Below, piece by piece: positions 1 to 64,000 of a stretch of DNA of 64,000 nt. The notes below the pieces were generated by a model. That model had not been told where the DNA came from and made no database searches. It worked only from the letters and a program-made list of their open reading frames with translations. Source of the stretch: Halorussus salilacus (lineage in GTDB: Archaea > Halobacteriota > Halobacteria > Halobacteriales > Haladaptataceae); contig NZ_CP099993.1 of assembly GCF_024138125.1 (NCBI RefSeq), positions 2,666,001 through 2,730,000 of the forward strand, read 5' to 3'. The position numbers were made by a program, and so were the translations under genes. Within the stretch, counting starts at the first letter, position 1; every line of letters begins with the position of its first letter.

Positions 1-30
1 CTTACGCCTCGCCCGCGAGACCCCCGACCC

Positions 31-702
31 ATGCAACTGGGCGTGATATCGGACGTTCACGGCAATCTGGTCGCGCTGGAGGCGGTCCTCGACGACATGC
101 CCGAGGTGGACGCGCTGGTCTGTCTGGGCGACGTCATCGGCTACAATCCGTGGCCCGGCGAGTGCGTCGACCGGGTCCGCGAGGCGGCCGACGTCGTCGT
201 GAAGGGCAACCACGAGCGGATGGTCGAGACCCCCGAGCGGTACCGCCACCACGAGACCGCCTACGCGGGGCTCGCTCGCGCCGACGAGGACCTCACTGAC
301 GGGCAGTTCGAGTGGGTCCGCTCGCTCCCCAAGCGCCGGACCGTCGCCGACGACCGGTTCCGCGTCGTCCACAGCCACCCCGACCCGGAGTACGAGGACG
401 CGTACGTCCGGCCGCCCCAGTTCCCGGAGATGCGGCCCTATCTGGACGACTACGACGGCCTGTTCCTCGGGCACACCCACATCCAGCACGAGGCCACGAT
501 AGACGGCCGTCTCGTCCTGAACCCCGGAAGCGTGGGCCAGCCCCGGGACTCGAACCCGGCCGCGGCGTACGCCGTGGTCGATACCGACGAGGCGACCGCC
601 GACCTCCGGCGGGTCGAGTACGACATCGACGCGGTCCGCGAGCGGGTCGAGGAACTCGGGATGCCCCGCGAGACGTGGGCGCGACTGGTCGAAGGGCGGT
701 AG
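31..702 (+). CDS. calcineurin-like metallophosphoesterase (YfcE/MJ0936 type)
   Basis: A 223-residue cytoplasmic phosphodiesterase or phosphatase with a two-metal site; the natural substrate is not predictable. The family motifs appear in order: ISDVHGN with D8 and H10, LGDVIGY with D34, KGNHE with N60 and H61, H114/H116 in VVHSH, and FLGHTH with H148 and H150. This is the short stand-alone form of the family, with no membrane or nuclease additions. Translation starts at the first ATG, shortly after the window edge, so the promoter cannot be judged. It runs towards the minus-strand DUF447 gene, whose stop lies 31 bases away, so the two are convergent and probably unrelated in function. Confidence 0.9.
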   Translation: MQLGVISDVHGNLVALEAVLDDMPEVDALVCLGDVIGYNPWPGECVDRVREAADVVVKGNHERMVETPERYRHHETAYAGLARADEDLTDGQFEWVRSLPKRRTVADDRFRVVHSHPDPEYEDAYVRPPQFPEMRPYLDDYDGLFLGHTHIQHEATIDGRLVLNPGSVGQPRDSNPAAAYAVVDTDEATADLRRVEYDIDAVRERVEELGMPRETWARLVEGR

Positions 703-733
703 CGTCCCGAGAATCCGCTCGTTCCCGGCCGTC

Positions 734-1354
734 TCAGTCGGTCTCGACGTGCTCGTCGAGGCGGTCGAGCGCCTCCCGGACCCGGTCGCCCCCGCAGTTG
801 CGTCCGACCTCCTCGAAGTACGACAGCCGTCGCCGGAGCGCCGTCTGGTCGTAGGCGTCGACGCCCAGCCGCGAGGCCGCGACGGTGGCCTCGACGACCG
901 CGCCGAATCCCCGGTTGGTCGTGGGGACGACCCGCCGCTCGACGCCGGTCTCGCGCGGCCGGAGTTCCCACTCCTCCCAGCGCGTCCCGCCCGACTCGCC
1001 CGACTCGACCGGTTCGGCGTCGACCGCGGCCCACGCGTCGGCCGACGGTAGCACCGGCGACTCGACCTCGAATATCGACAGGGCGGCGTCCACGAACGTC
1101 ACGGGGTCGCGGGTGAACTGGACGCGACCGCCGCCCCGCCGGTGGAAGTTCCGGCGAGTCCGGGTGTCGCCCCACGTCCGGGCGGTCACGGGGTCCCCAG
1201 ACCCCTCGGGCGGGTGGAGGCCGAGCGCGGCGGCGTTCCAGCGGCCGTTCGGCCCGAGCGTGGTCACGACCGACTCGGTGACCCCCCGGAACTCGACGGG
1301 CCACTCGGCTCCCGGTTCGCTCGCGTCCCTGCCCTCGCCGTCCGCGTCGCTCAC
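734..1354 (-). CDS. DUF447 family protein, probable flavin-binding split barrel
   Basis: A 206-residue protein of the archaeal DUF447 family. From memory, crystal structures of archaeal members show a split-barrel fold binding FMN, but no enzymatic reaction has been assigned. The conserved opening is visible (EFRGVTESVVTTLGPNGRWN), followed by an arginine-rich core with TRTWGDTRTRRN. The start is a GTG overlapping the stop of the upstream CitG-like gene by four bases (GTGA), which excludes longer in-frame versions. It is the last gene of the cofD-dus-citG-DUF447 transcript, and its place there suggests a cofactor-related role, possibly flavin or deazaflavin handling; that is inference. Confidence 0.8.
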   Translation of the reverse strand: MSDADGEGRDASEPGAEWPVEFRGVTESVVTTLGPNGRWNAAALGLHPPEGSGDPVTARTWGDTRTRRNFHRRGGGRVQFTRDPVTFVDAALSIFEVESPVLPSADAWAAVDAEPVESGESGGTRWEEWELRPRETGVERRVVPTTNRGFGAVVEATVAASRLGVDAYDQTALRRRLSYFEEVGRNCGGDRVREALDRLDEHVETD

Positions 1355-2193
1355 ACCGACACCTCCCCGCGTTCGAGCGCCACGAACAGCCCGCCAGCGA
1401 TGAGGTCGGCCGTGGTACCGGGGTTGACGCCGTCCTCGACCAGCGATTCGGCGAACGCCTCGACCACCTCGGGACCGCCTTCGAGCGCCTGCTGGGCGCG
1501 GACCCGGACGCTCTCTGCGACCTTCTCGCCGTGCTTCGTCGCGACGAGGGTGTCGGGTTCGCGCCCGAGCAGTTCGAGGTAGACCCGCGCGGCCCGCGCC
1601 GACGCCGGACCCTCCAACTCGGCGAGTCGGTCTGCCGCCCGGAAGGTGCGCTCGAAGCCGCCGGTCCACTCGGCGGCGATATCGTCGTCCTCGTCGCCCA
1701 GTGCCAGCACGTCGTACAGCGCGATGTCGCGCTCCTTGACCGCCGGAATCGCGTCGCTCCCGCGGCGGACGTCGAGGTCGGCGGCGTCCTCGGGCGGGTC
1801 GCCGACGAACACGTCGGCGTGGTCGAACGCCCGGAAGAAGCCCGCGGCGTCGGCGACGGTGGTGTCCTCGACGACTCGGGTCACGGCCCCGGGCGAGAGC
1901 GGCCGGTCGCCCTCGGCGGCGGCTTTGACGAGGGGGACCAGCAACAGGAGCGCGCCGAACTGGGTGTTGTCGCCCTCCTGCTGGCTCATCCCGGCGACCG
2001 CGCGCTCGAACGCCTCGCCGACGGGCGCGCCCCCCTCGGCCGCGCGCAGGCCCGGCCCCGCGCCGACCGCGCCCGCGAGGAAGTGCTCGAATCGCAGGCC
2101 CGGGAGGTCGCGCTCGCGGTCGACGTTGCCGGGCTTGGGGGTCCCGGAGACCTCCAGCAGGAGCGCGAGCTGGGCGTTCTGCGCGGGAGTCAT
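1351..2193 (-). CDS. triphosphoribosyl-dephospho-CoA synthase (CitG) family protein
   Basis: A 280-residue member of the CitG/MdcB family. In bacteria such enzymes join dephospho-CoA to the ribose of ATP to build the citrate or malonate decarboxylase prosthetic group. No lyase or decarboxylase genes are present, so that reaction is unlikely and the true substrate is unknown. Family hallmarks are the N-terminal SGTPKPGNVDR nucleotide-binding segment, MSQQEGDNTQFGALLLL, and an acidic DVFVGDPPEDAADL stretch. Start and stop both overlap the neighbours by four bases (ATGA with dus, GTGA with DUF447), which strongly implies translational coupling. The helical body is complete. Confidence 0.8.
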   Translation of the reverse strand: MTPAQNAQLALLLEVSGTPKPGNVDRERDLPGLRFEHFLAGAVGAGPGLRAAEGGAPVGEAFERAVAGMSQQEGDNTQFGALLLLVPLVKAAAEGDRPLSPGAVTRVVEDTTVADAAGFFRAFDHADVFVGDPPEDAADLDVRRGSDAIPAVKERDIALYDVLALGDEDDDIAAEWTGGFERTFRAADRLAELEGPASARAARVYLELLGREPDTLVATKHGEKVAESVRVRAQQALEGGPEVVEAFAESLVEDGVNPGTTADLIAGGLFVALERGEVSV

Positions 2194-2963
2194 GCGCGCA
2201 CCTCCGATTCGGCTTCGGGCTCGGATTCGGACCCGGCGAACCACTCGTCGGTCGCCCGCCCGACCCGCCGGAGGACCGCGGGGTCGTCGCTCGGCCTGCC
2301 GACGCTCACCGCGTCGGCACCGTGGGCGAGGTACTCCCGGACCGACTCGCGGTCGCGCACCTCGTTGTTGGCGATGACGAACAGGTCGGCCGATTCGGCG
2401 ACGTCCGCGATTACGCCCTCCGAGTCCATCGCGTCGACGTGGACCGCGTCGCCGCCCGCGTCCTCGATTGTGCGGGAGATTTCGGTGAGGTCGACGCCGG
2501 GCACCTCCGCGCGGACCTTCACGCTCACGGTCGCGCCCGCGTCGGCCGCGACCCCGACCGCCTCCGCGAGGCGGTCGGGGTCGCGGAGGAGGGCCTCTCC
2601 TGCTCCGGCCCGGCACATCTCGTCCTGTCGGCAGTGGGCGTTCACTTCGAGGACGGCGTCACGGTCGGCACAGATTCGGGCGGCCTCCCGAACCGGCTCG
2701 GAACCGGCAGCCCGGACGTTGAACCCCGCCCGGAGGTCGGCGTCTTCGAGTGCGGCGAGCTGGCGGTCGACGAACCCGAGGGAGTCGTCGGGCAGGAACT
2801 CCTCGCGGTCGCGGCCGACCAGTTCGCGGGCGGCCTCGCGGGTCTGGTCGTCGAGCGCGATGCCCCCGAGGAACGCGGCTCCGGCGAACTGCTCTCCCCG
2901 GACGGCCCAGTCGGCGTCGGACCGGCCGCTGAGGCTCGCGAGCGCGACTCTGGGTTCGAACAT
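2190..2963 (-). CDS. tRNA-dihydrouridine synthase-like TIM-barrel flavoprotein
   Basis: A 257-residue protein resembling the archaeal Dus/dihydroorotate-dehydrogenase-like TIM barrel, probably FMN-dependent. Visible features are the residues around NAHCRQDEMCRAGAGEALL, where the Dus family has its catalytic Cys, then VSVKVRAE, and a C-terminal phosphate-binding pattern (FVIANNEV, GADAVSVGR). It lacks the C-terminal tRNA-binding domain of bacterial Dus, so tRNA as substrate is uncertain. The ATG used here shares one base with the cofD stop (TGATG); a GTG three bases upstream is an equally coupled alternative. Co-transcription with cofD, citG-like and DUF447 genes may point to a cofactor pathway instead. 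Confidence 0.75.
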   Translation of the reverse strand: MFEPRVALASLSGRSDADWAVRGEQFAGAAFLGGIALDDQTREAARELVGRDREEFLPDDSLGFVDRQLAALEDADLRAGFNVRAAGSEPVREAARICADRDAVLEVNAHCRQDEMCRAGAGEALLRDPDRLAEAVGVAADAGATVSVKVRAEVPGVDLTEISRTIEDAGGDAVHVDAMDSEGVIADVAESADLFVIANNEVRDRESVREYLAHGADAVSVGRPSDDPAVLRRVGRATDEWFAGSESEPEAESEVRA

Positions 2964-4024
2964 CACGCCACCCCCCGCGCATCCAGCGCGTCGACGACGG
3001 CCTCCGCCACGCGCTCGGCGTCGGCCTCGTCGTCCATCCGGGTGTCGGTCCGCACGACCGGCCGGTCGAGGTCCGTGCCGTCGGCGTCGTCCAGCACGAA
3101 GGCGTCGGCGAAGTCGTAGGCCGTCGCGACGCCCCGCGTCGAGGGCTCGTAGCCGACCGCCTCCATCAGCTTCGCGGCGGGCCCGGAGAACACCTCGTCC
3201 TCGACGAAGGGAGAGACCGCGACCACGGTGGCCGATTCGAGCGCCTCGCGGAGCCCGTCGATGGCCGCGATGGGCCCGATGCTCGTCACCGGATTCGAGG
3301 GACCGACGACGACCGGCCCCTCCTCGATGGCCCCGAGCGCGGCGGGACTCGGCTCCGCCGAGTCCGCGCCGCGGAACTCGACTCGCTCGACCGCGGGGTC
3401 GGCGCGGTGGGCGACCCAGAACTCTTGGAAGTGCATCTCGTCGGGGTAGTCGGCCCCGGTCTCGTCCTCGTTCTCGTCTTCGTCCTCGTCTTCTTTCTTG
3501 CTCGCGGCCGTGTGGACGATGCTCGCCACGGGGTCGTCGCTCATCGGCACCACGTCCACCGGCACGTCGAGGGCGGCCGCGAGCAGGCGGGTGACCTCGG
3601 TGAGAGACCGCCCCTCGTCGAGCAGACTCGTCCGGGTGAGATGTATCGCCCGGTCGCGGTCGCCGATCTCCATGAACTCAGCGATGCCAGAGAACCGCCG
3701 CCATCGGGCGATGTCGCGGCCCTCGGTCTGGGCCGCCTCGGGGAGGTATCTCGGCCCGGGTTCGAGGCCCACCGATTCGGCGAGGTCTCGGAGTTCCCCG
3801 TGGGTCTCGGTCGTGTCGTCGGCGATGCCCCACCACCGCTCGCGGTCGAGCACGTCGCCCTGTTCGAAGAGGACGGTGTCGATGTCGGGGCAGACGAGCA
3901 GTCCCCCGAGTTCCACGTCGTCGCCGGTGTTGCCGACGACGGTGGTCTCGGCGGGGTCGAACACCGATTGCGCGCCCGCCAGGAGCTTGGGGGTTCCGGT
4001 GCCCCCGGAGAGAAACGTCACCAT
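2963..4024 (-). CDS. cofD: 2-phospho-L-lactate transferase CofD (coenzyme F420 synthesis)
   Basis: CofD moves the phospho-lactyl (or phosphoenolpyruvyl) group from its guanylyl-activated form onto the deazaflavin Fo, giving F420-0. The 353-residue protein has the family's opening [16 protein letters not shown], then [14 protein letters not shown] and CPDIDTVLF, and the later [16 protein letters not shown] highly acidic low-complexity insert ([13 protein letters not shown]) sits near residue 190 and is probably a halophile-specific loop. The ATG is the first codon of the operon. Downstream come dus, citG-like and DUF447 genes, each overlapping the previous stop. The long intergenic region upstream carries repeats and no obvious second gene. 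Confidence 0.95.
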
Positions 4025-4172
4025 GTGGCGACGTGCGGGTTCCGGGAGGTAAACCCTTGTGCTGTCTGCGAGGGTTGCGTTCGGAACGACTGATACGGAC
4101 GTGGTACTCGTGCGTGGACGGTTTTCGACTCCTCTGCGTTGGGTTTGATTCGGTCGTCTCGACTACTCGCAC

Positions 4173-4320
4173 GTCACCTATGAAACCGCAACCACACCCT
4201 CCCCAACCGACTGCGTTTCTCGGACGTTCGCTTCGCTCACGCCCTGCGATACTCGTCCCTCGCGCGGTTGGCGCGGGCCAAACCGCGGCCCGCGCCAGCG
4301 CGCGCCGAGTTGACTGTCCC
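4173..4320 (+). repeat. E1 repeat, copy 1 (structured dispersed element)
   Basis: The segment opens with GTCACCTATGAAACCGCA and continues with a CCTCCCCAACCGACTGCG block, a CGCTTCGCTCACG block and a CTCGTCCCTCGCGCG block. The same order recurs at 55060-55354, where it also appears inverted at the far end. A hairpin follows: 10-base arms at 4270-4279 and 4287-4296 around a 7-base loop AAACCGC. In the second copy the arms differ in sequence but the loop is AAACTGC, so the stem has changed on both sides while the loop is kept. No coding potential is apparent. Function is unknown; it could be a small non-autonomous mobile element or a structured RNA. Confidence 0.65.
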
Positions 4321-4498
4321 ACCGGCTGACTCTCCGCGGGACAGTCCACCGGGCGACGACCGGCAAGACAATCCACCGGGTGGGACTGAAAGGGGCCGCC
4401 CGCTCGCGTTCTACGTGGTCGTCTCAGCGACCCCTATCCGAGTGAGCGAAGCGAGCGAGGATATGTCGCTGAGCGACCGCGAGCGGGCGGGGGCTTTC
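4312..4498 (+). repeat. E2 repeat, copy a (full nested hairpin with leading short repeats)
   Basis: Degenerate 27-28 base direct repeats (GACAGTCCACCGGG and similar, at 4312, 4340 and 4367) lead into CCACCGGGTGG at 4373-4383 and then TGGGACTGAAAGGGGC. A long hairpin follows: GAAAG (4388-4392) pairs with CTTTC (4494-4498), the CGCCCGCTCGCG arm (4397-4408) pairs with 4478-4489, and an inner arm GTCGTCTCAGCGAC (4418-4431) pairs with 4465-4477 with one bulged base. The outer and middle stems are separated by opposed GGGG tracts. The inner loop holds the dispersed GAGCGAAGCGAGCG motif. Related copies lie at 30696, 57197, 59859 and 60277. Confidence 0.75.
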
Positions 4499-4606
4499 GA
4501 AGCGTTCTCGTTCACGGACTCTGTTTTTCGTAGCGAGCGGGCGGGGGCTTTCGAAGCGGTCTCGTTCACGGACTCTGTTTTTCGTAGCGAGCGGGCGGGG
4601 GCTTTC
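4481..4606 (+). repeat. 54-bp tandem repeat, 2.3 copies, built on the E2 terminal module
   Basis: Two complete 54-base units start at 4481 and 4535 and a partial third at 4589. Each unit begins with the E2 right arm (GAGCGGGCGGGGGCTTTC) and continues through TTCACGGACTCTGTTTTTCG. The first arm is the one that pairs in E2 copy a, so the repeat seems to have amplified the 3' half of that hairpin. The T5 tract after each G-rich arm resembles an archaeal terminator tail. It lies 110 to 240 bases before the HD-hydrolase start. Confidence 0.85.
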
Positions 4607-4686
4607 TGGCTGTTCGTCGTCTCGTCTTCTCCAGTCGTTCGAATCGAACGTTTTCCCACGGCTAAACCCCGAAAGCGGTCCGGCGG

Positions 4687-4694
4687 TTTTTATA
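4687..4694 (+). promoter_or_regulatory. TATA box of the HD hydrolase gene
   Basis: The run TTTTTATA is centred about 27 bases before the ATG at 4717, in otherwise G+C-rich sequence. That spacing would put the transcript start at or next to the ATG, a leaderless message typical of haloarchaea. Confidence 0.7.
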
Positions 4695-4716
4695 CCAAGC
4701 CGCCGAACTCCGGAAT

Positions 4717-5952
4717 ATGAAGACCATCAAGGACAGCGTCCACGACCACATCGAGGTCGAGGGCGTCGCGCGAGCGTTGCTGGACACGCCCGCGGTCCAG
4801 CGGCTCCGCCGCATCAAGCAACTGGGACCCGCCCACCTCGTCTACCCCTCGGCGAATCACACCCGGTTCGAGCACAGCCTCGGGGTCTACTATCTGGCGT
4901 GCGAGGCGCTCGACCACCTCGGAATCCACGGCAAGCGCGCCGAGCGCGTCCGGGCGGCCGCCATCCTCCACGACGTGGGCCACGGCCCGTACAGCCACAC
5001 CATCGAGGCGGTCATCCACCGTCACACCGGCAAGTACCACGACGACGTTCACGAACTGCTCGCCGAGCGGTCGGTCGGCGACGTGCTCCGAAACCACGGC
5101 CACGACCCCGCCGCGGTCGCCGACCTCATCGCGGGGGAGGGAAAGCTGGGCCAGCTCGTCTCGGGCGAACTCGACGTGGATCGGATGGACTACTTGGTGC
5201 GCGACGCCCACCACACCGGCGTGCCCTACGGAACCATCGACCACTCGCGGCTGGTCCGGGAGCTGACGCTCATCGACGGCGAGCTCGTCCTCGGGGAGGG
5301 CAACGTCCCGACCGCCGAGAGCCTGTTGCTCGCGCGAGCCCTGATGAACCCCACGGTCTACAACCACCACGTCACCCGCATCTGTCGGGGAATCCTCAAG
5401 CGCGCGAGCGAGCGCCTGCTGACCGAGACCGACGTGAGCGCCGAGGAACTGCGCCGGATGGACGACCACGACCTGTTCGCGACGCTCCGGAGCGAGCCAG
5501 AGACCGCGGAGTTCGCCCGGCGGCTCGGCGCTCGGGACCTCTACAAGCGCGCGGTCTGGGCCGAGATGGGAGACGTTCCGGACGCGGTCATCGACGCCGA
5601 CCACGACGCCATCCTCGACTACGAGGCCGAGATAGCCGACGAGGCAGACGTGGATCGCGGCGAGGTCATCATCGACGTGCTGGGTCGCCCGAGCATGACA
5701 GAGTCGTCCTCGCGGGTCATCGTCAACGGCGACATCAGGCGGCTGGGCGAGCAGTCGGCGCTGGTATCCGCACTCCGGCACGTCCAGCGCGAGCAGTGGC
5801 GACTCGGGGTCTACGCGCCGAGCGACGCGACCGACGCCGTGGGCCACGCCGCCGAGCGCGTGTTGGGGCTGGAGACCGACGGCGCGCTCGTCAACGAGGT
5901 TCGGACCCCCGGCCAGCGCACGACGCTCGACGAGTTCGGGTCGCGGGACTGA
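4717..5952 (+). CDS. HD-domain phosphohydrolase (dNTPase/SAMHD1-like)
   Basis: A 411-residue cytosolic HD superfamily hydrolase like archaeal proteins related to deoxynucleotide triphosphohydrolases. The metal ligands are clear: H53 in TRFEHSLGV, H85-D86 in ILHDVGHGPYSH, and a further Asp in LDVDRMDYLVRDA around residue 163. The mid-region VPYGTIDHSRLVREL and the NHHVTRICRGIL helix are also typical. The exact substrate (dNTP or another phosphoester) is not readable. The TATA box 27 bases before the ATG supports this start. The next gene, an aldehyde dehydrogenase, has its own promoter, so this is probably a single-gene transcript. The repeat array just upstream may influence it. Confidence 0.88.
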   Translation: MKTIKDSVHDHIEVEGVARALLDTPAVQRLRRIKQLGPAHLVYPSANHTRFEHSLGVYYLACEALDHLGIHGKRAERVRAAAILHDVGHGPYSHTIEAVIHRHTGKYHDDVHELLAERSVGDVLRNHGHDPAAVADLIAGEGKLGQLVSGELDVDRMDYLVRDAHHTGVPYGTIDHSRLVRELTLIDGELVLGEGNVPTAESLLLARALMNPTVYNHHVTRICRGILKRASERLLTETDVSAEELRRMDDHDLFATLRSEPETAEFARRLGARDLYKRAVWAEMGDVPDAVIDADHDAILDYEAEIADEADVDRGEVIIDVLGRPSMTESSSRVIVNGDIRRLGEQSALVSALRHVQREQWRLGVYAPSDATDAVGHAAERVLGLETDGALVNEVRTPGQRTTLDEFGSRD

Positions 5953-6062
5953 ACGGGTTCGAGCCCCGGCGCTGAAGGGGTTGCGACTCGGCCTCCCCGT
6001 CTCCGCGACGCGGGGTGGCGACGACGCGGAACGCTCCCCACTTATATATTTTACCTTACGTG

Positions 6063-6072
6063 AATAAATATA
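6063..6072 (+). promoter_or_regulatory. TATA box of the aldehyde dehydrogenase gene
   Basis: AATAAATATA lies about 30 bases before the ATG at 6100, preceded by a second AT-rich run (TTATATATTT, near 6041). A GGAGG lies 16 bases before the ATG, too far for an efficient ribosome site, so leaderless initiation is more likely. Confidence 0.6.
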
Positions 6073-6099
6073 AGTCGCTGGAGGTTGTTACTTCCTATC

Positions 6100-7626
6100 A
6101 TGGGGACGAAACCCAGACGAGGTTACGACGCCGCCGATCGACGCGCCGACTCGCTCGACGCGCTCGAACTCGCGCCCGTCACCGGGTGGAACGCCCACTA
6201 CGTCGACGGCGAGTGGCGACCGCGTGAGAACCGCGACACGCTCGACGTGATGAACCCCGCGACCCGGGAGCCGGTCGGCGCGGTCCCCGCGGGGACCGAC
6301 GCCGACGTGGAGGAGGCCTACGCGGCCGCCGACGCGGCCCGGCGCGCGTGGGCCGAGCGCACCCCCGACGAGCGGGCGTCGGTCGTGGCCGACGCCCGCG
6401 AACTCGTCGATGCCTACCGGGAGGAGTTCGTACACCTGTTCGCGGTCGAGTGCGGCGGCGCGCGCCTGAAGGCCGACATCGAACTCGACCTCACCGGGGG
6501 AACGATGTCGGTCGCCGAGGACCTCGCCGACTCGTTCGGGACCGACGAGCGCGAGTCGGTCGTCGAGGGCAAGCGCAACCTCCTCACCCGGGAGCCCGCG
6601 GGCGTGGTCGGGGTCATCTCGCCGTGGAACTTCCCGCTGTACCTCTCGATGCGGGCGGTCGCGCCCGCGCTCGCGCTGGGCAACGCCGTGGTCCTCAAGC
6701 CCTCGACCCACACCGCCGTGGTCGGCGGGCTCGCGGTCGCGCGCATCTTCGAGGAGGCCGGGCTCCCCGACGGCGTGCTGAACGTCGTCACCGGAACGGG
6801 GTCGGAGATCGGCGAGGCCGTCGCGAGTCACTCGACGCCGTCGGTCGTCTCGTTCACCGGCTCCACCGAGGTGGGCCGAGAGGTCGGCGCGGCGGCGGCC
6901 GAGCAACTCTCGACCCCGGCGCTCGAACTCGGGGGCAACAACGCCCACATCGTGACCGACGACGCCGACCTCGACCGCGCTGTCGACGGCGGCGTCTTCG
7001 GGTCGTTCACCCATCAGGGTCAGGAGTGCATCTCCATCAACCGCCACCTCGTCCACGAGTCGGTGTACGACGAGTACGTCGAGCGACTCGCCGCCCGCGC
7101 CGAGCGACTCCCGATGGGCGACCCCCGCGAGGAAGGGGTGGTGGTCGGCCCGGTCCAGAACGCCTCCCAGTACGAGACCATCGTGGACCTCCTCGAACGG
7201 TCGGTCGAGCGAGGGGCGGAGATCGAGGCCGGAGGCGACCACTACGAGTGGTTCGTCGAACCCACCGTCCTCTCGAACGTCGCGAACGACATGCCCATCG
7301 CGGCCGAGGAACACTTCGGTCCGGTCGCGCCGGTCGTCCCCTTCGAGACCGACGAGCAGGCCATCGAACTCGCCAACGACACCGAGTACGGTCTCTCGGG
7401 GTCGGTTCACTGCGAGGACCGAGAGCGCGCGATGGACATCGCGCGCCGACTCGACACCGGGATGGTCCACATCAACGACCAGCCCCTGAACGACGAGCCT
7501 CACGTCCCCTTTGGCGGGGTCGGCGCGTCGGGAATCGGCCGGTACAACGGCGAGGCCATCGTCGAGGCGTTCACCGAGACCAAGTGGATTTCGGTGCAGG
7601 ACGAACCCCGGGAGTACCCGTACTGA
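6100..7626 (+). CDS. NAD(P)-dependent aldehyde dehydrogenase
   Basis: A 508-residue ALDH superfamily enzyme that oxidises an aldehyde to the acid. Landmarks: ISPWNFPL with oxyanion N177, VLKPS for cofactor binding, the Rossmann [16 protein letters not shown] with general base E276, GQECIS with catalytic C310, [10 protein letters not shown], and the C-terminal [15 protein letters not shown]. Residue 280 is Asn where most members have Lys after ELGG. The aldehyde specificity cannot be called; the best matches in style are benzaldehyde/vanillin-type dehydrogenases. The ATG at 6100 suits the TATA box better than a TTG five codons upstream. The stop codon is followed at once by a 44-bp perfect palindrome. 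Confidence 0.92.
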
Positions 7627-7670
7627 GGTCGTCGGGGCGGGGGTCCCGCGGGACCCCCGCCCCGACGACC
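7627..7670. terminator. 44-bp perfect palindrome abutting the ALDH stop
   Basis: Arms at 7627-7648 and 7649-7670 match perfectly with no loop; the centre reads TCCCGCGGGA. It begins on the first base after the TGA. The position suggests a 3'-end structure or terminator, but it lacks the T tract usual for archaeal termination. Confidence 0.65.
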
Positions 7671-7808
7671 GCCCCTGCCGTGACCCCGGTCTCGCGCTGG
7701 TCTCGCGTCGGCCCCTCGCCGGTCTCGCGCCGGTAGCCACTGCGACCGTCGGCCCCCGATTCGTCCGAAAGGGGGAGGTTCAAGGGGGTTGCGGCCCGTG
7801 ACGAACAC

Positions 7809-8822
7809 ATGATAATCGAGGGGACCGTCCTCCGGGGTCCGGAGTTCGACCCCGTGGAGGGCCGGGTCGTGGTCGAGGACGGAGCGATAACCGCAATCGA
7901 GGAGGAGTCGGTCGATTCGTCGGACATCGTGGTTCCGGCGTTCGTCAACGCCCACACCCACATCGGCGACTCCATCGCGAAGGAGGCGGGCGCGGGCCTG
8001 AGCCTCGACGAACTCGTCGCGCCGCCCGACGGCCTCAAGCACCGACTGCTCCGGGCGGCCTCCCGCGAGGAGAAGGTCGAGGCGATGCGCCGGTCGATCC
8101 GGATGATGGAGCGGACCGGCACCGCCTCGTTCCTCGAATTCCGAGAGGGCGGCGTCGAGGGGGTCTACGCCCTCCGGGAGGCCGCCGAGGGCCTCGACGT
8201 CGACCCCGTGATTCTGGGCCGCGAGACCGTCGAGGCGATGGAGGCCGCCGACGGCTTCGGCGCGAGCGGTGCGCGCGACGGGGAGTTCTCCCGCGAGCGC
8301 AACGCGACCGCCCGCGAGGGAAAGATATTCGGCATCCACGCTGGCGAGCGCGACCCGACCGACATCAACCCCGCGCTCGATCTGGACCCCGACTTCCTCG
8401 TCCACGTAGTCCACCCCGAACCGCTCCACCTCGACCGAATCGAGGACAGCGAGATACCCGTGGCGGTCTGCCCGCGCTCGAACCTCGTCACGGGGGTCGG
8501 GGTCCCGCCCATTCGGGACCTCCACGAGCGGACCACGGTGGCGCTGGGCACCGACAACGTGATGCTCAACAGCCCCTCGATGTTCCGCGAGATGGAGTTC
8601 GCCGCCAAGCTCGCCGACGTGAGCGCCCGCGACGTGCTCGCGATGGCGACCCGGAACGGCGCGCAGATCGCGGGCCTCGACTGCGGCGTCCTCGCGGAGG
8701 GCCGACCCGGGAAGCTCCTCGTGCTCGACGGCGACTCGGACAACCTCGCCGGAGCCCAGGACGTGGTCCGCGCGGTGGTCCGCCGGGCCGGAGCGGGCGA
8801 CGTGTCCGACGTGGTGCTGTGA
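7809..8822 (+). CDS. amidohydrolase family protein (chlorohydrolase/deaminase type)
   Basis: A 337-residue metal-dependent hydrolase of the cytosine-deaminase/atrazine-chlorohydrolase branch. Metal ligands are H49 and H51 in NAHTHIGD, H177 in GIHAGE, a histidine in LVHVVHPE near residue 199, and D249 in LGTDN; VCPRSN is also characteristic. The short N-terminal beta-sandwich strand (residues 1-45) and its C-terminal partner (RPGKLLVLDGD) are both present, so the protein is complete although short for the family. The substrate is unknown; a cyclic amidine or purine/pyrimidine-like compound is likely. Its 3' end, including the stop, is part of a 23-bp tandem repeat. Confidence 0.85.
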   Translation: MIIEGTVLRGPEFDPVEGRVVVEDGAITAIEEESVDSSDIVVPAFVNAHTHIGDSIAKEAGAGLSLDELVAPPDGLKHRLLRAASREEKVEAMRRSIRMMERTGTASFLEFREGGVEGVYALREAAEGLDVDPVILGRETVEAMEAADGFGASGARDGEFSRERNATAREGKIFGIHAGERDPTDINPALDLDPDFLVHVVHPEPLHLDRIEDSEIPVAVCPRSNLVTGVGVPPIRDLHERTTVALGTDNVMLNSPSMFREMEFAAKLADVSARDVLAMATRNGAQIAGLDCGVLAEGRPGKLLVLDGDSDNLAGAQDVVRAVVRRAGAGDVSDVVL

Positions 8823-8870
8823 ACGCGTCCGACGTGGTGCTGTGAACGCGTCCGAAGTCGTGCTGTGAGC
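8804..8870 (+). repeat. 23-bp tandem repeat spanning the amidohydrolase stop
   Basis: Three units start at 8804, 8827 and 8850, each reading GTCCGA(C/A)GT(G/C)GTGCTGTGA with a following ACGC linker. The first encodes the last residues and the TGA; the other two are untranslated copies. Because 23 is not a multiple of three, the copies fall in different frames. Confidence 0.85.
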
Positions 8871-8895
8871 CGGGGAGGGTCGAACGGACGGGCCG

Positions 8896-8937
8896 TTGCA
8901 GGCGAGCGGCGACCGCGCGGTCGCCGCTCGCCTGCAA
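8896..8937. terminator. 42-bp perfect palindrome between amidohydrolase and Usp genes
   Basis: Arms 8896-8914 and 8919-8937 are exact reverse complements around a self-complementary GCGC centre. It lies after the amidohydrolase and before the Usp start at 8977, in the position of an intergenic terminator. Confidence 0.6.
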
Positions 8938-8976
8938 ACAGTTAAGGTACGTCGTGTGCTATCATCCGACGAACGG

Positions 8977-9489
8977 ATGTACGACCGGATACTCGTGCCG
9001 ACCGACGGTTCGACCGACACCGAGCGCGCGGTCGGACACGCCGCCGAACTCGCGGCCGCCCACGGCGCGGAGCTACACGCGGTCTACGTCGTCAACTCCG
9101 CGACGTTCACCGGCCTCCCGATGGAGACCTCGTGGGAGGGCATCGACGACGTGCTCCACGAGGAGGGCGAGGCCGCGCTGGAGCGCGTCGAGACCATCGC
9201 GGACGAGTACGACGTGCCGGTCGCCTCGCGCCTGCTCGAAGGCACGCCGAGCAGGCGCATCGTCGAGTACGCCGAGGGCGAGGACTGCGACCTCGTGGTG
9301 ATGGGCACCCACGGACGGGGCGGCATCGACCGCCTGCTTCTGGGGAGCGTCGCCGAGGGCGTGGTCCGGGCCTGCACGGTCCCCGTCCTCACCGTCCGGG
9401 TGGGCGACGAGGGCGAGAACGGGGAGGACTCGCCCGCCGCCACCGAGTCCGAGTCGGACGCCGAGACGGGTCACGTCCCGGTCGAGTAG
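8977..9489 (+). CDS. universal stress protein (UspA family)
   Basis: A 170-residue single-domain Usp, a cytosolic nucleotide-binding stress protein. The opening MYDRILVPTDGSTD carries the first strand and the conserved Asp; the ATP-binding pattern appears as MGTHGRGGIDRLLLGSVAE followed by PVLTVR. About 25 acidic and polar residues extend beyond the fold. An in-frame ATG 81 bases upstream lies inside the palindrome and would add an arginine-rich leader unlike any Usp, so the later ATG is chosen. The gene ends one base before the convergent BirA stop. Confidence 0.9.
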   Translation: MYDRILVPTDGSTDTERAVGHAAELAAAHGAELHAVYVVNSATFTGLPMETSWEGIDDVLHEEGEAALERVETIADEYDVPVASRLLEGTPSRRIVEYAEGEDCDLVVMGTHGRGGIDRLLLGSVAEGVVRACTVPVLTVRVGDEGENGEDSPAATESESDAETGHVPVE

Positions 9490-9490
9490 C

Positions 9491-10429
9491 CTATACTGGC
9501 CGGAGGTGTTCGCAGTCGCCCGCGTGGACCCGGACCCGGCCCTCGTCGGTCTCGACCACGAGCGACCCGGGGAACGCCACGTCGACGGCCTCGCCGACGA
9601 CCTCGCCGTCGGCGCGCTCGACCCGCACGCGCTGGCCCAGCGTGGCCGACCGCTCGCGCCACGCCTCGACCGCGGATTCGGGGTCCCCGCGGAGGTCGTC
9701 GAACCGCTCCAGCAGTCGCTGGACGAAGACCCGCCGGTCGACCTCGCCGACCTCCTCGCGGAGGCTGGTCGCTCCCTCGGGGAGGTCGTCGACCGGAATA
9801 TTCGCGTTCACGCCGATACCGACCACGACCCACGAGACGCGGTCTGCCTCGCCTTCCATCTCGGTCAGGATTCCGGCGAGCTTTCGGCCGCCGCGGTCGC
9901 CCTCGGTGCCGACTAAGACATCGTTCGGCCACTTGATTTCGGCCGGAACGCCCGCCTCCCGGGCCGCGTCCGTGGTGGCGACCGCGGCCGCCAGCGTCAG
10001 CGCCGGGACGTGGGCGGGCGGGAGGTCGGGCCGGAGGACGAGGCTCGCCCAGACCCCGCCGCTCGGGGCCGACCACGCGCGGTCGAGCCGTCCCCGACTG
10101 CCGGTCTGCTCGTCGGCCAGCACGACCACGTCCTCGGCCCCCTCGGCGGCGAGTTCGCGGGCGCGGTCGTTGGTGCTTCCGACGGCGTCGTGGTACTCCA
10201 CCGAGAACGGCGCGTCGAGCCCGAACTCGACCGCGGGGCCGCCGTACTCCGGTATCCCTTCGAGGGCGTAGCCGTCGTCGCTGCTCTCGATGTCGAACCC
10301 CGAACCGCGGAGTCCCTCGACGTGCTTCCAGACCGCGTTGCGCGAGACGCCGAGGTCGTCGGCGACGTCGGGTCCGGGGACGGGACCCTCCGCGAGTCGT
10401 TCGAGGACCGCCCGGCGCGTGTCGTTCAT
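9491..10429 (-). CDS. birA: biotin--[acetyl-CoA-carboxylase] ligase with HTH (BirA)
   Basis: BirA activates biotin with ATP and attaches it to the carrier lysine of biotin enzymes; the substrate here is almost certainly PccA, 700 bases away on the same strand. The 312-residue protein has an N-terminal winged helix (residues 1-55, DVADDLGVSRNAVWKHVEGL), the ligase domain with VGSTNDRARE, the biotin/ATP loop SRGRLDRAWSAPSGG, IKWPNDV and VVVGIGVNAN, and a C-terminal SH3-like cap. The HTH makes it a possible biotin-responsive repressor. The ATG at 10429 gives the canonical HTH start; a longer version would add a basic, non-conserved leader. Confidence 0.93.
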   Translation of the reverse strand: MNDTRRAVLERLAEGPVPGPDVADDLGVSRNAVWKHVEGLRGSGFDIESSDDGYALEGIPEYGGPAVEFGLDAPFSVEYHDAVGSTNDRARELAAEGAEDVVVLADEQTGSRGRLDRAWSAPSGGVWASLVLRPDLPPAHVPALTLAAAVATTDAAREAGVPAEIKWPNDVLVGTEGDRGGRKLAGILTEMEGEADRVSWVVVGIGVNANIPVDDLPEGATSLREEVGEVDRRVFVQRLLERFDDLRGDPESAVEAWRERSATLGQRVRVERADGEVVGEAVDVAFPGSLVVETDEGRVRVHAGDCEHLRPV

Positions 10430-10475
10430 GGCCGGGGGTAAGGCCCCTCGGGACAAGAATCGCCTGCTTCCCCGC

Positions 10476-11076
10476 TCACGCGAAACACTCGACCGGTTCG
10501 CCCGTCTCCCACGGGTCGGGGTCGAGCGCGTCCTCGTCGTCTCGGGGGCCGGTGTCTTCGGCGCGAACGACGACCGACTCGTCAACGTAGTAGGACGCGA
10601 ACACGGTCGGCGAGTCCCCGTGCATCTCGGTTCCCTCCGGCTGCTCTACGGTTTCGGAGTAGGTGTACCGGACTCGGACGACCGCGGCCCCCTCGGGCGC
10701 GTCGTCGGTCCGAACGTCCCTGACCGACGTCGTCTGGCGGGTGAGGTCGTCGCCCCACTCTTCCACCAGCGCGTTGCGCCGGTACGCTCGCTCGTACGCC
10801 TCGACGTACTCGGCGACCTCGTCTTCGTCGGCCAGCGAGTCCGGGCGAGTCGGATACGCCGTCGGCTCGACCGCGTCCTCGGCGTCCTCGTCCGGAGGGT
10901 CGGGGTCCGGCCGGTCGGCCATCGAGCAGTCGTACTCGGGCGGGGTCGTTCGCGACTCGTCGGTCGACTCCGTTTTCGAGGTCCGTTCCCGCGGGCCGCT
11001 CGCCGAGACACCCGGCGAGCGACAACACCGCGGTTCCGGTCAGGGCGAGCGCGCGGCGGCGGGAGGGCGACGTCAT
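10476..11076 (-). pseudogene. lipoprotein gene with a +1 frameshift after the signal peptide
   Basis: One frame starts at 11076 with a clear Tat-like lipoprotein signal (SRRRALALTGTAV, lipobox LAGC). It soon becomes arginine-rich nonsense. The acidic, haloarchaeal-looking mature part (PPEYDCSMADRPDPD, then VEAYERAYRRNALVEEW, ending GEPVECFA at 10476) continues in the next frame and reads back without a stop as far as the signal-peptide region. The total length of 601 bases is one more than a multiple of three, as expected from a single extra base, probably in the GC tract near 10995-11005. Either a recent pseudogene or a sequencing indel. The intact protein would be an exported lipoprotein of unknown function. 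Confidence 0.7.
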
Positions 11077-11147
11077 CGAGGCCGGATACTGGCCGCTCCC
11101 GCAAGTATCTTGTGTGGAACTCCGTCAAAAAACGTTGCTCGGCGCCG

Positions 11148-12986
<1,839 letters not shown>

Positions 12987-13100
12987 CCTTGGCGGCAAAT
13001 ATTCGGGTGGGTTACCTCATTCTGTCGGTTCTCGGTGACGGATCGGGACGTTCGTCCACTTCGACCCGTCGGTCGGTCGACGACCGCGAGAAGACTCGCC

Positions 13101-13709
13101 TCACCCGTTCACGACCGCCGAGACGAGCTTCGACTCGGCCTTCCGGAGCAGGTCGGACGCCGTGCTCTCGGCGCAGTCGAGTTCGTCGGCGACCTCGGCC
13201 AGCGACCCCTCGCGGGGCACCTCGTAGTACCCGAGCGACGACGCGACCGACACCGCCTCGAACTGGCGGTCGGTCAACGCGCCCGCGACGGTGGCGTGTC
13301 TGCGGTCGTACTCGCCGACCTCCGCTATCTCGGCGTCGATGCGCTCGGGCAGGTCGTCGAGGAGCGCCCGCAGGTCGGCCGACTCGCCGACGACCGTGAA
13401 CCGCATGTGTCCCTCGCCGGTGTACTCGACGGGCGGGACGACCAGCAGGTGGCGGCGAGCGAACGCCTCGCGGAACTGGCGGTCGGCCTCGCGGGTCTCC
13501 TGTCTGACGTAGGCGTAGAACGACTCCGAATCGATGGGGGCCAGCGTGTACTCGGCGACCGACCCCACGTCCGAAATCGCCTCCCGGTAGGGGTCTATCT
13601 CGCCCTCGACGTAGAACAGCACGTACTCGACTGCCTCGCCGGGCAGGAGGTTCCACGCCAGTAGCTCCTCCCGAGCGACCGCCTCCGAGTCGGCGATGAA
13701 GTTCTGCAT
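13101..13709 (-). CDS. Bat-type helix-turn-helix transcriptional regulator
   Basis: A 202-residue haloarchaeal regulator of the bacterio-opsin-activator kind. The N-terminal 140 residues form a small sensor domain of unknown ligand; the C-terminal 55 carry the HTH_10 domain (ALTDRQFEAVSVASSLGYYE followed by SLAEVADELDCAESTASDLL). There are no PAS or GAF additions, unlike the large Bat proteins. Translation from the ATG at 13709 is favoured because upstream in-frame codons read antisense through the divergent P450 gene. The shared 135-base intergenic region with the P450 makes that gene a natural target; this is inference. Confidence 0.88.
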   Translation of the reverse strand: MQNFIADSEAVAREELLAWNLLPGEAVEYVLFYVEGEIDPYREAISDVGSVAEYTLAPIDSESFYAYVRQETREADRQFREAFARRHLLVVPPVEYTGEGHMRFTVVGESADLRALLDDLPERIDAEIAEVGEYDRRHATVAGALTDRQFEAVSVASSLGYYEVPREGSLAEVADELDCAESTASDLLRKAESKLVSAVVNG

Positions 13710-13844
13710 GGGGTGGCGAGTCGCCCGCGGTTGGCGCAGCGCGAGCGTGAGGTACTTCACGACCGACCCGTCGGACCGGCAGAACTTAAACGACCTAGAT
13801 GCTTCGACGGAGGACCTATCGAGCGCTCGGCACAACCTCCGTCC

Positions 13845-15245
13845 ATGAGCGAGACCCAACCGGGCCCGGCCGACGCCGAGGGCCCGGAGCGAACGGAGCG
13901 GGACCCGCGAGCGCTCGCCGAGGCTCCCGAACCCCCGCAGCTCCCCGGCACGCCCGTTCTCGGCAACACGCTCGGGTTCGTGCGCGACCCGTTCGGGTTC
14001 TACGACCGCCTCGAATCCGTGGGCGACGCAGTGGGCTACAGCGTCGCGGGCCGGGAGTTCTGCACGGTGTTCGAACCCGACTACGTCGAGCAGATTCTGG
14101 TCGAGGACAACGAGCGGTTCGTCAAGAGCGAGGCGTTCCGCGACGCGGCCGCGGGGTTCGCCGAGCGCGGACTCCTCCTGACCGAGGGCGAGGAGTGGCG
14201 CGACCAGCGCGTCCGCATCCAGCCCGCGTTCACGCCCGACCGCATCCGGAGCTACGCCGACGCGATGGTGACGTACGCCGAGCGAACGCTCGACCACCTC
14301 GCCGACGGCGAGGTGGTCGACGTGCAGGACGCGATGTCGGAGCTGACTCTCCGGATTCTGGCGAAGTCGCTGTTCGACATCGACGTCGAGGGGCGACGCG
14401 AAGTCGTCCGGGAGGCCGCGGCCGCGCTCAACGAGCGCGGGGACGCGGGCGGCGCGTCGGCGTTCCTCCCCGACTGGGTACCCACGCCGAAGAACCGCCG
14501 GTTCGAGCGCGCGATGACCGACTTCGAGGCGATGGTGGACGACCTCGTCGCGGAGCGCCGCGCAGACGACGCAGAGTACGACGACCTGCTCTCGCTGTTG
14601 CTCCGCGCCGAGGGACCCGACGGCGAGACGATGGCCGAGGAGGTGGTCGGCGACCAGCTGGTCACGTTCCTGTTCGCGGGCCACGAGACCACCGCGCTCG
14701 CGCTGACCTACGCGTGGCACCTGCTCGGGCGCAACCCCGACGAAGCGGAGAAACTCCGCGCGGAACTCGACGCGACCCTCGGCGACGACCCCGCCACGAT
14801 TGCCGACCTCCCCGACCTCGGCTACACCGAGCGGGTCGTCAGGGAGGCGCTCCGGCTCTACCCGCCCGCCTACGTCCTCTTCCGGGAGCCGACCGAGGAC
14901 GTTCGAATCGGCCCCTACCGCATCGAGGCCGGGACGAACCTCACGCTCCCCGCCTTCAAACTCCACCGCGACGGGCGGTTCTACGACGCCCCCGACGAGT
15001 TCCGGCCCGAGCGTTGGACCGCCGACTTCGAGGACGACCTCCCCGACTACGCCTACTTCCCCTTCGGCGGCGGGCCGCGCCACTGCATCGGGATGCGGTT
15101 CGCGATGACCGAACTCCGGCTCGTGCTGGCGACGATGGCCCGGGAGGTCGCGTTCGAACCGGTCTACGAGGGCGACCCCGACCTCGCGATGAGCGCGACC
15201 CTCAAGCCGACGACCGAGATGCGAATGCGCGTCCGGAAGCGCTGA
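13845..15245 (+). CDS. cytochrome P450
   Basis: A 466-residue soluble haem monooxygenase. The I-helix oxygen-activation motif AGHETT, the ExxR pair in VREALRLYPP, the PERW meander and the haem-ligand segment FPFGGGPRHCIG with C414 are all present. The proline-rich PPQLPGTPVLG opening is typical of class II-like and archaeal P450s, including CYP174-type haloarchaeal enzymes. Substrate unknown; lipids or carotenoids are possible. Redox partners are not in the window. It is divergent from a Bat-type regulator. A CTTAAAC box near 13785 lies about 57 bases before the ATG, implying a leader of roughly 30 bases. Confidence 0.93.
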   Translation: MSETQPGPADAEGPERTERDPRALAEAPEPPQLPGTPVLGNTLGFVRDPFGFYDRLESVGDAVGYSVAGREFCTVFEPDYVEQILVEDNERFVKSEAFRDAAAGFAERGLLLTEGEEWRDQRVRIQPAFTPDRIRSYADAMVTYAERTLDHLADGEVVDVQDAMSELTLRILAKSLFDIDVEGRREVVREAAAALNERGDAGGASAFLPDWVPTPKNRRFERAMTDFEAMVDDLVAERRADDAEYDDLLSLLLRAEGPDGETMAEEVVGDQLVTFLFAGHETTALALTYAWHLLGRNPDEAEKLRAELDATLGDDPATIADLPDLGYTERVVREALRLYPPAYVLFREPTEDVRIGPYRIEAGTNLTLPAFKLHRDGRFYDAPDEFRPERWTADFEDDLPDYAYFPFGGGPRHCIGMRFAMTELRLVLATMAREVAFEPVYEGDPDLAMSATLKPTTEMRMRVRKR

Positions 15246-15289
15246 GCCCCGCTTCGGCCCTCCCGTGGTGGAGTACCACACCACGACAA

Positions 15290-15297
15290 CGCTTATT
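15290..15297 (+). promoter_or_regulatory. TATA box (GCTTATTC) of the methyltransferase gene
   Basis: GCTTATTC is centred about 30 bases before the ATG at 15323. Very similar boxes precede the SDR gene (CTTTATCG, 26752) and the small membrane protein gene (GCTTATTT, 52563) at the same spacing, each consistent with leaderless transcription. Confidence 0.55.
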
Positions 15298-15322
15298 CTC
15301 CGACGCTGACGAATCGAGGACG

Positions 15323-16189
15323 ATGACCGACATGGACCCCGGGACCTACTACGACGAGTTCGCCGAGGGCGAGTGGGAGCGACTCGACCGCGACCCCGTC
15401 ACTCGGATGGAGTTCGAGAACACGACCGACTACCTCGCGGAGTTCCTCCCCGACTCGGGGCGGGTCCTCGACGCCGGGGGCGGTCCCGGCCGGTACACCT
15501 GCTGGCTGGCCGAGCGCGGGTACGAGGTCGAACACTGCGACCTGAGCGCCGAACAGGTCGCCATCGCCCGCGAGAAGGTCGCCGAGCGCGGTCTCGGCGA
15601 CCGCGCGACCTGCCAGCGGGGCGACCTCCGGGACCTCCCCTTCGCGGACGACGCGTTCGACGCGGTCTGCTGTCTCGGCGGCCCCCTGAGCCACGTCGTG
15701 GACGACGCCGAACGCGCCGACGCGATGGCGGAACTCCGGCGGGTCGCGCGAGGCGGCCACGCGAGCGAAGCGAGCGAGGCCGCCTCGCGCGAGTCCGCCG
15801 GTGCCCCCGCCTTCGTCTCGGTCATCGGCCGGTTCGCCATGCTCCGGGACGTCGTCCAGTTCTCGCTGGAGGACGCCCACGGCCTGCTCGCGCCCATCGC
15901 CGAGGACGGCGACTACACCGCAGAGCGCGTCGAGAAACTCGGCTCGGGCGAGGGCTGGGCCGAGTGCCACGGCTTCCGGGCCGACGAGTTCGAGGCCGAA
16001 CTCGAAGACGCTGGCTTCGACGTGGACCGACTCGTCGGTCTGGAGAACGTCGCCACCCGGACGAAACGCGAGTTGGCCGACGCCGACGAGGCGGCCCTCG
16101 ACGACGTGCGCGAGGTCGTCCGAACCCTCCGCGAGGACCGGACCGCGGTGGACTTCTCCGAGCACATGCTCGCGGTCTGTCGGGCGTGA
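15323..16189 (+). CDS. class I SAM-dependent methyltransferase
   Basis: A 288-residue cytosolic methyltransferase. SAM-binding motif I is VLDAGGGPGRYT, followed by the acidic EVEHCDLS loop, RGDLRDLPFADDAFDAVCCL as motifs II and III, and the ELRRV helix. A 14-base-arm palindrome with a GCGAGCGAAGCGAGCG loop (15745-15791) lies in frame and encodes HASEASEAASRESAG, between the helix and the next strand. In most relatives this is a short turn, so it looks like a tolerated insertion. The acceptor substrate is unknown. A TATA-like GCTTATTC 30 bases upstream supports this start. Confidence 0.85.
   Translation: MTDMDPGTYYDEFAEGEWERLDRDPVTRMEFENTTDYLAEFLPDSGRVLDAGGGPGRYTCWLAERGYEVEHCDLSAEQVAIAREKVAERGLGDRATCQRGDLRDLPFADDAFDAVCCLGGPLSHVVDDAERADAMAELRRVARGGHASEASEAASRESAGAPAFVSVIGRFAMLRDVVQFSLEDAHGLLAPIAEDGDYTAERVEKLGSGEGWAECHGFRADEFEAELEDAGFDVDRLVGLENVATRTKRELADADEAALDDVREVVRTLREDRTAVDFSEHMLAVCRA
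15745..15791. repeat. intragenic palindrome with GCGAGCGAAGCGAGCG loop
   Basis: Arms 15745-15758 (CGCGCGAGGCGGCC) and 15778-15791 are perfect complements; the 19-base loop holds a dispersed motif also seen near 4443, 41095 and 41313. It lies wholly inside the methyltransferase coding sequence and keeps the frame. Confidence 0.8.
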
Positions 16190-16217
16190 GGAGCGAGATA
16201 CCGATGTCCCTCGACTG

Positions 16218-16240
16218 CTATATATCTCTCATATAAAATA
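16218..16240 (+). promoter_or_regulatory. AT-rich promoter of the small protein gene at 16284
   Basis: CTATATATCT and CATATAAAATA stand out from the G+C-rich background 44-65 bases before the ATG. A GGAGG at 16276-16280 lies three bases from the ATG, closer than the usual ribosome-site spacing. Confidence 0.55.
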
Positions 16241-16283
16241 CTTAACCCGAGGGTCGCCCAGTCCGACGTGCGGCCGGAGGACC

Positions 16284-16532
16284 ATGACCCACGACCCGAT
16301 AACCGAACCACCCGACTCGACCCGCGGTGACGCCACCGACTCGACCGCTCGCTCGCCCGACGCCGAACCGACCGCTCGCTCGCCCGACGAACTCCGCTCG
16401 GTCGTGGTCGCGTACGATGACCGCCCGGACCGTCGAACCGTGTTCCCGCCCGACCGCTCGGGAGTCGAACGCATGTCGGCGTGGCTCACCGCCGACGACC
16501 GCGTGTTCGTCGACCTCGGAGACGCCCGCTGA
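16284..16532 (+). CDS. small haloarchaeal protein (DUF7511-like)
   Basis: An 82-residue acidic protein. The N-terminal half is disordered, with two near-identical STARSPD/PTARSPD repeats; the C-terminal half (RSVVVAYDDRPDRRTVFPP, then MSAWLTADDRVFVDL) resembles the very common haloarchaeal family I know as DUF7511. The family has no known function. It has its own strong promoter. The following gene, a zinc-ribbon membrane protein, has a separate TATA box. Confidence 0.7.
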   Translation: MTHDPITEPPDSTRGDATDSTARSPDAEPTARSPDELRSVVVAYDDRPDRRTVFPPDRSGVERMSAWLTADDRVFVDLGDAR

Positions 16533-16617
16533 CGCCGAGACCCGCGCCGTTCTTTTCCGGAATACAGTTCAATTTGAACCGTTATAATTAAGAACTCTCG
16601 CTCTGCGCCACACGCAC

Positions 16618-16950
16618 ATGGACCTCGCCTATCGCCTGCTGATATACTTCGTGGCCATGATAGGCCCGACGGTGCTGTTCCTCGGGCTGATGCGCGGTCT
16701 GGAGTGGCTCCGCGACGACGCGCTCCTCCTGAGCATCGCCGAGAGCGAAACCGCCGACCCCGAGGTGTCCGAGGCCGCGGCCCGCGCCGTGGGGCGGGCC
16801 CCGGTTCTGGCCGACGGCGGCGACCCGAGCGACGGGGACCGCGCCGAGACCGACGCCAGCGAACCCGAGTCGGTCGTCTGCTCGTCGTGCGGCGAGTCGA
16901 ACCGAGCCGAATCGACGTACTGTCGGGCGTGCGTCGGGGAACTGAGTTAG
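16618..16950 (+). CDS. membrane-anchored zinc-ribbon protein
   Basis: A 110-residue protein with one N-terminal transmembrane helix (residues 5-24, YRLLIYFVAMIGPTVLFLGL), a 50-residue acidic linker, and a C-terminal zinc ribbon CSSCGE...YCRAC with two CxxC pairs. The ribbon should face the cytoplasm. Function unknown; such proteins often act as adaptors. GTTATAATTA, about 30 bases upstream, is a good TATA box. The gene is followed by a 40-base perfect hairpin. Confidence 0.75.
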   Translation: MDLAYRLLIYFVAMIGPTVLFLGLMRGLEWLRDDALLLSIAESETADPEVSEAAARAVGRAPVLADGGDPSDGDRAETDASEPESVVCSSCGESNRAESTYCRACVGELS

Positions 16951-16961
16951 AGACGAGAGCC

Positions 16962-17001
16962 GACGGAAAGAGCGCGAGCGAACGCTCGCGCTCTTTCCGT
17001 C
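16962..17001. terminator. 40-base hairpin between convergent genes
   Basis: Nineteen-base perfect arms (16962-16980 and 16983-17001) flank a two-base AA loop. It sits between the convergent zinc-ribbon and sucD genes and could serve both strands. Confidence 0.7.
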
Positions 17002-17030
17002 CAAACGAGAAAAACGGGAAGACGGACGGT

Positions 17031-17900
17031 TTACAGGAAGTCCTCGATGTGGTCGGCGACCTCGTTGGGGGTGTCGCCGACCGGGACGCCCGCGTCGTTG
17101 AGGGCGTTTATCTTGCTCTCGGCGGTGCCGGTGCCGCTACCCGAGACGATGGCTCCGGCGTGGCCCATGCGCTTGCCCGGCGGGGCGGTCCGGCCCGCGA
17201 TGAAGCCCGCGACCGGGGTGTCCATGTTCTGGGCGATGTACTGGGCGGCCTCCTCCTCGTCCTCGCCGCCGATCTCGCCGCACATCACGACCGCCTTCGT
17301 GTCGGGGTCGTTCTCGAACAGTTCGAGGGCGTCGATGAAGTCGGTGCCGATGATGGGGTCGCCGCCGATGCCGATGGCGGTGGTCTGACCGATACCGCGC
17401 GAGGTGAGGTTATCGACGACCTGATAGGTCAGGGTGCCCGACCGCGAGACCAGCCCCACGTCGCCCGACTCGAAGATGTTGCCCGGCAGGATGCCGAGCT
17501 TGCTCTCGCCGGGGGTGATGATGCCCGGGCAGTTCGGACCGATGAGCCGGGTGTCGACCTCCGAGAGGCGCTTGTACACCTTCGACATGTCCTGCGTGGG
17601 GATGCCCTCGGTGATGGCGACCACGAGGTCGAGCGGCGCGTCGAGCGCCTCGAAGACGGCGTCGCCCGCGAACGCGGGCGGGACGAACACGACCGACGCG
17701 TCGGCGTCCTCCTCGCGAGCGGCCTGCTCGACGGTGTCGTAGACGGGGACGCCCTCGACCTCTTGGCCGCCCTTGCCCGGCACCGCGCCAGCGACGACGT
17801 TGGTGCCGTACTCCATCATCTGCTGGGTGTGGAACTTCCCTTCGCCACCCGTGATGCCCTGTACGACGACTCTGGTGTCTTCGTCGACTAGAACGCTCAT
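17031..17900 (-). CDS. sucD: succinate--CoA ligase (ADP-forming) alpha subunit
   Basis: SucD, with SucC, interconverts succinyl-CoA and succinate with substrate-level phosphorylation in the citric acid cycle. The 289-residue protein has the CoA-binding Rossmann start ([14 protein letters not shown]), [13 protein letters not shown], and the phosphohistidine loop [13 protein letters not shown] with the active-site His near residue 246. Its ATG shares four bases (ATGA) with the sucC stop, so translation is coupled. The order sucC-sucD is standard. Confidence 0.97.
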
Positions 17901-19039
17901 GCTTCCACCTCCGCGTACTCGACCGCACGCTGTACCGCGTCTTCGAGGGTCTCCTCGACCGTCACGAGTTCGTCGTTCAGAATCTCGCGGCCCTCCTCGG
18001 CGTTGGTGCCCGCGAGTCGGACGACCACGCGCTTGGGAATCTCGTCGAACTGCTCCAGCGCGTCGTTGATGCCCTTGGCGACCTCGTCGCCGCGAGTGAT
18101 ACCGCCGAAGATGTTGAACACGACCGCGTCGACGTTCTCGTCGGAGAACACCATGTCGAGCGCGTTCGCGACGCGCTCGGCTTTCGCGCCACCCCCGATG
18201 TCGAGGAAGTTGGCGGGCGACCCGCCGTAGTAGTCCACGAGGTCGAGCGTCGTCATCACGAGGCCCGCGCCGTTGCCGATGATGCCGGTGTTGCCGTCGA
18301 GTCGGACGTAGTCGAAGCCGTACTCTCCGGCCTTGCGTTCGAGGTCGTCCTCGAAGGTCTCTTCCTCCATCTCCGCGAGGTCGGGCTGGCGGAACAGCGC
18401 GTCGTCGTCGATGTTCATCACGGCGTCGGCCGCGACGACCTCGTCGTCCTCCGTGACCATCACGGGGTTGATCTCGATGTCGCTGGCGTCGCTGTCGTCC
18501 CAGAGTTCGAACAGCGTGGTGAGGATGGACGCCACGTCGGAGGCCACCTCGCGGGGGACTCCGGCGTCGTAGACGACCTTCCGGGCCTGGTAGGGGTGCA
18601 TCCCGAACGCCGGGTCGACGTGCTCGCGGGCGATGGCGTCGGGGTCCTCCTCGGCGACCTCCTCGATGTTGACCCCGCCCTTGGTCGAGACCATGGCGAC
18701 GGGCTTGCCCTCGCCGCGGTCCATCGTCACGCCGACGTAGAGTTCGTTCTTGAAGTTCACGGCCTCCTCGACGAGGACCTCCTCGACGGTGTAGCCCTTG
18801 AGGTCCATCCCGAGGATGTCCTCGGCGGCCCGTTCGACCTCCTCGCGGTCGTCGGCGAGCTTGATTCCCCCGGCCTTGCCGCGGCCCCCGACGTGGACCT
18901 GCGCCTTGACGGCCACGGGGTAGCCGATGTCTTCGGCGGCCTCGACGACTTCGTCTACCGACGACGCCAGCGTCGACGCTGGCGTCGGGATTCCCGCATC
19001 GGCGAAGACGCGCTTCGCCTGATACTCGTGGAGTTTCAT
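17897..19039 (-). CDS. sucC: succinate--CoA ligase (ADP-forming) beta subunit
   Basis: A 380-residue ATP-grasp subunit that binds the nucleotide and succinate. The opening [20 protein letters not shown], the lysine-glycine rich [31 protein letters not shown] and the C-terminal [16 protein letters not shown] are all canonical. The ATG at 19039 fits the family start; further in-frame codons upstream would pass through a palindrome and add a basic leader. It is the first gene of sucCD. Confidence 0.97.
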
Positions 19040-19108
19040 CTTGGACTCGGACGGTACTTTCGGGGAAAGCGAGTTAGTAGTTCCGAAACGCCGGGACCGC
19101 ACGCCCGT

Positions 19109-19138
19109 GGTCGGCGCGGCGCGCGCGCCGCGCCGACC
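19109..19138. repeat. 30-bp perfect palindrome between divergent genes
   Basis: Fifteen-base arms (GGTCGGCGCGGCGCG and its complement) meet without a loop. It lies 70 bases before sucC and 59 before the divergent gene at 19197, where a terminator would make no sense, so an operator or insertion remnant is more likely. Confidence 0.65.
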
Positions 19139-19196
19139 CAAGTGCTAAGGAAATCCGCCGCGTGCATTGAAAGACGAGCCGCGGCGCTCACCAACC

Positions 19197-19766
19197 ATGA
19201 CCGAGGAACGCTTCGAGACGGAGACGATACTTCGCGAAACGACCGTGGACATCGAACGACCGGTCGAACTCGGCACCGACGGGACCCCCGCCGAGACCGA
19301 GACGCTCGGTCTCCCGGCCACAGAGCGAGTCGAGGTGGTGACGTGCGAGCGCTACCCGTCGTACTGCCCGCGGCGCGACGGCTACGTCCCCGTCGGGGAG
19401 GCGGTCGTGGTCGGGGTCGACACGGTCGACCGGGCGACCGGCACCGAGTCGGCGGTCGCGCTGGCGTACTGCCCGGAATGCGCCGCCAGCGAGTTCGACT
19501 ACGTCCGGGAACGCGACGACCCTTCCCCCGACGGCCGGACCCTCCACGAGCGGTACGGCTACGTCTTCGGGACGCGCGGGCGGTCGGGCGTCGGTCGAAT
19601 CCTCTCGGAGGACGCGAAATCGGAGGCGGTGAAGGCGTCGGTCGCGCTCGCGGCGCTGGCGCTGCTCGGTGCGCTCCTGACTACCGTCGGGGCCCCGGGA
19701 CTGGTGGTGTGGGGAATCCTCGCGACCGCCACTGCGGCGGGAGCGATACGAATCGCGTCGGCGTAG
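19197..19766 (+). CDS. hypothetical membrane protein with Cys-pair motif
   Basis: A 189-residue protein of unknown function. The N-terminal 140 residues are soluble, with CERYPSYC and YCPECA cysteine pairs that may bind zinc. Residues 145-189 form a hydrophobic hairpin of two helices (VALAALALLGALLTTV and LVVWGILATATAAGAI). It is divergent from sucC across a palindrome. A run of Thr/Glu at the start is consistent with a halophile cytosolic domain. Confidence 0.6.
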   Translation: MTEERFETETILRETTVDIERPVELGTDGTPAETETLGLPATERVEVVTCERYPSYCPRRDGYVPVGEAVVVGVDTVDRATGTESAVALAYCPECAASEFDYVRERDDPSPDGRTLHERYGYVFGTRGRSGVGRILSEDAKSEAVKASVALAALALLGALLTTVGAPGLVVWGILATATAAGAIRIASA

Positions 19767-19803
19767 CCGACCGCGTTCGACCGGGGACCGATTCGCGGTC
19801 GGC

Positions 19804-19833
19804 GAGACGGCGGGCCGTCCGGCCCGCCGTCTC
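19804..19833. terminator. 30-base hairpin between convergent genes, overlapping a stop codon
   Basis: Fourteen-base perfect arms surround a TC loop. It ends inside the stop codon of the minus-strand zinc-ribbon gene at 19832, so it lies exactly at the 3' ends of two convergent genes. Confidence 0.65.
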
Positions 19834-20032
19834 ACTCCTCGGCGTAGAACCGCACTAGACCGCAGTCCGGGCACCGCCGAGGGGTCACGTCCAGCGCCTT
19901 CGTCACGCCGACCGCGGCGAGCACGCCGTCGCTCTCGGTCTCGGTCCGGACCTTCAGGTCGCCCTGCCCGGTGAACAGGTCGGCTTGCTCCAGCGCAACG
20001 CCGCAGTCGGGACAGCGCGCGTCGTCGGCCAT
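19832..20032 (-). CDS. small zinc-ribbon protein (tandem paralogue 1)
   Basis: A 66-residue protein with two zinc-binding CPDCG knuckles, near residues 7 and 55, and the ending GLVRFYAEE. The next gene upstream, at 20097, encodes a paralogue with the same spacing and the ending GLVRLYAEE. Function unknown; it may be a nucleic-acid or protein-binding adaptor. The short start MADDARCPDCG is chosen because it matches the paralogue's. Confidence 0.72.
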   Translation of the reverse strand: MADDARCPDCGVALEQADLFTGQGDLKVRTETESDGVLAAVGVTKALDVTPRRCPDCGLVRFYAEE

Positions 20033-20096
20033 ACGAGTGGTTCCTCGTCCCGGCGCGAAAAACATGTCGGTCGAACGGGAATGTCGTCGGCCGGGT

Positions 20097-20300
20097 TCAC
20101 TCCTCGGCGTACAGTCGCACGAGCCCACACTCCGGACACGCGCGCGGCGTTACCTTCCGCGACTCCTTCATCCCGAGCGACCCGAGCAGGCCGCTTCGCT
20201 TCTCGTCGGTCTTTACGTGGAGACCGAGGCCGTCGCCAGTGTGGATTTTGACGCGCTCCATCGTCACGCCGCAGTCGGGACAGCGGGGGTCGGCGTCCAT
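20097..20300 (-). CDS. small zinc-ribbon protein (tandem paralogue 2)
   Basis: A 67-residue paralogue of the preceding protein: CPDCG at residue 7, CPECG near residue 56, and the same ending. It is more basic between the knuckles (VKIHTGDGLGLHVKTDEKR). The two genes are 64 bases apart on one strand, a local duplication, possibly allowing different partners. No function can be assigned. Confidence 0.72.
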   Translation of the reverse strand: MDADPRCPDCGVTMERVKIHTGDGLGLHVKTDEKRSGLLGSLGMKESRKVTPRACPECGLVRLYAEE

Positions 20301-20332
20301 GTCCGACCGGAGGCGGTCCCGGCTCTTAAACT

Positions 20333-21526
20333 TCAGTTCGTCGAGACGATGTCGATGACGTCACGGTCGTCGAGTTCGGTGTTCGCACCGACCTGCCGGT
20401 TGCTCCGGCAGTCGATGCCGTGGAGGAAGCCCTCCCCCAAATCGGAGTGGACGTGGTAGGCGAAGTCCTCGGCGGTCGCGCCCTCGGGCAGGAGGAAGCA
20501 GTCGGGCAGGACCTCGCCGCGCTCGTTGCCCAGTCCGTTCGCGCCGCCGGGGAAGACGGGGACGACGCCCAGCTCCTCGAACAGCGCGGTTTCGAGCGCG
20601 CGCTGGACCCCCGTGCCGTCGTACGCCGCGACGAACTCCTCGATGGCTTCGAGTCCCGCGCGTTGGTCGCCCGAGACGTCGCCCACGATGTCGAAGTCCG
20701 AATCGCCGGGCCGGTACTCGACTGCGCCCTGCTCGTCGGCCTTCTTGAGCGCCTTCTCGGCGTGGGCGCTCGCGGGCACCACGGTGAGGTGGTCGTAGTC
20801 GGAGTCGCTCGTTATCTCCTCGAAGTTGGCCTTCGCCTCGGGGGTGTCCATCTTGTTCGCGGCGACCACCATCGGCTTGGTCACCTTGCGGATCTCGCGG
20901 GCGAGTTCCTCGCGGTCGGCCTCGTCCCACGTCTCGGGGTCGAGTTCGAGGCCGAGCGACAGTATCTCGCGCTTTATCTCGTCCTTGTTGGTGCGGAACG
21001 CGCTCATCTGCTCGGCGAGTTCGACCTCGATGTCGTCCTCGTCGCCGTCGTAGCCCGACTCGTAGCGCGAGATGCCCTTCTCCAGCACTTCGAGGTACCA
21101 CATGTCGAGTTCGTCTTCGAGGAAGTCGATGTCCTCGCGGGGGTCGTGGTCCTCGGTGGGTTCGCCCTCGATGTCGGTCGTGCCCGAGAAGTCGACGACG
21201 TGGACCAGCACGTCGGCCTCGTTGAGGTCCGTCAGGAACTGATTCCCCAGCCCTCTGCCCTCGTGAGCGCCGGGGACGAGTCCCGCAACGTCCACCAGTT
21301 TCGTCGGGACGAATCGAACCCCGTCCTCGCAGAATCCGACGTTCGGGGTACACTCCTCGCCGAACTCCGGGGCGGCGCACTCGACCCGGACGTAGGCCTC
21401 GCCCACCGCGGGGTCGATGGTGGTGAAGGGGTACGCGCCCTCGGGCACGTCGTTCATCGTCGCGGCGTTGAAGAACGTCGACTTGCCCACCGAGGGCTTG
21501 CCGACGAGACCGATCTTGTAGCTCAT
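20333..21526 (-). CDS. YchF/Obg-type GTPase, redox-regulated ATPase family
   Basis: A 397-residue TRAFAC P-loop protein of the archaeal YchF family, thought to act at the ribosome and, in studied members, to prefer ATP. Seen: the P-loop GKPSVGKST, switch II DVAGLVPGAHEGRGLG, NKMD, a long charged coiled insert at about residues 125-200, and a C-terminal TGS domain ending DDRDVIDIVSTN. All parts are intact. Two small zinc-ribbon genes follow on the same strand, but the 32-base gap does not prove an operon. Confidence 0.9.
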   Translation of the reverse strand: MSYKIGLVGKPSVGKSTFFNAATMNDVPEGAYPFTTIDPAVGEAYVRVECAAPEFGEECTPNVGFCEDGVRFVPTKLVDVAGLVPGAHEGRGLGNQFLTDLNEADVLVHVVDFSGTTDIEGEPTEDHDPREDIDFLEDELDMWYLEVLEKGISRYESGYDGDEDDIEVELAEQMSAFRTNKDEIKREILSLGLELDPETWDEADREELAREIRKVTKPMVVAANKMDTPEAKANFEEITSDSDYDHLTVVPASAHAEKALKKADEQGAVEYRPGDSDFDIVGDVSGDQRAGLEAIEEFVAAYDGTGVQRALETALFEELGVVPVFPGGANGLGNERGEVLPDCFLLPEGATAEDFAYHVHSDLGEGFLHGIDCRSNRQVGANTELDDRDVIDIVSTN

Positions 21527-21765
21527 TGGGTCGTCGGTGGGGGCGGCGGCCTAAAACCCCTGCTAAAGCCGCGAACGGCCGGGAGGACGACTCATGGACG
21601 GTGCTACCTATTCGCACGGGAGGCGAGGTCGGAGGAGGGGTCGGTCCCGCGGCGGGGATTTTTGGCGGTCCCCGACGTAGGTCGGCGAGATGGGTCTCGA
21701 CTCGCGGGCGATTCCGGGGGAGCGACGGGCGGGAGATTCGTGATGGTGGGGGCGGGCAATTCGTG

Positions 21766-23061
21766 ATGGAGGGGATTCGAAACGGCGTGCGCAGGGCGGT
21801 CGGCGAGCGAGCGCGCTCGCTCGCCGACGCGCTATCGTTCCTCGCGCAGTGGGTCCTCTACCGCGCGGTGAAGGCACTCTCGTTCTGCTGGACCCGCGAC
21901 GACTCGCTGTGGGCGTTCGGCGCGCGCGCGGGCGGGGCGTTCGCAGACAACGCCAAGTACCTCTACCTCCACGTCGCGACCGAGCGACCCGACGTGCGGC
22001 CTGTCTGGCTCTCGAAGGACCGCGAGGTGGTCGCCGAACTCCAGTCGGCGGGCTACGAGGCCTACCACTGCTACTCGTTGCGGGGGCTGGCGCTGAACCT
22101 CCGGGCTGGCGTCGTCTTCCTCACGCACGGCCACCGAGACCTCGCGATGCCCTGCTGTGCGGGCGCGCTGAACGTGATGCTCTGGCACGGCCTCCCGCTC
22201 AAGCGCGTCTCGTGGGACGCCGGGTTCGCCGACGAACCCGCGGCCGTCCGGGCGGCCCACGCCCACATGGCCGGGGAGTTCGACCTGCTCACGGTTCCCG
22301 GCCCGCAGACGGGGCCGTTCGAGTCGGGGCTCCGAATCGACCGCGACCGGATGGTCGAGACGGGCTACCCCCGAAACGACGCGCTGTTCGACGCCGTGCC
22401 GGGCGAGCAGCTCGGCACAGACGCCGACGCGCTCGCCCGAGTTCGGGACCTCGCTGGCGACCGCCCGGTCGTCTGCTACCTCCCGACCTTCCGGGAGTGG
22501 GACCCCGGGGTAGTCGCCGAGAACGTGGACTTCGCGGCGCTGGAGGACTTCCTCGCCGACCGGGACGCCTACCTCGCGGTCAAGACCCACCCGAACGAGC
22601 GCCTCGACCTCTCGGCGCTCGACCTCGACCGCGTCGTCGAACTCCCCGAGGCGACCGACGCCTACCCCCTCCTGCGCCGGGCCGACGCGCTCGTCACCGA
22701 CTACTCGTCGGTGTACTTCGACTACCTCCTGCTCGACCGACCGGTCGCGTTCTACGCGTTCGACCTCGACCGGTACCGGGCCGAACGCGGGTTCTACTTC
22801 GAGTACGACGACGTGACCCCGGGGCCGGTCGCCCGCGACTTCGAGGGGTTGCTCGACGCGCTCGACCGCACCCTCGACGCGGTCGTCTCGGACGAGGACC
22901 CGGACGCCGACCGACGCCGGGCGGTCCGGGAGTCGATGCTGGGCGAGTCGACGGCGAACGCCGTCGACTCGTCGGCGAGGGTCTACGAGGCCGTCCGGCG
23001 GCGGCTCGGGGAGGGGGCGGTTCCCGACCGCGAATCGAGCGCGAGGGGGAGCGCCGAATAG
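21766..23061 (+). CDS. CDP-glycerol glycerophosphotransferase family protein (TagB-like)
   Basis: A 431-residue GT-B-fold protein of the teichoic-acid glycerophosphotransferase family, probably membrane-associated, moving a polyol-phosphate from a CDP donor to a surface or lipid acceptor. Typical pieces are the LWHGLPLKRV loop, TGYPRNDALFD, VCYLPTFREW, KTHPNE, and the TDYSSVYFDYLLLDRPVAFY donor site. Residues 15-25 are encoded by a 30-bp perfect palindrome (21799-21828). The ATG at 21766 is preceded by an in-frame GTG. Neighbours (GDPD and a nucleotidyltransferase fusion) fit polyol-phosphate chemistry. Confidence 0.82.
   Translation: MEGIRNGVRRAVGERARSLADALSFLAQWVLYRAVKALSFCWTRDDSLWAFGARAGGAFADNAKYLYLHVATERPDVRPVWLSKDREVVAELQSAGYEAYHCYSLRGLALNLRAGVVFLTHGHRDLAMPCCAGALNVMLWHGLPLKRVSWDAGFADEPAAVRAAHAHMAGEFDLLTVPGPQTGPFESGLRIDRDRMVETGYPRNDALFDAVPGEQLGTDADALARVRDLAGDRPVVCYLPTFREWDPGVVAENVDFAALEDFLADRDAYLAVKTHPNERLDLSALDLDRVVELPEATDAYPLLRRADALVTDYSSVYFDYLLLDRPVAFYAFDLDRYRAERGFYFEYDDVTPGPVARDFEGLLDALDRTLDAVVSDEDPDADRRRAVRESMLGESTANAVDSSARVYEAVRRRLGEGAVPDRESSARGSAE
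21799..21828. repeat. 30-bp perfect palindrome inside the TagB-like gene
   Basis: GTCGGCGAGCGAGC and its reverse complement meet around GC. It lies within the first 25 codons and encodes VGERARSLAD without breaking the frame. Confidence 0.8.
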
Positions 23062-23091
23062 CGGTCCGGAGCGCTCCGTTACGCTCGATAG

Positions 23092-23101
23092 TCTATTTAT
23101 A
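23092..23101 (+). promoter_or_regulatory. TATA-like box upstream of the GDPD gene
   Basis: CTATTTATAT is the only AT-rich run between the two genes. It is about 100 bases before the ATG at 23198, so the message would have a leader of some 70 bases, unusual here, and that leader contains a 28-base hairpin. Confidence 0.5.
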
Positions 23102-23155
23102 TTCGGAAAGAAACCTTGAAGTCCCGCTTGTGCCAACCCCCGGTCGTGGTGGCAG

Positions 23156-23183
23156 GACGCCGGGCGGCCCGCCGCCCGGCGTC
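23156..23183. promoter_or_regulatory. stem-loop in the GDPD 5' leader
   Basis: Thirteen-base perfect arms surround a CC loop; the right arm ends 14 bases before the start codon. It lies between the TATA-like box and the ATG, so it would be part of the mRNA and could affect translation. It could also be a late terminator for the TagB-like gene. Confidence 0.5.
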
Positions 23184-23197
23184 ACACCGAACACAAC

Positions 23198-24088
23198 ATG
23201 TCTGGCACGACCGGTACGACCGAACGGCAGGCGACGAACCAAGACGCTCCAACGCTCATCGCGCACCGCGGCTTCGCGGGCGTCCACCCCGAGAACACGG
23301 TCGCGGCCTTCGAGCAGGCCGCGACCGGACTCGACGTTCGACCCGAGATGGTCGAGGTCGACGTGATGCCGACCGCCGACGGCGAGGTGGTCGCGTTCCA
23401 CGACTTCGAACTCGGCCGGGTGACCGACGCGCCCGCCGACCTCGCCGACCGGTTCGTCTGGGAGACGCCCTACGAGAAACTCACGCAACTGGAGGTGCTC
23501 GGGACCGGCGAGTCGATTCCCCGACTCGCCGACGTTCTCGACGCGCTCCCGCCCGAGGTCGGCGTGAACGTCGAGTTCAAGAACCCCGGTTCGACCGGGG
23601 TGCGCCCCCGCGAGAACCTCCCGCGCGATGACCGCCCAGCCCAGCGCGACCTCTGGCTCGACTTCGCCGAGCGCGTCGTCTCGACGCTCGCCGACTGCGA
23701 AAACGACGTGCTCGTCTCGTCGTTCGCGGAGGGCGCGCTCGCGGCGGTCCGGGCGGTCGACCCCTCGATTCCGGTCGCGGCGGTGTTCGCCGAGTCGGTC
23801 GCCGACGGGATGGAGGTCGCCCGCCGGTACGACTGCGAGGCGGTCCACGCGCCGTGGAACATGATCTCGGGCACGCCGCTGTTCAACGCCGAGTACGGCT
23901 CGCTCGGCCCGTACGAGGACGTGGACCTCGTCGAGACGGCCCACCGAGAGGGCCGGACGGTCAACGTCTGGACCGTCCAGAGCTGGTATCAGGCCGCCCA
24001 GCTCCGGCGGGCGGGGGTCGACGGCGTCATCGCCGACTACCCCGGGGTGTTGCAGTTCGGTGACGACGCCGGACTCGCCGACGACTGA
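23198..24088 (+). CDS. glycerophosphodiester phosphodiesterase
   Basis: A 296-residue GDPD-family enzyme that hydrolyses glycerophosphodiesters to glycerol phosphate and an alcohol. The catalytic LIAHRGFAGVHPENT (H and R), VEVDVMPTADGEVVAFHD (E, D and H), NVEFKNP and the C-terminal VNVWTV and GVDGVIADYP complete the TIM-barrel site. No signal peptide is visible, so it is probably intracellular. It lies between the TagB-like gene and a nucleotidyltransferase-HAD fusion, all on one strand. Confidence 0.92.
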   Translation: MSGTTGTTERQATNQDAPTLIAHRGFAGVHPENTVAAFEQAATGLDVRPEMVEVDVMPTADGEVVAFHDFELGRVTDAPADLADRFVWETPYEKLTQLEVLGTGESIPRLADVLDALPPEVGVNVEFKNPGSTGVRPRENLPRDDRPAQRDLWLDFAERVVSTLADCENDVLVSSFAEGALAAVRAVDPSIPVAAVFAESVADGMEVARRYDCEAVHAPWNMISGTPLFNAEYGSLGPYEDVDLVETAHREGRTVNVWTVQSWYQAAQLRRAGVDGVIADYPGVLQFGDDAGLADD

Positions 24089-24234
24089 GGTCGTCCCGCG
24101 GCGGCCCGGGTCGGCCGCCCCGATGCCGGAGGGTTCTTCTACGGATTCTGAACTGTCTGTTCAGTTTGATTCCGAAGTGAAGCGAGGCCAGTAGGATTAT
24201 CAACAGATACGTTGCGCTATTGAGCACTATATCC

Positions 24235-25941
24235 ATGAAGGGGGTAGTATTAGCGGCGGGAATCGGTTCTCGATTGCGCCCGCTCACGCTTCACGAGCCG
24301 AAGAGTTGCATCTCGGTCGACGGTCGGCCGGTGCTCGAACACCAACTGCACGCCTACGCCGACGCGGGGGTGACCGACGTGACGGTCGTCGCGGGGTATC
24401 TCGCCGACCGGACGCGGGCGCTGTGCGAGTCGGTGACGGCCGAGCGTCCCGACCTCGACGTGACGGTCGTCGAGAGCGACGTGTACGCCAACACCGACAA
24501 CATGTACTCGCTGTACCTCGCCCGCGAGGCGGTCTCCGGCGAGCAGTTCGTCCTCAGCAACGGCGACGTGGTGTTCGAGCCGGAACTGCTCGCCGACCTC
24601 CTCGATTCGGACGCGGACAGCGCCGTCGCGTGCGACCGCGGGAACTACTCCGAGGAGTCGATGAAGGTCACGGCCGACGACCGGGGACTGGTGAGCCACA
24701 TCTCCAAGGACGTTCCCGAGAACGTGGCTCACGGCGTCTCGACCGACGTGTATCGCTTCTCCGCCGAGTTTTCGGAGATGCTGTTCGACGAGATTACCCG
24801 GACCGTAGAGCGCGAGGGCGACTACGGCGACTGGACCGAGGCCGCCATCGACCGCCTCGTCCGGTCGCGCGAACACGACGTGGAACCGGCCGACGTGTCG
24901 GGCCGCGAGTGGGTCGAGATAGACGACTTCGACGACCTCCGGGCGGCCGACGTCCGGTTCTCGTCGCTGTCGGACCTCGGCTCGAAGGAGGCGGCCTTCT
25001 TCGACCTCGACGGCACGATGTACCTCGACGACGACCTCGTCGACGGCGCGAGCGAACTGGTCGAGCGCCTCAGCGAGCGCGGGGTGGACGTCTACTTCCT
25101 GTCGAACAACTCCTCGGGGTGGAAAGACGACTACGCCGAGAAACTCGACTCGCTCGGCGTGCCCGTCGAGCAGGAACGCGTCCTGCTCTCGACCGACGGG
25201 GTCATCGACCACCTCCGGCGGTCGGACGCGGGCCGGGTGTACGTCCTCGGCACCGAGGCCATGCGGGAGGCGCTGGCCGGACACGGAGTCGAGGTGGTCG
25301 ACCCCGGGGACTCGGGCGATTCGGGCGATTCGAGCGACTCCGGGGATTCGGGCGATGCAGACGCCGTGGTGGTCGGCTTCGACACCGAACTCACCTACGA
25401 GAAGGCCCGCGAGGCGACCCTCGCCATCCGGGACGGCGCGACCTTCCTCCTCGCCCATCCGGACGACGTCTGTCCCACCGCCGAGGGGTTCGTCCCCGAC
25501 TGTGGCTCCATCGGCGCGATGATAGAGCGCGCGACCGACCGCCACCCCTCGCGGGTGTTCGGCAAGCCGAACCCCGAGATGGTCTCTCACGTCCTCGACG
25601 CCGAGGGGTACGACCCGGCCGACGTGGTCGTGGTCGGCGACCGGCTCGAAACCGACGTGCGGCTCGCCGACAACGTCGGATGCGAGTCGGTCTGCGTGCT
25701 GACCGGCGACGCCGACCGGCTCGACGCCGAGCGAAGCGACCTCGCTCCGACGCTGGTCGCCCCGAGCGTGGGGACGCTGACCCGGTTTATCGCTGGCGAC
25801 CCGGTCGCCGACGAACGCGCACAGACCGCCGAGTCGGGGACGCGCGAGGCGACCTCGGAGCCGAGCGACGGCGAACTGGCGACCGAGACCGACGGCGGGA
25901 GCGCGACGCTCCCGCCGCGGGCGGAGGACGACGAGTCGTGA
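24235..25941 (+). CDS. sugar/polyol-phosphate nucleotidyltransferase fused to NagD-type HAD phosphatase
   Basis: A 568-residue two-domain protein. Residues 1-240 are a LicC/IPCT-like nucleotidyltransferase: LAAGIGSRLRPLT with the K of EPKSCISVDG, NTDNMYSLYLA, LSNGDVVF and the late WVEIDDFDDL. Residues 255-510 are a NagD-type HAD phosphatase: FFDLDGTMYLDD, FLSNNSSG, GKPNPEM and VVGDRLETDV. A GDSGDS-type repeat lies in the HAD cap, and a 60-residue acidic tail follows. A CTP-dependent transferase joined to a phosphatase suggests channelling or turnover of a small polyol or choline-like phosphate. The next gene overlaps its stop (GTGA). Confidence 0.82.
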   Translation: MKGVVLAAGIGSRLRPLTLHEPKSCISVDGRPVLEHQLHAYADAGVTDVTVVAGYLADRTRALCESVTAERPDLDVTVVESDVYANTDNMYSLYLAREAVSGEQFVLSNGDVVFEPELLADLLDSDADSAVACDRGNYSEESMKVTADDRGLVSHISKDVPENVAHGVSTDVYRFSAEFSEMLFDEITRTVEREGDYGDWTEAAIDRLVRSREHDVEPADVSGREWVEIDDFDDLRAADVRFSSLSDLGSKEAAFFDLDGTMYLDDDLVDGASELVERLSERGVDVYFLSNNSSGWKDDYAEKLDSLGVPVEQERVLLSTDGVIDHLRRSDAGRVYVLGTEAMREALAGHGVEVVDPGDSGDSGDSSDSGDSGDADAVVVGFDTELTYEKAREATLAIRDGATFLLAHPDDVCPTAEGFVPDCGSIGAMIERATDRHPSRVFGKPNPEMVSHVLDAEGYDPADVVVVGDRLETDVRLADNVGCESVCVLTGDADRLDAERSDLAPTLVAPSVGTLTRFIAGDPVADERAQTAESGTREATSEPSDGELATETDGGSATLPPRAEDDES

Positions 25942-26720
25942 GCGTCCGGACGGGGTACGTGACCCAGACCCACACCGGAGCCGTCTCGTGGCGCGAGGCG
26001 GTCGAACAGGGCGAGCGCATCGGCTTCGACTTCGTGGAACTGTACATGGACGGCTCGACCGAGCGGACCGCCCTCGACGCCGAATCGGTCGCCGAGGCGA
26101 CCGATTCGGCGGGACTGGACCTGCTGGTCCACCTGCCGTTCGCCGACCTCGACCTCGGGACGCCCCGCGACCGGGTCCGGGAGGCCGCCCTCGACGAGCA
26201 CCGCGCCTGCATCGACGCCGCGGCGTCGATGGGCGCGGAGAAGGCGGTCCTCCACGCGAGCTCCCACGCGTCGCCGCCTGAATGGACGTTTAACGACGTT
26301 CGACCCCACCTGCTGGACTCGGTCCGCGAACTCGACGGGTACGCGGCCGACCGCGACGTGGCGGTCTGCGTCGAGAACCTCCCGAGCGTCCGATTCACGG
26401 TCCACGACTTCGAGACGGTGTTCGCCGAGACCGACGCCGCGATGACGTTCGACACCGGCCACGCCCGGGTCGACGGGATGGACGCCGAGGAGATGGCGGC
26501 GTTCCTCGACGACCGCGGCGACCGGGTGAGCCACGTCCACGTCAACGACGCCCGCGAGGACCGCGACGAACACGTCCCGACCGGGTCGGGGACGACCGAC
26601 TTCGAGACCGCGCTCGCGCCCCTCCGCGAGGGCTGGGACGGAACGGTCTCCGCGGAGGTGTACACCTTCGACTTCGACTACTTGGCGCTGAGCGCCCGGA
26701 AACTCTCGGAGTTCCTCTGA
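25938..26720 (+). CDS. sugar phosphate isomerase/epimerase (xylose-isomerase-like TIM barrel)
   Basis: A 260-residue AP-endonuclease-2-like TIM barrel. Metal ligands fit VELYMDGS, AVLHASSH, VCVENLPS (Glu), TFDTGHA (Asp, His), VSHVHVND (two His) and the late SAEVYTFDFD. The start is GTG, overlapping the fusion gene's stop by four bases, which shows coupling. The substrate is unknown; it may isomerise a sugar phosphate used or released by the upstream fusion enzyme. There is no sign of a DNA-repair-specific insertion. Confidence 0.82.
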   Translation: MSVRTGYVTQTHTGAVSWREAVEQGERIGFDFVELYMDGSTERTALDAESVAEATDSAGLDLLVHLPFADLDLGTPRDRVREAALDEHRACIDAAASMGAEKAVLHASSHASPPEWTFNDVRPHLLDSVRELDGYAADRDVAVCVENLPSVRFTVHDFETVFAETDAAMTFDTGHARVDGMDAEEMAAFLDDRGDRVSHVHVNDAREDRDEHVPTGSGTTDFETALAPLREGWDGTVSAEVYTFDFDYLALSARKLSEFL

Positions 26721-26783
26721 GCCGAGGGCTGGCCCGCCGAGTCGCACCCGACCTTTATCGCCGCGGCCGTCGTCGGTTCGCCC

Positions 26784-27512
26784 ATGAACGTCAGTTTCGA
26801 CTTCGACGGGAGCGTGGCGCTCGTGACCGGCGCAAGCGGCGCACTCGGAAGTGCGGTCTGCGAGGCGTTCGCCGACGCGGGCGCGACCGTTGCCGCGGCC
26901 GACGTGGTCGAACCCGACGACGAGGACGCACTGCTCGACGCGGGCGAGGGGATTCAGTTCTACCAAGGCGACTTCACCGACGAGGAGTCGGTCGAGCGCG
27001 TCGTCTCCGAGGTCGTCGAGGACCACGGCGGCCTCGACTACCTCGCCAACGTCGCGGGGACGTGGCGGGGAGGAACGCCCATCGAGGAGACCGACGCCGA
27101 CACCTTCGACTTCCTGTTCGACGTGAACCTCAAGACGACGTTCCTCGCGAGCAAGCACGCCCTGCCCCACCTCCGGGAGGGCGGTGAAGGGGACGACCGC
27201 GGGGGCGCTATCGTCTCGGTCTCTGCCCGGTCGTCGCTCGAAGGCGGCGAGGGCGACGGTCTCTACCGGGCGTCGAAGGCGGGGGTGCGCCTGCTGACCG
27301 AGACGCTCGCCGAGGAGAACTCCGGCGAGGTCCGGGCAAACGCGGTGATGCCCAGCGTCATCGACACGCCCGCGAACCGCGAGATGATGCCCGACGCCGA
27401 CCACGAGACGTGGGTCGCCCCCGCCGACATCGCGACGACCGTCCTCGCGCTCTGCTCGGACGCGACTTCGGTCACCAGCGGCGCGGCAGTCCCCGTCTAC
27501 GGCGAGGCGTGA
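26784..27512 (+). CDS. short-chain dehydrogenase/reductase
   Basis: A 242-residue classical SDR. The NAD(P)-binding VTGASGALGSAV, the acidic ADVV after strand 2 (favouring NAD), NVAGTW, catalytic SARSS and YRASK are all present, and the C-terminal TSGAAVPVYG closes the fold. Substrate unknown. A CTTTATCG box about 28 bases before the ATG suggests its own leaderless promoter, so it may not belong to the preceding operon. Confidence 0.88.
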   Translation: MNVSFDFDGSVALVTGASGALGSAVCEAFADAGATVAAADVVEPDDEDALLDAGEGIQFYQGDFTDEESVERVVSEVVEDHGGLDYLANVAGTWRGGTPIEETDADTFDFLFDVNLKTTFLASKHALPHLREGGEGDDRGGAIVSVSARSSLEGGEGDGLYRASKAGVRLLTETLAEENSGEVRANAVMPSVIDTPANREMMPDADHETWVAPADIATTVLALCSDATSVTSGAAVPVYGEA

Positions 27513-27595
27513 CCGTTCGTCGGGTTTCGACCCCCGAATCGCTTTCCTGCCCGGAGATTCCCGGAGAAATTTGCCTGCTATCTTGCGAATCGTAT

Positions 27596-27608
27596 AACTT
27601 TTAATACC
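27596..27608 (+). promoter_or_regulatory. TATA box of the first NSS transporter gene
   Basis: AACTTTTAATACC is centred about 31 bases before the ATG at 27633, the spacing for a leaderless message. It supports that ATG over a TTG seven codons upstream. Confidence 0.6.
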
Positions 27609-27632
27609 CGCTTGGGAAAGACAAGCGTACAC

Positions 27633-28970
27633 ATGGCACAACGTGAGACGTGGACGAGCAGAATCGGATTCATCTTCGCCGCCGTCGGGAGCGCGGTCGG
27701 CCTCGGGAACATCTGGTCGTTTCCGTTCCAGACGGCGTCGAACGGCGGTGCGGCGTTCCTCGTCGTCTACCTGGCGGCCGTGTTCCTCATCGGCTTCCCG
27801 ACCATGATGATCGAGTTCGTCATCGGTCGGCGCGGCGAGCGCAACCCCGTGGAGGCGTTCAAGCAGATCGGACACGGCCAGTGGTCGTTCACCGGCGGAT
27901 TCGGGCTGTTCTGTTCGCTGGTGACGTTGGCGTTCTACAGCGTCGTCGGCGGCTGGGTCCTCAGCTATATCCTCGGGAGCGCCACCGGCGCGTACTTCGG
28001 CGACCCGACGACGTTCTTCGGCTCGGTGGCCGAAGGCCCGACCGCCATCGGCACCCACGCCGTCTTCATGGCGCTGACCATCGGTATCGTCGCGCTCGGC
28101 GTCACAGACGGTATCGAGCGGGCGACCAAGTTCATGATTCCCGCCATCATCGCCCTCCTCGTCGGACTCGGCGTCTGGGCGGCGACGCTCGACGGGGCGA
28201 GCGCGGGCTACAGCTACTACCTCTCGCCCGACTTCGGCGTCATCGTCGAGAACTTCTGGTCCATCGTGCCGCCAGCGATGGGGCAGGCGTTCTTCACCCT
28301 CTCGCTCGGGTTCAGCGTCATGATCGCGTACGCGTCGTATCTCGGGCGCGACGACAGCCTCCCCGCAGACGGCGGGGCCATCGTCGTCGTCAACACCCTC
28401 ATCGCGTTGCTGGCTGGCTTCGTCGTCTTCCCGCTCCTGTCCTCGACCATCGGGCTGGCGGAAGCGGGGAGCGGCGGTGCGGGCACGGCGTTCATCGCCA
28501 TCGCGAGCGGGTTCGGTAGCCTCCCCGCGGGCGAGATCCTCGGGATCAGCTTCTTCGTGGTCCTGCTGTTCGCCGCGCTCTCCAGTTCCATCAGCCTCCT
28601 CGAAGTCCCGGTGTCGTACGTCAGCGAGAACTACGGCTACGGGCGCTCGACGACCGCCGTGGTGCTGGGTCTGGGCATCTTCCTCGTCGGGGTGCCCGCG
28701 ACCTTCGGCACGACGTGGCTCGACTTCTACAACGACCTCGTGTTCGAACTCCTGCTTCCGGTCGCGGTGCTGATGCTCGCGATCTTCGCGGGATGGATCG
28801 CCGACACCGACCTCGTCGACGAACTCGGCCGCGGCTCGTCGCTGGGCTCGTCGTTCGCCACCGGCTGGCTGTGGTGGGTTCGGGTCGTCATCCCCATCGT
28901 GCTCCTGATGACCCTCTACCTCGGCATCCAGTCGCTCTCGGAGGGTCTCAGCTCGGGAGCGTACTTCTAG
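27633..28970 (+). CDS. neurotransmitter:sodium symporter family transporter (copy 1)
   Basis: A 445-residue membrane protein of the NSS/SNF family (LeuT fold), importing an amino acid or related solute with sodium. The unwound TM1 motif GSAVGLGNIWSFPF, TM3 region FYSVVGGWVLSYI, TM6 FTLSLGFSVMIAYASYL and TM8 LFAALSSSISLLEVPVSY are intact; 11 to 12 helices are visible. TM1 has WSFPF, where the downstream paralogue has WRFPW, so the two may differ at the substrate gate. The paralogue begins 320 bases downstream. Confidence 0.92.
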   Translation: MAQRETWTSRIGFIFAAVGSAVGLGNIWSFPFQTASNGGAAFLVVYLAAVFLIGFPTMMIEFVIGRRGERNPVEAFKQIGHGQWSFTGGFGLFCSLVTLAFYSVVGGWVLSYILGSATGAYFGDPTTFFGSVAEGPTAIGTHAVFMALTIGIVALGVTDGIERATKFMIPAIIALLVGLGVWAATLDGASAGYSYYLSPDFGVIVENFWSIVPPAMGQAFFTLSLGFSVMIAYASYLGRDDSLPADGGAIVVVNTLIALLAGFVVFPLLSSTIGLAEAGSGGAGTAFIAIASGFGSLPAGEILGISFFVVLLFAALSSSISLLEVPVSYVSENYGYGRSTTAVVLGLGIFLVGVPATFGTTWLDFYNDLVFELLLPVAVLMLAIFAGWIADTDLVDELGRGSSLGSSFATGWLWWVRVVIPIVLLMTLYLGIQSLSEGLSSGAYF

Positions 28971-29053
28971 CCAACTCGCGACCACGGACGTTTTTTCGGA
29001 CTCGACGGCCGCCCAGCGGTAGCGTCGCCGCTCGGTTCGGTGCGGTTCGGTTC

Positions 29054-29082
29054 CGAGCGGCCGACGCCGCGTCGGCCGCTCG
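29054..29082. terminator. hairpin downstream of the first NSS gene
   Basis: Twelve-base perfect arms (CGAGCGGCCGAC and its complement) surround a GCCGC loop, 84 bases after the NSS stop. The rest of 28971-29290 holds only AT-rich promoter-like runs (CTATTTTTATGG near 29166 and ATTATATC near 29223) and no gene that I can see. Confidence 0.5.
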
Positions 29083-29290
29083 CCCGACGACTCCCCGAAG
29101 CATCGTCTATGAATCGTCGCTTCGGACCCGGGATACCGGCTAGAAATCTACGGAACCTAATCGATATCTATTTTTATGGGTCGGACTCCGGTCGGAAAAT
29201 CCTGAATTTGGCCTGAAAGAGCATTATATCTCCGAATCAACGATTCTAAACTCAAAAGCCTCTTGAACCCCGGGGCGCGAGTGCGTAGCA

Positions 29291-30625
29291 ATGACACGCG
29301 AATCGTGGCACACGCGCCTCGGCTTCATCCTCGCGGCGGTCGGGAGCGCGGTCGGACTTGGCAACATCTGGCGCTTCCCGTGGATGACCGCCGACAACGG
29401 CGGGAGCGCGTTTCTGGTCGTCTACCTCGCCATCATCCTGCTTGTCGGGGTGCCGGGACTGCTCGCGGAGTTCGTCATCGGGCGGCGCTCCCAGCGGAAC
29501 CCCGCGGGCGCGCTCTACCGGCTCTCCTCGGGGTCGAAATCGTGGGGGGCGGTCGGGCTGTTCGGCGTCGTGACCGGCGTCGTCCTGCTCTCGTTCTACA
29601 GCGTCGTCGGCGGCTGGATTCTCCGGTACTTCCTCGCGAGCGCCACCGGGTCGTACTTCGGCGAACCCGGCGCGTACTTCGACGCCATCGCGTTCGGTCC
29701 GGAGGCGGTCGGGTTCCACGTCGGCTTCCTCGCGCTGACCGCGCTCATCGTGGTCGGCGGGGTCCGGGACGGCATCGAGAAGGCGACCAAGGTGATGATG
29801 CCCGCCATCGTCGTCCTGCTGGTCGCGCTGGCGGGGTGGGCCATCTCCCAACCCGGCGCGGGCGCGGGCCTGTCGTTCTACCTCGACTTCGACGCTGGCT
29901 ACCTGCAGGAGAACTTCTTTGCCGTGCTGGGGTCGGCGGCCGGGCAGGCGCTTTTCACCCTCTCGCTGGGCGTCGGCACGATGATCACCTACGCGTCGTA
30001 TCTGGGCGACGACCACAACCTCGCGTTCGACGGGAGCGCCATCGCGGTGCTGAACACCGGCGTGGGCGTCCTCGCGGGCCTCGTCGTCTTTCCCCTACTG
30101 TTCGCGACGTTCGGCGAACTGACCGGCCCGGCCGCTGGCGGCGGGGAGGGCGCGCTGTTCGTGGGACTCGCTGGCGCGTTCTCGCAGGTCCCGTTCGGAC
30201 GCGCGCTCGCGATGGCGTTCTTCGGCGTCGTCGTGCTCGCGGCCCTCTCGTCGTCCATCAGCATGCTCGAGATTCCGGTCGCGTACCTCGTGGACGAACA
30301 CGACGTCGAGCGCCGGACCGCCACGCTCGCGCTCGCGGGCGTGGTCCTGTTCACCGGAGGTGCGAACGCGCTGAATCCCGGACTGTTCGGGTTCGTCGCG
30401 GGCACGCTGGTCGACCTGATGCTGACCGCCGGACTCGCTGGCTTCCTCGTGTTCGTCGGGTGGGTTCTCGGGAAGGACGCCGTCGAGGAGTTCTCGACCG
30501 GCGCGAGCCCCGGCGTTCGGGCGCTCGGTCCCGCGTGGCTCTGGAGCGTCCGGACCATCCTCCCGCTGTTCCTGCTCGGGACGCTCGCGGTGAATCTGCT
30601 CGCGCTGGCCGGTATCGGACTCTGA
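29291..30625 (+). CDS. neurotransmitter:sodium symporter family transporter (copy 2)
   Basis: A 444-residue NSS paralogue of the upstream gene. The conserved GSAVGLGNIWRFPWMTADNG, FYSVVGGWILRYF, FTLSLGVGTMITYASYL and LAALSSSISMLEIPVAYL are intact. TM1 keeps the usual Arg of WRFP, which in studied members closes the outer gate. The overall helix pattern is that of sodium-coupled amino-acid transporters; the substrate cannot be named. The two genes look like an old tandem duplication. Confidence 0.92.
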   Translation: MTRESWHTRLGFILAAVGSAVGLGNIWRFPWMTADNGGSAFLVVYLAIILLVGVPGLLAEFVIGRRSQRNPAGALYRLSSGSKSWGAVGLFGVVTGVVLLSFYSVVGGWILRYFLASATGSYFGEPGAYFDAIAFGPEAVGFHVGFLALTALIVVGGVRDGIEKATKVMMPAIVVLLVALAGWAISQPGAGAGLSFYLDFDAGYLQENFFAVLGSAAGQALFTLSLGVGTMITYASYLGDDHNLAFDGSAIAVLNTGVGVLAGLVVFPLLFATFGELTGPAAGGGEGALFVGLAGAFSQVPFGRALAMAFFGVVVLAALSSSISMLEIPVAYLVDEHDVERRTATLALAGVVLFTGGANALNPGLFGFVAGTLVDLMLTAGLAGFLVFVGWVLGKDAVEEFSTGASPGVRALGPAWLWSVRTILPLFLLGTLAVNLLALAGIGL

Positions 30626-30659
30626 GGCGGTGGTCGGGGCGTTCGGTCGCGCGATAGTC

Positions 30660-30731
30660 GGCCGACCGAACCGGGGGACGGTATTGCCGACCGAACCATC
30701 GGGGTGGGACTGAAAGGGGCCGGGGGCTTTC
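30660..30731 (+). repeat. E2 repeat, copy b (minimal form lacking the hairpin stem)
   Basis: Two GCCGACCGAACC repeats 26 bases apart lead to CCATCGGGGTGG (30696-30707), TGGGACTGAAAGGGGC and immediately CGGGGGCTTTC. Compared with copies a, c and e, the whole stem-loop between the two G tracts is absent, as if cleanly deleted. It lies 71 bases after the NSS stop and about 130 before pccB. Confidence 0.65.
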
Positions 30732-30861
30732 GAGGACCTCGCTACCCCTGAAATTCCAAATCCACTCACTTCCCTTCACCCCGAATCGCACTTTAGCAAC
30801 GCTTTTCCGCGCCGTGGTCCTGCAATCGCTCAATGAGTAGCCATCGGAGGGAGCGACGACC

Positions 30862-32412
30862 ATGACGATGGAGGACAAGCTAGACGAACTCCGCGAGAAG
30901 CGCGAGGAGGCGCTGAAGGGCGGCGGCGAGGACCGTATCGAGTCTCAGCACGAGAAGGGCAAGATGACCGCGCGCGAGCGCATCGACTACTTCCTCGACG
31001 ACGGCACCTTCAACGAGTTCGACCAGCTCCGGACCCACCAGAGCCACAACTTCGGGATGGAGGAAAAGCAGGTGTACGGCGACGGCGTGGTGACGGGCTA
31101 CGGGGAGGTCAACGGCCGGAAGACGTTCGTGTTCGCCCACGACTTCACCGTCTTCGGCGGGTCGCTCGGCGAGGTGTTCGCCGAGAAGGTCTGCAAGGTG
31201 ATGGACAAGGCGATGGAGGTCGGCGCGCCCGTCGTCGGTCTCAACGACTCGGCGGGGGCGCGCATCCAGGAGGGCGTCGCCTCGCTCGCGGGCTACGCCG
31301 AAATCTTCCGGCGCAACACCGAGGCGTCGGGCGTCATCCCCCAGATATCGGCCATCATGGGACCCTGCGCTGGCGGCGCGGTCTACTCCCCGGCCATCAC
31401 CGACTTCATCTTCATGGTCGAGGACACCAGCCACATGTTCATCACCGGCCCGGACGTCATCGAGACGGTCACGGGCGAGCAGGTGACCTTCGAGGAACTG
31501 GGCGGCGCGAAGACCCACGAGTCGACCTCCGGGGTCGCGCACTTCTCGGAGGCCGACGAGAAGGAGGCCCTCGACGACATCCGCCGCCTGCTATCCTACG
31601 TCCCCCAGAACAACGTCGAGGACCCCCCGCGGGTCGAACCGTGGGACGACCCCGACCGGCGCGACGAGGAGCTGACGAACGTGGTGCCTGACCAGCCCAA
31701 GAAGCCCTACGACATGACCCGGGTCATCGACGGGGTGGTCGACGAGGACTCGTTCTTCGAGGTTCAGGAGGGCTACGCCAAGAACATCGTCGTCGGGTTC
31801 GCGCGACTCGACGGCCGGTCGGTCGGCGTGGTGGCGAACCAGCCCCGGGTGAACGCGGGCACCCTCGACATCGAGTCCAGCGAGAAGGCCGCGCGGTTCG
31901 TCCGGTTCTGCGACTCCTTCAACGTCCCCATCCTGACGTTCGTGGACGTGCCCGGCTTCATGCCCGGCACCGACCAGGAGCACGGCGGCATCATCCGCCA
32001 CGGCGCGAAGCTCCTGTACGCCTACTCGGAGGCCACGGTCCCCCTGCTCACGGTCATCACCCGCAAGGCCTACGGCGGCGCGTACGACGTGATGGCGAGC
32101 AAGCACATCGGTGCCGACGTCAACTACGCGTGGCCCACCGCGGAAATCGCGGTGATGGGCCCGAAGGGCGCGGTCAACATCCTCTACGACGACGAACTCG
32201 ACGAGGCCGAGGACACCGAGGCCCGCCGCGAGGAGCTCATCGAGGAGTACCGCGAGGAGTTCGCCAACCCCTACACCGCGGCCGACCGCGGGTTCGTCGA
32301 CGACGTGCTCGAACCCCAGGACACCCGCCCGCGACTCATCGACGACCTCGAGATGCTCGCGAGCAAGCGCGACGAGCAGCCCGACAAGAAGCACGGCAAC
32401 ATCCCGCTGTGA
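30862..32412 (+). CDS. pccB: propionyl/acetyl-CoA carboxylase beta subunit (carboxyltransferase)
   Basis: PccB moves the carboxyl from PccA's biotin to propionyl-CoA (or acetyl-CoA). The 516-residue protein has both crotonase-like halves: [25 protein letters not shown] and [13 protein letters not shown] in the first, and [31 protein letters not shown] and MGPKGAVNI in the second. A GGAGG sits 11 bases before the ATG; another in-frame ATG follows two codons later. pccX follows after two bases. The partner pccA is unlinked at 11148. An E2 element lies in the upstream region. Confidence 0.95.
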
Positions 32413-32414
32413 CC

Positions 32415-32795
32415 ATGGCGAGGAGCCATCCAGACGAGCGCGAGGAGTCGGCGTCGGACGCCGACTCCGACGCCGACTCCGACGACGCGGCCCGAAAATC
32501 GCCCGCGTCTGCCAGCGGGCCAGCGGCCGCTGGCCCGCTGGCAGACGCCGACCTCGCGATTCCCGACGACGCCACCGACGAGGAGGCCGCTGCCATCGCG
32601 GCGGCCATCGGCGCGCACCTCCGCGCCCAAGAGGCCGCGGCGGCCGCCGCCGAGTCGGACGACGAGGAGACGTGGGACGGCGAACGCTGGTCGTTCGCGG
32701 GTCGATTGCGGGGGCTGAGCGGGCGCGCCGGTCGGGTCCCGACCGGCGCGCCCACCGACGCGTGGGCGGCGGCCGGACGCGCCGACCGGTTCTGA
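32415..32795 (+). CDS. pccX: PccX-like small third subunit of propionyl-CoA carboxylase
   Basis: A 126-residue acidic protein directly after pccB. A small third subunit named PccX has been described, as I recall, in Haloferax mediterranei, and is comparable to the actinobacterial AccE epsilon peptide. The conserved parts are the helix [19 protein letters not shown] and a C-terminal tryptophan-rich tail ([27 protein letters not shown]). The N-terminal linker contains a 44-bp perfect palindrome encoding [15 protein letters not shown]. The 3' end and stop are duplicated in tandem. Assignment rests on position and tail pattern. Confidence 0.75.
32505..32548. repeat. 44-bp perfect palindrome inside pccX
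   Basis: Two 22-base arms, GCGTCTGCCAGCGGGCCAGCGG and its exact complement, join without a loop. The insertion keeps the frame and encodes an Ala/Gly/Pro linker. Confidence 0.85.
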
Positions 32796-32842
32796 GGCCT
32801 CTCCTCTCGTTCGACCGATTCTGAGGCCTCTCGTTCGACCGG
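32783..32842 (+). repeat. tandem duplication spanning the pccX stop codon
   Basis: CGACCGGTTCTGAGGCCTCTC starts at 32783 and a near copy, CGACCGATTCTGAGGCCTCTC, at 32812; a third partial copy (CGACCGG) follows at 32836. The TGA in the first copy is the pccX stop. Confidence 0.8.
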
Positions 32843-32891
32843 CCTCACCTGCGGAAAGTATAGGAACTCAGAGCCGCAACTGCGTACCAGT

Positions 32892-33983
32892 ATGTCCGAT
32901 TCGACGCCCAGTCGTCGGCGGTTTCTCGAACTCGGGGGAGCCGCGCTCGCCGCCAGCCTCGCGGGGTGTAGCGCGTCTGCTCCCGGACAGGACGCGACCA
33001 CCACCGAGTCCGACACCGGGACGACGACCGCGACAGACCCCGAATCCGGGTCCGACAGCGTGTACACCGAGGTGTACAGGAACGCGGTCGACTCGGTCGT
33101 GATGGTCCGAGCCGACCAGGGGCAGGGAACCGGGTTCGCGTTCGACGACTCGCACGTCGTCACCAACGCCCACGTCGTCGGCGACGCCGAGTCGGTGAAC
33201 GTCCGGTTCGCGCAGGGCGAGTGGAGCGAGGGCGAGGTCGTCGGCACCGACGCCCACAGCGACCTCGCGGCGGTCGAGGTCGGAACGACGCCGTCGTCTG
33301 CAAGCGCGCTCCCGTTCGCCGAGGCCGACCCGGCCATCGGTCAGGAGGTCGTCGCCATCGGCAACCCCTACGACCTGAACGGCTCGCTCACGACCGGGGT
33401 CGTGAGCGGCACCGACCGGTCGATTCCGGCCCCGACGGGCTACCGAATCCCCGACGCGGTCCAGACCGACGCCGCGGTCAACCCCGGCAACAGCGGCGGC
33501 CCGCTGATGTCGGTCGACGGCCGGGTCGTCGCGGTCATCAACTCCGGCGGCGGCGACAACATCGGGTTCGGCATCTCGTCGGCGCTCACCCGGCGGGTCG
33601 TCCCACGGCTCATCGAGACGGGCGAGTACGAACACTCCTTCGTGGGCGTCTCCTTCACCAACGTCACGCCGACCATCGCGGAGGCAAACGACCTCGACGA
33701 GCCGCGGGGACTCATCGTGACCCGCGTCGTGGAGGGCGGCCCCAGCGAGGGAGTGCTCCGGGCGGGCGAGACCGAGACGGTCGACGGAAGGCGCGTCCCC
33801 GTCGGCGGCGACGTGTTGCTCGCCATCGGCGACGCGGAACTCGAAACGTCGGAGGACCTCGGGAGCTACCTCGCGCTCCGGACGCGACCGGGCGAGACGG
33901 TCGAACTCACCGTCCTCCGGGACGCGAGCGAGCGGACCGTGGAACTCGAACTCGGCTCGCGGCCCGAGAATCCGGGCGCGTGA
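32892..33983 (+). CDS. HtrA/Deg-like serine protease, Tat lipoprotein
   Basis: A 363-residue exported protease for surface protein quality control. Residues 1-27 hold a twin-arginine signal (SRRRFLELGG) and a lipobox LAGC, followed by a Thr/Ser/Asp-rich tether. The trypsin-like domain shows His in VVTNAHVVG, Asp in AHSDLAAVE and Ser in NPGNSGGPL. A single C-terminal PDZ domain (GLIVTRVVEGGPSEGV, GDVLLAIGD) follows. The substrate is likely misfolded exported protein. It is monocistronic; the spacing to pccX suggests a separate promoter. Confidence 0.93.
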   Translation: MSDSTPSRRRFLELGGAALAASLAGCSASAPGQDATTTESDTGTTTATDPESGSDSVYTEVYRNAVDSVVMVRADQGQGTGFAFDDSHVVTNAHVVGDAESVNVRFAQGEWSEGEVVGTDAHSDLAAVEVGTTPSSASALPFAEADPAIGQEVVAIGNPYDLNGSLTTGVVSGTDRSIPAPTGYRIPDAVQTDAAVNPGNSGGPLMSVDGRVVAVINSGGGDNIGFGISSALTRRVVPRLIETGEYEHSFVGVSFTNVTPTIAEANDLDEPRGLIVTRVVEGGPSEGVLRAGETETVDGRRVPVGGDVLLAIGDAELETSEDLGSYLALRTRPGETVELTVLRDASERTVELELGSRPENPGA

Positions 33984-34085
33984 GGGCGGGACGTGACCGC
34001 GGAGCCGGACCTCCGCTCGTGACGACGCGCCGGGTGCCCGGAAGGACGCAGTGACCGTGGCGGCGCGCGAGCGTCCCGGCCTATC

Positions 34086-34418
34086 TCAGAGCCACTCGTC
34101 GGCCCACTCAGCTATCTCGTCGAAGACGGGACACAGCGACGCGCCCTTCTCCGTGAGGCTGTAGTAGGTCGCGACCGGCGCGTCCTCCTCCAGTCGCCGG
34201 GTCACGAACTCCATCTCCTGGAGGTCGTCGAGTACGCGCGAGAGGGTCCGGGAACTCGCGCCGGTCGAGCGCTTGAGTTCGTTGAACCGCTTTTCACCCT
34301 CTTGAAGGTCGTGGAGTACGATGAGCCGCCACTGGGAGCCGATCTGTTCGAGGGAATCGACCACCGAGCACGCCCCCTCGTTGTGTTCTTTCACCGTCTG
34401 CTGGTCGCTCGTCGCCAT
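34086..34418 (-). CDS. HxlR-family winged-helix regulator
   Basis: A 110-residue HxlR-type DNA-binding protein. ACSVVDSLEQIGSQWRLIVL, the recognition region RFNELKRSTGASSRTLSRVLDDL and the wing APVATYYSLTEKGASLCPV are classic. A single Cys (residue 17) near the N-terminus could sense thiol-reactive compounds, as in HypR-type members. A TATA box about 27 bases upstream supports the ATG. The CAGTAC array at 34521-34570 between this gene and the hydrolase operon is a likely target. Confidence 0.9.
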   Translation of the reverse strand: MATSDQQTVKEHNEGACSVVDSLEQIGSQWRLIVLHDLQEGEKRFNELKRSTGASSRTLSRVLDDLQEMEFVTRRLEEDAPVATYYSLTEKGASLCPVFDEIAEWADEWL

Positions 34419-34442
34419 CGTCGGCGGTAGTCGCCGCGGCCG

Positions 34443-34448
34443 GATATA
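34443..34448 (-). promoter_or_regulatory. TATA box of the HxlR regulator gene
   Basis: Read on the minus strand the sequence is CCTATATCC, centred about 27 bases before the ATG at 34418, consistent with a leaderless message. Confidence 0.6.
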
Positions 34449-34520
34449 GGTTCCTCTTCGAATCAGGTAACGATGTGAAACCGCAGTCGGCCCCCGGTGG
34501 GGGTCGACCCTCGCGGGTCC

Positions 34521-34570
34521 CGGCCGGTACGGGCCAGTACATTCCAGTACAAAACAGTACGAACCAGTAC
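34521..34570. promoter_or_regulatory. five 10-bp-phased (CA)GTAC boxes, likely operator array
   Basis: Five successive decamers end in GGTAC, CAGTAC, CAGTAC, CAGTAC and CAGTAC, each exactly ten bases after the last (34530, 34540, 34550, 34560, 34570). GTAC is self-complementary, so every box is a small dyad on the same face of the helix. The array lies between the HxlR gene and the plus-strand hydrolase operon. Confidence 0.65.
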
Positions 34571-34737
34571 GCCCCGCCCTCTGGCGATTCCGGGCGGTCG
34601 ACCCGTCCGTCCGACCGACCCGGGTCACCACCGGTCGGTCCTCGGCGCGACCGATGACGCGAGCGTCACCCGGTGGCGCTCGCGTCGGCGAGCGCCTAAG
34701 GGGGTCGGGAGCGTAGCGGATGGCGGGACGCAATCGG

Positions 34738-34782
34738 CTCGCCGGGGCGGCCGCGTCCAGCGGACGCGGCCGCCCCGGCGAG
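34738..34782. repeat. 45-base hairpin palindrome upstream of the remnant/hydrolase genes
   Basis: Twenty-one-base perfect arms surround an AGC loop, ending 19 bases before the ATG at 34802. A smaller hairpin (GGCGCTCGC / GCGAGCGCC) lies at 34675-34696. The rest of 34419-34801 holds the phased array and no gene. Confidence 0.65.
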
Positions 34783-34801
34783 GCCGTCTCACTCACCGAC
34801 C

Positions 34802-34966
34802 ATGACACCACACGCACGACGGGTCCACCGCGCGACCGCCGCGTCCGGGACCCCGCCCCGACTCGAAGACGACCGCGAGCGCATCGAGTCCCGACCGACC
34901 CCTCCCGAATCCCTCGACTCCGCGAGGACCGCCCCCGAATCGCTCGACCCCGCGGAGGTGAACTGA
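34802..34966 (+). pseudogene. probable internal-deletion remnant of a ring-cleaving dioxygenase (VOC) gene
   Basis: A 54-codon reading frame whose first 16 residues (MTPHARRVHRATAASG) resemble the start of VOC/MhqO-type ring-cleaving dioxygenases (HHVTAIAGD in relatives, from memory). Its remainder (TPPRLEDDRERIES, then PESLD repeats) resembles their C-terminal tail. The roughly 270 residues between are missing. It is followed one base later by the hydrolase ATG, the spacing expected of an operon. It could still be translated and serve only to couple the next gene. The homology is judged by eye. Confidence 0.5.
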
Positions 34967-34967
34967 G

Positions 34968-35606
34968 ATGGCCGGACCCCACCAGGACCAACCGCTCGCG
35001 ACGGCCGGTACCGACCCGGCCGACGCCGACGCCGGGGCCGTGATGGTCCACGGTCGCGGCGCGAGCGCGCGGGGAATCCTCGGGATGGCCGGGGAGTTCG
35101 GCGTCGAGGGCGTCGCCTACGTCGCCCCGCAGGCCCGCAGGGGGACGTGGTACCCCAACTCGTTCACGGCCCCGATGGACTCGAACGAACCCGGACTGTC
35201 GTCGGGCCTGCGGGCGGTCGCCGACGCGGTCGAGACGCTGAACGACGCGGGAATCCCGACCGACCGGGTCCTCCTGCTCGGGTTCTCGCAGGGGGCCTGC
35301 CTCGCCAGCGAGTTCGTCGCGCGCAACGCCCGGCGGTACGGCGGTCTCGCGGCGTACAGCGGCGGCGTCATCGGCCCCGAGGGGACGCCCCGCGACTACG
35401 AGGGGTCGCTGGACGGGACGCCGGTCTTCCTTGGGTGTAGCGACCGCGACCCTCACATCCCCCTCGAACGAGTCCACGAGACCGCCGCGGTGTTCGAGGA
35501 ACTGGGCGGCAACGTGACCGAGCGCATCTACGAGGGGATGGGCCACACCGTCAACGAAGACGAGATCGAGTTCGTGGCCGACATGCTCGCCGACCTCGTC
35601 GACTGA
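34968..35606 (+). CDS. alpha/beta hydrolase, phospholipase/carboxylesterase family (MhqD-like)
   Basis: A 212-residue serine hydrolase. MVHGRGASARG gives the oxyanion-hole strand, GFSQGACL the nucleophilic Ser, CSDRDPHIP the Asp, and MGHTVNEDE the His. In Firmicutes, MhqD-type hydrolases lie beside ring-cleaving dioxygenases and thiol-reactive quinone sensors; here the dioxygenase seems to be a remnant, while an HxlR regulator remains upstream. A role in quinone or electrophile detoxification is inferred. The N-terminal 30 residues are not conserved in the family. Confidence 0.88.
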   Translation: MAGPHQDQPLATAGTDPADADAGAVMVHGRGASARGILGMAGEFGVEGVAYVAPQARRGTWYPNSFTAPMDSNEPGLSSGLRAVADAVETLNDAGIPTDRVLLLGFSQGACLASEFVARNARRYGGLAAYSGGVIGPEGTPRDYEGSLDGTPVFLGCSDRDPHIPLERVHETAAVFEELGGNVTERIYEGMGHTVNEDEIEFVADMLADLVD

Positions 35607-35690
35607 CCCGGAACCCGGCGACGCCGTCGCCCGCAGAAACGCTTATTCCGGTACGCGTCATAGCCTGCATGGCAGAAATCGGACTTCTAC

Positions 35691-36938
35691 ATGAGTGGGG
35701 ATACAAATCCAGCGTCGGCCGCGAGGGGGGTCGTCGTCCCGATAATCGACGCGGCGAGTAGCGTCGCCTGCCTCCGGTCGCTCGGGCGACGCGGTGTTCC
35801 GACCGTCGCGATCTCCGAGGACCCGGCGATGCCGGGCCTCGGTTCGAAGTACTGCACCGAGCGGGTCACGACGCCCGACCCGGCCGTCGATCTGGACGCC
35901 TACGCCGAAGCGTTGCTCTCGCTGGCCGACCGCGACGACGTTCGGACCGTCGTCCCGGTCCGCGAGGAGGACGTGTACGTGCTGGCCAGACACCGCGAGG
36001 CGTTCGCCGAGCGCGTGGGAACGCCGTGGCCCGACCTCGACACCCTGCGTTCGGTCCAGGACCGCGTCGAACTCTTCGACGCCGCCCGGACTGCGGGCGT
36101 GGCCGCGCCCGAGACCGCGACCGTCGACGAGTGGACCGACTGGGACCGCGAGGTCATCGTCAAGCCCCGGTACACGGTCCACGCCGAGGAGTACCTCGAC
36201 GTGGCCGAGAGCCACGGCCAGTCGCACTCGACCACCTTCGTCGCGCCCGGCGAGACGCCCGACCGCGACGAACTGGTCGCCGAGATGGGCCACGTCCCAC
36301 TCGTTCAGGAGTACGTCCCGGACTCCGACGAGTACGGCTTCTTCGCGCTCTACGACGAGGGCGAGGCGGTCGCGACCTTCCAGCACCGCCAGCGCCGGGG
36401 CTACAAGTACTCGGGGGGACCGAGCGCGTACCGCGAGTCGGTCGACATCCCCGAACTCGACGCGGCGGGACGGGCGCTACTCGACGAACTCGACTGGCAC
36501 GGCCTCGCGATGGTCGAGTTCCTCCGGAATCCCGAGACCGGCCAGTTCGAACTCATGGAGGTCAATCCCCGGTTCTGGACTTCGTTGCCGTTCACCGTCC
36601 GGGCGGGCGTCGATTTCCCCTACTACTACTGGCGACAGGCGGCCGGACACACTCTGGACGCCGAACCGGAGTACGCGGTCGGCATCGCGGGACACCTCCT
36701 CCGGGGCGAACTCCTCTACCTCCACAGCATCCTGTTCGAGGACTATCCGCTGGTCGAACGACCCTCGTTTCTCCGGGGACTGGCCGACGTGGTGACGTCC
36801 ACCGCGCGCCACCCGCGGTTCGACTATCTGGACGCCGACGACCCGAAGCCGTTCGTCAGGGACCTCCGGAACGTGGTCGTCGGGGCGTCGAAGGAGTGGC
36901 GGATGGAGTGGCCCGCGTGGAAACTGGTGGGGGAGTGA
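35691..36938 (+). CDS. ATP-grasp carboxylate-amine (or similar) ligase
   Basis: A 415-residue ATP-grasp protein. The pre-ATP-grasp domain (VVVPIIDAASSVACLRSLGRR), the ATP-binding REVIVKPRYTVHAEE, LVQEYVPDSDEYGFFALYD and the metal site FELMEVNPRFWTS are clear. C-terminal residues 320-415 lack a known domain. Such haloarchaeal proteins join an amino group to a carboxylate; the substrate is unknown. The nearest TATA-like run (GCTTATTC, 35641) is about 45 bases upstream. Confidence 0.82.
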   Translation: MSGDTNPASAARGVVVPIIDAASSVACLRSLGRRGVPTVAISEDPAMPGLGSKYCTERVTTPDPAVDLDAYAEALLSLADRDDVRTVVPVREEDVYVLARHREAFAERVGTPWPDLDTLRSVQDRVELFDAARTAGVAAPETATVDEWTDWDREVIVKPRYTVHAEEYLDVAESHGQSHSTTFVAPGETPDRDELVAEMGHVPLVQEYVPDSDEYGFFALYDEGEAVATFQHRQRRGYKYSGGPSAYRESVDIPELDAAGRALLDELDWHGLAMVEFLRNPETGQFELMEVNPRFWTSLPFTVRAGVDFPYYYWRQAAGHTLDAEPEYAVGIAGHLLRGELLYLHSILFEDYPLVERPSFLRGLADVVTSTARHPRFDYLDADDPKPFVRDLRNVVVGASKEWRMEWPAWKLVGE

Positions 36939-36954
36939 CAGAGGAGACACTCGA

Positions 36955-37695
36955 TTAGCAGGGGTTTTCCTGCTGGATACGAACGCTACCCATTCCGTCG
37001 ATATCGAGACGCGTCAAGTCCCCGGAGTACGGAAACTCTACTGAGGGGCGTAGACTTCCGCCCGGGTCAAGTGTTCCACGGGTACGAGATACTCGTTGTC
37101 CGTTTTCCAACTCCAACTGGCCTGATACCGCGATGTCGTACGTAATCGGCTTCGATCCGGTCTCTGTCGCATAAATCGTGATTTGGTTATCAAGGGGACA
37201 CCAGCCGTCCGATTGACCTTCTGATTCCCGTGGGTCGCTATCTGTACTATCGGTGGTTCCTGACTCGCTACCACAGGCTACTGTACTTGGGTCTTGGGTA
37301 GTCTGTAGCCTGCTGGCGGCCTGTTCACTACCATCCACATAAATCGTGTACTGATTTGCCCATTGTTCGGGAACACTGAATGCGATGATGTCACCAGAGA
37401 AAGCGTAGCAATCCCATCCGCCTTGTGTCGCTCCGTGAACGCGACATCCCGATCCATCAATGTCGTCTTCGGGGTCGCGTATATCAGACCGGTCTGGATT
37501 TATAGGGGCCTGCCGAGGTTGAGCACTCTTTTCGAGTGTTCCTGAAACTGCGAATTGATACGGATAACCTCGGTCGCTTGGCGCACCTATACAGATTTCG
37601 TGTGTCTGTTGCCGTTTGTCTGCAGCTACCGACTTTGTGATCGTCCCAAGTGCACTCGCACCGCCAACGGCTTGCAGGAGTTTCCGTCGGTTCAT
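36955..37695 (-). CDS. exported protein of unknown function, low G+C
   Basis: A 246-residue protein with a Tat-type signal (NRRKLLQAVGGASALG) followed by KSVAADK, a likely cleavage region rather than a lipobox. The mature part is rich in beta-forming segments, with several cysteines (C35, C84, C95, and the last residue) that could form disulphides. I recognise no family. Codon use is AT-richer than any neighbour, and the gene abuts a tRNA-linked repeat region, so it was probably acquired with a mobile element. Two repeated sections (FAVSGTLEKS, IAVSGQLELE) hint at a duplicated beta domain. Confidence 0.65.
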   Translation of the reverse strand: MNRRKLLQAVGGASALGTITKSVAADKRQQTHEICIGAPSDRGYPYQFAVSGTLEKSAQPRQAPINPDRSDIRDPEDDIDGSGCRVHGATQGGWDCYAFSGDIIAFSVPEQWANQYTIYVDGSEQAASRLQTTQDPSTVACGSESGTTDSTDSDPRESEGQSDGWCPLDNQITIYATETGSKPITYDIAVSGQLELENGQRVSRTRGTLDPGGSLRPSVEFPYSGDLTRLDIDGMGSVRIQQENPC

Positions 37696-37938
37696 GCCCC
37701 ATCACTCCAACGAACCGCACCACATGATCTGCCCGTCCGTTGTACTATGTGTCTCATTAATATCCCCTCTCAGTGAATATTCTCCGTGCTCCTCTTGGGA
37801 GTTCGATTTCGGCCGTCATCCCTGTACTACGAAACCCCCATCCCCTGCTACAATGGCATAGTTGATAAATTGGCATTTCTGTTGTTCTTTCGGGGTTCCA
37901 TTTCGGATAGGGGAACGAACAAGCCGATTGAGATATGA
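37696..37938. other. low-G+C non-coding stretch next to the integration-like repeats
   Basis: I see no gene here. Base composition is clearly lower in G+C than the rest of the window. It probably contains the promoter of the minus-strand exported-protein gene (AT-rich runs near 37750-37760) and the remains of a former mobile element. Confidence 0.4.
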
Positions 37939-38276
37939 TTCGCAGGAGAATCATGGGCCGAAGCGGATTCGAACCTCGCCGAGACGGTCCGGGCGTGCGG
38001 CGCAAGCGCCGTTCCGGGCGTGCGACTCGTCTGGTTCGAATCCTTCCGAAGCCCATTCGACGGCGCAGGCTCCTCGCTCCGCTCGTCGCGTTGCGCCGTC
38101 AGAAGTGGGTCGGGGCGGGTTCTCACCAAAGCAAGACGTTCCGGGATGCTCGCTTCGCTGCGCTTCCGGGCGTGCGACTTGCAGGGTTCGAATCCGCCGC
38201 GCCGAACGGATTTCCTGCTCACGGCGAAGCGAGCGCCTCGTGCGAGGCGCTCGCGGCGTAGTTCGCAGGAAAATCA
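37939..38276. repeat. stack of tRNA-Val 3'-end-like sequences (fossil attachment region)
   Basis: A 37-base segment at 37939-37975 matches the tRNA-Val 3' end plus flank at 38262-38298 at 33 positions. A third copy of the terminal part lies at 38106-38127. Inverted tRNA-end-like pieces (GGTTCGAATCC) lie at 38033 and 38185, each preceded by TTCCGGGCGTGCGACT (38012 and 38164), so two roughly 150-base units are arranged in tandem. Nested palindromes occur inside, for example at 38229-38254. This looks like repeated integration and decay at a tRNA gene. Confidence 0.65.
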
Positions 38277-38351
38277 TGGGTCGGGGCGGATTCGAACCGC
38301 CGACCTGCTCCGTGTGAAGGAGCTGTCATAACCGGACTAGACTACCGACCC
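38277..38351 (-). tRNA. tRNA-Val (anticodon CAC)
   Basis: Read on the minus strand, the acceptor stem GGGTCGG pairs with CCGACCC, discriminator A. The anticodon arm GCTCC-TTCACAC-GGAGC gives the loop with CAC at positions 34-36, decoding GUG. The T arm GGCGG-TTCGAAT-CCGCC is perfect. CCA is not encoded and no intron is seen. A minus-strand CTTAAG box at about -30 (near 38380) may be the promoter. The 3' end is the sequence duplicated upstream in the att-like region. Confidence 0.95.
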
Positions 38352-38418
38352 GCGCACTCCGACCTTCCTCCTTCCCGGACTTAAGACTTACTTTACGGTC
38401 GAAAAGGACGGGGCGGCC

Positions 38419-38652
38419 TCACACCCGGTCGCGGGCCTGCCGTAGCGCGCGTCGGGCGCGTCGCTCGACCTCGTGTTCGCGGGCCTTCAGTTGCGCGCGC
38501 CACTTCTCGGCGCGGGTCGATTCCTTCCTCTCGCGGCCAGTCGCGGCCCGGACGCGGCGTTCGACTGGGTCGAGTTCCTCGCGGAGACCGCGCGAGAGGT
38601 GCTCACCGGCGCGCCGTGCGTAGTACCACGCGTCTCGGAAGTGCTTGTTCAT
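38419..38652 (-). CDS. small charged helical protein (DUF7553-like)
   Basis: A 77-residue, mostly helical, Arg/Glu-rich protein opening MNKHFRDAWYYARRAGEHL. I know similar haloarchaeal proteins as DUF7553, without a function. Predicted as one or two long amphipathic helices; the unusually high arginine content could mean DNA or membrane contact. It runs from its ATG towards the tRNA gene on the same strand. Confidence 0.65.
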   Translation of the reverse strand: MNKHFRDAWYYARRAGEHLSRGLREELDPVERRVRAATGRERKESTRAEKWRAQLKAREHEVERRARRALRQARDRV

Positions 38653-38779
38653 CTCGTTCTCACCTCATCGTGTTCTTATGCAAAGGTCAGATATAGGCTT
38701 TGTCCCCGCGGCGGCGGCGGAACGCTCCCCGAGCGGGCGGCCAAACGCCTTCGCTCCCCGCTCGCGCCGCGTGTCAAAA

Positions 38780-38790
38780 GCGGTTTATCG
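38780..38790 (+). promoter_or_regulatory. TATA box of the MBL hydrolase gene
   Basis: GCGGTTTATCG is centred about 27 bases before the ATG at 38812, the standard leaderless spacing in this window. Confidence 0.6.
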
Positions 38791-38811
38791 GCAGGCGGTC
38801 ACAGTTCGGGT

Positions 38812-39771
38812 ATGTTCACGCGGCTCTCGATACCGACGCCGTTCCAGATCGGCCCGGTCAACGCCTACCTCTCCGGGGCGACGCTGGTCGACCCCGGACC
38901 GGGAAGCGAGGAGGCGTGGGCCGCCCTGCTCGATGGCCTCGAAGCCCGCGGGCTGGGACCGGCCGACGTCGAGCAGGTGCTGGTGACCCACCCCCACCCC
39001 GACCACTTCGGACTCGCGCGCCGTCTGCGCGAAGAGGGCGCGCGGGTGGTCGCCAGCCCGACGACCGCCGCGATAATCGCCGACTTCGAGGCCCGACTCG
39101 ACCACGAGCAGTCGTTCTTCGTCGACTTCTTCGAGCGCCACGGGATGGCCCGCTCGACCGCCGAGACGGTCACGGACCTCCCCGAGTCGTTCCTCTCGGT
39201 CGCGCCGAGCGTCGAGACCGACGCGGAACTCGACGACGGCGAGACCGTCGAGGTGGACGGCCTCGACCTCACAGCGGAGTCCGTCGCTGGCCACGCCCCC
39301 GGCGAGACCATCTTCACCTTCGAGACCGACGGCGGCGAGCGCGCCCTCGTCGGCGATCAGGTGCTGGCCGACATCACGCCCAACCCCCTGCTCCAGCCGC
39401 CCGCAGAGGGCGAGGGCGGCGAGGAGCGACCGCGGGTCCTCCCGGCGTTCAATCGCTCGCTCGAACGCCTCCGAGCCCGGGAGTTCGACCGCCTCCTGCC
39501 GGGCCACCGCGAGGAGATAGAGGACCCGAGCGCGCGCATCGCCGAGATTCTGGCGGCCCACGACGAGCGCACCGAGAACGTGAAGACGCTGGTCGACGGT
39601 CCCACGACCGCGTTCGAGGTGATGGAGGGGCTGTTCGACGACCTGCCAGCCACCGAGTACTTCTCGGCGATGAGCGAGGCGGTCGGCCACCTCGACGTGC
39701 TCGAAGCCCGCGGCGAGGTCGAACCCCGCGAGCGCGGCGGTCTCGTCGTCTACGAGGAGGTGACGGCGTGA
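38812..39771 (+). CDS. MBL-fold metallo-hydrolase (glyoxalase II-like, LACTB2-like)
   Basis: A 319-residue two-metal hydrolase. The metal motif THPHPDHFG, a further His in VAGHAPGETI, Asp in LVGDQVL and His in LLPGHRE form the site. A C-terminal winged-helix-like tail (AFEVMEGLFDDLPATEYFSAM, VGHLDVLEARGEV) is like that of LACTB2-type enzymes. The substrate is unknown; thioesters or RNA are candidates. It overlaps the adenine deaminase start by four bases (GTGA), so the two are co-expressed. Confidence 0.88.
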   Translation: MFTRLSIPTPFQIGPVNAYLSGATLVDPGPGSEEAWAALLDGLEARGLGPADVEQVLVTHPHPDHFGLARRLREEGARVVASPTTAAIIADFEARLDHEQSFFVDFFERHGMARSTAETVTDLPESFLSVAPSVETDAELDDGETVEVDGLDLTAESVAGHAPGETIFTFETDGGERALVGDQVLADITPNPLLQPPAEGEGGEERPRVLPAFNRSLERLRAREFDRLLPGHREEIEDPSARIAEILAAHDERTENVKTLVDGPTTAFEVMEGLFDDLPATEYFSAMSEAVGHLDVLEARGEVEPRERGGLVVYEEVTA

Positions 39772-41606
39772 ACGACCTCCAGCCCGCGGCGCTCGGCGAG
39801 ACCGAGGCCGACCTCGTTATCTCTGGCGGCCGGGTCTTCCTGCCGGAACTCCGGGAGTTCCAGGCCCGCGACGTGGTCGTCGTCGACGACCGCGTCGCCG
39901 CGCTCCCCGAAAGCGCCGACCCCGTCATCGGCGACGACACGCGGGTCATCACCGCCAGCGACCGCGTGGTCGCGCCGGGCTTCGTCGACGCCCACACCCA
40001 CCTCGACCTCCACCAGACGTTCGAGAGCGCGTACCACTACGCGGTCGAGCACGGCACCACCTCCGTGGTCTCGGAGGTTACGGGCTACGGCCCGGCGTTC
40101 GGCGCGGAGGGCGTCGAGCAACTGCTCGCCGCCACGTCATACCTCCCCGTCAGGGTCCGGGTGACCGTCCCGCCCCAGCCCCTGCTCGACACCTTCGAAC
40201 CCCGGCGGGCCGACGACGAGGAGGCGCAGGCCCTCGCCGACCTGCTGGCCGACGACCGGGTGGTCGGCGTGGGCGAGACCGACTGGATTCACGCGGTCGG
40301 CCGGGATACGCCCGCCGAACTGCTCTACGAGCGCGCCCGCGAGGAGGGCAAGACCGTCTCGGGCCACGCCGCGGGGTGTTCGGGCGAGAAGCTCGCGGCC
40401 TTCGCCACGATAATCGACGACGACCACGAGGCCATCTCGGGCGAGGGGATAATCGAGCGCGTCGAGAACGGCATCCACGCCATCGGCCGGTACGGCTCCA
40501 TCCGCGACGACATGGAGGCCGTCGGCGACGCCTACCCCGAAGTCGACGCCGCCGAACTCTCGCTCTCGTCCGACGGCATGTGGCCCGGCGACCTCATCGA
40601 CGTGGGCTACATGGACGCGGTGGTCAGGCGCGCCATCGAGGAGGGCGTCGAACCCGTCGACGCCCTCCGGATGGCGACGCTCAACCCCGCTCGCCACTTC
40701 GGGCTCGACCGCGAGGGCGTCGGCTCGCTCTCGCCGGGGAGCGTCGCCGACGTGGTCCTCATCGACGACCTCGAAGAGGTCACCGTCTCGACCGTCGTCA
40801 GCGGCGGCGAGGTCGTCTACAACAAGGGCGAGTCGACGGTCGCCCCCCGGACCCACGAGTACCCCGACCGGTTCTACGACTCGGTGAACGTCTCAACCGA
40901 CCCCGCGGAGTTCCGGGTGCCCGCCGACGCCGCGAGCGACGGCGAGGTCCGGGCAATCGAGTATCAGGGCGGCCTGCTCTCTGGCGAGACGACCGTCTCC
41001 CCCGCGGTCGAGGGTGACGAACTCCTCGCCGACCCGGACCGCGATGTCCTGAAGGTGACTCTGCTCGACCGCCACCCGGAGGGGGACGTCTCCGCGAGCG
41101 AAGCGAGCGGAGGCTCGTCGGACGAGTCCGACGGTGGAACCGGGTTCACCGGCTTCTTCACGGGCTACGGCCTCGACCGCGGTGCGGTCGCCACCAGCGT
41201 CACTTGGGAGACCACCGGCGTGGTCGCGGTCGGCGCGTCCGACGAGACGATGCGCGCCGCGGTCGCGCGCGTCGAGGAGATGGGCGGCGGCTGGGCCGTC
41301 GTGGACGAGGTCTCCGCGAGCGAAGCGAGCGGCGGCCCCTCGGGCGAGCGAAGCGGGTCCGACGGCGGCGAGGTCGTCGCGGAGCTCCCGACCCGGGTCG
41401 GGGGCATCTGCTCGGACCTCGAAGTCGAGGAGACCGCGAAGCTCTACAGCGCGGTCGGGAACGCCCTCGGGCGACTCGGGGCGGACGTCGAGCGACCGAT
41501 GCTGGCGGTCCAGACGCTCACGTTCCCGGGGGTCCCGACGCTCAAACTCTCGTTTTCGGGCTACGCCGACATCCCGAACCGCGAGATCGTGGGGCTGGAA
41601 CCCTAG
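39768..41606 (+). CDS. adenine deaminase (AdeC type)
   Basis: A 612-residue amidohydrolase converting adenine to hypoxanthine for purine salvage. Family marks are APGFVDAHTHLDLH, VGVGETDWIH, SGHAAGCSGEKLAAF, DDDHEAI, SSDGMWPGDL and the C-terminal AdeC domain ending FSGYADIPNREIVGLEP. Two insertions carry the same DNA motif GCGAGCGAAGCGAGCG and read SASEASGG (41095 and 41313 regions); both fall between strands of the C-terminal domain. The start is GTG, overlapping the MBL gene. The HTH in place of the usual HVHIESS leaves some uncertainty about exact activity. Confidence 0.85.
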   Translation: MNDLQPAALGETEADLVISGGRVFLPELREFQARDVVVVDDRVAALPESADPVIGDDTRVITASDRVVAPGFVDAHTHLDLHQTFESAYHYAVEHGTTSVVSEVTGYGPAFGAEGVEQLLAATSYLPVRVRVTVPPQPLLDTFEPRRADDEEAQALADLLADDRVVGVGETDWIHAVGRDTPAELLYERAREEGKTVSGHAAGCSGEKLAAFATIIDDDHEAISGEGIIERVENGIHAIGRYGSIRDDMEAVGDAYPEVDAAELSLSSDGMWPGDLIDVGYMDAVVRRAIEEGVEPVDALRMATLNPARHFGLDREGVGSLSPGSVADVVLIDDLEEVTVSTVVSGGEVVYNKGESTVAPRTHEYPDRFYDSVNVSTDPAEFRVPADAASDGEVRAIEYQGGLLSGETTVSPAVEGDELLADPDRDVLKVTLLDRHPEGDVSASEASGGSSDESDGGTGFTGFFTGYGLDRGAVATSVTWETTGVVAVGASDETMRAAVARVEEMGGGWAVVDEVSASEASGGPSGERSGSDGGEVVAELPTRVGGICSDLEVEETAKLYSAVGNALGRLGADVERPMLAVQTLTFPGVPTLKLSFSGYADIPNREIVGLEP

Positions 41607-41866
41607 TCCTCTCGCTCGCTCTCGGCACCGCCTTCGGATTCGCGCTCGCCCTCGTCGCGCCGACCCTCCGGGTGCTCGCGGATGGTCCGAATCTGCTCGT
41701 AGGGGAAGAAGTTCCGTCCCGTCTCGCGGGTCAGCCACACGCCCGACTCGTAGAAGTCGAGTTCGGTGCCCTCGACCGGCGAGGTCACCTGACGCTCGCC
41801 GCCACGGACCCGGTTGCCCTGCTCGGCGGTCCGGACGAGGTACACGGAGTAGACGTTCTCGGACAT
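41603..41866 (-). CDS. small conserved haloarchaeal protein
   Basis: An 87-residue protein of unknown function. The first 65 residues form a likely beta-rich domain (VYSVYLVRTAEQGNRV, FYESGVWLTRETGRNFFPYE); the tail is Glu/Arg-rich and disordered. Its stop overlaps the adenine deaminase stop by four bases on the opposite strand (CTAG), a tight convergent arrangement. The FFPYEQI pattern recalls small RNA- or membrane-associated proteins, but I cannot assign it. Confidence 0.6.
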   Translation of the reverse strand: MSENVYSVYLVRTAEQGNRVRGGERQVTSPVEGTELDFYESGVWLTRETGRNFFPYEQIRTIREHPEGRRDEGERESEGGAESERED

Positions 41867-41915
41867 GACACCGGCGGTTCGACGCGGCCGACGAAAAGCG
41901 TAGTGGGCGCGCCGG

Positions 41916-42212
41916 TCACTTCGACCGAGACAGCGAGAGCCGACCTCGCGTCGGCTCTCGCTCGGTTTCGGCGGTCGCCTTCGCCCGGCGGTCCCGCAGG
42001 CGGCCGACGGCGAGACCGAGGCCGATCAGCACGACGAGCGCGACGACCATTCGCGTCTTCTCCTGGGTCGGTGTCACCTCGGACTCAGTATTGGTCGACG
42101 ACTCGCCGGACGACCCGCCGGACCCGAGCGACAGCGACGACCCCGCCGACTCGCGGGGGTTGACGGTCCAACTGAAGTCCGAATCGTGGAAGTGTATCTC
42201 GAGGATTCCCAT
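41916..42212 (-). CDS. small single-pass membrane protein
   Basis: A 98-residue protein. A short beta segment (ILEIHFHDSDFSWTVNP) is followed by a Ser/Gly-rich linker, one transmembrane helix (residues 54-71, RMVVALVVLIGLGLAVG) and a basic cytoplasmic tail. Orientation is probably N-out. Function unknown. A hairpin (41933-41961) is inside its 3' coding part. Confidence 0.55.
   Translation of the reverse strand: MGILEIHFHDSDFSWTVNPRESAGSSLSLGSGGSSGESSTNTESEVTPTQEKTRMVVALVVLIGLGLAVGRLRDRRAKATAETEREPTRGRLSLSRSK
41933..41961. repeat. hairpin inside the 3' end of the small membrane protein gene
   Basis: Arms GCGAGAGCCGAC (41933-41944) and the complement (41950-41961) flank CTCGC. It encodes part of the protein's basic tail and may act as a terminator. 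Confidence 0.55.
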
Positions 42213-42322
42213 ATGATGGACTTCGCCGAGCGCGAACTTAGCGGTTGGGGCGGAACCGAAAGCGACAGACGCTCCCGCTCCGAGTCGTGACGTTCATTAC
42301 CACGGGATGGCGTTGTGGTGGT

Positions 42323-43387
42323 ATGGACGGCACACAGCGGGCGTTTCTCGACAATCTGCTAACCACACCGAGCCCGTCCGGGTTCGAGGCCGAGGTCCAG
42401 CGCGTCTGGGTCGACTACGTCTCGGCGTTCGCCGACGAGGTACGAACCGACGAGTACGGCAACGCTGTCGCCGTAATCGAGGGCGGCGACCCCGCGGTCG
42501 CGTTCGCGGGCCACGCCGACGAGATCGGCCTGATGGTCAACGGCATCGACGAGGACGGCTTCGTCCGGCTCTCGCGCGTCGGCGGCTCGGACCCCACCGT
42601 CTCGAAGGGCCAGCACGTCGAAATCCACGCCGAGGGCGGTGCGGTCCCGGGCGTGGTCGGGCAGACCGCCATCCACCTCCGGGACACCGACGCCGACGAG
42701 GTCGAAGATGTCGCCGAACAGCACGTCGACATCGGAGTCGAGACCGAGGCCGAGGCCCGCGAGCTCGTGGACGTGGGCGACCCCATCACCTTCGACACCC
42801 CCGTCAGGGAGTTGCAGGGGAGCCGGATGGCGGCCCGCGGCATGGACAACCGCGTGGGTATCTGGGTCGCCGCCGAGGCGGCCCGCCGCGCGGCCGAGTC
42901 CGACGTCGACGCCACGGTGTACGCGGTCAGCACGGTCCAGGAGGAACTCGGCAAGCAGGGCGCGAAGATGGTCGGATTCGACCTCGACGCCGACGCCGCG
43001 GTGGCGGTCGACGTGACCCACGCGGTCGACAGCCCCGACCTGAGCAAGGAGCGCGACCAGCACGGCGAGATCGAACTCGGCGGCGGCCCGGTGGTCGCTC
43101 GCGGGTCGTCGAACCATCCCGAGGTCGTCGCCCTCGTCCGCGAGGCCGCCGACGAGGTCGATCTCCCGGTCCAGTTGCAGGCCGCAGGCCGGGCGACCGG
43201 CACGGACGCCGATGCCTTCTACACCTCTCAGGGCGGCATCCCGTCGCTGAACCTCGGCCTGCCGAACCGATACATGCACACTCCGGTCGAGGTCATCGAC
43301 ACCGCTGACCTCGACGCGGCAGCCGACCTGCTCGCGGCCTTCGCGGAGCGGTCGGCCGGACGCGACGGATTCGGAGTCGACGTTTGA
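42323..43387 (+). CDS. M42-family metallopeptidase (aminopeptidase)
   Basis: A 354-residue cytosolic aminopeptidase of the TET/M42 family. The two-metal site is seen as FAGHADEIGL (His), ARGMDNRVG (Asp), VQEELGKQG (Glu), VDVTHA (Asp) and RYMHTPVE (His). TET enzymes form large dodecamers that trim peptides from the proteasome. The start chosen is the first ATG consistent with the family's FLDNLLTTPSPSGFE opening. It has no evident operon partner. Confidence 0.9.
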   Translation: MDGTQRAFLDNLLTTPSPSGFEAEVQRVWVDYVSAFADEVRTDEYGNAVAVIEGGDPAVAFAGHADEIGLMVNGIDEDGFVRLSRVGGSDPTVSKGQHVEIHAEGGAVPGVVGQTAIHLRDTDADEVEDVAEQHVDIGVETEAEARELVDVGDPITFDTPVRELQGSRMAARGMDNRVGIWVAAEAARRAAESDVDATVYAVSTVQEELGKQGAKMVGFDLDADAAVAVDVTHAVDSPDLSKERDQHGEIELGGGPVVARGSSNHPEVVALVREAADEVDLPVQLQAAGRATGTDADAFYTSQGGIPSLNLGLPNRYMHTPVEVIDTADLDAAADLLAAFAERSAGRDGFGVDV

Positions 43388-43481
43388 GCCCGACCGGCGG
43401 CTACCCGGCCGCGTTCCCGGCGTAAACGTCGCCCAGAACACTTTTCCACGGTTTTGACGTACTGGTGACCGTGGGGGACCT

Positions 43482-44177
43482 ATGAGTACGAACTTGACAC
43501 GAGTAGCCCGACGAGCGACCGGAGAATCGAACGACGACGCCGGGGATACCCCGATACAGGGGGCGGTCAGGGCCGTGACGGAACGGACCCGCAGAGGGTC
43601 GTCCGGCGGCCGTCACGGACGGCTGTCCGGGACGTACGTCGTCATCGATGTGGGTCAAGTCGTCGGTTCGCTCCTCGGGGGCCGCGGGGAGACGACCGGC
43701 GTCGCGGAGACGGCCGCCGAACTGATTCCCGAAGCCGAACCGATGTCCGAAACCGGAGGGCGTCGAGGCGGTCGGGGCCGCGGGGTGTTGCCCCGACTCT
43801 TCGTGCTCGGGGCCGTCGTCGGTCTCGGCTACGCGCTCCGGGGACGCTCCGATTCGGCCGACGAAATTGTCACGCGGGCGACCGAAAGAACCCGGCAGGT
43901 GGCCGGGACGACCGCCCAGCGGACGGCCACCGTCACCGGAACCGCGGCCGAGCGAATCCAAGAGGGGAGCGAACGGGTCGCCGAACAGATTCAGGAGGGT
44001 GGCGAGCAGGCCGCAGAGCGCGTCGAGGAGAGCGGCGAGCAGGCGGCCGAGCAGATTCAGGAGGGCGGCGAGCGGACCGCAGACCAGATGGAGGAGGCGG
44101 CCGAAACCGCGACGGAGGCCGAAAGTTCCGGTGAGGATTCGGGCGACTCCGAAAGCGGCGAGACGGACGAGGAGTGA
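43482..44177 (+). CDS. membrane-linked protein with 11-residue helical repeats
   Basis: A 231-residue protein of unknown function. A basic N-terminal region is followed by a hydrophobic segment near residues 103-119 (LPRLFVLGAVVGLGYAL). Residues 155-210 then carry five consecutive 11-residue repeats of the type AEQIQEGGEQA. Eleven-residue periods favour a long right-handed coiled coil or an amphipathic membrane-lying helix. The tail is Asp/Glu/Ser-rich. Proteins of this style occur in haloarchaeal stress or surface contexts, but I cannot name one. Confidence 0.6.
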   Translation: MSTNLTRVARRATGESNDDAGDTPIQGAVRAVTERTRRGSSGGRHGRLSGTYVVIDVGQVVGSLLGGRGETTGVAETAAELIPEAEPMSETGGRRGGRGRGVLPRLFVLGAVVGLGYALRGRSDSADEIVTRATERTRQVAGTTAQRTATVTGTAAERIQEGSERVAEQIQEGGEQAAERVEESGEQAAEQIQEGGERTADQMEEAAETATEAESSGEDSGDSESGETDEE

Positions 44178-44248
44178 GTCGGGGGAGTATCACGTTCTCC
44201 GTGAGACACTGCCTTCCCGAACTATATACTCACATATAAGATTCTAAA

Positions 44249-44260
44249 ATTTTTATAGTG
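44249..44260 (+). promoter_or_regulatory. TATA box of the three-gene accessory set
   Basis: ATTTTTATAGTG is centred about 26 bases before the ATG at 44281, after other AT-rich runs (CATATAAGATTC). It would serve 44281-45739. Confidence 0.6.
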
Positions 44261-44280
44261 TCGGGGAGAACTATCTCTCG

Positions 44281-45159
44281 ATGGGTGTCTCTCAGGAGCA
44301 ACGGTACGCGAACTTCAACCTCTACGACATCTTCGCCAATTTTCTTCCCGGTGCAGTGCTCGTAATCGGTCTGCTCTTCCCCTACGTCGGAATCGACGGA
44401 CTATTCGTCGAAGTGGAAGTCGGCAGTCTGCTGGTCCTCCTCGTCTCCTCGTTCGCCGTCGGACTGTTCGTTCAAGCACTCGGGGGAATCGTGCAGTCGT
44501 CCGGTCAGGACTTCGCGAATCATATCAAGAAGGTCGATGAGCGAGCCGATTCAAGCGGCAAAACCGGCACTCCCGAACCGAAGTCGGAAATCAACATCAG
44601 TACGCTGGACGCGTACTTCATCGAGACCTTCAGAGCCGAATTCGGTCTCGAATCGGATTTCACGGACTGGAACAGGCTACACAAACTGATACTCGCGAAA
44701 CTCGAAGCGACTTCCAGGACGCGAGCGCTCCGCCTGCAGGCGCTGTATCTCTCGATGCGTGGTATGGCCGCGACGATGGTTCTGCTGGCGAGCTGGTTCG
44801 GAATCTACGCGATACTCACCGCTGTCGACGTGTTTCCGACCGCGATTCCGTTCTGGACGTTCCCCTATCTCGTCGCCGTTTCGCTCGTCACCGCAGGGAT
44901 ATTCTCCAATCGCGGGAGCGAGTTCAGCAGGGACGTCGCGAAGTACATGGTCATCGAGTACTACCTCGAAGTCATCAGCCAGCAGGACCGAGAGGTCGAA
45001 CTCGACTTCTTGGACGAAACGACTCAGGGAGCAACCGATTCCGAGTCGGACGGCCCCGCTGGCGCGGACGCGAACGATAACGTAGACGACCAGTTTACCG
45101 CGGCAGAGAAAGAGTTGCTCGACTCGACGATGGCACCGTCCACGGGTGACGGGGAATGA
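44281..45159 (+). CDS. polytopic membrane protein of an accessory gene set
   Basis: A 292-residue protein with four likely helices: residues 19-36 and 48-66 near the N-terminus, and 160-178 and 190-210 later. Soluble stretches lie between and after them. The opening FNLYDIFANFLPGAVLVIG recalls membrane proteins that occur in bacterial defence islands, an impression only. Codon use is more AT-rich than its neighbours. Its stop overlaps the next start (ATGA), making it the first of three coupled genes. Confidence 0.6.
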   Translation: MGVSQEQRYANFNLYDIFANFLPGAVLVIGLLFPYVGIDGLFVEVEVGSLLVLLVSSFAVGLFVQALGGIVQSSGQDFANHIKKVDERADSSGKTGTPEPKSEINISTLDAYFIETFRAEFGLESDFTDWNRLHKLILAKLEATSRTRALRLQALYLSMRGMAATMVLLASWFGIYAILTAVDVFPTAIPFWTFPYLVAVSLVTAGIFSNRGSEFSRDVAKYMVIEYYLEVISQQDREVELDFLDETTQGATDSESDGPAGADANDNVDDQFTAAEKELLDSTMAPSTGDGE

Positions 45160-45356
45160 GTCTTTGCGAACCCCGACCGACTGCGGGTGGAAACGAAACG
45201 GAGCGAGTCGCGAACGGATGGCACGGGATTATCAGGGACAGGATTATGACGCCGGTAGATGAGGAAAAGTTTATACAACGAGTGGTAGTAAGTCCGGATT
45301 GGACCCGAGACAGCAACCAGAGAGACCCGTCTGCTGAACGAGGGAGTAGCGTATGA
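45156..45356 (+). CDS. possible small protein between two overlapping genes
   Basis: A 66-codon frame that overlaps the upstream stop (ATGA) and the downstream start (ATGA). The double coupling favours it being translated. The product is polar with no recognisable domain (VANGWHGIIRD, FIQRVVVSPDW). An internal TATA-like box (GTTTATAC, 45268) suggests the region could instead be a promoter for the next gene, so the call is weak. Confidence 0.4.
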   Translation: MSLCEPRPTAGGNETERVANGWHGIIRDRIMTPVDEEKFIQRVVVSPDWTRDSNQRDPSAERGSSV

Positions 45357-45739
45357 GTGCATTACACGAGAGTTCGCTCGTCCACCACAACGGTACGAGT
45401 GCAGGGGAAGTCGCCGATTTGCTATCGAATCACGCGGCCCTCGTGACCGAAGGCGAAGACGGTAGTTACACTGTCTTCTTCAAAGAGCCGTTCGAGGAAC
45501 TACCGCCGCGCAAGCGAGTCGCCACCGCGCTGTTCCTCCAGCGCGTCAGAGCGGAACTCGAATCCGAGTCGGCGTGGTTGACTCCGAGCGAGCTCACGCA
45601 GTGGCTCGACCTCCCCATGGGTGTGGTCTATCCCGCTTTACGTCACCTCGAACGGCAATCCGTAGTGGAGAACCGAAACGGCCTCTATCGCATCCCCGGG
45701 ACGGAGTTCTCGAAACTGAAGCGCGTCCTCCGGGAGTAG
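45353..45739 (+). CDS. small winged-helix protein
   Basis: A 128-residue protein with a C-terminal winged helix: WLTPSELTQWLDLPMGVVYP is the HTH, and LERQSVVENRNGLYRIP the wing. The N-terminal part (SAGEVADLLSNHAALV, SYTVFFKEPF) may be a second small domain. Likely a DNA-binding regulator of its own operon, which would pair a membrane protein with a regulator. It is followed by the convergent Lhr gene 22 bases later. Confidence 0.65.
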   Translation: MSALHESSLVHHNGTSAGEVADLLSNHAALVTEGEDGSYTVFFKEPFEELPPRKRVATALFLQRVRAELESESAWLTPSELTQWLDLPMGVVYPALRHLERQSVVENRNGLYRIPGTEFSKLKRVLRE

Positions 45740-45760
45740 GTCTCGTCGTCCCACCTCCTC

Positions 45761-48559
45761 TCACTCGGCCGCCGACACCCCGCCGCCCGTGTCGTACTCG
45801 TAGTCGTCGCCGATCTCCTCCAGCACGCGTTCGTGGAATTCCCGGAGGACGGCGCTCTCGTCCTCGGCCAGCACCACGTCGCTGGCCATCAGAGTTGCGA
45901 GACCGAACGCCTTCGGTGAGGGGGAGTCTACCCGGTTCTGGACCACCTCGATCTCCGCGGCCCGAACGTCGGCCAGCACCGCCTCGATGGCCGAGATCGC
46001 GAGCTTGTCCTCGATTATCTCCCGATACGTCTCCTCGATGACCGCGAAGTCCTCTAGGTCCTCGGCGAACCCGAGTAGCATCTCGCTGGAGACCTGTTGC
46101 TCGCTTGCCGACTTCTCGTAGCCCTTGTAGCGCTTGAGTATCATCAGCGACCGGGTGGCGTTGATGCGGAAGTACCGCTGGAGGAGTTCGGTGCCCGACA
46201 GCGCCGCCCGGAGGTCGCTCCGAACGTCCCCCGGGGAGATATCCCGCAGGATTTCGGCCACGTCGACCTTCCGATTGAGCGGCATCGACACCGTAAAGCC
46301 GTTGTCGGCGACCGCGACCGAGACGTTGGTGTTGGCGGCGTTGGCACACCGGTAGGCCACCACCCGCGAGAGGCCGTCGTTGAACTTCCGGCCGTAGTTC
46401 GAGTGGACGTAGTAGTGGCGCTCGTACTCCTCGCGGTCGAGTTCGACCTCGACCGCGAGCCGCGAGTCGGTGCTGACGCTCTCGGGTCCGGCGTACCGGA
46501 CCTGCTCGTCGAACATCCGGGCGATGGCCCGGACGCTGTTCTCGTCGAGCGGGAACTCCCGGAGCCACACCCTGACCGCGGGCCTACCCCGCTTGCGGAA
46601 GCGTTCGAGGAGGTCGCTCTGGAATTCGAGGATGCTCCTGCCGAGGTCGTACGAGAGGGGCAGGCGCTCGGAGAACCACGAGGGGACCGTGGGCCGGGCG
46701 CTCGTCCGGTCGGCGTACACCTTCGACCCCCGGCGATACCGGAACTCGAAGTTCTGGCCGCCGAGGACGAACACGTCGCCCTTCTCCAGGGTGTCGAGAT
46801 AGGACTCGTCGAGGTCGCCGACCCACTCGTCGTCGGCGCGGGTGAACACGTCGCAGGTGAACGAGTCCGGAATCGTGCCGATGTTGGTCATGTAGATGAC
46901 CCGCGCGAGCCTGCCGCGCTTGCCGAGCAGGGGTTCGCCCACCTCGTACTCGGGGTAGTGGTACTCGCCGTCGGGCGGGTCGTTCTCGTCGCGCCATATC
47001 TTCGCGTAGACGTTCTTGTCTTCGAGCCCCTCGTAGTCCGAGGTGAGGTACCGAAAGAGGGTCTCGAACTGGTCGTCGGAGAAGTTCCGGTAGGGGTAGG
47101 CCCGCCGCAACGTCTCGCGGACCTCGCGTTCGGGGCGCACGTCGTTTATCGCCATCCCGTAGACGTGCTGGGCCGCCACGTCGTAGGCCTCCTCGGGGAC
47201 GAACACGCGGTCGACGAACCCCTCTTTTGCCTTCTTGAGCATCACGGCGCACTCGACGAGTTCGTCGCGGTCGAGGGCGATGACGCGGCCGGTGACGGTC
47301 TGGCCGAGCTGGTGGCCCGCCCGCCCCACGCGCTGGAGGAGCGAGGCCACCGACTTGGGCGAGCCCACCTGCACCACGAGGTCGACGTGGGGCATGTCGA
47401 TGCCGAGTTCGAGGCTCGTGGAGGTCGTCACCACGTCGAGGCTCCCGTCCTTGAGGTCGGCCTCGATGGACTGGCGGGCCTCCTTCGAGAGGCTCCCGTG
47501 GTGACACCCCGAGTTGTCCTCGTCGTAGGCGTCGTAGCCCTCCCGGAGATTGTGGAGGACGCGCTCGGCCCCCGACCGGGTGTTCGTGAACACGAGGGTG
47601 TTGGTGTGGTCCCCCACGAGGTCGTGGAGTTGGTCGTAGAACCGCTCGTTGACCACCTCGCGGGGCGTGTGGACGAGGTCGTCGGTGGGGCACTGCAACT
47701 CGATGTCGAACTCCCGGACGAACCGGGTGTCGACGATTTCGCAGTCGCGGGGCGGTCGGGGCGGGCGCTCGCCCGCCCCGACCGGTTCGTCGGCTCCATC
47801 CGCTTTGCCCGACCGCCGACCCACGAGGAACTCCGCGATGTCTTCCAGCGGTTCCACGGTCGCCGAACACCCGATGCGGGTCGGCGGCGACTCGACCACG
47901 TTCTCCAGTCGCTCCAGACTCACCGCGAGGTGGGTGCCCCGCTTGCCGTCGGCGAGGCTGTGTATCTCGTCGACGACGACGTACTCGACGGTCTTCAGCT
48001 TCTCCTTGAACTTCGGGGAGTTCAGCAGGATGGCCAGCGTCTCTGGCGTCGTGTTGAGGATGTGGGGCGTCTCCTCCAGCATCTTGCGGCGCTCGCTGTC
48101 GTCGGTGTCGCCGTGCCGGATGGCGTGTCGAATCTCGGGGTCGCCGTCGGCCCGCTCGGCGATGCCCGAGAGTGGGACCGCCAGATTCCGGTGGATGTCG
48201 TTGGCCAGCGACTTGAGCGGCGAGACGTAGAGGCAGTACACGGAGTTGTCCAGCCCGTCGTCCTGCTCGCGTTCTCGCCGGAACAGTTCGTTGAGGATGG
48301 CCGTGAACGACGCCAGCGTCTTCCCGCTCCCGGTCGGCGACGCCACGAGGGCGTTGGTCCGGTCCCGGACGAGCGGGATGGCCTCCTTCTGGGGCGGGGT
48401 GAAGAAACCGCCGTTCTCGGGGACGTACTCGCCGAACTCGGAGACCCACCACTCCCTGACCTCGGGTTCGAGCGACTCCAGTACCTCGGCGTCGTCGAGT
48501 TCGACGGTATCGGGGTCGAAGTCGTACTCTCCGCGCGCCAGCAGCTCGCGCGCTCCCAT
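45761..48559 (-). CDS. lhr: Lhr-family ATP-dependent DNA helicase
   Basis: A 932-residue superfamily 2 helicase of the large helicase-related group, implicated in DNA repair and replication restart. The motor has TPPQKEAIPL (Q motif), SPTGSGKT (Walker A), VDEIHSLADGKRG (DEIH), GCSATVEP, FTNTRSGAERV, STSLELGIDM and QRVGRAGHQLG. The C-terminal Lhr core follows. Residues 255-275 contain a linker (ADGADEPVGAGERPPRPP) partly encoded by a 32-base palindrome (47753-47784), not expected in the RecA fold. No separate nuclease domain is seen. Confidence 0.95.
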   Translation of the reverse strand: MGARELLARGEYDFDPDTVELDDAEVLESLEPEVREWWVSEFGEYVPENGGFFTPPQKEAIPLVRDRTNALVASPTGSGKTLASFTAILNELFRREREQDDGLDNSVYCLYVSPLKSLANDIHRNLAVPLSGIAERADGDPEIRHAIRHGDTDDSERRKMLEETPHILNTTPETLAILLNSPKFKEKLKTVEYVVVDEIHSLADGKRGTHLAVSLERLENVVESPPTRIGCSATVEPLEDIAEFLVGRRSGKADGADEPVGAGERPPRPPRDCEIVDTRFVREFDIELQCPTDDLVHTPREVVNERFYDQLHDLVGDHTNTLVFTNTRSGAERVLHNLREGYDAYDEDNSGCHHGSLSKEARQSIEADLKDGSLDVVTTSTSLELGIDMPHVDLVVQVGSPKSVASLLQRVGRAGHQLGQTVTGRVIALDRDELVECAVMLKKAKEGFVDRVFVPEEAYDVAAQHVYGMAINDVRPEREVRETLRRAYPYRNFSDDQFETLFRYLTSDYEGLEDKNVYAKIWRDENDPPDGEYHYPEYEVGEPLLGKRGRLARVIYMTNIGTIPDSFTCDVFTRADDEWVGDLDESYLDTLEKGDVFVLGGQNFEFRYRRGSKVYADRTSARPTVPSWFSERLPLSYDLGRSILEFQSDLLERFRKRGRPAVRVWLREFPLDENSVRAIARMFDEQVRYAGPESVSTDSRLAVEVELDREEYERHYYVHSNYGRKFNDGLSRVVAYRCANAANTNVSVAVADNGFTVSMPLNRKVDVAEILRDISPGDVRSDLRAALSGTELLQRYFRINATRSLMILKRYKGYEKSASEQQVSSEMLLGFAEDLEDFAVIEETYREIIEDKLAISAIEAVLADVRAAEIEVVQNRVDSPSPKAFGLATLMASDVVLAEDESAVLREFHERVLEEIGDDYEYDTGGGVSAAE
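47753..47784. repeat. intragenic palindrome in lhr
   Basis: Arms CGGTCGGGGCGGGC and the exact complement flank GCTC. It is in frame and encodes the Gly/Pro-rich linker of the helicase. Confidence 0.7.
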
Positions 48560-48878
48560 TTGGCCCTCCTTGGGACCGGGCGCACAAGACGGTTTGGCTC
48601 GTAGAGTGAAAGTGAAATCGGGCGCGTTCTTTGCGTCCGGCGCGCCTCGCGCGAGGCGCGCCGGACGGAACGCTCGGTAGTCGCATTCGGCTGCGCCTCC
48701 CGGATTGGTCGGCCCGGTGGTCGGGAGTATTCACCACTAGATTCGATATTTAAAACTTTGCCACGTAGCGAACGTGTATTCGGCCGCTGGAAGACAACTA
48801 TCCCGGTTCTGATGGTGAGTTCCGGAACCACCGTTAATATAAACCCGACCCGACCAGACTGGTTTGTTTCGCCCCGCC
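48560..48878. other. intergenic region between lhr and the GIDE protein gene
   Basis: It contains the 34-bp palindrome at 48634-48667 and two AT-rich runs (GATATTTAAAAC near 48748, GTTAATATAAAC near 48833). On the minus strand either run could be the lhr promoter, giving a leader of 160 to 250 bases. I see no reliable gene. Confidence 0.4.
48634..48667. terminator. 34-bp perfect palindrome upstream of lhr
   Basis: Two 17-base arms (CGTCCGGCGCGCCTCGC and complement) meet without a loop. It could end the transcript of the GIDE gene or lie in the lhr leader. Confidence 0.55.
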
Positions 48879-49682
48879 TCAGACCCCGATTCCGAGCCCC
48901 GCGAGGAGCATCCACCCACCCAACGCCGCGAGGACGACGCCGACCGGAATCCGCCACAGGCCGACCGTCCGCGAGCGCACGAGCTCGTCCTGCGGGCGGT
49001 CCGAGACGAGGAACATCGGTTCGGCGCGCTCGTCGGCCTTCCGTATCTCCATGTGCTCGGGGCGAGTCGGGGCCTCCCAGTCGTCGCGGGGGTGGACCGT
49101 GCCGTAGACGTACGCCTCCTCGCTGGGTTTCAGGAGGTGCTGGTGGTACTTGCGGTCGCCGTGTTGCTGGCCCCAGTCGAGCGCCTCGATGAGCGGCTGG
49201 CTCGACGCGCCCGGGGTCGCGTCGGAGGCGAGGAACTCCCGGACGGGTTCGGGCGGGTCGTCGGGCCCGCCGACCTCGATGGTCTCCTCGGCGTGTTCGT
49301 CGATGTCGAACTCCGCGCCCTCCGGCCGGACGGTGATGGTCCCAGTCTCGTCCTCGACCTCGAACGCCGAGACCGAGACGGTCCCGCTCCCAACGGTCTC
49401 CCAGCCGGAGTGCTTGCCGCTCTCGTCCCACTCCTCTATCTCCCACTCGGCGGCGAGACACGACTCCTCGGTGAACGGCGCGCGCAGGGTCTCGCCGTCG
49501 ATTGCGTTGGCGGTGCCGGTAATCTCGGCGGGACCGAGGTCGAGGTGCCAGACGTCGTCGGTGGGCGTGTTCTCCATCAGCTTTCGCTGTCTGTGGAGCG
49601 TCCACCCGCGGTAGCAGAACCACGCACCGACGCCGACCGCGGCGAGCGCGAGGACGCCCCACGGGAGGGATTCGGAGGGCAT
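48879..49682 (-). CDS. GIDE-domain membrane protein (MULAN E3-ligase-like)
   Basis: A 267-residue protein with a transmembrane helix at each end (residues 7-26 and 245-264) and a middle GIDE-type domain (LGPAEITGTANAIDGE, EESCLAAEWEIEEW, FEVEDETGTITVRPEGAEF). In eukaryotes this domain belongs to the mitochondrial E3 ligase MULAN; the RING finger is absent here, so ligase activity is not expected. The membrane topology is similar. Its role in archaea is unknown. Confidence 0.75.
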   Translation of the reverse strand: MPSESLPWGVLALAAVGVGAWFCYRGWTLHRQRKLMENTPTDDVWHLDLGPAEITGTANAIDGETLRAPFTEESCLAAEWEIEEWDESGKHSGWETVGSGTVSVSAFEVEDETGTITVRPEGAEFDIDEHAEETIEVGGPDDPPEPVREFLASDATPGASSQPLIEALDWGQQHGDRKYHQHLLKPSEEAYVYGTVHPRDDWEAPTRPEHMEIRKADERAEPMFLVSDRPQDELVRSRTVGLWRIPVGVVLAALGGWMLLAGLGIGV

Positions 49683-49773
49683 GTTCGACCTCGGATATGT
49701 ATCCCGGGACGGAATAAGTGCCGATTGGGTCGCGCCCGAAGCCGTTTTACCGCTCGGACCGCGCCTTTCGCAC

Positions 49774-50556
49774 ATGCGCGTCACGTTCCTCGGCACCGGA
49801 AGCGCGATGCCGACCGGCGAGCGCTACCAGACCGGCGTCCTGCTGGAGGACGACGGCCGCCGACTCCTCGTCGACTGCGGGAGCGGCGTGCTCCACCGCC
49901 TCCAGCAGTCGGGCGTCGGCTACGAGGCGGTCTCGTCGGTCCTGCTGACCCACCACCACCTCGACCACGTCTCGGACCTGATGGCCCTGCTCAAGGCCCG
50001 GTGGCTGGCGGGCGAGGAGCACCTCGAAGTCGTCGGTCCCGCGGGCACGAAGGACCTCCTCGACGGTCTGCTCGACGTTCACGACTACCTGCAGGACCGG
50101 ATGGACCTCCGGGTCCGCGAGGTCGGCGAACACGCGTTCGAGGTCGCTGGCTTCGAGGTCGAGGCCTTCGAGACACGCCACTCGATGCCGTGTCTGGCCT
50201 ACCGGTTCGGCGAGGTCTCCGAGTCCAACTCGGAGGCTCGCGGGACCTCGTCCCGCGGTGGATTCGTCTTCGGGGCCGACAGCGAGGCGTTCGAGGGGCT
50301 GGCGAACTTCGCCGACGGCTGTGAGGTGTTGGCCCACGACTGCTCGTTCCCCGACGAGGTGGACGTGGACAACCACCCGACGCCGACCCAACTCGGGCGG
50401 GCGCTCGCCGACTCCGGCGCAGATATCGGCCGGGTGTTCCTCACCCACCTTTACCCCCACACCGAGGGCCGCCACGAGGAGATGCTCGACTCCATCGGGA
50501 CGGTGTACGACGGCGACGTTCGGTTCGCGGAGGATTTGCGGACTGTCGAGCTTTGA
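49774..50556 (+). CDS. MBL-fold protein, ribonuclease Z-like
   Basis: A 260-residue metallo-beta-lactamase-fold hydrolase resembling RNase Z or related phosphodiesterases. The opening VTFLGTGSAMPTGERYQTG, metal motif LLTHHHLDHVSDL, HDCSF (Asp) and the late TPTQLGRALADSG, VFLTHLYPH (His) fit. It lacks the long exosite expected of a true tRNA 3' processing enzyme, so the RNA substrate is uncertain. A short insert (SNSEARGTSSRGG) is encoded by a small palindrome. Its 3' end is partially repeated downstream. Confidence 0.8.
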   Translation: MRVTFLGTGSAMPTGERYQTGVLLEDDGRRLLVDCGSGVLHRLQQSGVGYEAVSSVLLTHHHLDHVSDLMALLKARWLAGEEHLEVVGPAGTKDLLDGLLDVHDYLQDRMDLRVREVGEHAFEVAGFEVEAFETRHSMPCLAYRFGEVSESNSEARGTSSRGGFVFGADSEAFEGLANFADGCEVLAHDCSFPDEVDVDNHPTPTQLGRALADSGADIGRVFLTHLYPHTEGRHEEMLDSIGTVYDGDVRFAEDLRTVEL

Positions 50557-50680
50557 AGCGAGACACATCCGCAAATCCTCAGCGTTGATGACGACCCCCG
50601 GACGGTCGAACTCTGAGAGTTCGAGTTCCTTCGAAGGAGTCGGCGGCGCGGAGGATTTGCGGAGCGTCGAACGGTCGAGC
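50527..50680. repeat. degenerate copies of the RNase-Z-like gene's 3' end
   Basis: GCGGAGGATTTGCGGA occurs at 50527-50542 and 50650-50665, and its core appears inverted at 50568-50580. The terminal codons RTVEL-stop recur, in changed DNA, at 50608-50622, and a third time as a decayed form after 50665. The region is non-coding otherwise. Confidence 0.7.
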
Positions 50681-50684
50681 GACC

Positions 50685-50723
50685 CGGCCGAAAATCGCCC
50701 GCGCCGCGGGCGATTTTCGGCCG
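50685..50723. terminator. 39-base hairpin between convergent genes
   Basis: Nineteen-base perfect arms with an AAAATCG/CGATTTT core surround a single C. It lies between the RNase-Z-like gene and the convergent pelota gene, and could end both. Confidence 0.65.
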
Positions 50724-50729
50724 AGTGGT

Positions 50730-51797
50730 CTACTCCAGCCGGTATCGCAGGAGCGCGGCGACGCCGCCGAACCCCGAGAGCTGGTCGCCGGGCGCGAACT
50801 CGCTGGAGAAGACGGTCACGTCCCCGCCCTTCTGCTCGACCGACGTGACGAGGTCGTTGACGTCGAGGTCCCACTCGCCCTCGCCTGAGCGCTCCTCTCG
50901 CAGTCGCTCGTCGAGTATCAGGAGGTGTTCGATGGCACCGTAGTCGGCGGCCTTCTTCACCTGCTCGACGCCGTAGGCGACCTTCGCGCCCTCGCCGATG
51001 CGCTGGGTGAGGTCGTCGATGAGTTCGGCCTCCTCGGCGATGCGGGTCTCCTTCTGGACCTCCTCGACCGCGCCGCGCTTGAGCACCTCGTGGACGCCAC
51101 GGTCGCCGACCGCGCTGGTGTCGACGGTCGTAATCTTCTCGGTCAGTTCGGGGGCCTCGTCGGCGATGTAGTCGTAGGCGTCCTGCTTCGTGAACCCCGG
51201 TCCCGCGAGCACGATGGCGTCGGTGTCGAGGTGACCGAGCGCGTCGGCCACCTCCGCGAACAGTTCGTCGCGGTCGCGGGCGTACTCGCCCTTGCCGGTC
51301 GTGCCCGAGAACTCGGCGTACTCCTCGGTGCCGTACTGGGCGACCGTGTGGATGTGGGCCTGACCCTCCTCGACCGTGACGATGGCGACGTCGGGGTTGT
51401 CGGTGGCCTCCTCGGCCTCTTCGAGCCGGTCGAGCTGGTCGGGCTTCCAGTGCTTCTCGATTGCTATCTCCTTGGTCTCCTCGACGTTGAGGGTGTGGTG
51501 CTGGCCGAGCTGGTCCTCCCGCGAGCAGTCGGCGATGGTCCCCCCGACCCGGAGACGGTTGGCGAACTTGTGGAACTCCACGTCCTCGACTTCGACGGCG
51601 ACCCACAGGTGTTCGCGCTCGCCGCCGGTGTCGCGCATCTGGTCGTCGTTGCGCTGGATGCGCCGGGTGGTGTCGCCCGAGACGAGGTCGCCGGGTTCGA
51701 GGACGTACGTGAGGTGCCACAGGTCGTCGAGGCTCTCGGGGACGAGCGTGATGCGCTCGCCGCCGCCCTCGACGCGCTGGCGGCTCTGGATTCGCAT
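50730..51797 (-). CDS. pelA: mRNA surveillance protein pelota (Dom34)
   Basis: A 355-residue paralogue of release factor aRF1 that, with aEF1-alpha and ABCE1, splits ribosomes stalled on broken or non-stop messages. The N-terminal Sm-like domain ([19 protein letters not shown]), the middle domain ([33 protein letters not shown]) and the C-terminal eRF1-like domain ([16 protein letters not shown]) are all present. As expected for pelota, no GGQ motif is found. Downstream on the same strand the window has no partner; an NFACT gene lies about 1 kb upstream. Confidence 0.95.
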
Positions 51798-51836
51798 ACG
51801 AGACGGTCCGTGCTGAGGTGGTAAGTGCCCTGCTAT

Positions 51837-52508
51837 TCACCGTGCCACCGAGCGACCGATCAGCCGAGCGACCGCGACCAGCGCGTAGGCCGCCACGACG
51901 AGCCCGGCCACCTCGCCGGGTCGCCCGGCCGTCGCGGCGGCGCTCGCGAGCGCCGCCGCGACGGCCGCGACCCCCAGCGCCGAGACCCACCCCACGAAGT
52001 ACCCGGCGTCGGTCGCGATTCGCCGGACACCGGCGGGGTCGAGTCCCGCGCGGACGGTCCGTCGGCGGGCCACCCCGACAAGCGCCGCGGGCAGGAGGTA
52101 CGCGAACGACAGCGACGCGAGGAGGACGACCGTCCCCCCGGCGTAGACGACAAGCGCCGACCCGGCGGAGGCGGGCGACTCGCCCGCGAGTCGCCCACCG
52201 ACCGTGACCGCGAGCGCGACCCCCGGTGCGAGGAGGTAGCCGACCGCGACGGCGAGCGCTCGCAGGCCGTCGGCCGCGAGCGCTCGCGGGTCGGCGAACC
52301 CCGGCGGTGCGTCGGCGGCCTCCCCGCCCTCGATGCTCGCCCGGAGGACGGCCGTCGCGTGGCCCGCGAGCAGGACCGCGGGAATCGCCGCGAGGGGGGC
52401 GAAGACGCCGAGACGGGCGAGCAGACCGACCGCCAGCGCGAGGGCGACCCCGACCAGCAGGGTCCCCTCGTCGCCCCGGGCCGGGTAAGTCAGCGCGTCG
52501 CGGAGCAT
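51837..52508 (-). CDS. DUF4013-like polytopic membrane protein
   Basis: A 223-residue integral membrane protein with about five or six alanine-rich helices, for example GTLLVGVALALAVGLLARLG and VVLLASLSFAYLLPAALVG. The short charged loops and the opening MLRDALTYPARGDEG are like haloarchaeal DUF4013 proteins. No transport or enzymatic motif is recognised. Its stop lies 40 bases before the pelota start, so they may be co-transcribed. Confidence 0.65.
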   Translation of the reverse strand: MLRDALTYPARGDEGTLLVGVALALAVGLLARLGVFAPLAAIPAVLLAGHATAVLRASIEGGEAADAPPGFADPRALAADGLRALAVAVGYLLAPGVALAVTVGGRLAGESPASAGSALVVYAGGTVVLLASLSFAYLLPAALVGVARRRTVRAGLDPAGVRRIATDAGYFVGWVSALGVAAVAAALASAAATAGRPGEVAGLVVAAYALVAVARLIGRSVAR

Positions 52509-52594
52509 ACCTCCGGTACGAGACCGAGGACCGTAATAGCTGGGCGCTCGTCCCGCCAAAACGCTTATTTCCTCTATCGGACCGAGAACAATAC

Positions 52595-52804
52595 ATGACG
52601 ACGAAATCCGAAGAGAAGTCCGATTCCTCGACAGGCGACGGTCGCTGGACGCTCGGCGTCGATACCGACGGCGACGGCGCGATGAACGTCGTGTTCCGGT
52701 CGAGGGGCGGCGTCCTCGCCGCCCTGACCGCGGTCCTCGTCGCGTTCGTCGCGCTCGACCTGCTCGTCACCGGCGGGGAGACCATCCGAGCGCTCGCGCC
52801 CTGA
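52595..52804 (+). CDS. small single-pass membrane protein
   Basis: A 69-residue protein: an acidic soluble half (TLGVDTDGDGAMNVVFRS) and one C-terminal helix (residues 41-60, VLAALTAVLVAFVALDLLVT). A GCTTATTT box about 30 bases upstream suggests leaderless transcription. Unknown function. It lies on the plus strand between two minus-strand genes. Confidence 0.6.
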   Translation: MTTKSEEKSDSSTGDGRWTLGVDTDGDGAMNVVFRSRGGVLAALTAVLVAFVALDLLVTGGETIRALAP

Positions 52805-52814
52805 GTCCCGACCG

Positions 52815-54923
52815 CTACTCGTCCTCGATTCGGCTCCCGCCCGGCGGCAGGAACTCCTGGATGAGGTCGGCGCTCGCGACCTTCCGGACGAACGAGGTGT
52901 CGGCGAACCGCTCGCGGAACTGTCGGTAGATTCGCTTCGCGGTGTCGTTCTGGGCGAACCGGCCGGGTTCGACCTCGACGTGGGTCTCGACCTGCGGGAC
53001 CACGGCGGCGGGCGGCCCCCCGAGGACGCGGGTGTGTGGTTCGCACGCGATTCCGACCGCGACGCCGACCTCCACGTCCCGGAAGTAGGTCCGGTCGCCG
53101 CGGATGGCGAACCCGCCCTTCTCCAAGTACTCGCCGCTCTCGGGCGTCTTGCTCACCTGGTCGGGGGTCACCATGTAGGCGTCGCCAGCGAACCGATTGT
53201 CCTTCCAGACCGACGAGTAGGAGACCGCGAACTGGGCGGCCTCGCGCTTGCTCGCGTCGGGGACCTCGACGTCCCGCGAGGGCTCGCTCGGGTCGGAGGT
53301 CTTGAGAATCGTCACGGGGCCGCCGTGAGCCTGCGCGTGGAAGAACAGGTCGTTGCCGTCCATGTACTTCTGAACGAGTTCCTCGTTCTGGTCGGCGTTC
53401 CGGCCGCCGATGACGAGGAAGCCGTCGGAGGTCCGGAACCACCTGAACCGCTCGTACCACTGCTCCTGCTTTCGGATGGGGATGGATGGCTCGTTGAGCC
53501 AGTCTACGTCCTCGGCCTCCTCCTCGTCGTCTCCGTCCTCGCCCTCGTCGGGGTCGGCCTCCCACTCGGCCTTGCGGCGCTTCACCTCCTCCAACTGCTC
53601 GCGGGTGTCCTCGATGGCCGCGAGCGCGCCCTCCTTCTTCTCCTCGATGCGCTTGGCCTCGGTGTAGAGGCGGTCTGCGTTCTTCTCGACCCCCGTCTCG
53701 GCGTCGAGTTCGACCGGCGTCCCGTCGAGTTCGACCGTGACGGTCCCCGCCTCGGGGTTCACGCCCCGGACGGCCTCGGCGGCGTCGATGCCCCGCTCGG
53801 CACCCTCCTCGAACCGCGCTTCTATCTCCTCCCACGAGGTGCCCTCGTCGAGGGCGTTCCGCACGGTGGTCAGTATCTCGTCGGCGAGCCCGTAGTGGGC
53901 GTAGAGGAGCTCGGCCTTCTCGCGTTCGGCCTCTGCCTGCTCCTCGAACCCCTCGATGGCTCCCTCCTGCTGTTCGATGATGCGCTTTTGCTTCTGTATC
54001 TCTGCCTCGAAGTCGGGGCGCTGGTCGCCGACCTCCCCGTCGCCGGGGTCGTCGCCCTCGAAGTCGACGTTCGCGAAGTAGAAGTCCACCGCCTCGTTGA
54101 AGGTGTCGAACCCTTCGGCTTCGAGGTCGCCGTACTCCTCCAGCGGGACGGGCGTCACGTCCACGAGGCGGCCGTCCTCCCGATACACGCGGGGGTCGAA
54201 CTCCGCGGCGCGGACCGGTTCGGCCAGCCGCTGGATGGCGTCGTAGACCGCCTCGTAGTCGCTCTCGTCGGCGTCGGCGATGTCCTTGCCCTTCTCGACG
54301 CCCGCGCGGGTGCAGACCTCCTCGGCGTACAGCCCGCCGAAGTTGAGCTGGGTCGCGAGCGTCCGAACGATGTCGGTGTCCGACTCCTCCATGTGGGCGA
54401 CCAGCACCTCGTAGTCGATTTCGAGGGGGTTCACGCGCTCGTCGGGGAACTCGTACCGGCTGCCCGGCGCGACGGTCCGGGACTTGAGCCGGACGGTGTC
54501 GAGCGAATCGACGACCTCCCGATTTTCGTCGAGCACCGCGACGTTGCCCTGCCCGAACAGCTCGGCGACGATGGTGGTGTCCTCGTCGTCGCGCTCGAAG
54601 TGGAACTGGAGGATGCGGTCGAAGCCGTACTGCTCGACGCCCGCGAAGTCGGCTCCCGACAGCCGATTGCGGAGCATCATCGCGAAGTTCGGTGGCCGTC
54701 CCGGCGCGTCCGGGACGTTCTCGGGCGCGGCGACGTGAGCGCGCTTGTTCTCGCCGACCTCCACGAGGAGTTCGACCCGACCGCGGTCGAAGTCGCGCAT
54801 CTTCAGCCGGATGAAGTCGTCGTCGTAGAGGTACGCCTTGTCGAGCTTCGCGCCCTCGTAGGCCCCGAGTTCCGCGACCACGGCCGCGAGGTCGATGCTC
54901 GACAGCTCCCGCTTCTGGTCCAT
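52815..54923 (-). CDS. NFACT-family ribosome quality control protein (Rqc2/NEMF homologue)
   Basis: A 702-residue protein. The N-terminal NFACT-N domain (SSIDLAAVVAELGAYEGAKL, NRLSGADFAGVEQYGFDRI), an HhH section, a long coiled coil around residues 295-350 and 410-450, an acidic patch, and the NFACT-R domain (WFRTSDGFLVIGGRNADQNE, LFFHAQAHGGPVTIL) follow in order. Homologues bind split 60S/50S subunits carrying stuck peptidyl-tRNA, and in some organisms add C-terminal residues. The ATG at 54923 precedes MDQKRELSSIDL, the expected start. Pelota, which acts before it in the pathway, is close by. Confidence 0.93.
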   Translation of the reverse strand: MDQKRELSSIDLAAVVAELGAYEGAKLDKAYLYDDDFIRLKMRDFDRGRVELLVEVGENKRAHVAAPENVPDAPGRPPNFAMMLRNRLSGADFAGVEQYGFDRILQFHFERDDEDTTIVAELFGQGNVAVLDENREVVDSLDTVRLKSRTVAPGSRYEFPDERVNPLEIDYEVLVAHMEESDTDIVRTLATQLNFGGLYAEEVCTRAGVEKGKDIADADESDYEAVYDAIQRLAEPVRAAEFDPRVYREDGRLVDVTPVPLEEYGDLEAEGFDTFNEAVDFYFANVDFEGDDPGDGEVGDQRPDFEAEIQKQKRIIEQQEGAIEGFEEQAEAEREKAELLYAHYGLADEILTTVRNALDEGTSWEEIEARFEEGAERGIDAAEAVRGVNPEAGTVTVELDGTPVELDAETGVEKNADRLYTEAKRIEEKKEGALAAIEDTREQLEEVKRRKAEWEADPDEGEDGDDEEEAEDVDWLNEPSIPIRKQEQWYERFRWFRTSDGFLVIGGRNADQNEELVQKYMDGNDLFFHAQAHGGPVTILKTSDPSEPSRDVEVPDASKREAAQFAVSYSSVWKDNRFAGDAYMVTPDQVSKTPESGEYLEKGGFAIRGDRTYFRDVEVGVAVGIACEPHTRVLGGPPAAVVPQVETHVEVEPGRFAQNDTAKRIYRQFRERFADTSFVRKVASADLIQEFLPPGGSRIEDE

Positions 54924-55059
54924 GCCTACGTGTTTTCTGTCGCCGGGGAAAGGCGTATCGCTACGGTGGGACTCGGATGGTGGAGGGGATTCTGCTATTC
55001 GGTGAGATTCGTGAAGTCGGACCTTCGGGAGGGAAATCGACGTGTAGCTAGCTATCGCC

Positions 55060-55354
55060 GTCACCTATGAGCCCGCACCACGTCCTCCCCAACCTCCTCA
55101 CTCCCTCGCTCCGCTCGGTCGCTCGTCCCTCGCACGAGAATCGCGGCCCAAACTGCGGGCCGCGATTCCGCGCGCCACAGCCGAACTCGTTCCGCGTATC
55201 GCGCATCTACGCTTCCGGCCCGGCGCGCGGAACGTCGAATCCGCTTCGCGGATTCGACTTCTCGTGCGAGGGACGAGGACCGCAGGGAGGAACAGGGGTG
55301 ACGACCGAGGACCGCAGTCGGTTGGGGAGGATGTGGTGCGGTCTCACAGGTGAC
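55060..55354. repeat. E1 repeat, copy 2 (two inverted E1 ends)
   Basis: The left end (55060) reads GTCACCTATGAGCCCGCA and the right end, read inverted from 55354, GTCACCTGTGAGACCGCA; both continue through CCTCCCCAACC and later CTCGTCCCTCGCACGAGAA. The inverted end shares CCCCAACCGACTGCG with copy 1. Inside, a hairpin has 12-base arms (55138-55149 and 55157-55168) and a loop AAACTGC. A second hairpin (GTCGAATCCG/CGGATTCGAC) lies at about 55231-55255. The rest of 54924-55404 has no gene I can see. Confidence 0.7.
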
Positions 55355-55404
55355 GGAGGGAGCTAGATAGCTTCGATGGTCTCACCGCATGTATTTCGTC
55401 TCCT

Positions 55405-57060
55405 CTACAGCCGCTTGCTCACGTAGGGACCGTCCTGATGGTACCCCAGCTTCTCTCGGTAGTACTCGCGCGCGCCGATGCCCGAGATGACGCTGACCTT
55501 GTCGTAGCCCGCGTCGGCGGCCATCTCCTCGGCCTTCCGGAGGAGCTTCCGGCCGTACCCCTTGTGTTGCCAGTCGCGCGATTCGTTCCCTACCTCCACC
55601 ATCGGGCCGTAGACGTGGAGTTCGCGCACCAACGCCGCGTTCTCCAGCTCCCGGCGCACCGGATTTCCGGGGAAGCGCAGGCGACAGAACCCCACCAGAA
55701 GGTCCTTGTCGGGGTCCTCGTAGCTGATGAAGTGTTCGGTCCCCCCGGCGGCCTCGTAGGTCAGCACGTCGAGTTCGACGTTCTCTGGGTCCTCGTCGTT
55801 CATCCCGACCTCCCGACACCGGATGCAGTCGCAGGTCCAGCCGTGGTCGTCCATCCGCTGGCGAGCGAGCTGGCGGAGGTTCGACTTCCACACCCCGGCG
55901 TCGATGAAGTCGGCGGGGATGTCGCGCTGGACGCGCTGGAGCCGGGTGTACTTCGGAATCATCGACTTGATCTCGGCGACCAGCTCGGCGGCCTCCTCGT
56001 TGCGAAGCGGTTCGTACTCGTCGCGGTGCCACCAGTCGTAGGTCGCGGTGCCCCGGACGACGAGGGTGGGATAGATTTTGAGGTAGTCGGGCCGCCACTT
56101 CTCGTCCTCGAACAGCCGCCGGAAGTCCTCCAGACACATCTCCTTTGACATGCCGGGCTGGCCGGGCATCATGTGGAATCCGACCTTGAACGCGGCGTCC
56201 CTGAGACGCTGGTTCGCGTCGATGGACGCCTGCGCGCCGTGGCCCCGGTGCATCTCGCGGTTGATGCGCTCGTAGGTGGTCTGGACGCCGACCTCGACCT
56301 TCGTGCCCCCGAGGTCGAGCATCCGGTCTATCTGCTCGGGGTCACACCAGTCGGGCTTGGTCTCGAACGTGGTGCCGATGTTCCGCACGTCGTTGGTCTC
56401 GTTCTCGGCGATCACGTCCTCCAGATACCGGAACTCGTAGTCGTCGTGGTCCTGCGCGAAGCTCTCGTCCTCGGCGGGCTCGGGCTCCTTCCCGGTGTCG
56501 TAGTCGTTCATCGCCTCCAGCGCGCGCTTGACGAACCACTCCTGATAGTCGTGGGAGCGAGCCGTCATCGTCCCGCCCATCAGGATGAGTTCGACCTTGT
56601 CGACGGGGTGGCCGATTTCGCGCAGTTGCTCCAACCGCAGGGTCACCTGCCCGTAGGGGTCGTAGTCGTTCTGGACCCCTCGGGCCGCCGCGGGCTCGTG
56701 GCCGGTGTAGCTCTGTGAGGAGGAGAACTCCGAGCCCGGCCCGCCGGGACAGTAGAGGCACTTGCCGTGCGGGCACTGGTGGGGGCTCGTCATGATGGCG
56801 ACCGGCGAGACGCCCGACGCGGTCCGGACGGGCTTGCGCTGGAGCACCTCCTGTAAGTCCTCCCTGCGCTCGTCTGGGGCGTAATCCAGCAGTTCGGAGT
56901 TCTTCGGCACCTTCGGCGCGGAGTGCTCCGAGCAGACCGACAGCTTCTCGCTTTCGAGGTCGTCGCGCTCGATTTCGCCCGCGAGGATGCGCTCGACCAG
57001 TTCCTCGCAGACCCGCTCGAACGCCTCGGTCTCGGTGGCGTCCGGCGTCTCGGTACTCAT
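55405..57060 (-). CDS. elp3: Elp3-family tRNA uridine-34 modification enzyme
   Basis: A 551-residue radical-SAM acetyltransferase that makes the cm5U34 base in tRNA anticodons. The [4Fe-4S] motif CPHGKCLYCPGG is visible near residue 100, with RSYTGHEPAA-like SSQSYTGHEPAAARG, the radical-SAM barrel (LMGGTMTARSHDY, VGVQTTYERINREMHRGH, HMMPGQPGMS), and a C-terminal GNAT domain (RELHVYGPMVEVG, HKGYGRKLLRKAEEMA). Archaea use Elp3 without the other Elongator subunits. An E2 element lies just upstream on the same strand. Confidence 0.95.
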   Translation of the reverse strand: MSTETPDATETEAFERVCEELVERILAGEIERDDLESEKLSVCSEHSAPKVPKNSELLDYAPDERREDLQEVLQRKPVRTASGVSPVAIMTSPHQCPHGKCLYCPGGPGSEFSSSQSYTGHEPAAARGVQNDYDPYGQVTLRLEQLREIGHPVDKVELILMGGTMTARSHDYQEWFVKRALEAMNDYDTGKEPEPAEDESFAQDHDDYEFRYLEDVIAENETNDVRNIGTTFETKPDWCDPEQIDRMLDLGGTKVEVGVQTTYERINREMHRGHGAQASIDANQRLRDAAFKVGFHMMPGQPGMSKEMCLEDFRRLFEDEKWRPDYLKIYPTLVVRGTATYDWWHRDEYEPLRNEEAAELVAEIKSMIPKYTRLQRVQRDIPADFIDAGVWKSNLRQLARQRMDDHGWTCDCIRCREVGMNDEDPENVELDVLTYEAAGGTEHFISYEDPDKDLLVGFCRLRFPGNPVRRELENAALVRELHVYGPMVEVGNESRDWQHKGYGRKLLRKAEEMAADAGYDKVSVISGIGAREYYREKLGYHQDGPYVSKRL

Positions 57061-57196
57061 TGGTGTGTATCTGGTCGGTTGGGCGGGATAAGGGTGTCGT
57101 CTACGCGTCCGGGAGACACTTTCGGCGAATCGAACCACCGGCAGTCGAGGGTTTCGAAGACAGCACGGAGAGGACCGTATCAGCGACCAAGTCGGA

Positions 57197-57319
57197 GAAA
57201 GCCCCCGCCTTCTCCGCTCCCGCGGCTCGTTGCGCGCTTCGGTCGCTTCGCTCCCTCCAGTGCTTACGTCGCCGGGGTTCGCGGAGAAGGCGGCCCCTTT
57301 CAGTCCCACCTCGCGGTGG
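57197..57319 (-). repeat. E2 repeat, copy c (full hairpin with different stem)
   Basis: On the minus strand it reads CCACC-GCGA-GGTGG, TGGGACTGAAAGGGGC, arm CGCCTTCTCCGC, a 63-base loop, arm GCGGAGAAGGCG, then GGGGCTTTC. The stem sequence differs from copies a and e at the same positions on both arms, so pairing is preserved. The remainder of 57061-57400 has no gene that I can see. It lies 82 bases after the DHH gene and about 135 before elp3. Confidence 0.75.
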
Positions 57320-57400
57320 ACTAGTGACTACACACGAAACCGCGGTTCGCGGAAAAGAGCGACCCGAACCGACCCGCACCGAAGCGCCGAAAAACCCGAC

Positions 57401-59443
57401 TTACAGCCGTTCGCCGATGGCGTCCACGACGGCGTCGACGGCGGCCTCCTTCTCGCCCACGAGGAACTCGATGGAGCCGTCGCGGGTGCCCGTCGCGGCG
57501 ATGCCCGCGTTCTCGGCGTCCTCGCGCGCCGCCTCGGCGATTTCTCGGGCGTCCACGCGGCCGCCGCTCCGGATGTGGACCTCGTCCTCGTCCACGCCGA
57601 GCGTGACGTGGTCGTCGGCGGCCCCGTCGGCGCCGATGCCCCGGCGGTGGACCTCGTCGAGCAGGAGGCCGGTCGGCGGGAAGTCGAAGCGGTGGGTGAA
57701 CGCCTCGGCGTCCAGCACCGTGAACGAGACGCCGTTCGCGCCCCGGACCGAGAGGTTCGGCTCGACGGTGTCGAGTTCGGTCCCGAGCTTCTGGCGGAAC
57801 TGCTCGGCGACGTGCTCGGCGAGGTCGCGCTTCTCGTGTTCGAACAGGAGGTCGGTGACGAGCTCGCGCTTGTCCTCGTAGGCCTGATAGAAGGCTTCGA
57901 GCGCGACCGCCTCGCGCAGCGCGTCGGTGTGGTCGTCGTCGTAGCCCGCCTCGGCGGCGAGGTCGACGTAGTCCTCGGGGCCGTCCGCCCAGTAGCTGAC
58001 CGCCGGGAGGTGGGCGACGCCGCCGCGCACGTCGGGGTTGACGTGGGCCGCGACGTTCGCGCCGAGCACGCCCGCGGTCACGTCGTCGCCCGCCTCGCCT
58101 TCGAGGTGGGGGTTGACCGCCACGTCGGCGAGGTCGGCGACGCCCTCGTCGGGGTAGCCCGCGTCGATGGTGACCCGGGGGGCGTCGTAGATGTCGAGCA
58201 GTTCGAGGCCGTCGCGGGACTCGTCGGTGCTGCCCGCGGCCACGAGGACGAACAGGGGGAGCTTCTCGTCGTGGCGCTCGCGGTTGTCGAGCATCTGGGT
58301 GACGTCCTTGGTCGCGTCGGCCATGTCGTAGTCGCCGCCTTCGAGCGGTCGCCGGTCGAAGTAGTGGTACTCGGCGTCGCTCTTGGCGTGCTCGTCCCGC
58401 ACCAGCGGCAGGACCGCGCGCTCGATTGCCGCGCCCGCGACGTAGCCGTCGGCGGTCGCGTTGTGGCGCACGATGACAGGCCGGGACTCCATCACGGCCC
58501 GCCGAATCGTCTCGGCGGCGTCGCGGACGCGCTCGTGGACCGCGGCCACCGCGTCGTGGTCGGCCAGCAGCTCCACGTCGTCGGGGCGGGCCTCGGCGCG
58601 CAGGGCGTCTTCGAGCCGGGTCTCGACCGCTTCGCGCTCGTCGCCCGCCAGCTTCTCCAGTTCCTCGGTCTCGACCTGCAGTTCGTTGTGGCGGAGTTCG
58701 ACCACGCCGTCGAGTCGAACGAAGTCGCCGGTGTCCACCTCGGGGTAGGCCCGGACGCCCGCCTCGACGAACGCGGCGCAGTCGACCGTCGCGGTCTCGT
58801 CGCGGACCTCGAAGACCGTCGGGCCGGAGGTCTGGCGCGCGCCGACGACCTCGCCCTCGATTCGGACCGTCTCGTTCACGCGGTCGCTCAGCGTCGCGAC
58901 CTGCACGCGGGCGGGTTCGGGGTCAGAATCGACTTCTGGCTCGGCCGATTCGGCCGCCTCGGTCGCGGCGCTCGCGCCCGCGCCGTCGGTCGTCGCCTGC
59001 TGGCTCCCGTCGTCGGCGTCGTCTCCGTCGTCTCCCCCGGGGTCGTCGGCCTCGTCGGCCTCGTCGGGGAGGACGGCCCCGCGCTCGGGGTCGTCGAGGA
59101 GCTTGCCCCGGAACTCGCGCTCGGACTGGCGAAGCGACCAGCCGAGGTCGACGTTGCCGTTGTCTCGAACGCCGGTCACTTGGACGTAGACGACCTCGCC
59201 CTCGTCCCAGTCGAGGGAGTCGAGGCGTCGGTCCAGTTCGCTCTTGTGGAGGAGACCGGTGACGCGGTCGCCGATGTCGACGAAGACGCCGAACTCGGCG
59301 AAGCCGTCGACCGTTCCCTTGTAATACCGTCCCGGCGTCAGCTGTTCGGGCGAATCGCCGGTAAACTCGAAGAGGACGTCCTGCTGGTGGCTCTCGCAGA
59401 TAGCGCCGTCGGCAGGAGTCCCGCAAATGATGCACGAACCCAT
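57401..59443 (-). CDS. DHH/RecJ-like phosphoesterase with zinc finger, S1 and OB domains
   Basis: A 680-residue protein, likely a nuclease or nucleotide phosphodiesterase for DNA or RNA. An N-terminal zinc knuckle (SCIICGTPADGAICESH), an S1 RNA-binding domain (GRYYKGTVDGFAEFGVFVDI), an acidic linker, an OB-fold (RIEGEVVGARQTSGPTVFEV) and a DHH-like core follow. The core motif is VIVRHNATADGYVAG, where the usual DHH triad is changed (HNATADG), so activity is not assured. A DHHA1-like tail ends the protein. Haloarchaea carry several RecJ paralogues; this one has the longest domain set that I recognise. Confidence 0.8.
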   Translation of the reverse strand: MGSCIICGTPADGAICESHQQDVLFEFTGDSPEQLTPGRYYKGTVDGFAEFGVFVDIGDRVTGLLHKSELDRRLDSLDWDEGEVVYVQVTGVRDNGNVDLGWSLRQSEREFRGKLLDDPERGAVLPDEADEADDPGGDDGDDADDGSQQATTDGAGASAATEAAESAEPEVDSDPEPARVQVATLSDRVNETVRIEGEVVGARQTSGPTVFEVRDETATVDCAAFVEAGVRAYPEVDTGDFVRLDGVVELRHNELQVETEELEKLAGDEREAVETRLEDALRAEARPDDVELLADHDAVAAVHERVRDAAETIRRAVMESRPVIVRHNATADGYVAGAAIERAVLPLVRDEHAKSDAEYHYFDRRPLEGGDYDMADATKDVTQMLDNRERHDEKLPLFVLVAAGSTDESRDGLELLDIYDAPRVTIDAGYPDEGVADLADVAVNPHLEGEAGDDVTAGVLGANVAAHVNPDVRGGVAHLPAVSYWADGPEDYVDLAAEAGYDDDHTDALREAVALEAFYQAYEDKRELVTDLLFEHEKRDLAEHVAEQFRQKLGTELDTVEPNLSVRGANGVSFTVLDAEAFTHRFDFPPTGLLLDEVHRRGIGADGAADDHVTLGVDEDEVHIRSGGRVDAREIAEAAREDAENAGIAATGTRDGSIEFLVGEKEAAVDAVVDAIGERL

Positions 59444-59518
59444 CTTATACGCGAGCAAAATAGCCCCGGCCTAAAACTGTTGTCGAAACAGGTCTGGCCT
59501 CACCGTGGAATTTGTGGA

Positions 59519-59728
59519 CTACTCCCGAAACGCGTCGACCCCCGGCAGGTCGGCGACGCCCTCGTGGGTGCCCACGAACTCGGCGTCCTCGACGGCTCGC
59601 TCGAAGTCCTCGACGCTCTCGTACTCCCGAACCGCCAGCACCCGGCCCTCCTCGACCACGAAGACGATCTCGTCGGTGCCCTCGCCGTGGCGGAAGTGGT
59701 CGGCCTTGCGGGGTTCGTCTGGTTGCAT
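59519..59728 (-). CDS. small conserved haloarchaeal protein
   Basis: A 69-residue protein (MQPDEPRKADHFRHGEG..., then IVFVVEEGRVLAVREYES) of unknown function; a small alpha/beta domain. A TATA-like ACTTATCG (minus strand, about 59766-59773) is about 40 bases before this ATG. An in-frame upstream ATG at 59809 would place that box inside the coding sequence, so the shorter form is preferred. Confidence 0.65.
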   Translation of the reverse strand: MQPDEPRKADHFRHGEGTDEIVFVVEEGRVLAVREYESVEDFERAVEDAEFVGTHEGVADLPGVDAFRE

Positions 59729-59858
59729 CTTCTCTAGAACCGACCCGAACGTCCTTGAAAGTTCTCCGGGACTGGCGTTCGATAAGTCGCGCTCGACGAC
59801 GCAATCCACCGGGGAACCGGCAGGTGGAACATCCGGCAGAATCCGGCCGGTGAATCAT

Positions 59859-59893
59859 CTACCGGGTGGGACCGAAAGGAGCCGGGCGCTTTC
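59859..59893 (+). repeat. E2 repeat, copy d (minimal, degenerate)
   Basis: CTACCGGGTGG and TGGGACCGAAAGGAGC join directly to CGGGCGCTTTC, without the stem-loop, as in copy b. Upstream, 59805-59858 holds degenerate ATCCACCGGGG-like repeats matching those in copy a. The flanking genes are both on the minus strand. Confidence 0.55.
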
Positions 59894-59950
59894 TACGCAG
59901 TCACGACTCCGTCTCTCTTCCCGAGGAATCTCCCCCGAAAAATCCCGCTC

Positions 59951-60214
59951 TCACTCGAAGACGGGACTGTCGTCCTCCAGCGCCTCGATGTCCGTCGCAA
60001 TCTCCCGCACCTGCTCGGGGAACAGCGCGACCTGCACCTCGTTGCCCTCGTCGTCCTCGCAGACGATTTTCACGCGCTTGTCGCCGAACTCGCGGGCCTC
60101 GGCCGACTCCACGTCGAACAGTTTCGCGGTCCCGGTCTTGTTCGAGGGACCGACGTTCCGGATGGCTCCGTCCTTGAGTTCGACCATGAAGTCCTCGACG
60201 ATGAGATTGAGCAT
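59951..60214 (-). CDS. small conserved haloarchaeal protein
   Basis: An 87-residue acidic protein with an antiparallel beta pattern (FMVELKDGAIRNVGPSNKTG, KRVKIVCEDDEGNEVQVALF). I know it only as a conserved hypothetical. CCTATAAG on the minus strand, about 28 bases before this ATG, makes 60214 the best start; an inner ATG nine codons later is less likely. Confidence 0.65.
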   Translation of the reverse strand: MLNLIVEDFMVELKDGAIRNVGPSNKTGTAKLFDVESAEAREFGDKRVKIVCEDDEGNEVQVALFPEQVREIATDIEALEDDSPVFE

Positions 60215-60276
60215 GTATCAGAGTAGAACCGCTCGCGACTTATAGGGGCTGGTGAACCGGGTGTTGTGGTATCTCA

Positions 60277-60407
60277 GAAAGCCCCCGCCCGCTCGCGGTC
60301 GCTCCGGCGGATATTCGGCGCTCTCCGCACTTCCCGCGCCGAATAGAGCCGCCGGAGACGACTAAAGTGGACGCGAGCGGGCGGCCCCTTTCGTTCCCAC
60401 CCTGTGG
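60277..60407 (-). repeat. E2 repeat, copy e (full nested hairpin)
   Basis: On the minus strand: CCACAGGGTGG, TGGGAACGAAAGGGGC, arm CGCCCGCTCGCG (60372-60383), an inner 24-27 base stem (GTCGTCTCCGGCGGCTCTAT and partner), arm CGCGAGCGGGCG (60286-60297), then GGGGGCTTTC. It lies 34 bases after the Yip1 gene and 63 before the next start. The rest of 60215-60440 has no gene. Confidence 0.8.
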
Positions 60408-60440
60408 TTTGTGTAGTCGGCCGAAACACACCCCGAAAAA

Positions 60441-61094
60441 TCAAATCAGCGGAAGACAGCCCTGAAAACCCAGTTCCGCGATACGAACGCACACCTCGCT
60501 CCCGCGCAGAATCACGACCTCCTCGAACGCCGCGACCCCGCGGAAGGCGTACCCGAACACCAGCGTTGCAGGGATTGCCCCGGCGACCAGCGCCCGGAGG
60601 GACGAGGTGTCGTGGACGACCCGGAGGCCGATAACGAACAGAATCGCACCGTAGATCGCACAAACCGCCCGAACCGTGGGACTCGGAATCCCGGCGAACA
60701 CGCACGGCGCGGTGGCGTAGGCGACGACCTGCACCGTCTCGCTGATGCCCCCGCGGTCGGGGACCGTCAGAATCAGGAGCACGGTCTGGACCGCGGCGGT
60801 CAGGTGGAGGACCGCGGGCGCGACGAACAGGGTCGCCAGCGCGAGGCCGAACAGCGCCGAGAGCGCGGGCCGACCGCCGAACGAGGGGGCCGCACCGGGG
60901 ACTAGCGCGAACCGGGTCGCCTCCTCGACGAGGACGACAGCCATGGCGAACACGAGTCCGGGGGCCTGGTCGCCCGGCGCGACCCCCCGCTCGAAGAACC
61001 GGCGGGGGCGGACGAGCACCTCGACCCACGCGCGCGCGACCGCGGCGGGGCCGCGGTCGCGCCCGCCCGTCGGGTTCTCTACCCACTGAGTCAT
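60441..61094 (-). CDS. Yip1-like membrane protein
   Basis: A 217-residue integral membrane protein with about five helices, such as LFGLALATLFVAPAVLHLTA and AIYGAILFVIGLRVVHDTSS. The N-terminal soluble part (AVARAWVEVLVRPRRFFERG) is the typical Yip1-family lead-in before the first helix. Function unknown. The window offers no operon partner. Confidence 0.75.
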   Translation of the reverse strand: MTQWVENPTGGRDRGPAAVARAWVEVLVRPRRFFERGVAPGDQAPGLVFAMAVVLVEEATRFALVPGAAPSFGGRPALSALFGLALATLFVAPAVLHLTAAVQTVLLILTVPDRGGISETVQVVAYATAPCVFAGIPSPTVRAVCAIYGAILFVIGLRVVHDTSSLRALVAGAIPATLVFGYAFRGVAAFEEVVILRGSEVCVRIAELGFQGCLPLI

Positions 61095-61158
61095 GCTCGC
61101 GACACCCGCCGAGTCACGTTCGAGACACCCCTTTCGTCACGGTCGAATCACGTCCGGA

Positions 61159-61743
61159 CTAGTCGGTCCGGAGGGTATGACAGTTGCGACATCGCGCCTC
61201 GTAGGACTCGGTCGCGCCGACCATGATGGTCGGGTCGTCGACGTGGGCGGGTTCGCCGTCGATGAGCCGCTGGTTCCGGGTCGCGGGTTCGCCGCATTCG
61301 GCGCAGATGGCCTGATACTTGTCGACGTACTCGGCGAGGGCGACCAGCCGCGGCAGGGGTTCGAAGGGTTCGCCCCGGAAGGTCTGGTCGGTGCCCGAGA
61401 CGATGACCCGCCGGTCGTCGTCGGCGAGGAACTCGCAGACCTCGACCAGCTCCCCGGTGAAGAAGTTGGCCTCGTCGATGGCGACGACCTGCTCGCCGTT
61501 GAGTTCGTCGACCATCTCCCAGACGCCCTCGTCGGGGTCGACCACGGTCGCCTCCCACTGGCGGCCGTTGTGCGAGCCGACGGTCCCCTCGCCGTAGCGG
61601 TCGTCGAGCGAGGGCTTGAACACCGCGACCTCCTGTCCGGCGATCTCGGCCCGCCGGAGCCTGCGGAGCAGTTCCTCGGTCTTCCCGGAGAACATGCACC
61701 CGGTGACGACCTCGACCCACCCGCTGTTCGTTATCTTGTGCAT
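61159..61743 (-). CDS. tdk: thymidine kinase
   Basis: A 194-residue type II thymidine kinase for dTMP salvage. The P-loop GCMFSGKT, IDEANFFTG (Walker B-like), the lasso region (FEPLPRLVALAEYVDKY) and the zinc site CAECGEPATRNQR...CRNCHT are complete. It would phosphorylate thymidine and possibly deoxyuridine. Confidence 0.95.
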   Translation of the reverse strand: MHKITNSGWVEVVTGCMFSGKTEELLRRLRRAEIAGQEVAVFKPSLDDRYGEGTVGSHNGRQWEATVVDPDEGVWEMVDELNGEQVVAIDEANFFTGELVEVCEFLADDDRRVIVSGTDQTFRGEPFEPLPRLVALAEYVDKYQAICAECGEPATRNQRLIDGEPAHVDDPTIMVGATESYEARCRNCHTLRTD

Positions 61744-61909
61744 GTCCGATGTGCGCTCAAGCCTGCGTCAAAACTGTTGCCGATTCGGTCGCGATGGTCG
61801 GAACGGGTCGGCGACTCCCCTCTCGGTTCCGGGAGTAGGGCGCGGTACGCCCCGATTATCGCTCAACAGGGAGCGTATACTGAAAGTCCGGACGGCCGAT
61901 GGGAACGGT

Positions 61910-62137
61910 ATGCGGGCGGCCTCCTGCTCCGACTGCGGTCGGTCGCTCGACCTCACGGTCGAGCGACACTTCCGCGTCTCCCCGGAGTCCGTCGACGGTC
62001 GCGGAGCGAGCGGCGTCGACGGAGAGGCGGGCGAGACGGTCTTCTGCCTCGACTGCGGCGTCGTCCGACTCAACTCCGACCCGTCGCTTCCCGCGGGAGC
62101 GGTGGAGGCCCACGCGCCGACCGGGGCGCGGCGGTGA
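61910..62137 (+). CDS. small zinc-ribbon protein
   Basis: A 75-residue protein with two CxxC knuckles (CSDCG at residue 6 and CLDCG at residue 46), broadly like the two zinc-ribbon proteins at 19832 and 20097 but not a close copy. Function unknown. The ATG is the one directly before the first knuckle. Confidence 0.55.
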   Translation: MRAASCSDCGRSLDLTVERHFRVSPESVDGRGASGVDGEAGETVFCLDCGVVRLNSDPSLPAGAVEAHAPTGARR

Positions 62138-62213
62138 ACCCCAGACCGAGCAGCCACTCGTCCGTGACTGACTCGCGTCGGTCCGGAGGGGACCCGCGCA
62201 GGTCCGGCGAGGA

Positions 62214-63233
62214 CTACTCCTCGGAGTCGCCGACCGCCACCAGCTGCTTGCCGACGTTCTCGCCCTCGAACAGCCCGAGGAAGGCGTCGGGAGCGTTCTC
62301 CAGTCCCTCGGTGACGGTCTCGCGGTACTGCACGTCGCCCGACTCGACCCACTCCGCGAGCTTCCGGGTCGCCTCCTCGAACCGGGGCGCGAAGTCGCCG
62401 ACGAGGAACCCCTCGACGCGCGCTCGGCTCTCGATGAGTTTGGGGAGCTTCCGGGGTCCCGTGGGAATCTCCTCGGCGTTGTACAGCGATATCTGGCCGC
62501 AGACCGCCACCCTGGCGTCGACGTTCAGCTTCGAGAACACCGCGTCGGTGATGGGGCCGCCGACGTTGTCGAAGTAGCTGTCGACCCCGCCGGGCGCGGC
62601 CTCGTCGAGCGCGCCGCGGTAGTCGTCGGTCTCTTTGTAGTTGATACCCGCGTCGAAGCCGAGGTCGTCTTCGAGGAACGCGACCTTCTCATCGGAGCCC
62701 GCGAATCCGACCACGCGAGCGCCCGACAGCTTCGCGATTTGCCCGGCGACCGACCCGACCGCGCCCGCCGCGCCCGTGACGACGAAGGTGTCGCCCGCCT
62801 TCGGCTGCGCGACCTCGCGGGTGCCGAAGTACGCGGTCCGACCCGGCATCCCGAGGACGCCGAGCGCGGTCGAGACGGGCCCGAGGTCGGGGTTCACGGG
62901 CTGAAGCTGGCTCCCCCGGGCGGTCGCGTAGTCGGCCCACTGGAGGTTGCCGGTAACGAGGTCGCCCGCCTCGAAGTCGGCACCGTTCGAGTCGACGACC
63001 TCGCCGACCACGCCCGCTCGGAGGGGTTCGCCGACCTCCCACGGTTCGGCGTACGACTCCCGGGCGTCCATCCGACCCCGCATGTAGGGGTCGACCGAGA
63101 GGTAGCGCGTCCGGACCAGCACCTCGCCGGGTCCGGGTTCGGGTACGTCCTCCTCGGCCAGTTCGAAGGTGTCGCGGTCGGGCTTGCCGTCGGGACGATT
63201 CGCCAGTAGGAACTTGCGGTTGGTCTCGCGCAT
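62214..63233 (-). CDS. NADP-dependent MDR oxidoreductase (zinc-free)
   Basis: A 339-residue medium-chain reductase of the leukotriene-B4-dehydrogenase/YfmJ type. LSVDPYMRGRM, VTGAAGAVGSVAGQIAK (Rossmann), FDNVGG and the C-terminal GLENAPDAFLGLFEGENVGK are characteristic. Zinc ligands of alcohol dehydrogenases are missing, as expected. The likely substrate is an alpha,beta-unsaturated ketone or quinone. The start at MRETNRKFLL agrees with relatives. Confidence 0.9.
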   Translation of the reverse strand: MRETNRKFLLANRPDGKPDRDTFELAEEDVPEPGPGEVLVRTRYLSVDPYMRGRMDARESYAEPWEVGEPLRAGVVGEVVDSNGADFEAGDLVTGNLQWADYATARGSQLQPVNPDLGPVSTALGVLGMPGRTAYFGTREVAQPKAGDTFVVTGAAGAVGSVAGQIAKLSGARVVGFAGSDEKVAFLEDDLGFDAGINYKETDDYRGALDEAAPGGVDSYFDNVGGPITDAVFSKLNVDARVAVCGQISLYNAEEIPTGPRKLPKLIESRARVEGFLVGDFAPRFEEATRKLAEWVESGDVQYRETVTEGLENAPDAFLGLFEGENVGKQLVAVGDSEE

Positions 63234-63303
63234 GGTCGACCCGTGGGCCGCCGCGGGCAAGGAACCTGCGGAACCGGCAGGGACGCGCGGAACCGGTAGG
63301 GCC

Positions 63304-63343
63304 GCGGTCGGGCGCGCCTCGCGAGCGAGGCGCGCCCGACCGC
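63304..63343. terminator. 40-base hairpin upstream of the MDR gene
   Basis: Nineteen-base perfect arms with a GA loop lie between the MDR start and the FMN-reductase gene's 3' end, so it probably ends the latter's transcript. Confidence 0.6.
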
Positions 63344-63366
63344 GCTCGTCGGTCGGCTCGCGCCGA

Positions 63367-63477
63367 CGTTCTCGGTCACTCCACCGCGTCGGCGTTCTCG
63401 GTCACTCCACCGCGTCGGCGTTCTCGGTCACTCCACCGCGCCGACGTTCTCGGTCACTCCACCGCGCCGACGTTCTC
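63367..63477. repeat. 26-bp tandem repeat at the FMN-reductase gene's 3' end
   Basis: Four units of 26 bases start at 63367, 63393, 63419 and 63445, with a partial fifth at 63471. On the minus strand each unit carries GAGAACG(T/C)CG(G/A)CGCGGTGGAGTGA; the first read in the gene encodes ENVGAVE-stop and the rest are untranslated. Confidence 0.9.
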
Positions 63478-64000
63478 CTCGCTCTCCATCGTGGGCGGGG
63501 AGGGCTCGATTTTCGCGTAGTTCACCATCTCCTCGCCGAGTCGGACCACGCGCTCTTCGAGGTCCTCGTCGGTGAACTCGCCGTCCCGGACCGCCGAGTG
63601 CGACCGCGGGACCGCGGCCTGATCTGGCAGGACCCACGCGTCGAGCGCCCGGCAGACCGACCGGAGGTGTTCGAGCGCGGTGATTGGGAACTTCCCGCCC
63701 GACACCGCGAGCAGGCCGACGGTCTTGTGCTCGAACTCGTCGAAACCGCAGTAGTCGAGCGCGGTCTTGAGGTTCGAGGAGTACGACCCGTGGTACATCG
63801 GGGTCCCGAGGATGACGGCGTCGGCCTCGCGCACGTCTCGGGCGAACGCGGCCGCGTCGCCAGCGTCCTCGTCGTCCACGTCGGGGTCGAACGCGGGCAG
63901 GTCGTAGTCCCGGAGGTCGAGGAGGTCGCCCTCCCCGCCCGCGTTCTCGACGCCATCCAGTGCGCGCTCCAGCGCGACTCGGGTGACGCTGTCGTCTCGC
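63454..64000 (-). CDS. NAD(P)H-dependent FMN reductase family protein (truncated by window edge)
   Basis: A flavodoxin-like flavoprotein; the visible 181 codons lack the start, which lies beyond 64000. Seen are LLDLRDYDLPAF (a conserved turn), ADAVILGTPMYHGSYSSNLK (FMN-binding loop), LLAVSGGKFP and the helix ALEHLRSVCRALDAW. It probably reduces flavin, quinone or an azo-compound. The reading frame is open to the window edge. The 3' end is duplicated in a tandem repeat. Confidence 0.85.
   Translation of the reverse strand, partial: RDDSVTRVALERALDGVENAGGEGDLLDLRDYDLPAFDPDVDDEDAGDAAAFARDVREADAVILGTPMYHGSYSSNLKTALDYCGFDEFEHKTVGLLAVSGGKFPITALEHLRSVCRALDAWVLPDQAAVPRSHSAVRDGEFTDEDLEERVVRLGEEMVNYAKIEPSPPTMESEENVGAVE

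Follow-up and report, generated by a model that had tools for sequence, protein, structure and literature searches.

An extragenic palindromic repeat family of haloarchaea, probably working like bacterial REP sequences

A nested hairpin, E2, occurs five times (copies a to e) in a 64,000-nucleotide stretch of Halorussus salilacus DNA (contig NZ_CP099993.1, positions 2,666,001–2,730,000, forward strand), here called the window, and its stem differs between copies with matching changes in both arms. What kind of element is it, and does its conserved pairing mark an RNA, a mobile element, or something else? The answer we favor, with some reserve, is that the five copies are members of an unnamed haloarchaeal extragenic palindromic repeat family, REP/REPIN-like in its working, with hairpin cassettes spread by ectopic exchange.

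Anatomy of E2

At ≤3 mismatches, the window contains the 18-base core GGTGGGANYGAAAGGGGC at exactly five sites (4379+, 30703+, 57293−, 59865+, and 60384−); a shuffled control gave a mean of 0.62 and a maximum of 3. The five copies comprise the following features.

4340..4382, + strand: copy a, upstream R1-like units ending CCACCGGGTGG
4383..4396, + strand: copy a, left frame GGACTGAAAGGGGC
4397..4489, + strand: copy a, type I palindromic cassette of 93 bp, with outer stem CGCCCGCTCGCG/CGCGAGCGGGCG and inner nested hairpins
4490..4498, + strand: copy a, right frame GGGGCTTTC
4499..4606, + strand: copy a, downstream R2 array of two 54-bp units, each ending GTAGCGAGCGGGCGGGGGCTTTC
30703..30731, + strand: copy b, empty frame GGTGGGACTGAAAGGGGC-CG-GGGGCTTTC, with R1-like units immediately upstream
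57197..57319, − strand: copy c, frame with type II cassette, frame ends at 57310 and 57197
59787..59893, + strand: copy d, about three R1 units, then a diverged empty frame GGACCGAAAGGAGC-CG-GGCGCTTTC
60277..60407, − strand: copy e, frame with type I cassette, without a downstream array

The sequence-only reading had placed copies a, c, and e correctly and read their stems correctly, as CGCCCGCTCGCG in a and e and CGCCTTCTCCGC in c. It also had b and d right as stemless copies; both are frames with only CG between the halves. Copy c is the best covariance-model match (E 7e-23).

Anatomy was parsed from targeted stretches fetched around copies, which gave 98 rows with both frame ends; two are duplicates from overlapping stretches, leaving 96 copies. 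In each copy a frame, GGTGGGACTGAAAGGGGC ... GGGGCTTTC, encloses a palindromic cassette of 2–273 bp. The parts follow in the order 0–5 upstream units, GGTGGGACTGAAAGGGGC, cassette, GGGGCTTTC, and 0–6 downstream units. Upstream tandem units are 26–27 bp long, resemble CGCCCGGTGACACAATCCACCGAGAA, and each carry a CGGTG/CACCG inverted repeat. Downstream tandem units are 50–54 bp long and end in GTAGCGAGCGGGCGGGGGCTTTC. A recognizable upstream unit is absent from half of the copies and a downstream unit from 59 of the 98 rows. The plan first proposed thus described a genuine repeated family and drew its extent too short, since both arrays also belong to the element. The frame also keeps a GGG/GGG internal loop that separates its GAAAG/CTTTC foot from the stem of the cassette.

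Two cassette types were distinguished. Type I, in copies a and e and most copies of the window's genome, runs inward from an outer stem of 12 bp through a linker and a middle stem bearing a single-base bulge to an asymmetric loop (CCC or CAAC opposite T) and an inner stem. Type II, in copy c and a few others of this genome, is marked by A.A and G.A mismatches in its internal loops and by the letters AAGCACCGCAG / GAGGAGCGCAG; both letters and mismatches are conserved between genera. Certain copies hold extra two-hairpin modules inside, reaching 273 bp with folding retained. In empty frames, namely copies b and d and five copies read in genome G026, the two halves are separated by CG or CGCG alone.

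E2 cassettes at eight loci (L017, L020, L021, L058, L063, L075, L085, and L099) enclose two-hairpin modules such as CCTCGTGAGCGAAGCGAACGAGGGCTCG..CCGACGG; at L014 and L068 modules of this kind lie just upstream of E2, as if hairpins had been inserted into hairpins. A second repeat, related to GAGGCTGGGGAGGGTGAGGTGCGGTGCGG, is found in the window at 4191–4227 and, inverted, at 55301–55337, and is probably the element that the sequence-only reading called E1. It replaces the 27-bp array directly upstream of the E2 frame in G026 and at loci that include Halorubrum species. Window positions 63333–63488 hold 26-bp tandem units, CGCGTCGGCGTTCTCGGTCACTCCAC, whose sequence is not related to that of the E2 arrays.

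Copy number, placement and distribution

The expectation of further copies outside the window was borne out. Searched at ≤1 mismatch, the 3.6-Mb genome (four contigs) yields 57 + 57 matches on the two strands to the 13-base core GACTGAAAGGGGC and none to its reversed control; about 96 distinct complete copies are present. None of the 98 rows overlaps a predicted gene by more than 30 bp, as judged with a home-made codon-based gene finder. In the window, copies a, b, c, and e each precede a gene that points the same way, and b, c, and e also follow a same-strand gene; d does not. This arrangement, taken from the window alone, persists as a genome-wide bias and fails as a rule: E2 and its downstream gene run in one direction in 69 of 98 rows, or 67 of 96 without the duplicates (p ~1e-4). 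In tandem gene regions the element matches the orientation of the genes 39 times against 14 (p=0.0008). Divergent regions hold 27 rows and convergent gene ends 15; with no excess at convergent ends, E2 was rejected as a terminator. The 1,065 proteins encoded next to E2 include no enriched family that could be a partner travelling with it.

The type II covariance model has matches in 101 of 116 Halobacteria genomes and 39 of 45 genera, many genomes having about 30 matches or more when up to 33 candidates were scored per genome. Between related genomes, E2 copy number runs from 0 to >30. Exact GACTGAAAGGGGCCG has 61 copies in G000, 62 in one genome of another family, and 0–8 elsewhere. A type II pattern scan covered 84,980 species, and all among the matches listed were haloarchaeal. 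Both cassette types are present on haloarchaeal plasmids, with type I on those of Haloarcula and Haladaptatus; the nearest plasmid match to copy a is from Halorussus. One type II query gave no match in 50,697 phage records.

Orthologous intergenic sites differ in E2 content. Between RecJ and Elp3, the window's genome has a type II cassette, G124 a type I cassette, G116 an empty frame, and G024 nothing. Five further loci (L001, L002, L007, L008, and L012) carry E2 in the window's genome and none in G024. L007 lacks E2 in G124 and G118 as well, and the promoter-like sequence before its downstream gene (GCGGCCAAACTCTTTAC in the window's genome, closely similar elsewhere) is kept in all four genomes. 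L006, L008, and L012 each hold E2 in G124, with cassettes unlike those of the window's genome. No target-site duplication or insertion boundary was definable at the orthologous sites compared, because intergenic flanks diverge too fast. The upstream array of L006 has five units in the window's genome and about ten in G124. At L300 (G124), two sequence variants alternate along an upstream array of about ten units; the corresponding site of the window's genome has five, and array length there is a possible strain-typing marker.

Covariation and cassette exchange

Covariation lies above background, in agreement with the conserved pairing first read from the five copies. In the class-wide type II alignment, which was fitted to the covariance model, 96.4% of cells are paired and 27 of 29 pairs show double changes. 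Its covariation score is 0.615 against 0.157 in shuffles (0 of 500 reach it), and slid versions score 0.04–0.09. The outermost pair, GAAAG/CTTTC, is flipped to CAAAG/CTTTG in 47 of 127 sequences. Type I cassettes show double changes in 18 of 35 pairs, one of which occurs as UA 17, AU 15, CG 15, and GC 5 times.

All-versus-all comparison of cassettes and flanks found seven pairs with cassettes ≥95% identical and a mean flank identity of 69%/69%, against a background of 63%/60%. Among pairs with cassettes 96–100% identical, flanks stay near that background: cassettes are 99% identical with flanks at 67/62% in L066/L069, and 98% identical with flanks at 62/69% in L049/L050. In alignments of near-identical cassettes, identity begins at GGGTGGGACTG and stops at or just past GGGGCTTTC; in L029/L057 the downstream flank is shared as well. 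L018 and L019 have near-identical flanks and outer stems with the inner hairpin replaced, so swapping also occurs at the inner level. The decoupling of cassettes from flanks, together with the four states at the RecJ-Elp3 site, makes whole-hairpin exchange a main source of within-genome covariation, not point compensation alone. The differences first noted between copies a/e and c do conserve pairing, but they were not built up one compensatory point mutation after another within a single element; the frame is shared, and in c it encloses the class-wide type II cassette instead. Repeat families can covary strongly through replacement of entire hairpins, and such a signal is by itself no proof of RNA function.

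Stepwise point compensation may be an additional source. In one other genus, three species (L310, L311, and L313) retain a type II E2 between the same two genes, which from their sequences appear to be NucS-like and tRNA-splicing-endonuclease-like (the NucS-EndA site). The stems differ in one of the three, with both arms altered between species, a change that replacement may also explain.

We propose that cassettes are copied between frames through ectopic gene conversion, with the frame and outer stems supplying homology on both sides and hairpin extrusion as the likely trigger. Both arms would stay matched because they are replaced together. Whole modules would also reach new intergenic sites, where they may be tolerated because the downstream promoter is left intact. 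The strand would be kept foldable by selection or by exclusion of unpaired forms, and the folded form that matters would be single-stranded DNA or RNA. Such conversion is plausible because haloarchaea, according to PMC8223754 and PMC11276520, are polyploid and convert efficiently between genome copies. Cassettes could alternatively be shared by site-specific insertion into the frame.

Relation to REP sequences and competing explanations

Bacterial REPs and REPINs are extragenic, palindromic, and tagged, form head-to-head doublets with short spacers, and vary erratically in copy number (PMC3116915, PMC3733652). Among 127 type II elements at 94 loci, all 24 neighboring pairs are head-to-head, none being tail-to-tail or head-to-tail; the loci were picked around matches, so the paired fraction is not a genome-wide rate, but the lack of the two other arrangements carries information. 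Spacers are 31–38 bp in 16 of the 24 pairs, and their ends (CACCC/GGGTG) are mostly complementary. Like the GTAG and CGTC families of REP/BIME (PMC3733652), E2 is an imperfect palindrome of high copy number that lies outside genes and follows a short conserved tag; in both, dimers are mostly head-to-head, their short spacers may end in complementary sequence, and copy number is highly variable. The E2 hairpin is modular and about 75–270 nt long, whereas those of REP/BIME are roughly 20–40 nt. Within-frame cassette swaps, flanking tandem arrays, the lack of a RAYT, and confinement to Halobacteria also set it apart. REPINs (PMC3116915) share with it the inverted doublet, a short conserved spacer with pairing conserved ends, and compensatory changes in the spacer/hairpin region. 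However, REPINs are tied to RAYTs and replicate as the doublet, whereas E2 is often found single, and what its copies exchange is the hairpin enclosed by the frame.

E2 has the many dispersed extragenic copies and the imperfect palindrome, predicted to form a hairpin, that are asked of a REP. The formal rule also places a GTAG/GTGG tetranucleotide 0–2 nt 5′ of the hairpin (PMC6006769). E2 does carry a GGTGG tag, but 4 nt (GACT) from the hairpin foot. With both the tag distance and the RAYT link failing, E2 works like a REP family and is not filed as a member of the RAYT-REP system. REP-type repeats are known mainly from bacteria and in association with RAYT transposases. An archaeal counterpart that spans a class and lacks RAYT would separate the repeat architecture, inverted hairpin doublets in intergenic DNA, from its supposed mobilizer. 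It would also offer a natural system for studying palindrome persistence and copying in polyploid archaea.

The earlier remark that no named family of this plan is known agrees with our searches. Rfam matches in the window at or above the gathering score were tRNA only, a permissive Rfam scan of type II loci gave one chance miRNA match only, and exact E2 motif and core strings found no relevant paper in the open-licence PMC literature; a prior description in subscription journals is possible. The 2025 RepRanger REP survey names no haloarchaeon among its archaea in the part available. A CRISPR repeat was considered, as GGTGGGACTGAAAG resembles the 3′ half of one, and was rejected: GACTGAAAG recurs at 54–79 nt spacing in none of the 116 genomes.

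The alternative that survives best is a structured RNA, in a 3′-UTR or free-standing, formed by the sense strand and with a role in protein binding or in the processing or stability of mRNA; type II would be its conserved form. We hold this possible and rather unlikely. Like the candidate structured RNA families of Rfam 15, E2 has a conserved secondary structure and heavy covariation, and its type II loop letters and mismatches persist between genera; unlike them, it matches no Rfam family, and neither such a copy number nor cassette exchange is usual among non-coding RNA genes. The type II pairing statistics and the collapse of slid versions suit an RNA, although cassette swapping weakens covariation as evidence for one. 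Sense-strand G.T exceeds A.C by 22 to 9 in class-wide type II outer stems (p=0.03; copies related) and by 53 to 25 in the covariance-model pairs without one pair, the latter in an alignment (A3) fitted to an RNA model and so favoring G.U. For type I the counts are 22 to 5 overall and 6 to 5 in the outer stem alone. The E2 wobble rate of ~2–2.6% is not separable from the 3.8% of 13 tRNAs, a small control (p=0.14). The G.T excess would favor a single strand of the sense orientation, as RNA or as single-stranded DNA. The agreement of E2 with flanking genes in tandem regions (39 against 14) also fits an RNA, but 27 copies lie in divergent regions where no upstream mRNA would run in, and the GC-rich upstream unit shows no promoter-like sequence. 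Window copies, read by eye, lie upstream of likely TATA boxes and hence outside downstream leaders; a 5′ leader element was rejected on this ground.

Ectopic exchange, the reading we favor, shares several facts with a useful RNA, which would explain them at least as well: class-wide retention, one-locus inheritance across a genus (NucS-EndA), orientation bias to downstream genes, and G.T over A.C. A bolder extension, which we rate as doubtful, is a RAYT-free, class-wide archaeal system in which nested hairpins would be swapped hierarchically, whole or inner alone, between fixed docking frames by recombination specific to extruded hairpins, with the folded strand having a cellular job.

It is improbable that E2 is a chromosome-organizing protein-binding site whose hairpin and arrays recruit a putative nucleoid, segregation, or recombination factor. 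Its dispersal on chromosome and plasmids and the resemblance of the 26–27 bp units, with their inverted repeat, to a putative binding site would suit this role, but certain related complete genomes have zero copies, which is hard to square with an essential one.

Movement as a non-autonomous IS200/IS605-type element, carried as single-stranded DNA by a Y1 transposase in trans, is predicted by a reading that we consider quite improbable. E2 shares hairpin ends, intergenic placement, and haloarchaeal hosts with IS200/IS605-derived palindromic MITEs, it is strictly intergenic, and Y1 enzymes are common in the class. However, E2 has no Y1 gene association, and its head-to-head dimers and tandem arrays fall outside the MITE plan. 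No Y1 was detectable in the high-copy genomes G006, G009, G011, G015, and G026, Y1 is present in genomes without E2, and both Y1 genes of G000 lack flanking E2 frames. In Archaea, moreover, only the IS200 subclass of Y1 enzymes is reported (PMC6006769). Neither Y1 nor RAYT tracks copy number and no neighbor family is enriched, so no mobilizer of E2 was found among them. At L015, the E2 copy is followed directly downstream by a TnpB-like gene whose hairpin end (AAGCCCCGCCCTTCAGGGCGGGG) is of the IS200/IS605 type.

Least probable of all is covariation from template-switch (quasi-palindrome) correction alone, with neither selection nor mobility: the arms are nearly perfectly Watson-Crick and one such event yields matched changes, but the reading is disfavored by the GGG/GGG loop, single-base bulge, CCC/T loop, and A.A/G.A mismatches, all kept uncorrected between copies and genera, and identical cassettes at unlinked sites require copying between loci.
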